Source of the DNA: Gammaproteobacteria bacterium Ga0074134
Lineage (GTDB): Bacteria > Pseudomonadota > Gammaproteobacteria > Ga0077554 > Ga007554
Assembly: GCA_001464965.1 (NCBI GenBank)
Contig: LNEJ01000007.1
Coordinates: 1-42,261 of the forward strand
Direction: 5' to 3'
DNA length: 42,261 bases
The translations under genes and the position numbers were made by a program. The notes beneath the pieces were generated by a model that was given only the letters and a program-made list of their open reading frames with translations, was not told the DNA's origin and did no database searches. The stretch's first letter is position 1; each line of letters starts with the position of its first letter. This document shows, in pieces, positions 1-42,261 of the stretch.

Positions 1-24
1 GAATGTCCGTCTGCTTTTTGCCAT
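1..24 (-). CDS. Transposase N-terminus, partial (IS3 OrfA-like)
   Basis: Only the first eight codons lie in the window: ATG at 22-24 reading MAKSRRTF. A purine-rich ribosome-binding site, AGGTGACGAA, stands directly before the ATG. IS3-family OrfA proteins often begin with a short basic stretch followed by TF, so a helix-turn-helix OrfA is the likely product. Eight residues cannot prove it. The identical start occurs at 42240 on the plus strand. Confidence 0.45.
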
Positions 25-97
25 TTCGTCACCTGTTTTATATTGAGGGTGATGTTATCACCCATAATCAGGTGGCCAAATTAACTATGCCACTACA
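1..97 (-). mobile_element. Terminal fragment of an insertion sequence (IS3-family-like), left copy
   Basis: These bases recur as a reverse complement at 42167-42261, so the two window ends carry the same element in opposite orientation. Read on the minus strand the element starts TGTAGTGGCATAG at base 97. Its flanks differ in the two copies, which fixes the boundary at 97/98 here and 42166/42167 on the right. A terminal TG and a transposase start codon about 70 bases inside fit IS3-family ends. The family assignment is inference, because only the first 95-97 bases are present and the opposite IS end lies outside the window. Confidence 0.7.
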
Positions 98-780
98 GGA
101 GCGCTAAAAGTCTCGTCAAGACTCTTGGCGGTCGATACTCGGAGATTTTGGGTATTAATCTTTCTTCTGGGGAACCGGAAGAGATATTTAAATGGTTTCT
201 CGCCTCTGTTCTGTTCGGCACCCGGATATCCGAGACCATCGTCATAAACACCTACCGGGAGTTTGAGCGCCAGAGCGTGCTTTCCCCGCAGCGTATTCTC
301 GACACCGGATGGGACGGTCTGGTGGTGATTCTTGATGCCGGCGGATATGTGCGATATGACTTCAAGACAGCCACCAAGCTTCTGGATATAAACAAGGCTT
401 TGCTGGATAACTATGAGGGAGACCTGGGCCGTTTGCATGCAAATGCCGCTGATCCAAAAGATGTTGAAGAAAGACTGAAGGCGTTAGGTAAGGGCATCGG
501 CGATGTGACGGTCAATATCTTTCTCCGGGAGATGAGAGGGATATGGCCCAAAGCGCAATCGCTTCCTTCCGAACTTGTTATTCTGGCGGCGCGGAATAGT
601 GGTTTTATTCCCGAAACCCTTAATGACAGAGAAAAGATTCTGAAGATCCTGATCAAAAAATGGCGTGGTGAGGGGATGAAGGAAAAATATTTTGCGGACT
701 TTGAGGCGGCCCTCGTCAGGCTGGGAAAGAGGTTGCGCAAGAACAAATCCGCAAGCATGAAGAGTCAAATATTACATTAG
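98..780 (+). CDS. HhH-GPD / endonuclease III-like protein, 5'-truncated by an IS
   Basis: The reading frame is open from the IS boundary at base 98 to the stop at 780 and looks coding throughout. The residues before the TTG at 148 (AKSLVKTLGGRYSEI) read as real protein, so the native start has been removed by the insertion. The visible protein has a helix-hairpin-helix-like segment with GIGDVTVNIFLREMRGIWP, which matches the HhH-GPD fold of base-excision DNA glycosylases and lyases. Upstream come WFLASVLFGTRISE and an ILDAGGYVRYDFKTA stretch typical of an endonuclease III-like hypothetical family. No Cys4 iron-sulfur cluster follows the fold. A DNA repair role is inferred from the fold. The gene has lost its own promoter and start and is probably inactive unless transcribed from the IS. 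It converges on the VirK/YbjX gene 41 bp downstream. Confidence 0.7.
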
Positions 781-821
781 CCTGGGGCAATGCAATGTTG
801 CCCCCGCTTCTGTTGGCGCTA

Positions 822-1748
822 TTATGCCGCAGGCCCATGTTTGCGCGAAGTATGCCAGCGAGCCAGGGATTGACGAAGGTCATCCATGAGGGCGTAGCGC
901 TTGCGATACATGCTGCGTTTCTTGGCTGGAATCTCGTTGAGATCTTTTTCATGATATTGCAGGGGAATTTGATAGAAATTGCGGTCGTATACCGTGCCCT
1001 TGAGCTCTTCCCAGTATTGATTATAATCGGTTTTGATACGTTTTCGCTTGGATATATAGCATTGATAAATGTGTGCCTCGCTTTTAACTGCCAATATGGT
1101 CTTGGCACCGTAACAAGTGGCAAGTTGCCGCAACAAATAGATGAGCAGATCCTTTGGGCGCAGGCCATGGGCCGACTTGGTTAGCTCGCGCACGAGGTCC
1201 TTTTTTCCATCATCACCGTTCTGAGCGGGCCCTTGCAGGCCGCCGATGACAAGCTGGATATCGCCGGCATCATTTTTGTTAAAAGAGAATGTTAGCGAAT
1301 AGATTCGCGTGCTGTCCTTATCGAACAGCCCCAGGCCGAATTCTCCTTCCATTTCTATCTGAGTGCCGCTGAAGAGTGCGATTTGCAGCAGATACTCGTC
1401 CAGGGTGATATCAAACAGTCTGTAGTAACCATTGGCGACGATGGCATGCAATTCCTCGGCAGAGAAATTTTGCAGGGCAATCGTGTAGTGTTGTTTGATG
1501 CGGCGGAACTTGTCCTGGGCTTTGGCGCCACAATACAGATACGGCTTGCACGGTTTTTCCAGCAAACGCGGGTTTGCTTCCACGATACCCGCCAGTGCGG
1601 GCCCGGAAAAAAACCGGTAGTAATCGAGCATGTTTTTACGGTTGAGCAGCAGGCGAAAAATGTATTTGATCCGTCTTCCGAGCTGCGGAAAAAATTCACC
1701 GGGGTGGATGCGGCAGGCAAATGACAAAAGGGTACGCAGGTCACTCAA
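822..1748 (-). CDS. VirK/YbjX family protein (DUF535)
   Basis: A 308-residue protein of the VirK/YbjX family. Visible signatures include the central IYSLTFSF and VIGGLQGP segments, the LRPKDLLIYLLRQLA helix, and the basic C-terminal third (KRSMYRKRYALMDDLRQSL). Family members in enterobacteria are linked to membrane or peptide resistance and to virulence-plasmid gene expression, but the biochemical function is unknown. The start chosen is a TTG (1746-1748) with an AGAGG-type ribosome-binding site about nine bases upstream. No ATG lies in frame nearby. The length is normal for the family. The gene stands alone, divergent from the phosphoketolase with about 215 bp between them. Confidence 0.8.
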   Translation of the reverse strand: MSDLRTLLSFACRIHPGEFFPQLGRRIKYIFRLLLNRKNMLDYYRFFSGPALAGIVEANPRLLEKPCKPYLYCGAKAQDKFRRIKQHYTIALQNFSAEELHAIVANGYYRLFDITLDEYLLQIALFSGTQIEMEGEFGLGLFDKDSTRIYSLTFSFNKNDAGDIQLVIGGLQGPAQNGDDGKKDLVRELTKSAHGLRPKDLLIYLLRQLATCYGAKTILAVKSEAHIYQCYISKRKRIKTDYNQYWEELKGTVYDRNFYQIPLQYHEKDLNEIPAKKRSMYRKRYALMDDLRQSLARWHTSRKHGPAA

Positions 1749-1892
1749 TGGAAAAAGCCTCTGGGGGGCGACAGTAGCTGTTGTTTGTCATCATCTTGGC
1801 AGAGTGGCTCGTATATCATCAGGTAATCGTAGTTGTGCGTGTGCTCCCTGGTCTGTATCAGGGGAATGCGTGATCTGGTTTTCGCGCGGGTG

Positions 1893-1923
1893 TATTATTA
1901 CCCAATGTGACGCAGAATTGGGT
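1893..1923. promoter_or_regulatory. Operator-like motif upstream of phosphoketolase
   Basis: TATTATTACCCAATGTG (1893-1909) repeats almost exactly one arm of the 36-bp palindrome at 4550-4585; the 11-mer TACCCAATGTG is identical in both. The motif also forms its own inverted repeat, ACCCAAT (1900-1906) and ATTGGGT (1917-1923), separated by 10 bp. TATTAT could be a -10 box. It lies 42-72 bp before the xfp start, a normal place for an operator. The cognate regulator is not identified. Confidence 0.4.
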
Positions 1924-1964
1924 CAACGCCAGTATTTTACTCGAAAATATAAACGGAGCGGCTG

Positions 1965-4370
1965 ATGATCGACACTGGGGCGATGCCTGTATTGCAGAAA
2001 AAATCCCTTTTACCTGATGAATTACGCAAGATGCACACCTATTGGCGCGCGGCCAACTATCTTTCAGTGGGGCAGATCTATTTGCTCGATAACCCGCTGT
2101 TGCAGGAACCCTTGAAGCTGGCGCACATCAAGCCAAGACTTCTCGGTCATTGGGGCACGACGCCGGGTCTCAACTTCATCTACGTTCATATGAATCGCGT
2201 GATCAAGGCCTATGATCTCAACGTCATCTATATCGCCGGGCCTGGCCACGGCGGCCCGGGGCTGGTGGCTAATACCTATCTGGAAGGTACCTATAGTGAG
2301 GTATACCCCAATATTCCGCAAAATGCGGAGGGTATGAAAAAACTGTTTAAGCAGTTCTCGTTCCCGGGCGGCATTCCCAGCCATGTTGCCCCTGAGACGC
2401 CGGGTTCGATCCACGAAGGAGGGGAGTTGGGATATGCCCTGTCGCACGCGTATGGCGCAGCTTTCGATAATCCTGACCTTGTCGTTGCCTGCGTGGTCGG
2501 CGATGGCGAGGCGGAAACGGGGCCTTTGGCGACGGCGTGGCATTCGAACAAGTTTCTCAATCCGATCCACGATGGAGCGGTATTGCCCATTCTGCATCTG
2601 AACGGCTACAAGATCGCCAATCCCACGGTGCTGGCGCGCCTGTCTCATGAGGAGCTGGAGAGTCTGTTCATCGGCTATGGCTATACACCTTATTTCGTCG
2701 AGGGCTCTGACCCGGACGTCATGCACCCGTTGATGGCGGCCACGCTCGATAACGCCATTGCCGAGATCAAGGCGATTCAGTCCGAAGCTCGGGCAACGGC
2801 GGGCGGGCTTGCACAAATCAAGCGTCCGCGATGGCCAATGATTATTTTACGCACGCCTAAAGGATGGACAGGGCCGAAACAAGTGGATGGTTTGAAGACG
2901 GAAGGTTTTTGGCGCTCCCATCAGGTGCCTCTCGCCGATATGGCAAGCAAGCCTGAGCACATCGCGCTGCTCGCGGCATGGATGAAGAGCTATAAGCCGG
3001 AAGAGCTATTTGACCAACATGGAACACTCAGGACCGAGCTGGCCGAGCTTGCGCCTGCGGGCGCGCGGCGTATGGGGGCAAATCCTCACGCCAATGGCGG
3101 TATCCTGCTCAAGGATTTGAGCTTGCCGGATTTTCGTGAATACGCAGTAGATGTGCCCCAGCCCGGCCAAGCATTGGCGGAGACCACGCGGGTCATGGGA
3201 CGATTCCTTCGCGATGTGATGAAGCTCAACAGCGAGAACCGCAATTTCCGTGTGATGGGTCCGGACGAGACGGCGTCGAACCGCCTTGATGCCCTGTTCG
3301 AGGTGACAGACCGCGCCTGGATGGCCGAGATCCTGCCTGAGGATGAACACCTTTCTCCTGATGGGCGAGTGATGGAAATTTTGAGCGAGCACACATGTCA
3401 GGGTTGGCTCGAAGGCTACTTGCTTACAGGGCGTCACGGGCTGTTTTCCTGTTACGAGGCGTTCATCCACATCATCGATTCCATGTTCAATCAGCACGCG
3501 AAGTGGCTCAAGGTCACCAGCAAAGAAATCCCCTGGCGGCATCCCATCGCCTCGCTCAATTACCTGTTGACCTCCCACGTCTGGCGCCAGGATCACAATG
3601 GTTTCTCTCATCAGGATCCGGGCTTCATTGACCATGTGGTAAACAAAAAGGCCGATGTGATCCGTGTTTATCTGCCGCCCGACGCCAATACGCTGCTTTA
3701 TGTCACTGACAAAGTGTTGCGCAGCCGTAATCTCATCAATGTGATCGTAGCAGGCAAAAGCGAGCAACCCCAATGGCTGGATATGGATGGCGCGATCAAG
3801 CATTGCACCGCAGGCATAGGCATGTGGGAGTGGGCAAGCAGCGATCGGGATGGCGAGCCTGATGTGGTGATGGCTTGTGCGGGCGATGTGCCCACGCTTG
3901 AAACGCTGGCCGCAGTGGATTTGCTGCGCACGCATCTGCCGCAACTGAAGATTCGCGTTATCAACGTGGTGGACCTGATGACACTACAGCCTCAGGAAGA
4001 ACATCCGCATGGCCTGTCAAACAGGGACTTCGATACCCTATTCACCACAGACATGCCCATCATCTTCGCCTATCACGGCTATCCCTGGTTGATTCACCGG
4101 CTGACTTACCGCCGCACCAACCATAAAAACCTTCACGTGCGGGGATACAAGGAGGAGGGGACTACGACCACGCCTTTCGATATGGCAGTACGCAACGACC
4201 TGGACCGTTTTCACCTGGTTGCCGATGTGATAGACCGCGTGCCCACGCTCGGCTATACCGCCGCCCATCTGAAGCAGTTCATCCGCGACAAGTTGATCGA
4301 ACACAAGCAGTACATTACTGCCTATGGGCAGGATATGCCGGAGATTCGGGATTGGAAGTGGTCTTGTTAG
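1965..4370 (+). CDS. xfp: Phosphoketolase (xylulose-5-phosphate / fructose-6-phosphate)
   Basis: A full-length (801-residue) thiamine-diphosphate enzyme. It cleaves xylulose-5-phosphate, and often fructose-6-phosphate, with phosphate to acetyl-phosphate plus a triose or tetrose phosphate in the cytosol. Family landmarks are present: [15 protein letters not shown] (about 61-75), GPGHGGPG (92-99), [15 protein letters not shown] (148-162), the cofactor-binding GDGEAETGP (179-187), and the C-terminal [10 protein letters not shown]. The ATG at 1965 has GGAG six bases upstream. The gene is monocistronic here, and no acetate kinase is nearby. Its TAG stop is supplied by the edge of a MITE-like hairpin starting at 4369, so the last one or two residues may be altered from the ancestral protein. 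An operator-like motif precedes it. Confidence 0.95.
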
Positions 4371-4523
4371 AACCTGTTCATGATCTCGTTGAAGGGCGCG
4401 TTGCGGCGTTGGATTTTGGCTCGAAATGCGAGGCCGGGAAGCGGCAGACTCCGTGTAAACTCTGCTTCCTCGCCAAAATCCGCCTTGCGCTGCATCCCTT
4501 GATCGAGTTCATGAACAGGTTCT
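4369..4523. repeat. 155-bp MITE-like long imperfect inverted repeat
   Basis: The left end starts AGAACCTGTTCATGA and the right end is its exact reverse complement, TCATGAACAGGTTCT. The roughly 52-bp outer arms pair at about four positions in five, both ending in a shared GGATTTTGGC / GCCAAAATCC block. The centre is partly palindromic too, so almost the whole unit can fold into one hairpin. TTA flanks the GAACCTG...CAGGTTC core on both sides and could be a 3-bp target duplication of the kind some IS5-group transposases make. No protein is encoded. It overlaps the xfp stop codon. Confidence 0.65.
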
Positions 4524-4549
4524 TAGTCATAACCCTGAAATATCAATAG

Positions 4550-4585
4550 TTCCCACATTGGGTATTATAATACCCAATGTGGGAA
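4550..4585. promoter_or_regulatory. 36-bp perfect palindrome, operator-like
   Basis: The 18-base half TTCCCACATTGGGTATTA (4550-4567) is followed directly by its reverse complement with no loop. The AT-rich centre contains TATTAT, a -10-like box, on each strand. A loop-free palindrome over a -10 box is typical of a dimeric repressor site and unlike a terminator, since there is no GC stem with a U tract. It lies 79 bp beyond the distal end of the CRISPR array and shares TACCCAATGTG with the xfp upstream region. Confidence 0.55.
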
Positions 4586-4664
4586 TATAAAACCGAGAAA
4601 GCTACAGCCGCCGCCTCAACATCAGGCCACGTCAAATATTCGCGGACACGAACTGATGCCAGGT

Positions 4665-4841
4665 GTTTCAATCCTCACCCGGCGCGAAGGCCGGGTGCTG
4701 TTTGGCCGTGGCTAACTTGTCCATGGGATCAATGGTTTCAATCCTCACCCGGCGCGAAGGCCGGGTGCTGTACGGGGAAGCCGAAACCAGGCCCGCAATA
4801 ATGCGGTTTCAATCCTCACCCGGCGCGAAGGCCGGGTGCTG
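4665..4841 (-). CRISPR. Type I-C CRISPR array, three repeats and two spacers
   Basis: Three identical 36-bp repeats lie at 4665-4700, 4735-4770 and 4806-4841. On the minus strand each ends GGATTGAAAC and carries a CACCCGGC / GCCGGGTG stem around a short loop, as type I-C repeats do. The spacers are 34 bp (4701-4734) and 35 bp (4771-4805). The repeat polarity and the cas genes on the minus strand mean transcription runs from the cas2 side toward xfp. There is no degenerate fourth repeat. Perfect repeat identity with only two spacers suggests a young or recently contracted array. Confidence 0.95.
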
Positions 4842-5023
4842 TCGTACAACTGCAAGATAATGATACACCGAAAAAAAACGTGCAGAAAGCGCGAACCTAT
4901 GATATTTCAGCGTTGCTAATGGATAGTGGTTCAAGTGCCGGAGAAAATTCATCATATTTCACATGGCGTTAGATTGAGCGCGAACATCCCCGGGATTTGG
5001 GCGTCACTATAGGTTCGCGCATT
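4842..5023 (-). promoter_or_regulatory. CRISPR leader
   Basis: A 182-bp non-coding stretch between the cas2 stop and the first repeat in the direction of transcription. It has a T-run on the minus strand close to the array. The motif GCGCGAAC occurs three times: at 4889-4896 and 4977-4984 on the plus strand and inverted at 5013-5020. The outer copies extend to a perfect 12-bp inverted repeat, GCGCGAACCTAT (4889-4900) with its complement at 5009-5020. The array promoter and the integration signals for Cas1-Cas2 are expected here, but no clear -35/-10 pair is assigned. Confidence 0.7.
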
Positions 5024-5314
5024 TCAAATGACCAGCGGCGCTTCGAAGTCTATAGCCTGAAAATTTCCATATTCTTTTACGTGTAACTCAACCGGCTCGG
5101 TTAACCGATACAGTCGCAGATTATCTTCCTTTTCATCAATCTCCGCCAAAAGCCTGCGCACAAGATCTTCGTATTGCATAAGATTGACGCGGCACTCGAA
5201 CACTGATTTCTGCACACGCTGACCGGTGCTTTCGCACACTTTCGCTACCCGCCGTAATCTTTTCCTGCCCGCAGCGGTTTCGGTGGATACGTCATAGGTG
5301 ACGATAATCAGCAT
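5024..5314 (-). CDS. cas2: CRISPR-associated endonuclease Cas2
   Basis: The 96-residue protein begins [11 protein letters not shown], with the conserved ferredoxin-fold first strand and Asp8. It continues with the [23 protein letters not shown] segment characteristic of type I-C Cas2. Cas2 forms the dimeric core of the Cas1-Cas2 spacer integrase. The ATG lies three bases after the cas1 stop, so the two are translated from one message. It is the last cas gene before the leader, the usual type I-C position. Confidence 0.95.
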
Positions 5315-5317
5315 GAT

Positions 5318-6352
5318 TTACCTCGTCAGAAAAGGTACGTAGCCTTCCATCTCGCCACGGATAGTTCTTGCCATGAACCGTGCCTGTAGCTGTGGCAACA
5401 GGCCGATAGGAACTTTTGTTTCCAGGAGGGGATGAGCGATTTGTTCTTGTTTACGTTCTTGATAGGCTATGACAACAGTTTTTCGAGCGTCATCACCGAG
5501 ATAAACCGCGCCTCCTTCCCGCTCCTGAAAATCCTTGGCGCTGATTTGAGCGCGATTGATGAGCGTAAGTGCAAGACGATCCGCCAAAATGGCACGAAAC
5601 TCTTCCATCAAGTCGAGGGCTAGCGCTGCCCGGCCCGGCCTGACAGCATGCAGGAACCCCAGCTGAGGATCGAGGCCGACAGACTCCAGGGCTGAGCGGC
5701 AATCGTTCATTGTCATTGAGTAAAGAAACGACAGTAACGCATTAAACCGGTCACGGGGTGGCCGGCGAGAGCGGCCATTCATGGTGAAGGCTTCCCGCGC
5801 ATCCGTGCGCAGGAGACAATGCAGGGAAGAAAAATACACCTTTGCCGAATCGCCCTCAATACCTCGCACCACGTCCAAGTTATCCGCGATGGCCAGGTTT
5901 CGTAAAGACCCTGCAAGAGAATCGGCGGCACGGCTCAATTGCTGCTGGTCTTCAACATTACCCGCTTCGCGTGCGCCTCGCATTAGCACCTGCCGGGCAT
6001 TTTTTATTTTTCCGGCAATCACGGAGCGCGAAACATCAACAGAAAACCCTAGGTTTTCGGAGGCGCGATGCTGGGCCTGACGCAGCAGGATATTCCCACT
6101 CACTGCCCCTTCCAATCGTGCCTTAAAACGCCCGTTGCGATCCAATAAGACAATACTGATACCCTCATCCGCACAGCGGTGCATGATGGAGGGAGACAAC
6201 ATCACATCACCAAAGCACACTACCGTGCCGATATGATGCAACGGCGCCTGCATTTTCTTTTCACGCTCTACGTCGATACGAATGGTGTCGTTCTCCAGAT
6301 GCAGGTAAGCATTGGGGGTCATCACGTAAAGTGTATTGAGGATTTGTTGCAT
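5318..6352 (-). CDS. cas1: CRISPR-associated integrase Cas1 (type I-C)
   Basis: The 344-residue Cas1 catalyses insertion of new spacers at the leader end of the array. The metal-binding residues are recognisable: Glu166 in RGIEGDSAKVYF, His235 in LGFLHAVRPGR, and Asp247/Glu250 in ALDLMEEFR. The N-terminal beta domain (about 1-95) and C-terminal helical domain are complete, with normal family length. It lies 34 bp after cas4 and 3 bp before cas2, forming the adaptation half of the operon. Confidence 0.96.
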   Translation of the reverse strand: MQQILNTLYVMTPNAYLHLENDTIRIDVEREKKMQAPLHHIGTVVCFGDVMLSPSIMHRCADEGISIVLLDRNGRFKARLEGAVSGNILLRQAQHRASENLGFSVDVSRSVIAGKIKNARQVLMRGAREAGNVEDQQQLSRAADSLAGSLRNLAIADNLDVVRGIEGDSAKVYFSSLHCLLRTDAREAFTMNGRSRRPPRDRFNALLSFLYSMTMNDCRSALESVGLDPQLGFLHAVRPGRAALALDLMEEFRAILADRLALTLINRAQISAKDFQEREGGAVYLGDDARKTVVIAYQERKQEQIAHPLLETKVPIGLLPQLQARFMARTIRGEMEGYVPFLTR

Positions 6353-6386
6353 AGAACTCCTATTGAGGGTCTGGCAATGTCATGTG

Positions 6387-7025
6387 TCACACTTCATCAG
6401 GCTCAAACAGCCCGCTTCTCAGGACATGTATTTTACTGGTAGCGGCCACGGCTTCTGGCTGGCAAATTTCTTTCAGCGAGCACTCCTTGCAGCGGGCATC
6501 ATTGACGGGCGGCGGGAGTTTGCCGGATTCGAATAAGGCACGAATGGCCGTTACGGTTTCTTCAACCTGATGACGCAGAGTATCGGTGATTTCAACTTCA
6601 CGGCGGCGGCGCGAGCTGTGATGATAAATCGCGCCGCGACGAATCACTTTACCAGTCATTTCCTCCAGGCATAGGGCTTGGGCGGCGAGTTGCAGATCGT
6701 CATGATGCTTCTGCCTCTTTGGGCCGTGTTTATACTCCACGGGATAAGGCGTGCCATCGGGTAAAAACTCCACAATATCCGCCTTGCCAACCAAGCCCAG
6801 ACGATCACAATAAAGCGGCAAGGCGCGTTCGATGCGTGCCCCGGCGTTTTCCGAAAATCCAGGATCATCCACATATTCATGTACGGCATTACCACGCATG
6901 GTATGCACATTTTCAGCGAATGCCTGTTCTATGTGAATCAGCGCATACTGGCGCGGACAATAGCTATAGTGCTGCAGGGCTGAAAGCATAATGGGTTCAA
7001 TTCCCTGCCCATCCATGCCAATCAT
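6387..7025 (-). CDS. cas4: CRISPR-associated exonuclease Cas4
   Basis: The 212-residue protein is a RecB-like nuclease with an iron-sulfur cluster. It trims prespacers and helps choose the PAM side before integration. Cluster cysteines are visible at Cys23 (SYCPRQYAL) and at Cys179, Cys182 and Cys188 (CKECSLKEIC). Nuclease motifs are Asp83 in VGKADIVEF, Glu97 and Lys99 in PVEYKHG, and Gln112 in DDLQLAAQA. The chosen ATG at 7023-7025 overlaps the hicA stop as ATGA, so cas4 translation is coupled to the toxin gene. A second ATG three codons later is possible. Confidence 0.94.
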   Translation of the reverse strand: MIGMDGQGIEPIMLSALQHYSYCPRQYALIHIEQAFAENVHTMRGNAVHEYVDDPGFSENAGARIERALPLYCDRLGLVGKADIVEFLPDGTPYPVEYKHGPKRQKHHDDLQLAAQALCLEEMTGKVIRRGAIYHHSSRRRREVEITDTLRHQVEETVTAIRALFESGKLPPPVNDARCKECSLKEICQPEAVAATSKIHVLRSGLFEPDEV

Positions 7026-7264
7026 CCAAACAACCGTTGCAACAGTTCCTCGCGCGACACATGATGGTGTGCAGCCACATCGGCCAGAATCGCCGACAAA
7101 GTGCCGATGCGCAGGGGATCATGGTTAGGTATTGTTACGTGGTGCTGCACTGGAGAATCACATGTGAGGCGGACATGGCTACCGCTCTGGCGCGACACTC
7201 GGTAACCGAGTTTCTCCATCTGCCTGATCAGTTCCGCACCCGTGAGGCCGCGCGGCAATCTCAT
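7022..7264 (-). CDS. hicA: HicA-family toxin (mRNA interferase)
   Basis: The 80-residue protein reads GLTGAELIRQMEKLGYRV, then RQSGSHVRLT with the catalytic-type His30, then HHVTIPNHDPLRIGTL. These are the hallmarks of the HicA/YcfA double-stranded-RNA-binding-like toxin fold. Family members cleave mRNA on the ribosome and are neutralised by HicB. The ATG at 7262-7264 is chosen because residues before it, in a longer open frame to 7357, are antisense-like and lie inside hicB. It overlaps the hicB stop (ATGA), and its own stop overlaps the cas4 ATG. The gene therefore sits inside the cas operon between cas7 and the adaptation genes. Whether it still acts as a toxin is untested. Confidence 0.9.
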   Translation of the reverse strand: MRLPRGLTGAELIRQMEKLGYRVSRQSGSHVRLTCDSPVQHHVTIPNHDPLRIGTLSAILADVAAHHHVSREELLQRLFG

Positions 7265-7467
7265 ACAGCGATAACCTCTTCTCGCGTAAAGTGGAGGCGG
7301 ATCATGCGCGGCTCTTTTCCTTCCTCGAAATGACAACGCACAGCATCCCGCACACACGCGTGAAGAGTTTCGATATCATCGGCCTCTGTAAAGATGGATT
7401 CGCCTAAAGCACGTGCGGTATAGCCCCCCTCTGGGGCGTCCTCGACTAAAAACAGGATTTCGTTCAT
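7261..7467 (-). CDS. hicB: HicB-family antitoxin (short form)
   Basis: The 68-residue protein (EILFLVEDAPEGGYTARALGESIFTEA..., ending HFTREEVIAV) matches the short HicB-like antitoxin family. It has only the partial RNase-H-like fold that plugs HicA. It lacks a C-terminal ribbon-helix-helix or HTH domain, so it is unlikely to repress its own promoter directly. The ATG at 7465-7467 is preceded by GAGGAG; an in-frame GTG directly before it (7468-7470) is an alternative. It is read first and hicA follows by a 4-bp overlap. The cas7 stop lies about 200 bp upstream. Confidence 0.85.
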   Translation of the reverse strand: MNEILFLVEDAPEGGYTARALGESIFTEADDIETLHACVRDAVRCHFEEGKEPRMIRLHFTREEVIAV

Positions 7468-7497
7468 CACTATTCACTCCTCGTTTATATCTGTACT

Positions 7498-7656
7498 CTA
7501 GCCTATTTTGCGTTCGAGCGTTACTCCCTTATGTGCCAGCGCATGGCCGAGTTTAGAAGCATACTTGAACACATAAAGCCCACGCGTGATCATCTTGGTG
7601 TGAGGGGTGGACTGCGCTCCGATCCCAATATTTTTACCATCCGCCAGCACAATCAC
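7498..7656 (-). CDS. Small unrecognised ORF between cas7 and hicB (52 codons)
   Basis: A GTG at 7654-7656, preceded by AAAGGA at five-base spacing, opens a 52-codon frame. It contains IGIGAQSTPHTKMITRGL and the basic tail KGVTLERKIG. It is in the same frame as cas7, directly behind the cas7 TAA (7669-7671), and stops 31 bp before hicB. The composition is basic and looks protein-like, with no low-complexity repeats. No family is recognised. It could be a small accessory protein, a remnant of a longer gene brought in with hicBA, or chance. An overlapping plus-strand frame (7531-7746) is an alternative but lacks a comparable ribosome-binding site. Confidence 0.35.
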   Translation of the reverse strand: MIVLADGKNIGIGAQSTPHTKMITRGLYVFKYASKLGHALAHKGVTLERKIG

Positions 7657-7668
7657 AATATTCCTTTG

Positions 7669-8514
7669 TTAAAATCCATCAAGGATTTCTGGGGTCAATC
7701 CATTGAGCGGATCAAGCTTGATGTTACCATCAGGCTGCACTGTTAGCGTGCGGCGAACCTTGGCGGAGGAATGCTGCCCTGATTTACAGTTGTGCTGCCA
7801 CCAGAGTACTTTTAGCACTTCCATACTTCCTGCCGGTCTAGCGGATGACTCATCGTTCTCGAATAACTTCGGAAGCAACTGCTTGATCGCTCCAGCATCG
7901 GCATCGCTGAACCCTGTTCGTTCGGCCAACTGTGGATTCATGCTACCGAAGAAAACGTAAACTCCCTTATCCACGCGGTGTTTCATGCCCATTGTGTCGG
8001 AGCCACGCTTGCTGCCGTCTCCCTCGCCGCTAACACTTTTGGTGATCTGTGTGCTGCTGACATCGACTGGCTCTACGCTGAATGCAGACTGAACAGTAAC
8101 GGGGCCACGAATGCCAATGGACACGCCGCTATCCCCTTCGGTGTCCGCATCTTTTTTGCCCTTCTTGTCAGCCTTGAATGCAAAAAGTTGACCAAATGCA
8201 CGAACGTCAAACCATTGCTCGCAAGCCAGCTTTGCTGTCTCGCTTGAGCCCAGCTTCTTGCCAAGTGCGGCATCTGCTCTTGCTTTGAGGCTTTTGAAAT
8301 CGTCTTTTTTACGATCATCGGACTGTACAAAAATACTTTGATCACTCTCCAATAGCCGATCTCTGAGCTTACGTTTAATACAAACGTCAGTAATTTCCCC
8401 ATGCCCGTCATAGTCGGCGCGTGGGCGATTTCCATTAAGCGGATCACCGTTAGGGTTGGCGTGTGTCACGCGCAGGACAACGGCAAAGTCGATTTTGTTT
8501 TGCAATATGCTCAT
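7669..8514 (-). CDS. cas7: Cascade backbone protein Cas7 (Csd2, type I-C)
   Basis: The 281-residue RAMP protein polymerises along the crRNA spacer to form the filament of the type I-C Cascade complex. It opens MSILQNKIDFAVVLRVTHANPNGDPLNGNRPR, the conserved Csd2 N-terminus, followed by GEITDVCIKRKLRDRL and SIGIRGPVTVQSAFSVEPV. The ATG at 8512-8514 (preceded by GGAAGAC) is chosen because the upstream open frame to 8658 overlaps cas8c and does not resemble Cas7. It starts 10 bp after the cas8c stop. The length is normal, so the stop at 7669 is not a premature nonsense mutation. Confidence 0.95.
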   Translation of the reverse strand: MSILQNKIDFAVVLRVTHANPNGDPLNGNRPRADYDGHGEITDVCIKRKLRDRLLESDQSIFVQSDDRKKDDFKSLKARADAALGKKLGSSETAKLACEQWFDVRAFGQLFAFKADKKGKKDADTEGDSGVSIGIRGPVTVQSAFSVEPVDVSSTQITKSVSGEGDGSKRGSDTMGMKHRVDKGVYVFFGSMNPQLAERTGFSDADAGAIKQLLPKLFENDESSARPAGSMEVLKVLWWQHNCKSGQHSSAKVRRTLTVQPDGNIKLDPLNGLTPEILDGF

Positions 8515-8524
8515 GATGTCTTCC

Positions 8525-8938
8525 TTAATTGGTTTCGGTAGTGGTAGTTTCGGTATTTTCGTCTTGTTCCGTTTCAGGCTTGGCTCGCAGTGTTTGCCGT
8601 TGGCAGTGATAGCCCAGTAAAAACTCCCCAGATAACTTTCTGTCCTCCATAAAATCATCTGCCTGAAATAAATTTACAACATCATCAAGTTGGCTTTCCA
8701 TTACGGCGAGAAATGCCGGACGCTTGGATCGCAAGCGAGTTTTGTATGGGCTCAATGAAAGCTCAATCGTTTTCCAAGTTGAAAATGGGTGGTCGGAAAA
8801 GCGTTGCATCAGCTTTGCGGCACTGGTATCACGTTTCTCGCCGCCAACATACAACGCTCGATCTTCGATGTTTTCCGCAATCGCCAAAAGTCGGCCATAC
8901 AAGTAATCGCGGCTAGTTCGATTCAATTCTAATGCCAT
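8525..8938 (-). CDS. cas11c: Cas11c small subunit, internal translation product of cas8c
   Basis: Within cas8c an in-frame ATG at 8936-8938 is preceded by AAGGAG at seven-base spacing, a far better ribosome-binding site than an internal codon needs. Translation there gives a 137-residue helical protein beginning [19 protein letters not shown] and sharing the Cas8c C-terminus. Type I-C systems are known to make their small subunit Cas11c from exactly this kind of internal start. Multiple copies stabilise the Cascade belly and the non-target strand. The call rests on position, ribosome-binding site and family precedent; expression is not shown. Confidence 0.85.
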   Translation of the reverse strand: MALELNRTSRDYLYGRLLAIAENIEDRALYVGGEKRDTSAAKLMQRFSDHPFSTWKTIELSLSPYKTRLRSKRPAFLAVMESQLDDVVNLFQADDFMEDRKLSGEFLLGYHCQRQTLRAKPETEQDENTETTTTETN

Positions 8939-10450
8939 TTGGTAACTCCTTTCTTTGTGATAACCCCCAAATAAAGCACAGGCAATGCCAAGATACTTTT
9001 CCCATTCCCAATGCTCAAGTCCAACTCGATTGCTTACCCTGCGAACTGTAGATTCCACAAGATCACGAGGAATCTTTTGACCATCAATGATACAAGGTAA
9101 CAAACGCTCTACCGTTGCTTTGCGGAGCTTTTCGTCTAACCGACGACCAAACGCAGCTTCGGCAATATCCTTGGGAGCTGGTGCGCCAATGAACTTTATG
9201 ACATTGCTATAGTTTTGATGCCAAGCAAAGTTATTGTGCCAAGTCAAAACACGCTCCAGAAATTCAGCGCCAGTTAATTCTCGATAAAAAGTAATCGCTA
9301 TGCGCCCATCGGTAGCTGAATCCAATCCCATAACGACAATTTCATTGGCGGAGCCAAGTTCGACTTGATACCCGGCAAGTAGTTTTGCAAGCCGCTGTCC
9401 AAAAGCTTGACCGGCATCGCCTTGATATACCTGCTCTTGCCGGGGTTCCGATTCCTCTGCCTCAATCTCAAATAGATCGAAGGAATTGGCCAGCGGGTCA
9501 GGAATTCGCTTGCCAGATACCGCCCATGCGATGACTGCCTGGCCCCCATTTAGGTATGCTTGCCGCCGCCCAATCAACCAACGCAAAGCATTATGGGCTT
9601 TTTGTGAAACTTCAATACCAACTGTACAAGCCTGTTTGGCGTTATCTTTTTTTGTGTCTGTAAATCGACCACGATAGGTAAAACCAGTAGTGTCGTTCGA
9701 AGAAATTAGCTTGGCTCCATCTCCACTATGTCGCAATTTGGCTGGGTGTAGTCTTGCCAATGTCATTTCCTTACCTGTTACCATGCAAAGCCCAATAGCA
9801 GCCTCCTTGCTGGTATCGAATTTTATCCAAGCATCCATCAAGTTATGGTCATCCCAAGTAGCAGGTAATGCATCCCTTGGCGTTTCAACTCGCCACCTCA
9901 CCAATGCATCACCTTGGTCTCGAAGACCTTCTTTTGGAGTTAGATATTTAAATATGTCAGGGGTAGGCGTATCCAACTTCCATGATGTAAGAAGATGTCC
10001 ATCGCCACCCAAGTGCAAAACATGCTCGCGGATAAGGTCAGTAACAACAGTTCGTTTGCTGATGTACTCGAATACAGCTTTCGCCTTAGGGTGAGAAAAT
10101 TTGGAGGCACACCAACTATCCAGAAGCTTGGTGTAATCGGCAAAGTGAGATTTCTTTAGCCCCCCATATTTGGCGTAGTCCCCTGCACAATATTGGATTT
10201 TTTCGCATAATGGATATGGGGCCACCCCACTTGTTCGACCCGTCATTGACTTCTCCGTAGCGGGTAAAATCGTTACCTCCTTGGGTACAGAAGACGCGCG
10301 GAGAAAATTCCCCCTGCCATCTATGACAACCTCAATGTGAGCTTGCTGTGCGATATGGCTAATCGGCAACAGTGGGGTTTTGTCGTTAAGAAAGGCCGGA
10401 TTACTCGCACACTGCTCATACGTCTCATAGAGTTTCTGAATCCAGCTCAT
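8525..10450 (-). CDS. cas8c: Cascade large subunit Cas8c (Csd1)
   Basis: The 641-residue protein begins [20 protein letters not shown] and contains the Csd1-type segments [27 protein letters not shown] and [13 protein letters not shown]. In type I-C, Cas8c recognises the PAM and recruits Cas3. The ATG at 10448-10450 overlaps the cas5c stop (ATGA), so the two are coupled. The 3' fifth of the gene doubles as cas11c through an internal start. The C-terminal tail, rich in Glu, Thr and Asn ([15 protein letters not shown]), is low complexity. Confidence 0.95.
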
Positions 10451-11178
10451 GTCAGCTCCTCCAAGGACAAAGGCTCCTCGTTTTCCACATCAAGAAGATT
10501 CTGCCCACGCTCAAATTTCTTGACGGACATTTCCCTGACGAACTTACGAACCTTGCAATCCTCTGGGCGAGTAAATCGAATCACGCCATTCACCATCGTG
10601 GGTTGCCAAAAACGCGTATAGAGATTGTTGACACCGGTTTCATCGGGATAATCAAAACCGTGAAACATGAGGCCATAAGCAAGTTCACCATCATGATCGT
10701 AAGCCCCTTCTCCAGAACCAAACTTGCAAGGTTCGACATAGCCTTGGCAATCACGGGTACCAAGGAAAATATCTTGACGTCCTCCACGCTCCAGCATCCG
10801 CTTGGCGACGATATGATGCTTGGCTTCGTTGCGGTCTTCCGCGAGTTCAGGCCGGTATGTATTCCATTCAAAATGCGCTTTCACCTGATATTCAACATCC
10901 GACAGGAAAGTGTAGATCGCCAAGGTGTTGCCACCGCCATACTCCAGTGGCTTGGTGCCTTTGGTCTGAGTGCGGATACGCTTCATCACTCGTACTTCGT
11001 CAATCACCCAAATAATGGTGGGCTTCCAGTAGATCGACTTGGCAACGCCCTTGAGCGCCTCGTAAGTCGGGATATGGTAGGAACACTTCTCGCCGCCGAT
11101 TTTTGTTAGCGGGTCGGTGAACAGGGAAAATCGCCCCCACACCTTGAATTCAATGCTGCTTCTATCGAAATCAGACAC
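10447..11178 (-). CDS. cas5c: Cas5c, crRNA-processing endoribonuclease (type I-C)
   Basis: The 243-residue RAMP protein has the Cas5c N-terminus [25 protein letters not shown] and the segments [21 protein letters not shown] and [19 protein letters not shown]. Type I-C lacks Cas6, and Cas5c both cleaves pre-crRNA at the repeat stem and caps the 5' handle. The start is the GTG at 11176-11178, six bases after GGAGG. The longer frame to 11217 would reach back into cas3 and adds non-conserved residues. The start overlaps the cas3 stop by eight bases, and the stop overlaps the cas8c ATG. Confidence 0.94.
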
Positions 11179-13651
11179 AATAAGCCTCCATCGGTTTGGG
11201 AGTAAGACCAAGCCCAAAATCTTCGTAGTAATACCTTGAGTCTAGGTAAAGAATGTCGATGCCCTCCTGAATTTCCCGCGCAGCACCGGATTCGAGTAGT
11301 TTTTGCAGGTCACGGGGGAAGATGTTGACAGTATATTGCCTAGCCTTGCGCAATAGGTCGAACTGTTTTTCGACGAGATAAGCACCCTTCAATTCGTTGA
11401 TTAGGTCTTCTCCATCTTGCCCATAGGGAACGATAACGCCTCGGGTTGGCGCATCAATTGACTTGAACGCCTTGGCCGCAGCCATGAAAGACTGGCGAAG
11501 ATAAAGATTGAATGGCTTAGTTTGACAACGGCGAAACTCTTCTTCAGCTTTGCTATTGGTGGCCAGCAGATTTAACAGCGTGTCGTCATGTCCCAATACT
11601 TTACTGCCCACCGGGTAATCCATTTCGCCGCGCCGCTCCGCAAAATAGTAGTTGAAATAACATTCTATAGCGGCTGGCCCGAGCAAGTCGTTGTCAAATC
11701 GGGCCGATTCTTTTTCAAACTCATCGAGAAGCCGCTCCGTGACACGCTGCCCACAGGCGATGTCCTTGAGCATATCCACTCGCTCTTCGCTGAGGTTGAC
11801 AACATGGACATGCCCAACATCCCGTAACCCATTCCGGTTGCATCTGCCCGCCGCTTGCGCAATGGAATCCAGCCCCGCAACTGAGCGGATAACCGCACCA
11901 AAATCCACATCCACACCCGCTTCAATCAATTGAGTGCTGATGCAAAGTAATAGCTCCTTGGCTTTTAGTCGTTGCCGGATTTCATTGAGAATGGCGCGGC
12001 GGTGGGCTGGGCACATGTTCGTGCTCAGGTGGTAAATCGGCAAGTCTGACTGGCTACGGCATAGCTGAAATAGTGCTTGCGCCGATTTTTTGGTGTTGAC
12101 GATTACCAAACAGCTTTTAGCTTTCTTTGCCTCTTCCAGCGCAAGAGCTGCAACTTCCTCATTCGACCAGCCACCGGGCTTTCTCTGATTGAGAACTTCG
12201 ACCCGCTTTAATTGCCTGAAAAGCTCGCCCACATCAGGCATAATTTCGTTATCCGGCGAGATACGCAATGCCCCCTTGGATTGCTCCACCATATCCATAA
12301 GCGGTTGTGTCGCCGTACATAGCACGACAGTCGCGCCGCAATGCTCAACAAGAAAGTTGATAGCGTTACAGAAGAGGTGAATGCAATTGACGGGTAGCGT
12401 CTGGATTTCATCAAAGACCAATACGGTATTGGCTAATTGATGCAACCGTCGCGCTCCGCGTGTACCCACACCAAACAGCGTTTCAAGCATCTGTACGTTG
12501 GTGGTATAGACGACTGGTGCGTCCCAATTTTCGACCAACATCTTGGTTTTCCAATTTTCCTCTTCCGGCATGAGGTTGGAATGATGTTCAAGCACAACAC
12601 TATCGGATTCCACGCCATCCGGTTCAAGAATTTTCCGAACAACGTCGGCATTCTGGTCGATGATGGAGGTAAAAGGGATGGCATAAATTACCCGATCCAT
12701 TGTGTATTTTTCTGCGTGATGCAGAGCAAAGCGCAGGCTGGCGAGTGTCTTGCCGCCTCCCGTGGGAACCGTCAGGGTGTAGATGCCTTTGCCCTTCTCA
12801 GCTTTGTCCCGGCAATGTTGAGAGATGCTAAGACGAAGTTCGTCGATGGGTTTCTCGGCCACAAAACTTGATAGGTGGGTATCAAGCCGATTTATCAAAT
12901 GCACCCAATCGCCATATTGTCCGTGTCTCCTAGCCTTTGTGGCGTGTGGTTTTTCAAAGTCGGCACTGTTGATACGGTCAGCATCAATCAGGCAGCTGAA
13001 CAGGTAGCGAACAAGCAGTCCCACTTTGAATCGGACGATCTGTTCATCACCACGCTTTTCTCTGCCCACAACTTGACGGATAAATCCTGTAATACCGTTA
13101 ATGATCTCTGGGTTACCCGCTAATTCACGAAAGCGTGCATCAACGGACTTGTCCATCTTGGCGATAGCTTCCTGAAGATGGGTGCGCTCATCGGATTTAG
13201 TTATTCTTTTTGTGAAACTATCCTCACCCAAGCTGCGGATGTCTGAAGACAGACAGTCAATCAAGCCTGAATGGTGAGATGCGATGCACAAGGCGAGTAT
13301 CTGACCAACGACTTTTCCAAGCTCGCCGTGCTTAGAGAATTCTTGCCAAATTAGCTGCGCACCAGCCGTGGAATGATCTACCTTTCCTTTCTTGCTCTTC
13401 GCATCAACATAATCATCTTCGTCTTGGTCGATCAAACCAACGGCCGATTTCAGATATATTTGAAACTCATCACTGTACTTGCCCAAGTCGTGAAGTAAGC
13501 CGACAAGCTCACCTTGCTTTCTCATGCCTATTTTGGCGGCGAGTGATTTAGCTATTTCGGCAACGCCCAATAGATGGTTTTCAAGGCTTTGTATATCTCC
13601 ATCCGCCTTCCTTTGATGTGCAATGTAGGTCATCGCGTCGCTATTGTTCAT
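11171..13651 (-). CDS. cas3: CRISPR-associated helicase-nuclease Cas3
   Basis: The 826-residue protein combines an N-terminal HD nuclease (His54-Asp55 in [13 protein letters not shown]; later ASHHSGLID) with a superfamily 2 helicase. Helicase motifs are [12 protein letters not shown] near residue 295, FDEIQTLP near 413, then [19 protein letters not shown] and [10 protein letters not shown]. It is recruited by Cascade to nick and degrade target DNA. It is the first gene of the cas operon. The ATG at 13651 is used, although an internal ATG six codons on ([12 protein letters not shown]) is equally plausible and neither has a strong ribosome-binding site. All catalytic motifs look intact. Confidence 0.95.
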
Positions 13652-13792
13652 TGGTTGATAGCATGGGGCGCTCTATCCATTGACCAGACGTATCCTGCCT
13701 AACGTGGGCCAAAAATGGGTTTCCGGGGTTTTGCATAAATCACTCAACTTAAGGCTATAGTTTTATCTTGTTGTTCTTTTTACCATAGTCAC

Positions 13793-13811
13793 AGGCTCAA
13801 AAGCTGAGCCT
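13793..13811. terminator. Short perfect hairpin between the WYL regulator and cas3
   Basis: AGGCTCA and TGAGCCT form a 7-bp stem around a 5-base loop, 22 bp after the WYL gene stop. No U tract follows on either strand, so a weak terminator, an mRNA end hairpin or an operator for the cas promoter are all possible. The cas3 promoter should lie in the AT-rich stretch between here and 13652, but no confident -35/-10 pair is assigned. Confidence 0.3.
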
Positions 13812-13833
13812 CTGAATGACCCGTGAAAAATAT

Positions 13834-14811
13834 TTATACGTCGCGGTCATATCCCTTCAATGCCCCCTGCAACCGCTCCCTCACTTCCACCCGCAACCCC
13901 TCCGGTCCCACCACCTCCACATCCGGCCCGTATTTCAGGATATCCATGATCAATTCCCGAGAATCACCGTAGGGTATGCGCAATTCATAGCGGCCGTCTT
14001 TCAGCCAGTTCCCTTCCTGGGCTGGATGCCATTGCTCGTCGGCGACCCAACGGGCGCGTTCGGGGGTGAAGCGGAGTATGGCGGTTTGGGTGGCTTGGCC
14101 TGCGAAAATGCCGTAGGCGCTGGTGAAGTGGGCGTCGAGTTGGGCGCTGTTGATGTCTTCATAAAGCCTGTTTAGTGTATGGGCATTTTGAATGCGGTCG
14201 ATGGAGAAGCTGCGCAGGGCTTGCCGTGCGTGGCACCAGGCGTCTACGTACCAGTTGTCGCGGTAGTGGATGAGCCGTTGTGGTGAGATTTCGCGTTCGG
14301 TGAGTTGGTTTTTTTCGCGCCCGAGGTAACAGATATGCAGGCGTTGACGTTGCATTAGGGCGCCAGCGATGGTTTGGAAGGATTCACCTGTGATGCGCCG
14401 TGCGGTGCTGTGTAGGATGCGCACGCGGTCGGGGAGTTCGCCGCTGCCGAGGTGTTCGGTTTCAAGGATTGTTTCAATGCGTTTGCGTAATGGGGAAAGA
14501 TGCGTTTCCAATAAGCCGGGCTGGGTTTGATTCAGTAATTGCTGCACGGCGAGCAGGGCATAAAGTTCGGAGGCGTTGAACCAGAGGCCGGGGAGTTCGT
14601 AGGGATGTTCGCCGCTTTGTGTGTAATGATAACCGTTGGCTTTGCGATCATAGGCGATGGGTGCGCCGATGAAATTTCGCATGTCTTCGATGATACGGTT
14701 TAAAGTCGCGCGGGAGCATTCGAGGCGCTGTTGCAAAATTTGCCCCGGCACCGGATAACGTGCGTTACGCAGTTCTTTGTGCAGGGCGTAGATGCGGTCG
14801 AAGCGATCCAT
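13834..14811 (-). CDS. WYL-domain transcriptional regulator
   Basis: The 325-residue protein has an N-terminal DeoR-like winged helix (about 1-65; ILQQRLECSRATLNRIIEDM), a linker, and a WYL domain (about 150-215; ICYLGREK, REISPQRLIHYRDNWYVDAWCH, RSFSIDRI). WYL domains bind ligands, often nucleic acids or nucleotides, and such regulators recur beside CRISPR-Cas loci. It lies just upstream of cas3 on the same strand with a gap of about 180 bp. Control of the cas operon is therefore a reasonable inference, unproven here. It is divergent from the MFS transporter gene. Confidence 0.88.
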   Translation of the reverse strand: MDRFDRIYALHKELRNARYPVPGQILQQRLECSRATLNRIIEDMRNFIGAPIAYDRKANGYHYTQSGEHPYELPGLWFNASELYALLAVQQLLNQTQPGLLETHLSPLRKRIETILETEHLGSGELPDRVRILHSTARRITGESFQTIAGALMQRQRLHICYLGREKNQLTEREISPQRLIHYRDNWYVDAWCHARQALRSFSIDRIQNAHTLNRLYEDINSAQLDAHFTSAYGIFAGQATQTAILRFTPERARWVADEQWHPAQEGNWLKDGRYELRIPYGDSRELIMDILKYGPDVEVVGPEGLRVEVRERLQGALKGYDRDV

Positions 14812-14828
14812 GAGTTTTTTGTTTTGTT

Positions 14829-14839
14829 ATGAGTCTCAT
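14829..14839. promoter_or_regulatory. Small palindrome in the WYL / MFS divergent region
   Basis: ATGAGTCTCAT is an 11-base palindrome with a single central base, 18 bp upstream of the WYL regulator start and within the 84-bp gap to the MFS gene. It could be an autoregulatory operator. No second copy was seen before cas3, so support is thin. Confidence 0.2.
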
Positions 14840-14895
14840 GACGCTACATTAAGCCATTATCTTCCGCAAGGGTTGGTTGTGAGATTATTGCTGTC

Positions 14896-16074
14896 ATGAA
14901 AAAGCCTCTTCCTCGCACGGTTGTCGTTCTCGGGCTGGTCAGTTTTTTTAATGACCTTGCTTCAGAGATGGTGACGCCGCTCATTCCCATCCTGCTTGTG
15001 TCCGTGCTCGGTGCGGGGCCTGTTGCGCTGGGTTTGATCGAAGGGATGGCCGATGCCGTGTCGAGTCTTCTTAAGCTCTGGTCGGGCAGATTCTCTGATG
15101 TGCTGGGCGGCAGGCGCAAGTGGCTGACATTTTATGGCTACCTGATTTCCAATATCGCCCGGCCCGCGCTGGGCCTGGCTGGGAGCTGGTGGATGATGGC
15201 GGGTCTGCGCAGCATGGACAGGGTGGGCAAGGGACTGCGCACCGCTCCCCGCGATGCCCTGGTGTCGGACGCGGCGCCGCCGGAAATCAGGGGATACGCC
15301 TACGGCTTTCACCGCGCGCTGGACAACGCCGGAGGGATGGGCGGCAGTCTACTCGCTGCCGCTGTGCTGACGTTGTCCTCCTTGTCATTGCCACAGGTCA
15401 TACTCTGGTCAGCCATTCCAGGGTTCATCGGCGTATTGCTGATCGCCTTTGGCATTAAAGAGAAAGCGAAGGAGATTGATCCTCCGCAACGAGAGCCTCT
15501 CCCGCCCTTGAGCTGGCGGCTGCTTTCGGCACCGATGCGGCGTTACCTGATGGTGCTGGTAATTTTTACGTTTGCCCGTGCCTCCGAGACATTCATTGTA
15601 TTGCGCGGCAATGAGCTGGGCATGGGTGTGGTTGAGTTGCTGCTGCTGTGGGCCGCGCTGAACGGCGCCAAATCGGCTTCTTCGTGGTGGGGCGGAAAAT
15701 TGGCCGATGCCCTGGGGCTGGAAAGGCTGGTGCTGATTGGTTGGGTGGCCTACGCTGCCGGCTTCTTTTTTTTAGGCGCAGTGTCGCAAAGTACCACCTT
15801 GTGGGCGGCGGCGATTACCTATGGTTTTTTCGCAGGACTGAGCGAGGGAGGAGAGCGTGCATTGATTGGTGCCTTTGCGGGGGCCGAGGAACGCGGCACG
15901 GCCTTTGGCTGGTACAACATGGCGTTGGGTTTGGCCGCTATTCCCGCAGGCCTGTTGTTTGGCGGGATCTGGCATTTTTGGGGCGCGGGCGTGGCATTCA
16001 CCGCCGCAGGTCTGTTCGCGGCACTTGCTGCGCTGTTGTTGCATTTCTGGACAAGGGTTTCTCTGAAACACTAA
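14896..16074 (+). CDS. MFS transporter
   Basis: A 392-residue polytopic inner-membrane protein with roughly twelve hydrophobic segments and the MFS cytoplasmic-loop motif between TM2 and TM3 (SGRFSDVLGGRRKWLTFYGY). Further landmarks are DRVGKGLRTAPRDALVSDA in the TM4 region and a second-half repeat of the loop (GGKLADALGLERLVLIG). The family moves small solutes or drugs by proton coupling; the substrate cannot be told from the sequence. The ATG directly begins the hydrophilic MKKPLPR leader. It is divergent from the WYL gene and convergent with the small membrane protein downstream. Confidence 0.88.
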   Translation: MKKPLPRTVVVLGLVSFFNDLASEMVTPLIPILLVSVLGAGPVALGLIEGMADAVSSLLKLWSGRFSDVLGGRRKWLTFYGYLISNIARPALGLAGSWWMMAGLRSMDRVGKGLRTAPRDALVSDAAPPEIRGYAYGFHRALDNAGGMGGSLLAAAVLTLSSLSLPQVILWSAIPGFIGVLLIAFGIKEKAKEIDPPQREPLPPLSWRLLSAPMRRYLMVLVIFTFARASETFIVLRGNELGMGVVELLLLWAALNGAKSASSWWGGKLADALGLERLVLIGWVAYAAGFFFLGAVSQSTTLWAAAITYGFFAGLSEGGERALIGAFAGAEERGTAFGWYNMALGLAAIPAGLLFGGIWHFWGAGVAFTAAGLFAALAALLLHFWTRVSLKH

Positions 16075-16081
16075 CCGCTTG

Positions 16082-16447
16082 CTACTTGCCGATGAGCAGG
16101 TTGCTAAAAAAGCCGAAAATGGAAATAAACAACGCAACAAAAAAACCGGTCCAGAACCCATCGACAGTAAAACCCGGCACCAGCCACGCTACCAGTAATA
16201 GCATCAATGTGTTGATGATCAGCAGGAAGAATCCCAGCGTGAGCACCGATAACGGCAAGGTCAGGATCACCAGCACAGGGCGGATAATGGCATTGGCAAA
16301 GCCGAGCAGCAGGGCGGACACCCAGAGCGCACCGGCGCTCGCGAAGGAAATGCCCGAAAATAGGTAACTTGCCACCCATAAGGCGAGGGTGATGATTGCC
16401 CAGCGCAGCAGCAGCGCGAGTACTGGGTTCAGCGCAGCCGTTATCAT
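16082..16447 (-). CDS. Small 4-TM membrane protein (phage holin IV superfamily / YvlD-like)
   Basis: The 121-residue protein is almost entirely hydrophobic, with four predicted transmembrane helices and the family stretches FANAIIRPVLVILTLPLSVLTLGFFLLIINTL (a continuous membrane region near residues 50-80) and GFTVDGFWTGFFVALFISIFG. Databases call this family phage holin, but chromosomal members are ordinary membrane proteins of unknown role, and nothing phage-like surrounds it. It ends 8 bp from the converging MFS stop and begins 10 bp after the HDOD gene, suggesting co-transcription. Confidence 0.8.
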   Translation of the reverse strand: MITAALNPVLALLLRWAIITLALWVASYLFSGISFASAGALWVSALLLGFANAIIRPVLVILTLPLSVLTLGFFLLIINTLMLLLVAWLVPGFTVDGFWTGFFVALFISIFGFFSNLLIGK

Positions 16448-16456
16448 TCTGATCGC

Positions 16457-17311
16457 CTATGCCTCATCCGGGTAGACCAAGCGCAATGCCTCGCTGAATT
16501 GCGTTTCGGCCTCGATGACCACTGGTTCGATCACCTCCTCCGAAAGGCCGACGAGATCCCACGCCGCGGCCTCAAAAGGCGCCACGTGACGGCTGCCGCT
16601 GCTACCGAATTGCACGGCACTCGCAATGATGTTGGCAAGATGGGTTATCGCCGCGTCCAGCGGAAATTGCTGTGCCATCGAAGGCGCATGATGGAAGGCA
16701 ACTGCCTCTTCCAGATGGGTAGGCAGTTTCCATGCGCGCAGCAGTTCTCCACCTACGGCGGCATGGTCAAATCCCATAACCGCCTGTTCTGCCTGACAAA
16801 GCGTTTCGCTATCATACGATGCCCGCAACAGCGCCTCACGTGCCAGCTCGGGGATTTTGCGGTAGATCAGCAGACTGCCCACATCGTGCAGCAGTCCTTC
16901 CACGAAAAATCGTTCCGTATGAGATTCGCCGCGCCTGGCCGCCAGTCCGCGTGCCACCAGGGCACAGCCTATGCTGTGGCGCCAGAAGCTGTCCATGGTG
17001 ACAATATCGTTCGGCAACCCTGAAAACATTTTGACGACGGAAGTGGCTAAAATCAGATCGCGAAGTTCATGCGTGCCGATGATGGTGATGGCTCTGGATA
17101 CCGTGTCAATCTTGCCTGGGAAGCCGTAAAAAGAGCTGTTGACTATCTTCAGCAGGCGCGCAGTTAACCCGGTATCCTGACTGATCACCCGCCCGATGTC
17201 CGCGGCCGAATAGTGCGGGTTGTCGATCATCTCGTTAACGCGCAGCAATACCTCTGGCAGTGACGCCAGGTGGATGATGCCTGCGACGATCTCGCGGGGG
17301 CTAATGGTCAT
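16457..17311 (-). CDS. HDOD domain signalling protein
   Basis: The 284-residue protein is a stand-alone HDOD domain. Visible landmarks are LPEVLLRVNEMIDNPHYSAADIGRVISQDTGLTARLLKIVNSSFYGFPGKIDTVSRAI (first 75 residues, given by position), SFWRHSIGCALVARGLA, EGLLHDVGSLL and GFDHAAVGGELLRAWKLP. HDOD proteins are degenerate HD relatives that act as regulatory scaffolds in two-component, chemotaxis and cyclic-di-GMP circuits. Its ATG overlaps the 113-residue gene by 11 bp, so the pair is translationally coupled. Confidence 0.88.
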   Translation of the reverse strand: MTISPREIVAGIIHLASLPEVLLRVNEMIDNPHYSAADIGRVISQDTGLTARLLKIVNSSFYGFPGKIDTVSRAITIIGTHELRDLILATSVVKMFSGLPNDIVTMDSFWRHSIGCALVARGLAARRGESHTERFFVEGLLHDVGSLLIYRKIPELAREALLRASYDSETLCQAEQAVMGFDHAAVGGELLRAWKLPTHLEEAVAFHHAPSMAQQFPLDAAITHLANIIASAVQFGSSGSRHVAPFEAAAWDLVGLSEEVIEPVVIEAETQFSEALRLVYPDEA

Positions 17312-17642
17312 GCCGGCAGGCTCCCGCGCTTAGGTGTCCTACGCGCAGTTCGCACAGCCGGATAAGGGTTTTGATGAACGGGTGGTTGACGTTATTGTGC
17401 CGGAACAATTCCAGCAAGTGGGGTTGTTGGTCGAGGGGTGCTTCGAACGAGGGTGGATTTTCGCTGGTTTGACCCGGCGCATCCAGGATTCGAATCTGGT
17501 CGATCCCGTGTGCTTTGAGCATAAGCAGGTGTTTGCGCGAGAGCTGGGTTCCGGCTTCCAGCAACAAGTTGCCGCTCGTGGAGCTCACGCTCGCGGCAAG
17601 TATGGCGCCTGGCTGGATTTCATCAATATTCTTATCTGTCAT
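17301..17642 (-). CDS. Small HDOD-partner protein
   Basis: A 113-residue protein. Its N-terminal half (IQPGAILAASVSSTSGNLLLEAG, then LSRKHLLMLKAHGIDQIRIL) resembles the short beta-hairpin module found next to or fused with HD-GYP and HDOD domains. No catalytic motif is present. The C-terminus, ending GACRHDH, is not conserved-looking. It is the first gene of the HDOD operon and overlaps it by 11 bp, so a joint signalling role is likely. No specific function can be assigned. Confidence 0.7.
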   Translation of the reverse strand: MTDKNIDEIQPGAILAASVSSTSGNLLLEAGTQLSRKHLLMLKAHGIDQIRILDAPGQTSENPPSFEAPLDQQPHLLELFRHNNVNHPFIKTLIRLCELRVGHLSAGACRHDH

Positions 17643-17773
17643 GTTTCCCCCTTGCTCCCTTTGATTGCACCTTACCCGTTGTATTTTTTTAATTTTTTTG
17701 ATTTTACACTTTCCCGGTCGTCAAGCAAGAGGTGTAATTTGCGGCAACAGCCTGATTTTGTGCTGCGCTTCTA

Positions 17774-17802
17774 TTGACCGGAAGGGACGGGATAAGTACT
17801 AT
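17774..17802 (+). promoter_or_regulatory. Promoter of tRNA-Asn
   Basis: TTGACC (17774-17779) and TACTAT (17797-17802) are separated by exactly 17 bp, close to the sigma-70 consensus. The predicted start lies around 17809, leaving a short leader before the tRNA at 17826. Confidence 0.7.
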
Positions 17803-17825
17803 ACGCAGCCTCTAGCTGCAATTAT

Positions 17826-17901
<76 letters not shown>

Positions 17902-18037
17902 TATTAAAATCGGTGGGTTAAGCGAGGTTTCGCGTAGCCCGTCGTATTCATTCTTACCTTTGCCCTTGTTATGTCAACAGCTTGTTGTGCGTGATGTTGC
18001 GGTGTTGCCCGTGCAATGTGGAGATCGTACGCGCAGT

Positions 18038-18526
18038 ATGACCTTTAGGATAACGACAAAGACACTGATGCTTGGGCTTGCCCTGGCTCTCCTGTCCGGC
18101 TGTGCCGGTGTGTTTGTGCGGCCGGTGCCGCCCCAGGTTAATATTGCCGCCATCAGCCTCACTGACGCCAATCTCTTCGAGCAGCGTTACCACATTAAGC
18201 TGCGCCTGCAGAATCCCAATGATTTCGATTTGCCTATCAACGGCGTGCAGTTCCAGATCAAGCTCAACGGCCGCCCGTTTGCATCCGGCATGAGCAGTGC
18301 GCCGGTGTCTGTGCCGCGATTGGGTACGGCGGTGCTCGAAATAGACGCGATCAGCACGCTAGCGGAAGTGGCCCGGCAGCTTAACGACATCCTCATGAAC
18401 CAAACCCAGGGTGTACGCTACACTCTCACAGGCAAGGTACACCTCGCCCGCCCGGCAATGGAACTGCCGTTCCAGCAAGAGGGGGATATGAAGCTGCCTT
18501 CGCTGGAGGGCAAGAGTTCCAAGTGA
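18038..18526 (+). CDS. LEA type 2 family lipoprotein
   Basis: A 162-residue protein starting MTFRITTKTLMLGLALALLSGC. The hydrophobic stretch and LLSGC lipobox mark a lipoprotein with the acylated Cys near residue 22. The rest is a LEA14/WHy-like beta-sandwich, with VNIAAISLTDANLFEQRYHIKLRLQNPNDFDLPINGV typical (central 40 residues). Function in bacteria is unclear; a periplasmic stress or envelope role is the usual guess. The ATG at 18038 is preferred over the TTG at 17960 because the signal peptide begins there. It converges on the DUF2058 gene. Confidence 0.82.
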   Translation: MTFRITTKTLMLGLALALLSGCAGVFVRPVPPQVNIAAISLTDANLFEQRYHIKLRLQNPNDFDLPINGVQFQIKLNGRPFASGMSSAPVSVPRLGTAVLEIDAISTLAEVARQLNDILMNQTQGVRYTLTGKVHLARPAMELPFQQEGDMKLPSLEGKSSK

Positions 18527-18545
18527 GCCACCGTTGGCCCACGCA

Positions 18546-19094
18546 CTACCATATCAAATCATCGGGAATCTGATAGTCCGCATACGGATCTTCACTGTCA
18601 TTCTTGCTGGCGCTTTGTTGCGGGTCGTTATAAAAAACCACGCTCTTTTCATTGCGGGCGCGAATTTTCTCTGCAATTTCCGCAGGTACTATTTCATATT
18701 GCTTATTCAGCCGTACGATGGCTGATTTTCCATGAGCAATCTGCTCGCGTGTCGCCTCAGTGACGAATATTCTTTTTACTTTGCTGTTGTCTATAAAATT
18801 ATAAGGCACGTCACCATCACCTTTCGGTTGGCGATGCGTCTCTATTAGTTGTTTGATCTGTGCCGCAGCCGCCTGTCGCTCGGCTTCCTCTTTCCGTTGC
18901 AGATTTAGCTGGCGATCACGCTCAGCCTTTTCGGCTTGGGCTTTCTGCGCTTGTAGCTTATGTTCATCCACGACGCCAGGCTTGTTTTTGTCCTTCTGCG
19001 CGTTCTGTTTGTACTTATCATTTTTTGCTTTTTTGATTCGGCTCTCATCCACCAAGCCTAGGCCGAGCAATTGATCTTGCAATGATTTTGCCAT
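18546..19094 (-). CDS. DUF2058 family protein (YaiL-like)
   Basis: The 182-residue protein starts MAKSLQDQLLGLGLVDESRIKKAK, then a long charged coiled-coil-like region rich in Lys, Gln, Ala and Glu (about 25-85). The conserved C-terminal domain follows: DVPYNFIDNSKVKRIFVTE, AIVRLNKQYEIVP and DPYADYQIPDDLIW. It is a nucleoprotein-like family mostly of gammaproteobacteria with no settled function. It lies 95 bp downstream of ybiT on the same strand and may share its transcript. Confidence 0.88.
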   Translation of the reverse strand: MAKSLQDQLLGLGLVDESRIKKAKNDKYKQNAQKDKNKPGVVDEHKLQAQKAQAEKAERDRQLNLQRKEEAERQAAAAQIKQLIETHRQPKGDGDVPYNFIDNSKVKRIFVTEATREQIAHGKSAIVRLNKQYEIVPAEIAEKIRARNEKSVVFYNDPQQSASKNDSEDPYADYQIPDDLIW

Positions 19095-19189
19095 CTATTT
19101 TGTCTCCCTGCGCTTGATATTGCATTTGGGCGGCGCGGTTCAGGCATTCGCCATTCCCGCGCGCTTTATTGCAGCAGATTCAATCCCAA

Positions 19190-20782
19190 TCAGGCAACCT
19201 TCTGGCTCAGCAGGTAGTCGTCGTAGTTGCCCATGAAGTTGACGACGCCCCTCGGTGTCAGCTCGATGATGCGCGTCGCCAGTGACGAGACGAACTCGCG
19301 GTCGTGGCTGACGAAAACCAGGGTGCCTGGATAGTTTTCCAGCGCCAGATTGAGCGACTCGATGGACTCCATGTCGAGGTGGTTGGTGGGCTCGTCCATG
19401 ATCATGACATTGGGGCGCTGCAACATCAGCTTGCCGAACAGCATGCGCCCTTGCTCTCCACCGGAGATGACCTTGACCGATTTCTTGATCTCATCACCGG
19501 AAAACAGCAGCCGCCCCAGGGTGCCGCGTATGACTTGCTCATCGGTACCCGGTGGCGCCCACTGGCGCATCCAGTCGAACAATGGCATGTCTTCGGCGAA
19601 GTCTGCGGCATGGTCTTGGGCAAAGTAGCCGATGCGGGCATTTTCCGACCATTTGATGGTGCCGCTGTCCGGTGCGATGTCGGCGACCAGGCTGCGTAGC
19701 AGGGTGGTTTTGCCGATACCGTTGGGGCCTATCACGGCAATGCGTTCGCCGACTTCGATCGTCAGATTGAGGTCACGGAATAGCGTTACCCCACTGTAGC
19801 TTTTGCTCAGACCATCCACTTCCAGGGCCAGGCGATAAAGCTTTTTCTCCTGCTCGAAGCGGATGAAAGGATTGACCCGGCTCGACGGTTTGACATCATC
19901 CAGCTTGATCTTGTCGATCTGCTTGGCGCGCGAGGTCGCCTGCTTGGCCTTGGATGCGTTGGCGGAGAAGCGGCTGACGAAGGTTTGCAGTTCGGCAATC
20001 TGAGCCTTTTTCTTGGCGTTATCGGACAACAACCGTTCGCGGACCTGGGTGGCGGCGGTCATGTACTCATCGTAATTGCCCGGATAGACACGCAGCTCAC
20101 CATAGTCCAGGTCGGCCATGTGAGTACAGACGCTGTTCAGAAAGTGACGGTCGTGGGAGATGATGACCATCGTGCTGTTGCGCGCGTTGAGTATGTCTTC
20201 CAGCCAGCGAATGGTGTTGATATCAAGGTTGTTGGTGGGCTCGTCGAGCAGCATGATGTCCGGGTTGGCGAACAGGGCCTGGGCCAGCAGCACACGCAGC
20301 TTCCAGCCCGGCGCCACGGCGCTCATCAAGCCGTTATGCTGCTCCAGCGGGATGCCGAGACCCAGCAGTAATTCACCGGCGCGGGACTCAGCGGTATAAC
20401 CGTCCAGTTCCGCGAACTCGACTTCCAGCTCGGCCACCTTCATGCCGTCTTCCTCGCTCATTTCCGCGAGGGAGTAGATGCGGTCGCGCTCCTGTTTTAC
20501 CGGCCACAATTCGGCGTGGCCCATGATGACGGTGTCCAGCACCGTGTAATCCTCGAAGGCGAACTGATCCTGACGCAGCTTGCCGAGGCGCTTGTGGGCC
20601 TCGATGCTGACCGTCCCCGACGATGGCACCAGATCGCCACCGAGGATCTTCATTAATGTCGATTTGCCGCAACCGTTGGCGCCGATCAGGCCGTAGCGGT
20701 TGCCATCGCCGAATTTGACCGAGATGTTTTCGAACAGGGGCTTGGCCCCGAACTGCATGGTAATGTTGGCTGTAGAAAGCAC
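19190..20782 (-). CDS. ybiT: ABC-F family ATPase YbiT
   Basis: The 530-residue soluble protein has two ABC domains and no membrane part. The first Walker A is GANGCGKST (34-42). The first signature is the YbiT-type [16 protein letters not shown] instead of LSGGQ, followed by [13 protein letters not shown]. The second half has [25 protein letters not shown] and [11 protein letters not shown]. The linker (about 240-300) carries the basic [16 protein letters not shown] stretch. ABC-F proteins bind the ribosomal E site and resolve stalled translation. Length and motifs are complete. Start: ATG at 20782. Confidence 0.93.
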
Positions 20783-20839
20783 GGTACTGTTCCAGAAAAA
20801 TAGTTAAGGATGGTCCTGATTTTGCGATTTGCCGCAGAG

Positions 20840-20875
20840 CGCAATAAGGGGGCTGAAGTCTCCCCCCTTATTGCG
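20840..20875 (-). terminator. Strong hairpin after the RhlE-type helicase gene
   Basis: CGCAATAAGGGGG (20840-20852) and its perfect complement (20863-20875) form a 13-bp stem with a 10-base loop, 14 bp after the helicase stop. No U tract follows, so it may be a 3' end stabiliser or a Rho-assisted terminator separating the helicase from ybiT. Confidence 0.55.
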
Positions 20876-20889
20876 TGGATGTTTGTGCT

Positions 20890-22224
20890 CTAAGCGCCAC
20901 TACGGCCCTTGGCAAAACCACCGCCTGCGGCAGGACGGCGCGGTGGCCGGTTAGCGCCGGTTTTCGGAGCCGAATGCGCGCCCCCGGCGCGCTTGTCTCT
21001 GCCTTGGCCCGGCGGGCGTGCTTGCTGGCCACCGCTGCGACGGTTGCCGCCGTCACGGCCATTGGTCAGAGGCACGGCCTGGATCGATGGATCTGGCTCG
21101 AAGCCGGGAATCATCACCTTGGGAATGTCGCGATTGATCAGGCGCTCGATGCCGGCCAATAGTTTGTTTTCGTCGATGCACACCAGCGATACGGCTTCGC
21201 CACTGCATCCTGCGCGGCCTGTTCTGCCGATACGGTGGACATAATCCTCGGCAACGTTGGGCAATTCGAAGTTGACCACATGCGGCAGTTGATCGATATC
21301 CAGGCCGCGCGCGGCGATGTCGGTGGCTACCAGCACCCGTACCTTGCCTTGTTTGAAGTCAGCCAAGGCCTTGGTGCGCTGGGGTTGGCTCTTGTTGCCG
21401 TGGATAGCGGCGGCGGTGATGCCGTCTTTTTCCAGTTGCTCGGCGAGACGGCTGGCGCCGTGCTTGGTGCGGCCGAACACCAGTACCTGCTGCCAGTCGC
21501 CAGACTTGATCAGTTGGGCGAGCAGTTCACGCTTACGTACGCGGTCCACTGGATGCACTACCTGGGCGACTGTTTCCGAAGCCGTGTTGCGGCGTGCCAC
21601 TTCGACCAGTACGGGTGAGTTCAATAACTGGTCGGCCAGCTTCTTGATGTCATCGGAATAGGTTGCCGAAAACAGCAGATTCTGGCGGCCTTTAGGCAGC
21701 AGCGCCAAAACCTTTTTGATGTCATGGATGAAACCCATGTCGAGCATACGGTCGGCCTCGTCCATCACCAGAATCTCAACCCGGCTCAGGTCGACGGTCT
21801 TCTGGGTGACATGATCCAGCAACCGTCCTGGCGTTGCTATCAGGATATCAACCCCTGCACGCAGTTGGGCAATCTGTGGGTTGACCTTGACCCCGCCGAA
21901 TACAATGGCGGATTTCAGCGGCAGATGTTTGCCGTACGTGCTCACGCTCTCGCCGACCTGGGCCGCCAGTTCTCGAGTCGGCACCAATACCAGGGCGCGT
22001 ACGGCACCTCGCTTGGCGGCGGCGGTGTTGGCGGTGAGCCGCTGCAGCATCGGCAAGGTAAATGCGGCGGTCTTGCCGGTACCCGTCTGGGCGCCGGCCA
22101 TGATATCGCGCCCCTCAAGAATGACGGGAATCGCCTGGGCTTGCACCGGCGTAGGTTCGGTGTAGCCTTGATCGGCAATGGCACGGAGTAATTCGGCCGA
22201 CAGGCCGAGTGTTGAAAATGACAT
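20890..22224 (-). CDS. rhlE: DEAD-box RNA helicase (RhlE-type)
   Basis: A 444-residue helicase with a complete motif set: the Q motif [66 protein letters not shown] and [10 protein letters not shown]. The tail (about 385-444) is rich in Gly, Arg and Pro and basic, as in RhlE proteins, and serves RNA binding. It remodels structured RNA in ribosome assembly or decay. The ATG at 22222-22224 is chosen because the protein proper begins [13 protein letters not shown]; the upstream frame is not conserved. A promoter and hairpin leader precede it. Confidence 0.92.
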
Positions 22225-22348
22225 AGTGATGTAGTGTTCCTGAAGTGGCCTCCCAAAGAGCATGCTCCCTGGTTCGGTCTAGGCGGGTTAATCTGTTGAT
22301 TTGGCGGGGATAACCTGAGAGGGATATACCGCGGCAGTTCTTATCAGT

Positions 22349-22429
22349 GCGCCCGGAAGGAGATCCTTTCCGGGCGCGGCTGGCGCGGACCGTACAGCGT
22401 CGAGATAAAAACTTGGTGGCATTATAGCA
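22349..22429 (-). promoter_or_regulatory. Promoter and hairpin leader of the RNA helicase gene
   Basis: On the minus strand an extended -10, TGCTATAAT, lies at 22421-22429 with only a weak -35. The start would be near 22414, giving a leader of about 190 bases. Inside it, GCGCCCGGAA (22349-22358) pairs perfectly with 22368-22377 around a 9-base loop. Long structured leaders are common for cold-shock helicases, so RNA-level control is plausible. The rest of the gene-free stretch up to 22671 shows nothing else I can support. Confidence 0.5.
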
Positions 22430-22671
22430 TAACTGGAGGATGAGCGTTTCCACATTGTGCCGTCGCAGGGGTGATTTATTCACGGTCATCTGTAGTGGTT
22501 CAGATTTAACCTGACAGACTGCGTCATATCTCGAATGGCGGGGTTGTGCCAGCAACAGTCACTCATACTGTGTGCAGATCCAACTTGTGATTCCGGGGAT
22601 TCTTGGGCTAGGGCTATTTTCAAAGATCGGATGTTGACGTAGATCGAAGACGAACAAGGCGCTGTGGATTT

Positions 22672-25128
22672 TCAATGCTTCTTGAGCAAATTCACATTGC
22701 ACTCGCCGCAACCGCACCTAAGGGCTTCAGCCTCACCGTGTTCGGGTGTAACGAAAAACGTGGCGTTGCACTTCATGCAGGTGAATGCCTCAACAAGCGC
22801 CTTGAACGCGTTGGCGACGGGTTCGAAGTCATTTCGATGAAGATTGGCCCACTCGTTGAAATGGACCGCGGTATTTACCTGCCATTGCTCGACTTTTGAT
22901 GCCTCAACAGCAGTACCAAATCGGTCCTCCTGCTCGGTGATTGCGGCCAACTTTTCGGTCTGCCCCCATGACTGAGCGGCGGCTTTCCCCACCTTCAGAA
23001 GCTTCTTCATCTTCTCAATTGCATTCGGGAGCAGGTCACCGAGACTGAACTGCGCATCGCCCCGAAATTCGACTTTCGCACGCAGTCCTTGGCATGCCTC
23101 CTTAGAAAAATGTTCTAAGTAATTTCTAAGCAATGCGGCAGCGCCTCGCACGTCGTTCTTTTTGAGCATGTCAGTAAGCTCTTCCCAAACGTCCCGATCA
23201 TTCCACTCGGTTGGACCCAGATCGACGTTCCATGTTCTGAAATGCGTGAATCGCTTAGGCCCGATTAAGCCGACAGTTTTCATGTGCCGGAGCCAGATTT
23301 CATCGTGGGTCGTCAGTAGAAACTGGGTGTTTGGAAATTGCTCGCGGAGCATTTTACTCACCTGCCTGCGGTGCCCAGAATCGACTGACATGAGCACATC
23401 GTCAAGGACTGCGAAAGTGAATGCTTCCCCCGCCAAGTGATTCATCAATGCCAAGTAGAGGCACAATCCCATTCCATCCTGATGTCCCTCGCTGTGGTAA
23501 GCGCCTGGTGGGAAAAATCCACGACCGTAAAAATCGACATCGAAACCCAGCTTACCCGTTGATGGTTTGAGTTGCGCCTGAAATTTCTCCTCGTCATCGT
23601 GATTCACAAGACGATAAAGCTTGCTGAAGGAGGTTTCGACGTTCTTGTATATTGTTTCTAGCGCAGATGTGGTGACGTTCCCATACGTCTCGAAGATAAA
23701 CTGGGAAGCTCCAGCTTTTTGCTCTGCTCCTCTGAGTTTAAGAGATGCTTGACGATAAGCTTCCAGCCTCTCTTGACCAACACTGAGGTAATCGCGAGCA
23801 GCATCTTGTTGAGTCGGCTCGGGTAAGGCAGCGATAGCAGTGTCAAGCTGTACAACGGTAGCATGCACCTGTTCAGATACCTTGCTCGTCGCTACCAATG
23901 CATCGCTGGTTGCACTCAGAGGCAGAAAACTCTTGAGAGCGGTTGAGATATGAGCCAGATCAGCTACGTAACCACTTATCGCGGCGCAGTCAACGGCGGG
24001 CTGAAGCAGCACGCCGTAGCGAGCAGCTGAGGCAGCTGCGGTTCGTACAGCCTCAAGCTCGGTAATGATCGGGGCTAGCTTCTGTTCCAGCTCCTTACGC
24101 TGTTTCGTCGCTGCCGAGTACTGTCCCAGCTTATGGGCCAAGTGATTCCGAAAGTCTTCTGGCTTCCATGGCGTGTCACATACCGGACACACCTTGTCAT
24201 CGAAAGAATTCAACGCATTTCGCACTAGCGCTTCTCTCGACGCGAATTGCAGGAATTGCTCGTTCTCCGAAAGATTGCTAACAGCAGAAGCCACCTTGGC
24301 GCAAGCGGACACAAACTCGGGACTCTGCACGCTGACAAGCTTCTTTTTTAAAGCTTCGAGATCTGCTTTGGCTTGAACCTTCGCAACCTTGCTCGGCTGT
24401 GCGGCTGCGGTGGCAGACACAATCCCATCCTTAATTGAGGTGTTTTCTTCGAGAGCAGGAATTTCCGGAAGGGATAGTACAGTACGCTTTTCATTCGCGG
24501 CCGTTAGGATCGTCGCAGCAGATACCTTGGTCAGGTTCATGGCGCGCTGGAGTGCCGTAGCTGCTTCATCTCTTGTGCTCTTCAGCAGCTTTACGTCCCT
24601 ATTGCTAGCGTTTGCAATTTTCTGGAAAAAAACTCGAAGCGCTTCAATCTCATCGAGACGGAGTAGTTCCTGGACCTCCTTTGCCCGCTTACCCGGTTCG
24701 GCGAGAACGTACCGAATTAGTTCTCGGCGCGAGAGTGCAAACTCAGGATGCATGGCAACCTTAGCAAACACCGCTCGAATATCTGGATCGTTTGGTGTCA
24801 TCGTGAGGTTTTTCGCGTCTTTTACACTGCGAAGAATCGTCGCATCCTTCTTGAGCGATAGGATGTGGACGGTCAGTGAGACATAGGCATTCTCTGGCTT
24901 GTTGCGGCTGTCCACATGCGGGCCATGCTCTTTTACAGATAACCCGCCAGTACCGGCCCCAGACAGACGCGAGATGCTGCCCGTCAATGCGAATTCAAGC
25001 GCATCTACTATGCCGCTCTTCCCGGTGCCGTTCGGACCGCAAATGGCAAAGTTTTCTCCATCGAGATCCAGTGTGAGGTCACGGATGCCCCGAAAATCTC
25101 GAATGGATATGGACTTGACGCGGATCAC
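22672..25128 (-). CDS. Rad50/SMC-like AAA ATPase with zinc hook and C-terminal zinc ribbon
   Basis: An 818-residue protein. The N-terminus, SISIRDFRGIRDLTLDLDGENF, leads to the Walker A GPNGTGKS (31-38), as in SbcC/RecF/Rad50 ATPases. Helical, coiled-coil-like regions surround a CPVC hook at Cys314/Cys317. The C-terminal half has GRGFFPPGAYHSEGHQDGMGLCLYLAL (signature region), the Walker B FAVLDDVLMSVD (Asp575-576), and LLTTHDEIW. A further domain follows, with a zinc ribbon CMKCN...CGCGEC near the end. It has no nuclease domain of its own. The start is a GTG overlapping the 73-residue gene stop (GTGA), with GGAGGA upstream. It is the last gene of a three-gene operon. It resembles the ATPases of ABC-type defence modules but matches no named system I can identify. 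Confidence 0.85.
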   Translation of the reverse strand: MIRVKSISIRDFRGIRDLTLDLDGENFAICGPNGTGKSGIVDALEFALTGSISRLSGAGTGGLSVKEHGPHVDSRNKPENAYVSLTVHILSLKKDATILRSVKDAKNLTMTPNDPDIRAVFAKVAMHPEFALSRRELIRYVLAEPGKRAKEVQELLRLDEIEALRVFFQKIANASNRDVKLLKSTRDEAATALQRAMNLTKVSAATILTAANEKRTVLSLPEIPALEENTSIKDGIVSATAAAQPSKVAKVQAKADLEALKKKLVSVQSPEFVSACAKVASAVSNLSENEQFLQFASREALVRNALNSFDDKVCPVCDTPWKPEDFRNHLAHKLGQYSAATKQRKELEQKLAPIITELEAVRTAAASAARYGVLLQPAVDCAAISGYVADLAHISTALKSFLPLSATSDALVATSKVSEQVHATVVQLDTAIAALPEPTQQDAARDYLSVGQERLEAYRQASLKLRGAEQKAGASQFIFETYGNVTTSALETIYKNVETSFSKLYRLVNHDDEEKFQAQLKPSTGKLGFDVDFYGRGFFPPGAYHSEGHQDGMGLCLYLALMNHLAGEAFTFAVLDDVLMSVDSGHRRQVSKMLREQFPNTQFLLTTHDEIWLRHMKTVGLIGPKRFTHFRTWNVDLGPTEWNDRDVWEELTDMLKKNDVRGAAALLRNYLEHFSKEACQGLRAKVEFRGDAQFSLGDLLPNAIEKMKKLLKVGKAAAQSWGQTEKLAAITEQEDRFGTAVEASKVEQWQVNTAVHFNEWANLHRNDFEPVANAFKALVEAFTCMKCNATFFVTPEHGEAEALRCGCGECNVNLLKKH

Positions 25129-25346
25129 AGGGGTTCCTCCCCAAACATGGCTGTCCGCAGTGTAGCTTCCGTAGGTTTTCCGTCAAAGATCGCTACTTTG
25201 AGGTTTTGAGCAATCTCGCGGTAGTCCTCATGCCCCCCGAGGACAGATAAAAACTCGCCGATTATCAGATGTGCAACGCTTCCGCTCCCTTGAACAATAG
25301 GGGCGTCACCGTTCGGATCCGTGGAGTCTATCTTTTCCATGCTCAT
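25125..25346 (-). CDS. Small unknown protein, middle gene of the SMC-like operon
   Basis: A 73-residue protein with no recognised family. It reads GSVAHLIIGEFLSVLGGHEDYREIAQNLK, then FDGKPTEATLRTAMFGEEPL. It is acidic and mostly helical-looking with no signal or membrane segment. It overlaps the upstream gene by 4 bp and the ATPase start by 4 bp, so the three proteins are made together. This suggests a stoichiometric partner, adaptor or regulator of the ATPase. It could correspond to the small middle component of ABC three-component systems, but the sequence alone does not show that. Confidence 0.6.
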   Translation of the reverse strand: MSMEKIDSTDPNGDAPIVQGSGSVAHLIIGEFLSVLGGHEDYREIAQNLKVAIFDGKPTEATLRTAMFGEEPL

Positions 25347-25990
25347 TCTTGTCCCGTTGCTCTTGGACCGGCACTTGATTTTTTTGGGTCAGGTTGAAGC
25401 TTGCTCTTCTTGTGCGCCACCTTCTTTGCGTCGACCTTCGGAGCTTCTTCCTTCGCCGGTTCCTTCTTGGCGGTCTCGGGGAAAGTACCGAGATCCTTTG
25501 CGCCTATCTCAATCGCACGCTCTCGCCATGCAGCCCGATAGCGCTCTTGTACTTTGTTGCCAAGACGCGAAACTACATGGTGCGGATTGAGGACAAGCAC
25601 CCAATGAAAGTCGTGGTCGGTGCTAGGTTTGTAGTCGATGAAGCCGTGTTTCTTGAGGTGCCGCATGCGCTTACGCCAAGTGTCGACGGCGCGCTCGCCG
25701 GTGAAGCCGGCTTCGAAAGCCATCTGCTTCTCGCTGGCTAGCGCGACGATGCCGGGGGTGAACAAGCGACACCATATCGTGAGGTAGGTCATGCCTGCTG
25801 GCTGCCCTTTTGTCAGTGTGTCGATGATGTTCATGAGATACGCCATCGTTCGCGGCATCGTGGTGAAGCCGCCCGCCTTCTTGCGATCCCAAAAATGTTC
25901 TTCGGGCACATCGGGCCAGAGTTCGGCTCGCATTGCCAATGCGCGCTCTTCCATCTTGTTTGCCCGCGCCTTCGTCTGTTTCAAATTCAA
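25343..25990 (-). CDS. Winged-helix-like protein with basic tail, first gene of the SMC-like operon
   Basis: A 215-residue protein without a named family. Residues about 40-130 (GGFTTMPRTMAYLMNIIDTL, YLTIWCRLFTPGIVALASEKQMAFEAGFTGERAVDTW by position, RMRHLKKHGFIDYKP) look like a helix-turn-helix/winged-helix domain of the type seen in plasmid and island hypothetical proteins. HDFHWVLVLNPHHVV would be the wing strand. The last 45 residues are very rich in Lys, Ala, Pro and Glu and probably disordered and nucleic-acid-binding. The TTG start at 25988-25990 has AAGGAG six bases before it. It could be the sensor/DNA-binding component or the operon regulator. Confidence 0.6.
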   Translation of the reverse strand: MNLKQTKARANKMEERALAMRAELWPDVPEEHFWDRKKAGGFTTMPRTMAYLMNIIDTLTKGQPAGMTYLTIWCRLFTPGIVALASEKQMAFEAGFTGERAVDTWRKRMRHLKKHGFIDYKPSTDHDFHWVLVLNPHHVVSRLGNKVQERYRAAWRERAIEIGAKDLGTFPETAKKEPAKEEAPKVDAKKVAHKKSKLQPDPKKSSAGPRATGQE

Positions 25991-26029
25991 TACAATCTCC
26001 TTCGCTGTTCCTTAGGGGAATGAAAGGGA

Positions 26030-26123
26030 CTCGGGACCGGGTTTTGGATGCCCGTGTCGCTGCCGATGCTCGTCAGCCAAGTGGGATTTGGAGGCCCCGC
26101 TTGATGGTTTGAACGGTCCCGAG
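26030..26123. promoter_or_regulatory. Long-range inverted repeat in the SMC-like operon leader
   Basis: CTCGGGACCG (26030-26039) and its perfect complement CGGTCCCGAG (26114-26123) enclose 74 bp, located 40-133 bp before the operon start. In RNA they would form a closing stem for a folded leader; in DNA they could be paired operator sites. No known riboswitch is recognised. Confidence 0.35.
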
Positions 26124-26423
26124 CTTGCGAACAGTATGGAGGATCAGGCGTATCTTGGGCAACGATTACTCCCGATCGATGTGGCCTAATCTTCGCGCTT
26201 GCACACTGCCCTTCTATTGTTCGTATTCATCAATCTATCACATCCGGGAATAGTCAGTTGAGCTATTTCACTCAGACACCGCACGAAAAAGTCCGTCTTC
26301 TGGCCGTTTCAGTTGCGGCGTTAGTACTCTTTGTACTCTTGTACTCTGTGTATTCATTGTGCTCACTGTGCTTCCGGGGTTTGTAAGGGGGCTGGGGTAC
26401 AGTTTGGTGGTCAAACTCAACAA

Positions 26424-26691
26424 CCACCGGCTAAAGCCGGTGGGTTGGGGTTGCGGACTGAAAGTCCGGATACGCGTCGACTGAACGACGCGTCTTACAC
26501 TCCCTTCTCCCGCCTGCGGGAGAAGGGCCGGGGATGAGGGGCTATGCGATGCAAAAAATGTAATCTCTGCTCAACGCCCCTCACCCTACCCTCTCCCGCA
26601 GGCGGGAGAGGGATTTTGTACGACATTTACACTCAACGACACAGGCATACACTGATAACTTCGCAGCTGAAGCTGACCGGCTAAAGCCGGT
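26424..26691. repeat. Cluster of REP/BIME-like hairpins
   Basis: CCACCGGCTAAAGCCGGTGG (26424-26443) is a hairpin and recurs as ACCGGCTAAAGCCGGT at 26676-26691. Between them are CGGACTGAAAGTCCG, ACGCGTCG / CGACGCGT around ACTGAA, and two opposed REP-like units: 26502-26541 (CCCTTCTCCCGCCTGCGGGA... then GGATGAGGGG) and 26577-26613 (CCCCTCACCCTACCCTCTCC...). The two units are near inverted copies of each other, as in BIMEs. They do not code for protein. Confidence 0.65.
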
Positions 26692-26876
26692 GGTTTAAAC
26701 CTTCTGATGGACAATTAATCAGTGAGCCAATAAAAAATCGCTGGGTGCCACCACACCGCCCAGTATGGGAGATACTCAACGAGTTTTACCATATGTTCTG
26801 AGCTGAATGTCCGCATCGGGTCGATTCCAGCCATTCAGATGATACCGCCTGTCAGATCAAGTGCTGACTACCACAC

Positions 26877-28007
26877 CTATCCAATAGCATCCTCACGGAA
26901 CGCGCGTTGGATGTCCTCCACCTCGGTGCGGCTTTGTATCAAGGCGTCGACACAGTTCCTGTCGAGCTTGAGGCCGCTCAGGCTTTGCAGCATGGCGTAA
27001 GCTTCCTGATTGCTCCATGCCTGCTTGTAGGGACGGCGGCTGGTGAGGGCGTCAAAGATATCTGCTACCGCGACGATGCGCGCTTCCAGTGGTATCTCTT
27101 CGCCGCTGCGTCCGTAGGGGTAGCCCGAGCCATCCAGTGCTTCGTGATGAAACTCGGCGATATTGCGCAGCATGTCGATGTGTTGCATGCCGCTCAGCTT
27201 GAAGTTGCCCAGCATGCGATCAATGAGTTCTCGTCCACGCGAGGTATGGGTCTGCATGAGTGTGCGCTCGTCCGTGGTCAGATCTCCGGGCTTGAGCAAC
27301 ACGTCGTCCGGAATGCCGATCTTGCCAATGTCATGCAGTGGAGAAAAGACGAAGATTTTCTCTACAAATTCATCGGACAGATTTTCTTTTTCCGCTAGTT
27401 TTGAGGCGATGAGCCGGGCATAGCGCGACATGCGGTCCAAGTGTGAACCCGTTTCACTGTCTCGCACATGAGCCATGTCACGGGCCGTTTTCACTGTTGC
27501 CAGTAGAGTCTGGATGGAGGAAAGCTCGTGGATGATGGCGAGCGAGATCAAATGCCCGAAAGGGTCGAGCTGGCGCAGCACGTCCTCGGTGTAGGGCGCG
27601 CTTTCATAGGAGTTGAAAAACAGAAACCCGAAGAAGCTGCCATGACTGAACATGGGCATGGTATAGCTGGCGCGATAACCCTGGCGGGCAATGCGCTGGG
27701 TGTGCTCGTGCCCGCCCTCGTTGAATATCGCAAGATCGTTCACCACGCGCGGCCGGCCTCTTGCCAGAATCTCCTGCAACGATTTGGATTCGGCCAGTGC
27801 GGTCTGATAGTGCGCCAGCGGCTGGTCGCCGCTGCTGCTGTGGATAAAGGTCTTCAGCAGGTCGGTTTTGGGATCATAGAGTGCTGCGGCGATACGGTCG
27901 ATAAAGGGAAACCGATCCTTTAGTGCAGTATGGATAAACTCCAGCTTCTCCGCCAGACCGATGTTCTGATCAATAGGAGTCAGCCTGTCTTCATGTTCGA
28001 ATAACAC
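26877..28007 (-). CDS. GAF / HD-GYP domain phosphodiesterase
   Basis: A 376-residue protein. Residues about 20-170 form a GAF-like sensor domain (AALYDPKTDLLKTFIHSSSG, ASYTMPMFSHGSFFGFLFFNS). Residues about 185-370 form an HD-GYP domain: SETGSHLDRMSRYARLIA, SPLHDIGKIGIPDDVL with the His-Asp pair, EFHHEALDGSGYPYG with the GYP motif, and VADIFDALTSRRPYKQ. HD-GYP enzymes hydrolyse cyclic-di-GMP, and all metal ligands appear present. There is no membrane segment, so it is cytosolic. The start is a GTG with AAAGGT upstream. A histidine-kinase remnant lies upstream on the same strand, suggesting a former signalling operon. Confidence 0.9.
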   Translation of the reverse strand: MLFEHEDRLTPIDQNIGLAEKLEFIHTALKDRFPFIDRIAAALYDPKTDLLKTFIHSSSGDQPLAHYQTALAESKSLQEILARGRPRVVNDLAIFNEGGHEHTQRIARQGYRASYTMPMFSHGSFFGFLFFNSYESAPYTEDVLRQLDPFGHLISLAIIHELSSIQTLLATVKTARDMAHVRDSETGSHLDRMSRYARLIASKLAEKENLSDEFVEKIFVFSPLHDIGKIGIPDDVLLKPGDLTTDERTLMQTHTSRGRELIDRMLGNFKLSGMQHIDMLRNIAEFHHEALDGSGYPYGRSGEEIPLEARIVAVADIFDALTSRRPYKQAWSNQEAYAMLQSLSGLKLDRNCVDALIQSRTEVEDIQRAFREDAIG

Positions 28008-28182
28008 CTTTGTGGCCCCCTAAAATTATCGCCCTCACGCGCTTGATATGCATTATTCAGGCCATTGTTTTAGGCGTGGCTGAAGGCCTTAATGTGTTGA
28101 GAAGGAATAGGTTATTGCTTGAGCGCCGTGCCAGAGAATTGACGTTGTTTGGCAGGAGCCGGAAGGCTCAGCACCGGGATAG

Positions 28183-28428
28183 TTATTGTGTCTGGGGCAG
28201 GCAGAAGGTAAACGTGACGCCATTTTCAGGGGTGCTGTCGACGCGTATGGTGCTGCCATGAAGATCCAGAATCCGCTTTGCAATGGCCAGGCCGAGTCCG
28301 CCATGGCTTGAGTCCTGCTGACGGTCCCGCGATAAAAACGTTCTAAAGACATGGGGTAAATCGGCTGCGGGAATTCCGCAACCGGTGTCTTTGACCTGAA
28401 TTTTCACGCTATCACTTTCCACCATCAT
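28183..28428 (-). pseudogene. Histidine kinase remnant (C-terminal ATPase domain only)
   Basis: The 81 codons encode the end of a HATPase_c domain: VKDTGCGIPAADLPHVF (G1 box), then SSHGGLGLAIAKRILDLHG (G2 box) and ENGVTFTFCLP at the C-terminus. The phospho-accepting His domain and the N box are missing, and the coding sequence stops abruptly at about 28429, where IS5-type transposase sequence begins. The sensor part has therefore been lost to an insertion/deletion event. A GAGCC / GGCTC hairpin (28156-28169) follows the stop. Confidence 0.8.
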
Positions 28429-28719
28429 TGGGTGCGGGCCGTCCCCCGATAGGGTTGGAGCGCATGCTGCGGGTCTACTTCGTCCAGCAGTGGTTTAACC
28501 TGTCCGATCCGGCGGTGGACGATTCGCGGGCAATGCGTGGCTTCGTAGGCGTCGATCTGGGGCGTGAGCCGGTGTCGGACGAGACCACGGTGTGCAAGTT
28601 CCGGCATCGGCTGGAGGCGCACATCGGCGCCGACAGCAAGACCAAGCTCATCCACACCGTGGTGACCACACCGGCCAACGTCCATGACAGCCAGGTGCTG
28701 GGGGAACTGCTGCACAGAG
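28429..28719 (+). pseudogene. IS5-family transposase remnant with internal deletions
   Basis: The translation reads GAGRPPIGLERMLRVYFVQQWFNLSDPAV (opening 29 residues, by position), then DSRAMRGFVGVDLGREPVSDETTVCKFRHRLEAH, then jumps to IGADSKTKLIHTVVTTPANVHDSQVLGELLH. These are three conserved blocks of IS5-group transposases. The N-terminal region of about 50 residues is missing. A few residues are gone before DSRAM. The long stretch between RLEAH and IGADS is deleted, and the C-terminal half is absent. The frame stays open despite this. No terminal inverted repeats are recognisable. It separates the kinase remnant from ybbP. Confidence 0.8.
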
Positions 28720-28725
28720 GTTCCT

Positions 28726-31215
28726 CTAACTATTCCGCAACACCTCCAGCGGTGGACTCTGCAAGATAAAACGTGTGCCGAGCAGGCCTGCCAGGCCCAC
28801 GCCCAGTGTGCCGCCCACGATCCCGGTTAGCCATATCCAGGGATTCGCTGCGAACGGCAGATGAAATACATGGGTAGCCAATAGATACCCCAGCAGCGTG
28901 GCGGCGGTGGAGGCTACCAGGCCGGCGAGCAGGCCGAGCACGGCAAATTCGGAAAACAGCCCTGTCAGTAATTGTCCGCGCCGCGCGCCCAGGGTGCGCA
29001 GGATGGCGCTTTCGCGGATGCGTTCATCCAGAGTGGCCTGAATGGCGGCATATAACACCAGCAGGCCCGCCATGACCGTAAACAGGAACACGTATTCCAC
29101 GGCAAGGCTGACGCGCTCGATGATCAGGCGCACTTGGGCCATGATCGCTGCCACGTCGATCACGGTAACGTTGGGGAATGCCTTGACCAGCTTGTTCATC
29201 AGCTCCGGCTTGTTCTGTGGGACATAGAGGCTGGTGATGTAGCTGGCGGGATAGCCGTCGAGTGCGCCAGGAGGGGCCATCACAAAGAAATTGGCGCGCA
29301 TCGAATCCCATTCCACCTTGCGCAGGCTGGTGACCTTGGCAGTGAACTCTTCGCCGCCGATCATATAGCGCAGCGTGTCGCCGAGGTTGATCCCCAGTGT
29401 TTTGGCTAGCCCTTCTTCCACTGATAAGACACGTTTGCCGTAATCTTTGGTGCTCCACCAGTGCCCGGCGACGAGCTGGTTGTCGGACTGGATTTGTGCG
29501 CCCCAGGACAGGTTGAATTCGCGCGATACCAGGCGTTGTGCGCGTTCGTCGGTGTATGTACTCGCGGATATCGCATTATCATTGATGCCAGTGAGGCGGG
29601 CGCGAATCATGGGGAACAGGGTGGGTTCGGTGCCGTTTTCACGGGATAAAAAGGCGTGTATGGCAGTCACCTGGCTGGGCTGAATGTTGATAAGAAAGCG
29701 GTTTGGCGCATCGGCAGGAAGGCTTTTTTGCCAGTCCTTGAGCAAGTCGCCGCGCACCAGGGTGAGTAGCAGCAATGCCATGATGCCAATACCGAAACCC
29801 AGGATTTGCACTACGCTGCCCTGTGCGCGACGCGTGATGTTGGCGATGCCGAAGCGCCACGTCGCAGCGGCGCGGCGGCGTAAGAGGCGTAGCGCGCTGA
29901 TTAACGCCAAAGCGAATATGGTGAGCACCAGTAGTGCGGCAGCGGTTCCTCCCAGCACGTAACCGCCGAGTTTAAGGTCTCCGGCCTGCCATAGCATGAG
30001 TGCCGCCAGTGCCACTACGCCAGATCCATAGGCAGTAAGGCTGCTCGCCGGTGGGGCGCCAATGTCGCGCCGCAACACACGTAGCGGCGGCACATGCTTG
30101 AGATGCAGCAGCGGCGGCAGGGCAAAGCCGGCAAGGGTAATCATGCCGGCGAGCACGCCGAATACCACTGGCTGCAATGAGGGCAGCGGTAGTTCGGCGG
30201 TCACCATTGTCCCCAGCACCTGTGCCAACACACCCTGCGCCGCATAGCCCAACATGCAGCCGGCCAGGCTGGCGGCCAGTCCCAGCAAAAGAATCTGGAA
30301 TACGTAAATGCGTGTGATGTCCGCCTGCACCGCTCCGAGGCAGCGCATCATCGCGCAGTTATCAAGATGGCGTGTCATGAAGCGGCGCGTGGCAATGGCC
30401 ACGGCAACGCCCGCCAGCATCACACTGACCAGCGCCGCCAGGCCGAGAAAGCTCTGCGCGCGGTTCAGCGCGGTGCGCAGTTCGGGGCGGGCGTCTTCTA
30501 CGCCCTCGATGCGTTCACCTGGTTTCAGGCGATTCGCAATGGCGGTGCGGTAGGCGGCGATATTTTTTGCCTCGCCCGCCACCAGCAGCCGGTAGCGGAT
30601 GCGGCTGGCGGGCTGCACCAGTTGGGTGTTGGGCAGATCGGCCAGATTGAGCATCAGGCGCGGTGCGATGCTGAACAGATCACCGCCTCGCGCGGGTTCG
30701 CGGGTAAGCACCGCCGCGACAGTGAGCTGAGCCTCGCCCACGCTGATACGGTCGCCGGCCGCGATATCGAGCGGGCCAAGCAGTCCTGCGTCCAGCCATA
30801 CCGTGCCCGGTTGGGGGATGCCGGAGGCGGGTGCGTCGAGCATAAAGCGCTGCGGAGCGATGTAGAGTTTTCCCCGCAATGGATAGCCATCGCTCACTGC
30901 CTTGATTTCCGCCAGATGGGTTTTTTCCCCCACTACTACCATACTGGGGAAATCCAGCGTTTCGGCGTTGCGTAGATTATGCTGGCGCGCGATCGAACGC
31001 AGTTCATTCGCCAGCGGGTGATCCGAGGCGATCAACAGGTCCGCCCCCAGCAATTCGTTGGCCTGACGGTGCAGGGCCTGGTCGATACGGTCAGTGAAAA
31101 AACCCACGGCGGTGACGCTGGTGACGGCGACGATGAGCGCCAGCGCCAGCGCGCGCAGCTCACCGGCGCGCCAGTCGCGCCGCAGCATGCGCATGGCCAG
31201 CGCGAGTGTGTTCAT
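28726..31215 (-). CDS. ybbP: FtsX-family ABC transporter permease (YbbP-like)
   Basis: An 829-residue inner-membrane protein with an N-terminal TM, a large periplasmic domain, then two groups of FtsX-type TM helices (around 260-480 and 715-820). It includes FLGLAALVSVMLAGVAVAIATRRF and the C-terminal ILRTLGARRGQLLTGLFSEF loop. With YbbA it forms a MacB-like ABC complex that in enterobacteria lies beside tesA. The substrate is unknown, though lipid or envelope cargo release is suggested for the family. Its ATG overlaps the ybbA stop by 4 bp. The stop lies just after the IS5 remnant, so the C-terminus (LEVLRNS) is intact. Confidence 0.9.
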   Translation of the reverse strand: MNTLALAMRMLRRDWRAGELRALALALIVAVTSVTAVGFFTDRIDQALHRQANELLGADLLIASDHPLANELRSIARQHNLRNAETLDFPSMVVVGEKTHLAEIKAVSDGYPLRGKLYIAPQRFMLDAPASGIPQPGTVWLDAGLLGPLDIAAGDRISVGEAQLTVAAVLTREPARGGDLFSIAPRLMLNLADLPNTQLVQPASRIRYRLLVAGEAKNIAAYRTAIANRLKPGERIEGVEDARPELRTALNRAQSFLGLAALVSVMLAGVAVAIATRRFMTRHLDNCAMMRCLGAVQADITRIYVFQILLLGLAASLAGCMLGYAAQGVLAQVLGTMVTAELPLPSLQPVVFGVLAGMITLAGFALPPLLHLKHVPPLRVLRRDIGAPPASSLTAYGSGVVALAALMLWQAGDLKLGGYVLGGTAAALLVLTIFALALISALRLLRRRAAATWRFGIANITRRAQGSVVQILGFGIGIMALLLLTLVRGDLLKDWQKSLPADAPNRFLINIQPSQVTAIHAFLSRENGTEPTLFPMIRARLTGINDNAISASTYTDERAQRLVSREFNLSWGAQIQSDNQLVAGHWWSTKDYGKRVLSVEEGLAKTLGINLGDTLRYMIGGEEFTAKVTSLRKVEWDSMRANFFVMAPPGALDGYPASYITSLYVPQNKPELMNKLVKAFPNVTVIDVAAIMAQVRLIIERVSLAVEYVFLFTVMAGLLVLYAAIQATLDERIRESAILRTLGARRGQLLTGLFSEFAVLGLLAGLVASTAATLLGYLLATHVFHLPFAANPWIWLTGIVGGTLGVGLAGLLGTRFILQSPPLEVLRNS

Positions 31216-31901
31216 GCTTCTCCCTTCAATCTGCCGGTTTCCAGTTCCAGGCGCCGGTTGCAGCGCTGCGCCAGTGTCTCGTCATGGGTCACTAGTACCA
31301 GGGTCGTGGCCAATTCCTGATTGATTTCGAACAGCAGATCGGCCACGCGCTTGCCAGTGGCGCGGTCGAGGTTGCCGGTCGGTTCGTCGGCGAACAGCAA
31401 TTTCGGTTGCGGTGCGAAGGCGCGCGCAATCGCCACACGTTGCTGCTCGCCGCCCGACAATTGTTTGGGATAGTGATTCCTGCGCGCGTCCAGCCCCACG
31501 CGCGCCAGCACCGCCTGTGCCACCTCGCGCGCATCGCCTCGCCCGGCGAGTTCGAGCGGCAGCATCACATTTTCCAGCGCGGTAAGATTGGGCAGCAGTT
31601 GAAACGACTGGAAGACAAAGCCGATCATCGCCCCACGCAGGCGGGCGCGGCCATCCTCGTCCAGCGCGAACAAATCAGCGCCATCAATCCACACCTGGCC
31701 GCGGCTCGGGGTATCCAGGCCTGCCAGTAGCCCCAGCAAGGTGGACTTTCCAGAGCCCGAGGCGCCGATAATCGCCACGGCCTCACCCGCTACAATGGTA
31801 AGATCTATATCATGCAGCAGTACCAGTTCGCCTTCCGGGCTGTTGACCTGTTTGGCTAAATTTTCCGCCCGCACGATCGGGTAAGAGGAACCATCGGGCA
31901 T
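31212..31901 (-). CDS. ybbA: ABC transporter ATP-binding protein YbbA
   Basis: A 229-residue ATPase of the LolD/MacB type with Walker [11 protein letters not shown]-loop [18 protein letters not shown], signature [15 protein letters not shown] and Walker [13 protein letters not shown]. It energises the YbbP permease. The ATG at 31899-31901 is chosen because AGGAG lies ten bases before it and the protein proper ([17 protein letters not shown]) begins there; a longer frame to 32012 runs antisense into tesA. Its start codon overlaps the divergent tesA start codon by two bases (CATG). Confidence 0.92.
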
Positions 31902-32514
31902 GTTTAATAGACTCCTGTTACTGATTTTTTTTGCAATTCCATTCTCCAGTAGTGCGGCGCCTGCGCCCGTTATCTTGGTGCTGGGTGACAGTTTAAGCGC
32001 AGGGTATGGCATAGATCAAAATTCAGGCTGGGTGTCCTTGTTGCAACAGCGCCTCACTAAACGCTCACGTAATTACCGGGTCATCAATGCCAGCATCAGC
32101 GGTGAAACCACAAGCGGCGGACTGGCGCGCATCGGGCAAGCTCTGAAAATCCATCAGCCGGCCATTGTGATTGTCGAACTGGGCGCCAATGACGGTTTGC
32201 GTGGCCTGCCGCTGGATGAAATGCGCAGCAACCTCTCCGCCATCATAGAACAGAGCCGCAGGAGCAATGCCCAGGTGCTGCTGCTGGGAATGCGCCTGCC
32301 TCCCAACTATGGCCTGAGTTATACCCAGAAGTTCCATGAGACCTATGTTGATCTTTCCAAGCGCTATCACGTGCCGTTTGTACCCTTTCTGCTGGAAGGT
32401 ATAGCCACCGATTTCTCGCTCATGCAGGGTGACGGTCTGCACCCTGCCGCCGCCGCCCAGCCAAGAGTTCTGGACAACGTGTGGAAATATTTACAGGATA
32501 TGCTGCAGAAATAG
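31900..32514 (+). CDS. tesA: GDSL-type esterase / thioesterase I
   Basis: The 204-residue SGNH hydrolase begins with a signal peptide ([20 protein letters not shown]). The nucleophile motif is VLGDSLSAGYG, block III is ELGANDGLRG, and the catalytic Asp/His pair is DGLHPAAAAQ. The family hydrolyses acyl-CoA or ester substrates in the periplasm. It is divergent from ybbA with overlapping start codons, so its promoter must lie inside the ybbA coding sequence. It converges on the DMT transporter, with stops 6 bp apart. Confidence 0.92.
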   Translation: MFNRLLLLIFFAIPFSSSAAPAPVILVLGDSLSAGYGIDQNSGWVSLLQQRLTKRSRNYRVINASISGETTSGGLARIGQALKIHQPAIVIVELGANDGLRGLPLDEMRSNLSAIIEQSRRSNAQVLLLGMRLPPNYGLSYTQKFHETYVDLSKRYHVPFVPFLLEGIATDFSLMQGDGLHPAAAAQPRVLDNVWKYLQDMLQK

Positions 32515-32520
32515 AGCAGT

Positions 32521-33396
32521 TTATTTGCTTCCATTTGATGCTGCGGCCATCCCCTCGCGCCGTAGCGCCATGATTCCCGCAAGGCATACCAGCAGTGCCC
32601 CTGCCAGCGTCAAAGCATCCAGTTTTTCGCCCCACAGCATCCAGCCTAAAAGTGCGGCAAAAACCACTGCGCTGTAGGTGAAAGGGCCAACGAATGCGGC
32701 CGGGGCCAAGGCATAGCTGCGTGTGAGCAGCAACTGCCCCGATGTCGCGAATATCCCCGCAACGGCCAATAAGCCCAATAGTGTTGGCTCGGGCGTCTGC
32801 CAGCTCCACAGCAGAGGTATCGCCGATACCATAACGCTGATGGTGCTGAAGTAAAACACAATGCGTGTGGTCGGCTCAGTTTCTGCCATGCGCCGGATAT
32901 TGACCACTGCGAGCGCCGCCAGTGCACCCGAGGCCAGGCCGATCAAAGTGGCCGACGAAAATAGCCCCATGCCGGGTTTGAGAATCAGTGTAATTCCGGC
33001 AAATCCCACGGCTATCGCCACCCACAGTACACGTCCTGCTTTCTCGCGCAGCCAGAGCAGGGCGATAAAAGGCGTAAACAGCGGTGCGGTAAAATTGAGC
33101 AGTACCGCTGTGGCAAGATGCAGGTGCGCAATGGCATAGAAAAAGCAGTACATGGCCGCCAGTCCGGCCAGTGAGCGTGTCAAATGCGAGCCAAAATGCT
33201 GAGTCGCCAACGCCTTGACGCCACCACGCAACAGCCAGGGCAGGAGGGCGAGAAGACCAAAGAAATTGCGGAAAAATACCACCATTTCATTGGGTAGATG
33301 CGCTGATGCTGTTTTGATGGTGGCGCCCATGGCGGCGAACATCAATGCAGCGGCAATGGCTAACAGGGCGCCACGGGCACGGTTTTCAGGATACAT
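32521..33396 (-). CDS. DMT superfamily transporter (EamA domain)
   Basis: A 291-residue inner-membrane protein with ten predicted helices in two EamA repeats. The first starts ALLAIAAALMFAAMGATIKTAS and contains PNEMVVFFRNFFGLLALLPW. The second starts LIGLASGALAALAVVNIRRM and ends with FAALLGWMLWGEKLDALTLAGALLVCLAG, spanning about residues 240-275. Such carriers export metabolites or amino acids; the substrate is not evident. No operon partner is present. Confidence 0.9.
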   Translation of the reverse strand: MYPENRARGALLAIAAALMFAAMGATIKTASAHLPNEMVVFFRNFFGLLALLPWLLRGGVKALATQHFGSHLTRSLAGLAAMYCFFYAIAHLHLATAVLLNFTAPLFTPFIALLWLREKAGRVLWVAIAVGFAGITLILKPGMGLFSSATLIGLASGALAALAVVNIRRMAETEPTTRIVFYFSTISVMVSAIPLLWSWQTPEPTLLGLLAVAGIFATSGQLLLTRSYALAPAAFVGPFTYSAVVFAALLGWMLWGEKLDALTLAGALLVCLAGIMALRREGMAAASNGSK

Positions 33397-33489
33397 GAGC
33401 CATGGATTTTTTTCGGTGCTTTGCCATGGAAACCTTTCTTGAAGTTCCGAATAAAGCCGCGTGCCCTGGAATACACAATGTAACTGGAA

Positions 33490-34185
33490 TCAAAAATCGC
33501 TTTTGGATGATGGCAGGCTCGTGGAGGGCGGCGCAATCCGGCGCCAAATCCTTCTTTTGAGCAGATAGAGCAATCCTGTCAGGACTATCAGGTAGCCGAC
33601 GGCATAGTAACCGATGTGGTGGCGTTCATTGGCATGGGGGTCTGCTGCCCAGTTCAAAAACGCCGCCACCTCCGCGGCTTTGGTTTGCAGTTCATGCTGC
33701 GCGGCAGGATCATTTGCTGCGCCTGCGCCAAGGATGTCAGGCATTTTGACACCCGGGAACAGCCGGTTATTGGTGTTTCCAACGGCATCCTGGTAGAAGC
33801 TGGTAAGCAGTGTATAGATATAACGCGGCCCTCCCTCGCGCGCCTTGGCCATCAAGGAGAGATCCGGTGGTATCTTCCCATAGGCTGCCAGGCCGGCCTC
33901 GGGGGGTGTTTGGCTCATCAGGGCTGTTCCCAGGGTATGCTCGCCACGCATTTCGTCGACCTCTTTTTTCGTAAACCCGAGCGCCAACAGGTCGTGATAG
34001 GTGATGTACTTTAAATCATGACACCCCATGCAGGTGCCAACCGCGGTCTGCGCGCCGCGCTTCAATGCCTCAGGGGAATCTGGGATGATGACATCGGCAA
34101 GCTTCGCAGGTTCGGCCCATACGCCTATGCAAGGCAACATAAGCATGAATAACAGGCTATAACGAGACAGGCGCATCGTGCTCAT
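33490..34185 (-). CDS. petC: Cytochrome c1 of the bc1 complex
   Basis: The 231-residue protein carries an N-terminal signal peptide and one covalent haem site, CMGCH (Cys52, Cys55, His56). The conserved PPDLSLMAKAREGGPRYIYTLLTSFY region follows, then a single C-terminal anchor helix (HIGYYAVGYLIVLTGLLYLLKR) that keeps the haem domain on the periplasmic face. It passes electrons from the Rieske protein to soluble cytochrome c. Its ATG overlaps the cytochrome b stop (ATGA). Confidence 0.93.
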   Translation of the reverse strand: MSTMRLSRYSLLFMLMLPCIGVWAEPAKLADVIIPDSPEALKRGAQTAVGTCMGCHDLKYITYHDLLALGFTKKEVDEMRGEHTLGTALMSQTPPEAGLAAYGKIPPDLSLMAKAREGGPRYIYTLLTSFYQDAVGNTNNRLFPGVKMPDILGAGAANDPAAQHELQTKAAEVAAFLNWAADPHANERHHIGYYAVGYLIVLTGLLYLLKRRIWRRIAPPSTSLPSSKSDF

Positions 34186-35411
34186 TGTCTTGCGCCATGC
34201 TGGGATGCTTCGTTGGCAAGGATTTCCTGCACGGCGGGCGGCAACCCGCGTGCGCGCAGCCAGCGCTCTTCCCAGATGGAGGCGAAAGGCAAAACCAGGA
34301 ACACGCCAAAATAGATGAATGTGGCGATGCGGTTGATAGACACTACAGGACCCACGGGCGGCTGACCACCCACATAGGCAAGCACCATGATATCCAACAC
34401 GAATATGTAAAACAGGAGTCTATAAATCGGCCGGTAACGTGCCCCTCCGGGTATTTTTGAACGGTCCAGATAAGGGAGGGCGCCATAAATCAGGATTGAT
34501 AGCGCCATGGCCACGGCCCCGCCCAAGGCGTCAGGCACAGCGCGCAGGATGGCGTAAAAGGGCAGGAAGTACCATTCCGGTTCGATATGGGTGGGTGTAT
34601 GCAAGGGATTTGCAGGAATATTATTTTCTGTTCCGATGAAAAAATCAGGCTTGAAGAACAGGAATGCACAAAAAACGATAAGGAATATGCCCAGTCCGAA
34701 GAAATCTTTAATGGTGAAATACGGGTGAAAGGGGATGTTGTCCTTGGCTCTAAGGTTGATGCCCGAAGGATTGCTGCTCTTCACGCTGTGCAGCGCGATA
34801 AGGTGAATGAATACCATGGCGAAGATCACGAAAGGAAGCAGATAATGCAATGCAAAAAATCGCGTGAGCGTAGGGTCGCCGACAGCAAAGCCGCCCCGCA
34901 GCCAGATCACGATCTGATCGCCGACGAAGGGTGTTGCGCCGAACAGGGCGGTAATCACTTGAGCGCCCCAATATGACATTTGTCCCCACGGTAGCAGATA
35001 GCCCATAAAGGCGGTCGCCATTATCGTCAGCAATATGATCTGGCCAGACCACCACATCAGTTCGCGTGGCGCACGATAAGACCCATAGTATAGAGTGCGT
35101 GCCATGTGGAGATAGATCACCACAAAAAAGGCCGAAGCGCCTGTTGAATGCATGTAGCGCAACAGCCAGCCGTAGTTAACGTTGCGCATGATGTGCTGCA
35201 CGGAATCGAAAGCGAGAGCCGTGTCCGGTTTGTAGTGCATCGCCAGAAAAAGGCCGCTCACCACCTGCAGAACTAGCACAAAACCAGCGAGAAAACCGAA
35301 GTTCCACCAGTAGCTGAGATTGCGGGGCGTGGGATATTCGGTAAGTTCGTGCTTGATGAATGAGCTGAGTGGAAAGCGCTGGTCGATCCATGCGATGACA
35401 CGGTTGGACAT
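34182..35411 (-). CDS. petB: Cytochrome b of the bc1 complex
   Basis: The 409-residue protein is a full fused cytochrome b with eight helices. It shows WWNFGFLAGFVLVLQVVSGLFLAMHY, the haem-ligand helix LRYMHSTGASAFFVVIYLHMAR, WGQMSYWGAQVITALFGATPFVG at the quinol site, and the PEWYFLPFYAILRAVP signature of the Qo site. It oxidises ubiquinol and moves electrons across the membrane. It lies 12 bp after petA and overlaps petC, so the three form one operon. Confidence 0.96.
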   Translation of the reverse strand: MSNRVIAWIDQRFPLSSFIKHELTEYPTPRNLSYWWNFGFLAGFVLVLQVVSGLFLAMHYKPDTALAFDSVQHIMRNVNYGWLLRYMHSTGASAFFVVIYLHMARTLYYGSYRAPRELMWWSGQIILLTIMATAFMGYLLPWGQMSYWGAQVITALFGATPFVGDQIVIWLRGGFAVGDPTLTRFFALHYLLPFVIFAMVFIHLIALHSVKSSNPSGINLRAKDNIPFHPYFTIKDFFGLGIFLIVFCAFLFFKPDFFIGTENNIPANPLHTPTHIEPEWYFLPFYAILRAVPDALGGAVAMALSILIYGALPYLDRSKIPGGARYRPIYRLLFYIFVLDIMVLAYVGGQPPVGPVVSINRIATFIYFGVFLVLPFASIWEERWLRARGLPPAVQEILANEASQHGARQ

Positions 35412-35423
35412 GGGTGGTTCCCT

Positions 35424-35948
35424 TTATGACTTGCCGATCACAATCTTGTCGGCGGTAGCGAAGGTATAGGGAGGGATGTCAAGATTGCGTGGCGCTGGGC
35501 CACTGAGAATGCGTCCGCTATTGTCATAGACACTGCCATGGCAGGGACAGAGCCACCCTTCGGAATTTTTGTTGGGGATGCAACCCATGTGTGTACACAG
35601 CGCTATCACGACCAACCATTGCGGATTTTTAACGCGCTGCCCATCAGGTTGCGGATCCTTGCCGCCATTCGATGCGGCCATCGCGGTGATTTCATCGGGT
35701 GTGCGATGCAGGATGAAAATGGGCTTTCCCTGCCAGGCGACGGTTTGCATCTGGCCGGCAGCAATACCGCTGAGATCGACTTCGGTGTTTGCCTCCGCCA
35801 GCACGTCTGTGCTCGGGTTCATACTGCTGATGAAGGGCCAGCAAGCCGCCACGGCACCGGCAGTGGCTACCGCTGCCGTCACTGTGCCCAGAAAGTCCCG
35901 CCGTGCGGGATCCTGGGGAGCATTGCCATCGTCGCTGCTTGCTGTCAC
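35424..35948 (-). CDS. petA: Rieske iron-sulfur subunit of the bc1 complex
   Basis: A 174-residue protein with a Tat-type N-terminus (RRDFLGTVTAAVATAGAVAA) that stays as a membrane anchor. The 2Fe-2S motifs are CTHMGC and CPCHGS in the C-terminal half (CTHMGCIPNK and WLCPCHGSVYDNSGR). It accepts the first electron from ubiquinol. The start is a GTG with GGAG upstream. It is the first gene of petABC; the sspA/sspB genes that often follow this operon in gammaproteobacteria are not present here. Confidence 0.95.
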   Translation of the reverse strand: MTASSDDGNAPQDPARRDFLGTVTAAVATAGAVAACWPFISSMNPSTDVLAEANTEVDLSGIAAGQMQTVAWQGKPIFILHRTPDEITAMAASNGGKDPQPDGQRVKNPQWLVVIALCTHMGCIPNKNSEGWLCPCHGSVYDNSGRILSGPAPRNLDIPPYTFATADKIVIGKS

Positions 35949-36124
35949 ACCTTGGTCTCCACAGTTGTTCGCAACACACCTGCATACGCTACTTTGGTTT
36001 TCATTTTAACACACTCCAGCGCCCAGCCAGACAGACGCGTTTGTGCGACAATCCGTGGCATCAGTAAAGTTCATCTGGCTTCGTAAAATCAACAGAGCCT
36101 AAAGTGTTCATTCACGAAAATCCA

Positions 36125-37300
36125 TCAGGCCCTTAATTTCAACGTACACGTATTCGCAATTATCTTGCGCGGTGGTAAAGCAGGTGCGATCCGCTGCAGG
36201 ACCCGTTCAGCGGTGATGCGATAGGCGGTGAGTTTACCGCCATAAACTGTCAAAAGCCGGGGACTGCCGGGCAGACCAGTATGCAGCGTGGTGTCGCGGG
36301 GCCGCCCAAACGCCGTTCCCGTGCCGGAGGGCAGGACGCGCAAGCCGGCAAAGGCGGACAGGATATCGCCCTGCCGTAGTGAGCGATAGAACGGAAAATA
36401 ATGCGTCAACGTTTCCAGAAGATAATTTTTTTCTCCCGGCAGCGGTTGTACGGCAGCAGGGTCGCCGTGATATGTGGTTTCGGTTGTGCCCACCATTATC
36501 TTCCCCTGCCAGGGCATGACAAATACCGCACGCTGGTCGCGCGGGGCCTCCACATAGTAGATGCCTTGGGTGATTTCACCACCCACGATAATGTGCGTGC
36601 CTTGTACCAGTTCAACGTTCAGTTGTGCCGGAGGCGGGGTGATCTTGTCGAGGACGTGGTTGACCCAAGGCCCTGCGGCATTGACCAGAACTGACGCTTC
36701 GCAGGTCTGCGTTTGGCCGTTGTGCGTATAATGGACGGTACAGCCTTGTGCGCCAATTTCCGCGCCAGCGAAGGTTGATGGCATGCTCAACTGGGCTCCC
36801 AATTCCTGGGCCGAGTGCATCACAGCGCGGGTGAGTGCGGCGTCATCGGTCTGGCCGTCCCAGTATTGAAATACGCCCTGGAGCTGGGTGGTGTCCAGCC
36901 CGTCGAGATTGGTCCAGGCTTGGCGGGGCAGGGCATGAAAGCGTGTTGCCTTGTCCATCCCGCCCAGCATGGCATACAGGCTCAGGCCCGCGCGTAATTG
37001 CCAGGGGCGGCGCGTGGTATTGCGGTAGACGGGGATATAAAACGGTTGCAGCCGAACCAGATCCGGTGCCAGCTTGAGTAGCAAGGCGCGCTCCTGCAAA
37101 CATTCGCGCACCAACCCAAACTGTCCGCTCTCCAGGTAACGCAGGCCGCCATGAATGAGCTTGCTGGAGCGGCTGGAAGTGCCGCTTGCGAGACTATTTT
37201 GCTCCAGCACCAGCACCGAAAAACCCCGCGCGGCGGCGGCCTGGGCGATGCCCGCGCCATGAATGCCGCCGCCTATTACTACCAGATCGTATTTCATCAT
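36125..37300 (-). CDS. Glycerol-3-phosphate dehydrogenase-like FAD oxidoreductase (short form)
   Basis: A 391-residue protein of the DAO/GlpD family. It opens MKYDLVVIGGGIHGAGIAQAAAARG with the Rossmann GxGxxG site, then SRSSKLIHGGLRYLESGQFGLV, NAAGPWVN, and the C-terminal LLTVYGGKLTAYRITAE that closes the FAD domain. It ends where classical GlpD proteins (about 500 residues) continue into a C-terminal helical domain, so it is the short form, not a frameshifted gene. It probably oxidises glycerol-3-phosphate to dihydroxyacetone phosphate. The ATG at 37300 is preferred over the TTG two codons upstream. A glycerophosphodiesterase lies upstream on the same strand. Confidence 0.85.
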   Translation of the reverse strand: MMKYDLVVIGGGIHGAGIAQAAAARGFSVLVLEQNSLASGTSSRSSKLIHGGLRYLESGQFGLVRECLQERALLLKLAPDLVRLQPFYIPVYRNTTRRPWQLRAGLSLYAMLGGMDKATRFHALPRQAWTNLDGLDTTQLQGVFQYWDGQTDDAALTRAVMHSAQELGAQLSMPSTFAGAEIGAQGCTVHYTHNGQTQTCEASVLVNAAGPWVNHVLDKITPPPAQLNVELVQGTHIIVGGEITQGIYYVEAPRDQRAVFVMPWQGKIMVGTTETTYHGDPAAVQPLPGEKNYLLETLTHYFPFYRSLRQGDILSAFAGLRVLPSGTGTAFGRPRDTTLHTGLPGSPRLLTVYGGKLTAYRITAERVLQRIAPALPPRKIIANTCTLKLRA

Positions 37301-37382
37301 GGTCAAAAGGATTTGCAGGGTGCGCCCTACAATGACGCGGGAAGATTACCCTAAAAACGGCAGTAGGTTCCAGCTGCCGTTT

Positions 37383-38159
37383 TCAGGATTCTTTATCCGA
37401 AGCAAAACAGCCTCGTTTACGCAGCGGCGGATATTTCAGCATTTCGCCGATGGCCATGGTTTCGATCAAGTCAGCGCCGCGGTTGCCGAGCACCATGGCT
37501 ATCTCGGGATTGGTAACCTCATAGAGCGCCCACCGCCAGGGACCCGGCCACAGGATATCAGCAGCAGGTATCTTGGTGTGATTGCAGAACAGATAATTCG
37601 GGGCCAGTTCAGTTGCGGTGGCGCGGCTGGCATTATTCCACTCATGCAGCACCCAGCCGATACGGTGCACACCCATGGCCCGTGCACAGCGTATGGCAAG
37701 CTTGTCGTACGAAATCAGCACGCATTGTTTGCGGGCAGGTTCCAGCACCTTCATTACCGCCTTCACTGTGTTCTCAATGCCAAATTCCTGGAGGCTCTCC
37801 TCCTTGACTTCGACAAAAGCCGTGGCATGCGGCCAGCGCTGTATTAAGGCAACTATCTCTGCGAGGGTAGGGATGGCAACGTCTTTAAACGTATCCCCGA
37901 AGCGGGCGCTTTCGTTGACATGAATGCCTTCGAGCTGCGCCAGGCTTAGCGATAACAGGCGTTGTTCAACGCCCGCAGTGCGTGTGAGGGTGTCATCGTG
38001 ACTCAGCACTGGCACACCATCCTTGGTGAGCTGTACGTCAAACTCAATAAAGCAGGCCCCGGCCTGCAATGCGGCTTCGATTCCGGTCAGGGTATTTTCG
38101 GGATAATGTTTGGCGTAGCCGCGGTGGGCGATCAGGCGAGGTATGTTCATGTGTTTCAT
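37383..38159 (-). CDS. ugpQ: Glycerophosphodiester phosphodiesterase
   Basis: The 258-residue TIM-barrel enzyme has the GDPD motifs RLIAHRGYAKHYPENTL (catalytic His and Glu), CFIEFDVQLTKDGVPVLSHDDTLTRT and AFVEVKEE. It releases glycerol-3-phosphate from glycerophosphodiesters, which the adjacent dehydrogenase could oxidise. There is no signal peptide, so it is cytosolic like UgpQ. The start may be the ATG at 38159 or the one three codons later. The gap to the dehydrogenase is about 80 bp, same strand. Confidence 0.9.
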   Translation of the reverse strand: MKHMNIPRLIAHRGYAKHYPENTLTGIEAALQAGACFIEFDVQLTKDGVPVLSHDDTLTRTAGVEQRLLSLSLAQLEGIHVNESARFGDTFKDVAIPTLAEIVALIQRWPHATAFVEVKEESLQEFGIENTVKAVMKVLEPARKQCVLISYDKLAIRCARAMGVHRIGWVLHEWNNASRATATELAPNYLFCNHTKIPAADILWPGPWRWALYEVTNPEIAMVLGNRGADLIETMAIGEMLKYPPLRKRGCFASDKES

Positions 38160-38340
38160 TGTAAAGCAGAGTCAACTGCCAGGGAAGTGTGTCACCCTGT
38201 TATTGCTTTATTCTACGTTTTTAAAGGCGATCCCACATAGCCCTGTCAATGGTTACAGTATAAAAAGGCTTGCTATAGCTCGCTGTCCCGGCTCATGCTA
38301 ATGTTATATTCCATCGATCATTAACAGGGAAGACGCTTTC

Positions 38341-38694
38341 ATGGCCGCTATCGAGTTGACGAAGGAAAACTTTGCGGATGTTGCCGCTGCCAACGACATC
38401 GTGATGGTCGATTTTTGGGCGCCCTGGTGTGGGCCGTGCCGCTCTTTCGCGCCCGTTTATGAGCAGGTCTCCGCCGCATACCCAAACATTGTCTTCAGTA
38501 AAATAAATACCGAGATTGAGCAGGAGTTATCTGAACATTTCGAGATTCGCTCCATACCCACCTTGATGGCAATTCGTGAACAGGTGGTGATTTTTATGCA
38601 GGCGGGCGCCATCCCCGCCGCCGTGCTGCATGACATCATCAGCAAGGTTCAGGCGCTGGATATGGCCGAGGTGCACAAGGAAATCTCCCGGTAG
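38341..38694 (+). CDS. Thioredoxin family protein
   Basis: The 117-residue protein has the WAPWCGPC redox motif (Cys30, Cys33) and the cis-proline loop IRSIPTL, so it is an active-site-complete cytosolic thioredoxin fold. It differs from housekeeping TrxA after the cis-Pro: AIREQVVIFMQAGAIPAAVLHDIISK replaces the usual KNGEVV...GA segment pattern, and a short extra helix follows. AGGGAAG precedes the ATG. It is monocistronic, divergent from the glycerophosphodiesterase. Confidence 0.9.
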   Translation: MAAIELTKENFADVAAANDIVMVDFWAPWCGPCRSFAPVYEQVSAAYPNIVFSKINTEIEQELSEHFEIRSIPTLMAIREQVVIFMQAGAIPAAVLHDIISKVQALDMAEVHKEISR

Positions 38695-38752
38695 AAACTC
38701 GCGTCTATTCTCCGTTACCCTGTTGCAAAAGTATCAGAGCTTCAGGTGCCCT

Positions 38753-40483
38753 TTACACTGAGCCTGTTTTCCGGCGGGCCTTCGCGCCTGCCGGGCCGGG
38801 CGTTTTTCCGCTTGTGCCCGCACGTCCAATCATTTCCCGCGCGTGCGCCCGCGTCTGCTCGGTGATTTCTACGCCGCCCAGCATGCGGGCGATTTCTTCG
38901 TTGCGTGCGCTGTCATCCAGCCGGCGAATACCGGTGGTGGTGCTGTTGTGTTGAGTCTGTTTGCTGACATGGAGGTGATGGTGGCCGAGCGCGGCGACCT
39001 GGGGCAGATGGGTAACGCACAACACTTGATGGGACTCGCCCAGCGCGCGCAGTTGCCGTCCGACGGTCTCTGCTACGCCGCCGCCGATGCCGGTGTCCAC
39101 TTCGTCGAAGATCAGTGACGGAATGTGGCTGCTGTGGGCAGTGATCACCTGGATGGCAAGACTGATGCGCGACAGCTCGCCGCCTGATGCCACCTTGTGC
39201 AGCGGCTTCACGGGCTGACCAGGATTGGTGCTGACCAGAAACTCCACGCGCTCCATGCCTGTGGGAGAAAAGCGCTCGTCATCCAGCGGGTGCAGCGCGA
39301 TTTCAAAGCGCGCATTTGGCAAGCCCAGCGGCTGCATGGCGGTAGTCACCCGCGTGGCCAGATCGCCTGCGGCGCGGCTGCGGCCTTCACCCAGGGCGCG
39401 CGCCTGCTCGCGATAGGCGAGGGCAATCTGGTCAAGTTCATTTTGCAACTGTCCAAGGCGTGCATCGCTGTGTTCTATCGCCGCCAGCTCGTCACTCAAT
39501 CGTGCCAGCAGGGCGGGCAGCTCGCCGGGCGGGATGCGGTGCTTGCGTGCCAGTTGATGTATCGTATCAAGGCGTTGCTCTATCCATTGCAGGCGTTCCG
39601 GGTCGAGCTCCAGGCTTTCACGGTAATGGCGCAGCTCGTTCGCGCATTCGCCGGTCTGGATGAGTGCGTTGTTGAGCAGATCGCAAGCGGCGGCGAGGCG
39701 GTTGTCGATGGCGCGCAGTTGCTCGATTTCACCCAATACCTTGTCAAGGAGGGTGAGCACCGCACCCTCGTCGCTTTCGTAGAGGCTGTGCAGCGCGGAT
39801 TGGCAGGTTTCCAGCAGGCGCCCGGCATTGGCCAGCCGCGCATGTTCTTCCTCAAGTGCGCTGACTTCCTGTTCGCCCAGATCCAGCGCCTCCAGTTCAC
39901 CCGCCTGATAGCGTAGCAGTTCTAGGCGCGATTCGCGGTCGTGGGCGGCGCGGCGCAATGTCTCCAGCTCTGCACCTGACGATTTCCACTGCTTGTAGGT
40001 TTTTTCGAGGGCGGCGAGCAGTGCGGTGTGCCCCGCATAATCATCTAGCAACTGGCGCTGCACATCGCTTTTGAGTAGTGACTGGTGTTCGTTCTGGCCA
40101 TGAATATCCACCAGCTTTTCCCCCAGCTCCTGAAGCATCTGCAGGGGGGCGGCGCGGCCATTGATGTAGCCCTTGGAGCGTCCTTCGACGGTGATGGTGC
40201 GGCGCAGCAGGCATTCGCCGTCCGCATCCAGCTCGTGTTCCGCAAGCCATGCCTGGGCCGCAGCCATGCCGCTCACATCAAACGCCGCATTGATCTCGGC
40301 GCGCTCGCAGCCATGACGGACTACGCCGCTGTCGGCACGGTCGCCCAGCACCAGTCCGAGGGCATCCACTAGGATGGATTTGCCTGCTCCGGTCTCTCCG
40401 GTGAGCACCGTCATGCCGTGGTTTAACTCCAGGTCAAGGTGGTCGATGATAGTGAAGTCGCGAATCTCGATGTGTGTCAGCAT
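38753..40483 (-). CDS. recN: DNA repair protein RecN
   Basis: The 576-residue SMC-like ATPase begins MLTHIEIRDFTIIDHLDLELN with Walker A LTGETGAGKSILVDALGL. It has ILVDIHGQNEHQSLL after the first lobe, two coiled-coil arms around about 160-360, the signature KVASGGELSRISLAI, and the Walker B SLIFDEVDTGIGG. RecN acts in double-strand break repair under SOS control. The tail is Gly-, Pro- and Lys-rich. No unambiguous LexA box was confirmed upstream. Confidence 0.95.
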   Translation of the reverse strand: MLTHIEIRDFTIIDHLDLELNHGMTVLTGETGAGKSILVDALGLVLGDRADSGVVRHGCERAEINAAFDVSGMAAAQAWLAEHELDADGECLLRRTITVEGRSKGYINGRAAPLQMLQELGEKLVDIHGQNEHQSLLKSDVQRQLLDDYAGHTALLAALEKTYKQWKSSGAELETLRRAAHDRESRLELLRYQAGELEALDLGEQEVSALEEEHARLANAGRLLETCQSALHSLYESDEGAVLTLLDKVLGEIEQLRAIDNRLAAACDLLNNALIQTGECANELRHYRESLELDPERLQWIEQRLDTIHQLARKHRIPPGELPALLARLSDELAAIEHSDARLGQLQNELDQIALAYREQARALGEGRSRAAGDLATRVTTAMQPLGLPNARFEIALHPLDDERFSPTGMERVEFLVSTNPGQPVKPLHKVASGGELSRISLAIQVITAHSSHIPSLIFDEVDTGIGGGVAETVGRQLRALGESHQVLCVTHLPQVAALGHHHLHVSKQTQHNSTTTGIRRLDDSARNEEIARMLGGVEITEQTRAHAREMIGRAGTSGKTPGPAGAKARRKTGSV

Positions 40484-40666
40484 GGTTGCGAGTAGAGTTG
40501 CTTATGGTCTGGTGGTGAGTAGTTTATTCAAACCCGCGCCGCGCCGCTATCTTTCAGTGCGGGGATTACGCCAAATAGTCCGAACCTGCCGGACATGGAG
40601 CCGGTAACCCGATAGAATAACGGTACACTCCGAAAGGCTGAATATGATCCAAATGGAAGGCGGAAT

Positions 40667-41503
40667 ATGAATGAATTCGTCATGAGCCATGAGGCGGCCA
40701 TACGACTAGGGGTTTTCCTGGGGGTTTTCATCCTGGTGGCGGCGGGGGAGATGGTGGCGCCACGCCGCACCCTTGGCACCTCCAAGGCTGTGCGCTGGTT
40801 TAGCAATCTGGGTATTGTCTTTCTCAATACGCTGACGGTGCGTGCGCTATTCCCTGTGGCGGCAGTGGGCATGGCATTGCTGGCCGAAGAACGCGGCTGG
40901 GGGTTGCTGAATAATATTGAGATGCCTTACTGGCTGGCTGTGATAGTGGCCGTGGTGGTACTGGATTTCGTTATTTATATCCAGCATGTGATGTTTCATG
41001 CCGTGCCACTGCTGTGGCGTTTGCACATGATGCACCACGCCGACCTGGATTACGATGTGACCACCGGCGCGCGTTTTCACCCCATCGAGATCATTCTGTC
41101 GATGCTGATCAAGCTGGCTGCGGTGAGTATTCTCGGGCCTTCCGCACTGGCCGTGCTGATTTTCGAGGTGCTGCTGAATGCCACGGCAATGTTTAATCAT
41201 GGCAACCTGCGTATCCCTGTGTCCATGGACCGTGTGCTGCGGTTTTTCGTGGTGACGCCGGACATGCACCGCGTGCATCATTCAGTGATAGCGCGCGAGA
41301 CCAACAGCAACTTCGGCTTCAATCTGCCATGGTGGGACAGGCTGTGTGGTACTTATCGCGCCCAGCCGGAGCAAGGGCATGAGGGTATGGCCATTGGGCT
41401 CAAGCAGTTCCGCGATCCGAAACGGCTTACCTTGCCGTGGATGTTGGCTCTGCCGTTCATCGGCAAGACGGGTGACTACCCCATTAACCGGCGCGGTTCT
41501 TGA
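40667..41503 (+). CDS. Sterol desaturase / fatty acid hydroxylase family protein
   Basis: A 278-residue integral membrane di-iron enzyme. The histidine clusters are HVMFH, HMMHH (in LWRLHMMHHADLDYDVTTG) and HRVHHS, with FNHGNLRIP between them, all expected metal ligands. Four or so transmembrane helices surround them. The family introduces hydroxyls or double bonds in lipids; the substrate here is unknown. The ATG at 40667 has GGAAGGCGGAAT upstream; a second ATG (MSHEAAIRL) is five codons in. It is monocistronic and divergent from recN. Confidence 0.9.
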   Translation: MNEFVMSHEAAIRLGVFLGVFILVAAGEMVAPRRTLGTSKAVRWFSNLGIVFLNTLTVRALFPVAAVGMALLAEERGWGLLNNIEMPYWLAVIVAVVVLDFVIYIQHVMFHAVPLLWRLHMMHHADLDYDVTTGARFHPIEIILSMLIKLAAVSILGPSALAVLIFEVLLNATAMFNHGNLRIPVSMDRVLRFFVVTPDMHRVHHSVIARETNSNFGFNLPWWDRLCGTYRAQPEQGHEGMAIGLKQFRDPKRLTLPWMLALPFIGKTGDYPINRRGS

Positions 41504-41582
41504 CCATCCGCCATTCCTGCCGGCTGGATTGATTTGATGGTGGCTTGGAGTCTACTGCGAATGCCTAATGCACCGAATCTGC

Positions 41583-41727
41583 GCGAGAAAATCGTGAAAT
41601 CTGCCCTCACCGTTTTGCCGGGAGTAAAACGGGATAGCCACAGGCTACCCGAAGGGCGTGCGCCAGGGATGGCGCATGTCACCGTAGCGGTTGGCTACGG
41701 CTGCGGAATATTTCACGATTTTCTCGC
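41583..41727. repeat. 145-bp MITE-like element with perfect 18-bp inverted ends
   Basis: GCGAGAAAATCGTGAAAT (41583-41600) is repeated in exact inverse at 41710-41727, with imperfect pairing continuing outward for about ten bases. The interior has further small palindromes, such as CCGTAGC...GCTACGG and TGCGCCA...TGGCGCA. No coding frame is credible. It sits between the desaturase stop and the attC-like hairpin. Confidence 0.6.
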
Positions 41728-41762
41728 CCCATCTTCAGCACCTTAGTCATTCTCGCTACGAC

Positions 41763-41842
41763 TCCAACGCCACCCATAACCGGCTCGCATAGGCGTAGCG
41801 CAGCGAAGCTTATGCGAGTCCGTGTTGATGGGAATGTTAGGC
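41763..41842 (-). other. attC-like recombination site (tentative)
   Basis: On the minus strand the stop codon of the downstream truncated gene lies inside GCCTAAC (41836-41842), which fits the integron R'' box RYYYAAC. Next comes an imperfect hairpin with perfect inner arms CTCGCATA (41785-41792) and TATGCGAG (41812-41819), and single unpaired bases on one strand as in attC L boxes. The other end has GTTGGAG (41763-41769), one base off GTTRRRY. Total length is 80 bp, in the usual range. No integrase is in the window. Confidence 0.35.
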
Positions 41843-42166
41843 GTCGGTGTCATCAACGTGTGCCGCAACTAGTAGGTTGTATTTGTGATGTGTGTCAAGC
41901 CTTAAAGGCTCTGGTACCTCGCATCCCTTGTAGCCGTAGAGACCCTCACTCAGCCTTTGAATAAAGCGCCCGATTCCCACCACGAAAAGCTCTGCGTACG
42001 TCGAACCTGTCGGCGTTCTTTGATACATCTGCTTCAACTCCGCTGACGAGGTTGCGTCGACGTGCGCGCCGCCCCCTTTGTCAGCAACGGTTCGAATCAC
42101 CGCCCTTACTGATAGGCGTACCGGGTCAAAACTAAGGAGCTGTTGTGCCCATGCCTCTGTAGTGGC
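41837..42166 (-). CDS. Unknown protein, 5'-truncated by the right-hand IS
   Basis: An open frame runs from the IS boundary (42166) to the TAA at 41837: 109 residues with no start codon better than the internal GTG at 42100. The residues before that GTG (EAWAQQLLSFDPVRLSVRA) look like genuine protein, so the gene has lost its beginning. The visible part includes VIRTVADKGGGAHVDATS, ELFVVGIGRFIQRLSEGLYG and the tail AAHVDDTDA. No family is recognised. Its stop is embedded in an attC-like site, as in integron cassettes. Confidence 0.5.
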   Translation of the reverse strand, partial: ATTEAWAQQLLSFDPVRLSVRAVIRTVADKGGGAHVDATSSAELKQMYQRTPTGSTYAELFVVGIGRFIQRLSEGLYGYKGCEVPEPLRLDTHHKYNLLVAAHVDDTDA

Positions 42167-42261
42167 TGTAGTGGCATAGTTAATTTGGCCACCTGATTAT
42201 GGGTGATAACATCACCCTCAATATAAAACAGGTGACGAAATGGCAAAAAGCAGACGGACAT
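42167..42261 (+). mobile_element. Terminal fragment of the same insertion sequence, right copy
   Basis: Exact inverse of 3-97. The element starts TGTAGTGGCATAG and is cut by the window end. Just outside it the nine bases TGTAGTGGC (42158-42166) are repeated directly, which the left copy does not show. With the left copy it bounds the window by inverted elements pointing outward, as expected where an assembly breaks at a multi-copy IS. Confidence 0.7.
42240..42261 (+). CDS. Transposase N-terminus, partial (IS3 OrfA-like)
   Basis: ATG at 42240 with AGGTGACGAA before it, reading MAKSRRT until the window ends. It is identical to the start at bases 1-24. IS3-type OrfA is the likely family by terminal sequence and N-terminus, but too little is present to be sure. 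Confidence 0.45.

Follow-up and report, generated by a model that had tools for sequence, protein, structure and literature searches.

The closest described systems are those of RloC and PrrC, proteins of about 800 residues in which a Rad50-like ABC ATPase with an SEG signature is followed by a helical domain carrying an invariant R-x3-E...H; some of their loci are linked to defence genes. RloC also has a CXXC zinc hook between its coiled coils, and mutations in the hook reportedly alter its activity. Its active site was determined as Arg-X3-Glu-X36-52-His, every residue of which is essential (PMC2610378). The RloC/PrrC and DUF4145 (PF13643) domains are both HEPN (PMC3710099). In Lamassu/ABC-3C systems (LmuABC, DdmABC), a Rad50-like ATPase with a hook is combined with a small middle gene and a separate effector gene, LmuA. 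The Walker B Glu of LmuB is usually replaced by Gln (PMC10586767). PARIS (AriAB) and Septu (PtuAB) pair an ABC ATPase sensor with the nuclease under its control, the product of a separate TOPRIM or HNH gene; PARIS cleaves tRNA. Wadjet consists of JetABC (SMC/kleisin/KITE) and JetD.

The window, i.e. the whole 42,261-nt stretch of Gammaproteobacteria bacterium Ga0074134 DNA that was analysed, contains three reading frames, A, B and C, between the genes of RhlE and an HD-GYP-type protein. The frames and the 4-bp overlaps at A/B and B/C given in the earlier note are real and all lie on the minus strand. Gene A starts with TTG and is preceded by GGAG at 26000-25997. The features are as follows.

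25343-25990, minus strand: gene A, 215 aa; winged-helix-like, with a basic tail; stand-alone relatives on plasmids and a phage; outside the conserved core
25125-25346, minus strand: gene B, 73 aa; small acidic partner, found ahead of C at every locus inspected
22672-25128, minus strand: gene C, 818 aa, GTG start; ABC ATPase, Rad50/SMC-like, that carries a zinc hook and, towards the C-terminus, a HEPN-like domain followed by a zinc ribbon
25015-25038, minus strand: Walker A of C, residues 31-38, GPNGTGKS
24178-24189, minus strand: CPVC zinc hook of C, residues 314-317; C314, P315 and C317 invariant
23467-23496, minus strand: ABC signature region of C, residues 545-554, HSEGHQDGMG
23380-23406, minus strand: Walker B/D-loop of C, residues 575-583, LDDVLMSVD; Asp at the position of the catalytic Glu
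22819-23196, minus strand: HEPN-like domain of C, residues ~645-770; R668, E672 and H756 invariant
22675-22791, minus strand: C-terminal zinc ribbon of C, residues 780-818; C784, C787, C805 and C807
22510-26877, unstranded: segment unmatched at the orthologous site of three congeners, where two other genes are found instead

We consider it probable that B and C constitute a self-contained mobile Rad50-like ABC-HEPN abortive-infection module with B as its obligate partner, the protective action being suggested by analogy with RloC and PrrC.

C was matched by SMC_N (E 2e-17) and AAA_23 (E 3e-15) and otherwise by general ABC models (RecF, SbcC, Rad50) far under the NCBIfam cut-offs. The top PADLOC match for its ABC part was LmuB (6.5e-21, residues 2-617). 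In these HMM searches, put forward as a check in the earlier note, A and B gave no convincing match in the Pfam, NCBIfam, PHROG and PADLOC models. Residues 1-644 of C were predicted as a Rad50-type head and coiled coil (pLDDT 81), and head and hook had a structural match to Rad50 at Z ~25. The CPVC hook and the C-terminal zinc ribbon, both recognised earlier, are present (C314-C317; C784, C787, C805, C807). The C314-P-x-C317 motif is invariant and flanked by predicted long helices, and D576-D577 were invariant in the 32 sequences compared. Chance was excluded for C, since its full-length relatives with ~25-57% identity retain the invariant motifs.

Beyond residue 644, C continues with some 125 residues that form a helical domain, and then with the ribbon. 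Past residue 640, the only residues invariant in 32/32 sequences were W648, A663, R668, E672, H756 and the four ribbon cysteines. Judged by its sequence, the R-x3-E...H of C is the anticodon-nuclease triad of PrrC/RloC, and both R-x3-E and SH were retained in ten AAA_13 proteins in the alignment made here. The profile of the domain matched 18 DUF4145 domains with 90-92% probability, and with 3% when the alignment was reversed. With HHalign, the R-x3-E helix alone was in register with DUF4145, and for the second half, N-x3-H, the alignment was made by eye; on this basis AAALLR..LQ ... GNEAVH of DUF4145 parallels AAALLRNYLE ... VNTAVH of C, with the AAALLRxxL(E/Q) helix and the N-x3-H pattern in common. 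In contrast to DUF4145, the domain of C is joined to an SMC-like ATPase, contains a long insertion ahead of the His and has no Arg before the position of GN. The Rx4-6H motif was not found in C, in which a hydrophobic residue or Trp stands where Arg is expected (position 751); C retains N752-x3-H756, and its Arg is situated at 668, like in RloC/PrrC. The domain HMM also retrieved L179 (E 2.4e-7) and L175 (E 5.8e-6), the domains of which carry the classical RNx5H as RNAVGAH and RNEVGAH, respectively.

The domain was predicted as a helical bundle with a poorly modelled H756-bearing loop. In the fold search, the HEPN chains 2hsb (Z 5.6) and 2q00 (Z 5.1) did not score above unrelated helical bundles. 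Foldseek found no significant hit for the domain in the PDB or viral libraries, and the PDB sequence search with the domain profile resulted in no match. Nor did the PDB sequence search give a solved relative covering the nuclease end of RloC/PrrC. A direct relation of the C-terminal domain alone to the RloC C-terminal domains was considered and rejected because the match was too weak to count. The most likely effector of C is a putative HEPN RNase domain at residues ~645-770. The earlier note had suggested that the effector could be hidden in the zinc-ribbon C-terminal domain; its placement in the C-terminal part was retained, but the ribbon itself gave way to the candidate HEPN domain just before it. 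A few copies, haloarchaeal and other, are without this domain: a haloarchaeal relative (L180:4995-6968) ends after the ATPase, at 658 codons, and an Arthrobacter copy (L041) stops at residue 669, which indicates that the C-terminal domain of C can be lost.

An explanation in which C is an SMC/Rad50-like defence sensor with a non-catalytic helical domain, used for docking or RNA binding, and relies on the ribbon or B to bring in a nuclease from another gene, as in Lamassu or SbcCD, is unlikely. It is in line with LmuB as the top-scoring PADLOC model for the ABC part, with the lack of the Arg of classical RNxxxxH at position 751 and with the existence of non-catalytic HEPN domains (PMC3710099). 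However, what the 32 sequences have kept is the set of RloC/PrrC active-site residues and not a generic surface, and B-C is accompanied by no constant third gene in the loci inspected.

The ATPase, the R-x3-E...H, the length, the SEG signature and the linkage of some loci to defence genes are common to C and RloC/PrrC, and the hook between coiled coils was found in C as in RloC. RloC and PrrC belong to the AAA_13 family, whereas C had no match to PF13166 at E up to 1; in the profile-profile comparison of the whole protein with AAA_13, the 98% match extended over no more than the C-lobe and the R-x3-E helix. The E672-H756 spacing of C is 83 compared with 36-52 in RloC. C would work like RloC but differs from it in two of the features compared, the AAA_13 match and the triad spacing. 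In addition, the domain of C is followed by a zinc ribbon, and the small partner B is always there.

B-C is neither Lamassu/ABC-3C, Wadjet nor PARIS. The ATPase with a hook and the small middle gene are shared with Lamassu/ABC-3C, but the candidate effector is fused to the ATPase in C, Walker B of C has Asp and not the Gln of LmuB, and B matched no middle-component model. No LmuA-type effector gene was constant at the B-C loci, and A had no PADLOC match. The ABC ATPase sensor recalls PARIS and Septu, but no TOPRIM or HNH gene lies beside B-C. Jet profiles were absent from the best 25 of the 97 PADLOC matches of C and from the results of A and B, and C has a hook instead of the hinge of Wadjet. 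The feature comparisons agreed with the earlier statement that none of Lamassu, ABC-3C and Wadjet matches the locus. The Lamassu/ABC-3C-like division of labour proposed along with it was not supported.

The conserved unit is B-C alone, not A-B-C. B was directly upstream of C in 38/38 loci inspected, the window included and two pairs being near-duplicates; these loci span Proteobacteria, Actinobacteria, Chloroflexi and haloarchaea. No constant third gene was detected beside B-C in the loci inspected, and relatives of A were found at no other B-C locus, so the three-gene layout first taken for the system was reduced to a two-gene core. The B-like ORFs were about 50-90 aa long, and the B/C junction was mostly a 4-bp overlap, with a longer overlap in a few loci and a 3-bp gap in one. 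Most B proteins were acidic (net charge -2 to -19), and two had a charge of +1. B-like ORFs were also present ahead of two sister ATPases, L176 and L177, the latter of which matched PF13166 above its cut-off. The correlation of B and C distances (r 0.85) was discarded as extra support because it reflects merely linked genes travelling together.

The small first gene, translationally coupled to a putative RNase, and the many plasmid-borne copies would also fit a toxin-antitoxin-like maintenance module of plasmids or islands, with C as RNase toxin, B as antitoxin and defence as incidental. This reading is quite improbable: a simple toxin would have no need of the Rad50-like sensor head with its hook, chromosomal copies close to defence genes are numerous, and B also precedes L176 and L177, which have different C-terminal domains.

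B-C has spread horizontally, with patchy transfer between phyla. The tblastn search with C resulted in 39 plasmid records (20 at coverage of at least 80%, best identity 56%) and zero phage records; a B-C pair from Rhizobium has 56% identity. The genome scan added about 20 full-length relatives from Pseudomonadota, Bacteroidota, Nitrospirota, Myxococcota, Verrucomicrobiota, Actinomycetota and Chloroflexota, and from a Methanophagales archaeon. In the C tree, which departs from the organism tree, the nearest partner of this archaeon is a Dehalococcoidia bacterium, and rows from Bacteroidota and Actinomycetota are placed among Alphaproteobacteria. C was present in 2/398 genomes of the phylum, this genome counted, and was not found in 7 other genomes of the order. 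In three congeners, the rhlE to HD-GYP interval held two unrelated genes of ~400 and ~850 aa at the A-B-C site (L172:4562-8326, L173:4603-8394, L174:2289-6104), which makes the locus variable. A RecF/SbcC/Rad50-type ATPase for DNA repair or chromosome maintenance, to which the general matches of C would point, is contradicted by this patchy distribution, by the inter-phylum transfer in the C tree and by a normal recN in the same window, and is highly improbable.

The neighbours of B-C included BREX pglX/pglZ (L012), AbiEii, DarT/NADAR, TIR, restriction-modification and PD-Lambda-5 genes, and at one locus (L209) DUF499/DUF1156 genes were nearby. The PADLOC scan of the neighbours gave 83 families compared with 34 in 20 arbitrary chromosomal stretches, a qualitative comparison in which many query loci are plasmids and the control is chromosomal. 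The 113 control proteins were matched mainly by generic models, e.g. GajB/UvrD, RtcR/PspF and mad3. Since several B-C copies sit among ordinary genes, the enrichment of defence neighbours is an impression with no measured rate. Distribution, tree and neighbours bear out a mobile, patchy SMC/Rad50-like module often near defence genes; as for enrichment in defence islands, defence-type neighbours at many loci speak for it and the copies among ordinary genes against it.

In the Halorhabdus tiamatea pHTIA locus (L012:2024-10667), B-C is flanked by pglX and pglZ within a BREX-5 locus, and this interval is a typical insertion place for accessory systems. Membership of B-C in BREX was considered due to long upstream neighbours (~1,150-1,300 aa) resembling PglX, and was rejected: except in L012, with the order pglX-B-C-pglZ, the scanned upstream neighbours were ribonucleotide reductase, a TPR protein or unrecognised, and the gene downstream in L024 was TraG.

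The patchy spread, the anti-virus neighbours and the RNase-like tail of a sensor-type ATPase indicate that B-C probably acts as a suicide-type defence against viruses or plasmids. As an ABC-HEPN module, C would dimerize via its ATPase heads and zinc hook in the fashion of Rad50 and may sense abnormal DNA made by the invader, such as ends or replication intermediates, or that a nearby restriction system has failed. Movement of the heads, powered by ATP, would then free the C-terminal HEPN RNase domain, which may cut RNA needed for translation, tRNA being the likeliest target by analogy with PrrC/RloC, and growth would be arrested before the invader spreads. B would be made just ahead of C through translational coupling, and probably silences C or aids its DNA sensing. 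If true, the known systems would gain a two-gene ABC-HEPN one, with R668/E672/H756 as candidate active site and B as small obligate partner, and the coupling of a Rad50-type DNA sensor to RNA cleavage, also at issue for RloC and PrrC, would be revealed. B-C was absent from the PADLOC release used; an earlier description of the clade is possible.

Gene A was found alongside B-C in this genome only, and no relatives of A were found next to any other C. Its relatives (~41-45% identity) are encoded by 4-5 kb ColE1-type enterobacterial plasmids, rhizobial and Pseudomonas plasmids and Burkholderia phage Musica. The third-position GC of A is 0.65 compared with 0.55 for B and C. Due to this difference and the absence of A from other B-C loci, A is read as a module from another mobile gene family that would have been joined upstream in this lineage. 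The PDB sequence search with the profile of A gave no match; from its sequence, a winged-helix protein is plausible, and A is probably a regulator. The genes after its relatives differ: in one genome a PIN domain follows with a 4-bp overlap, and on the small plasmids proteins of no recognised family follow. A behaves as if it were an exchangeable first gene. More tentatively, and with less confidence than in the module itself, B-C may found a two-gene ABC-HEPN immunity class of bacteria and archaea in which B gates a Rad50-like RNase, A being an exchangeable regulator set by mobile elements before toxin-like genes (PIN, unfamiliar proteins, B-C).

At L151, L015, L016, L017 and L018, relatives of A were followed, across a short gap or overlap, by a PIN domain, unfamiliar proteins or a small membrane-type peptide. 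Upstream of A, at 26000-26870, about 0.85 kb is without a clear gene and contains short inverted-repeat-like stretches, namely ccggctttagccgg twice and ctcccgc..gcgggag.
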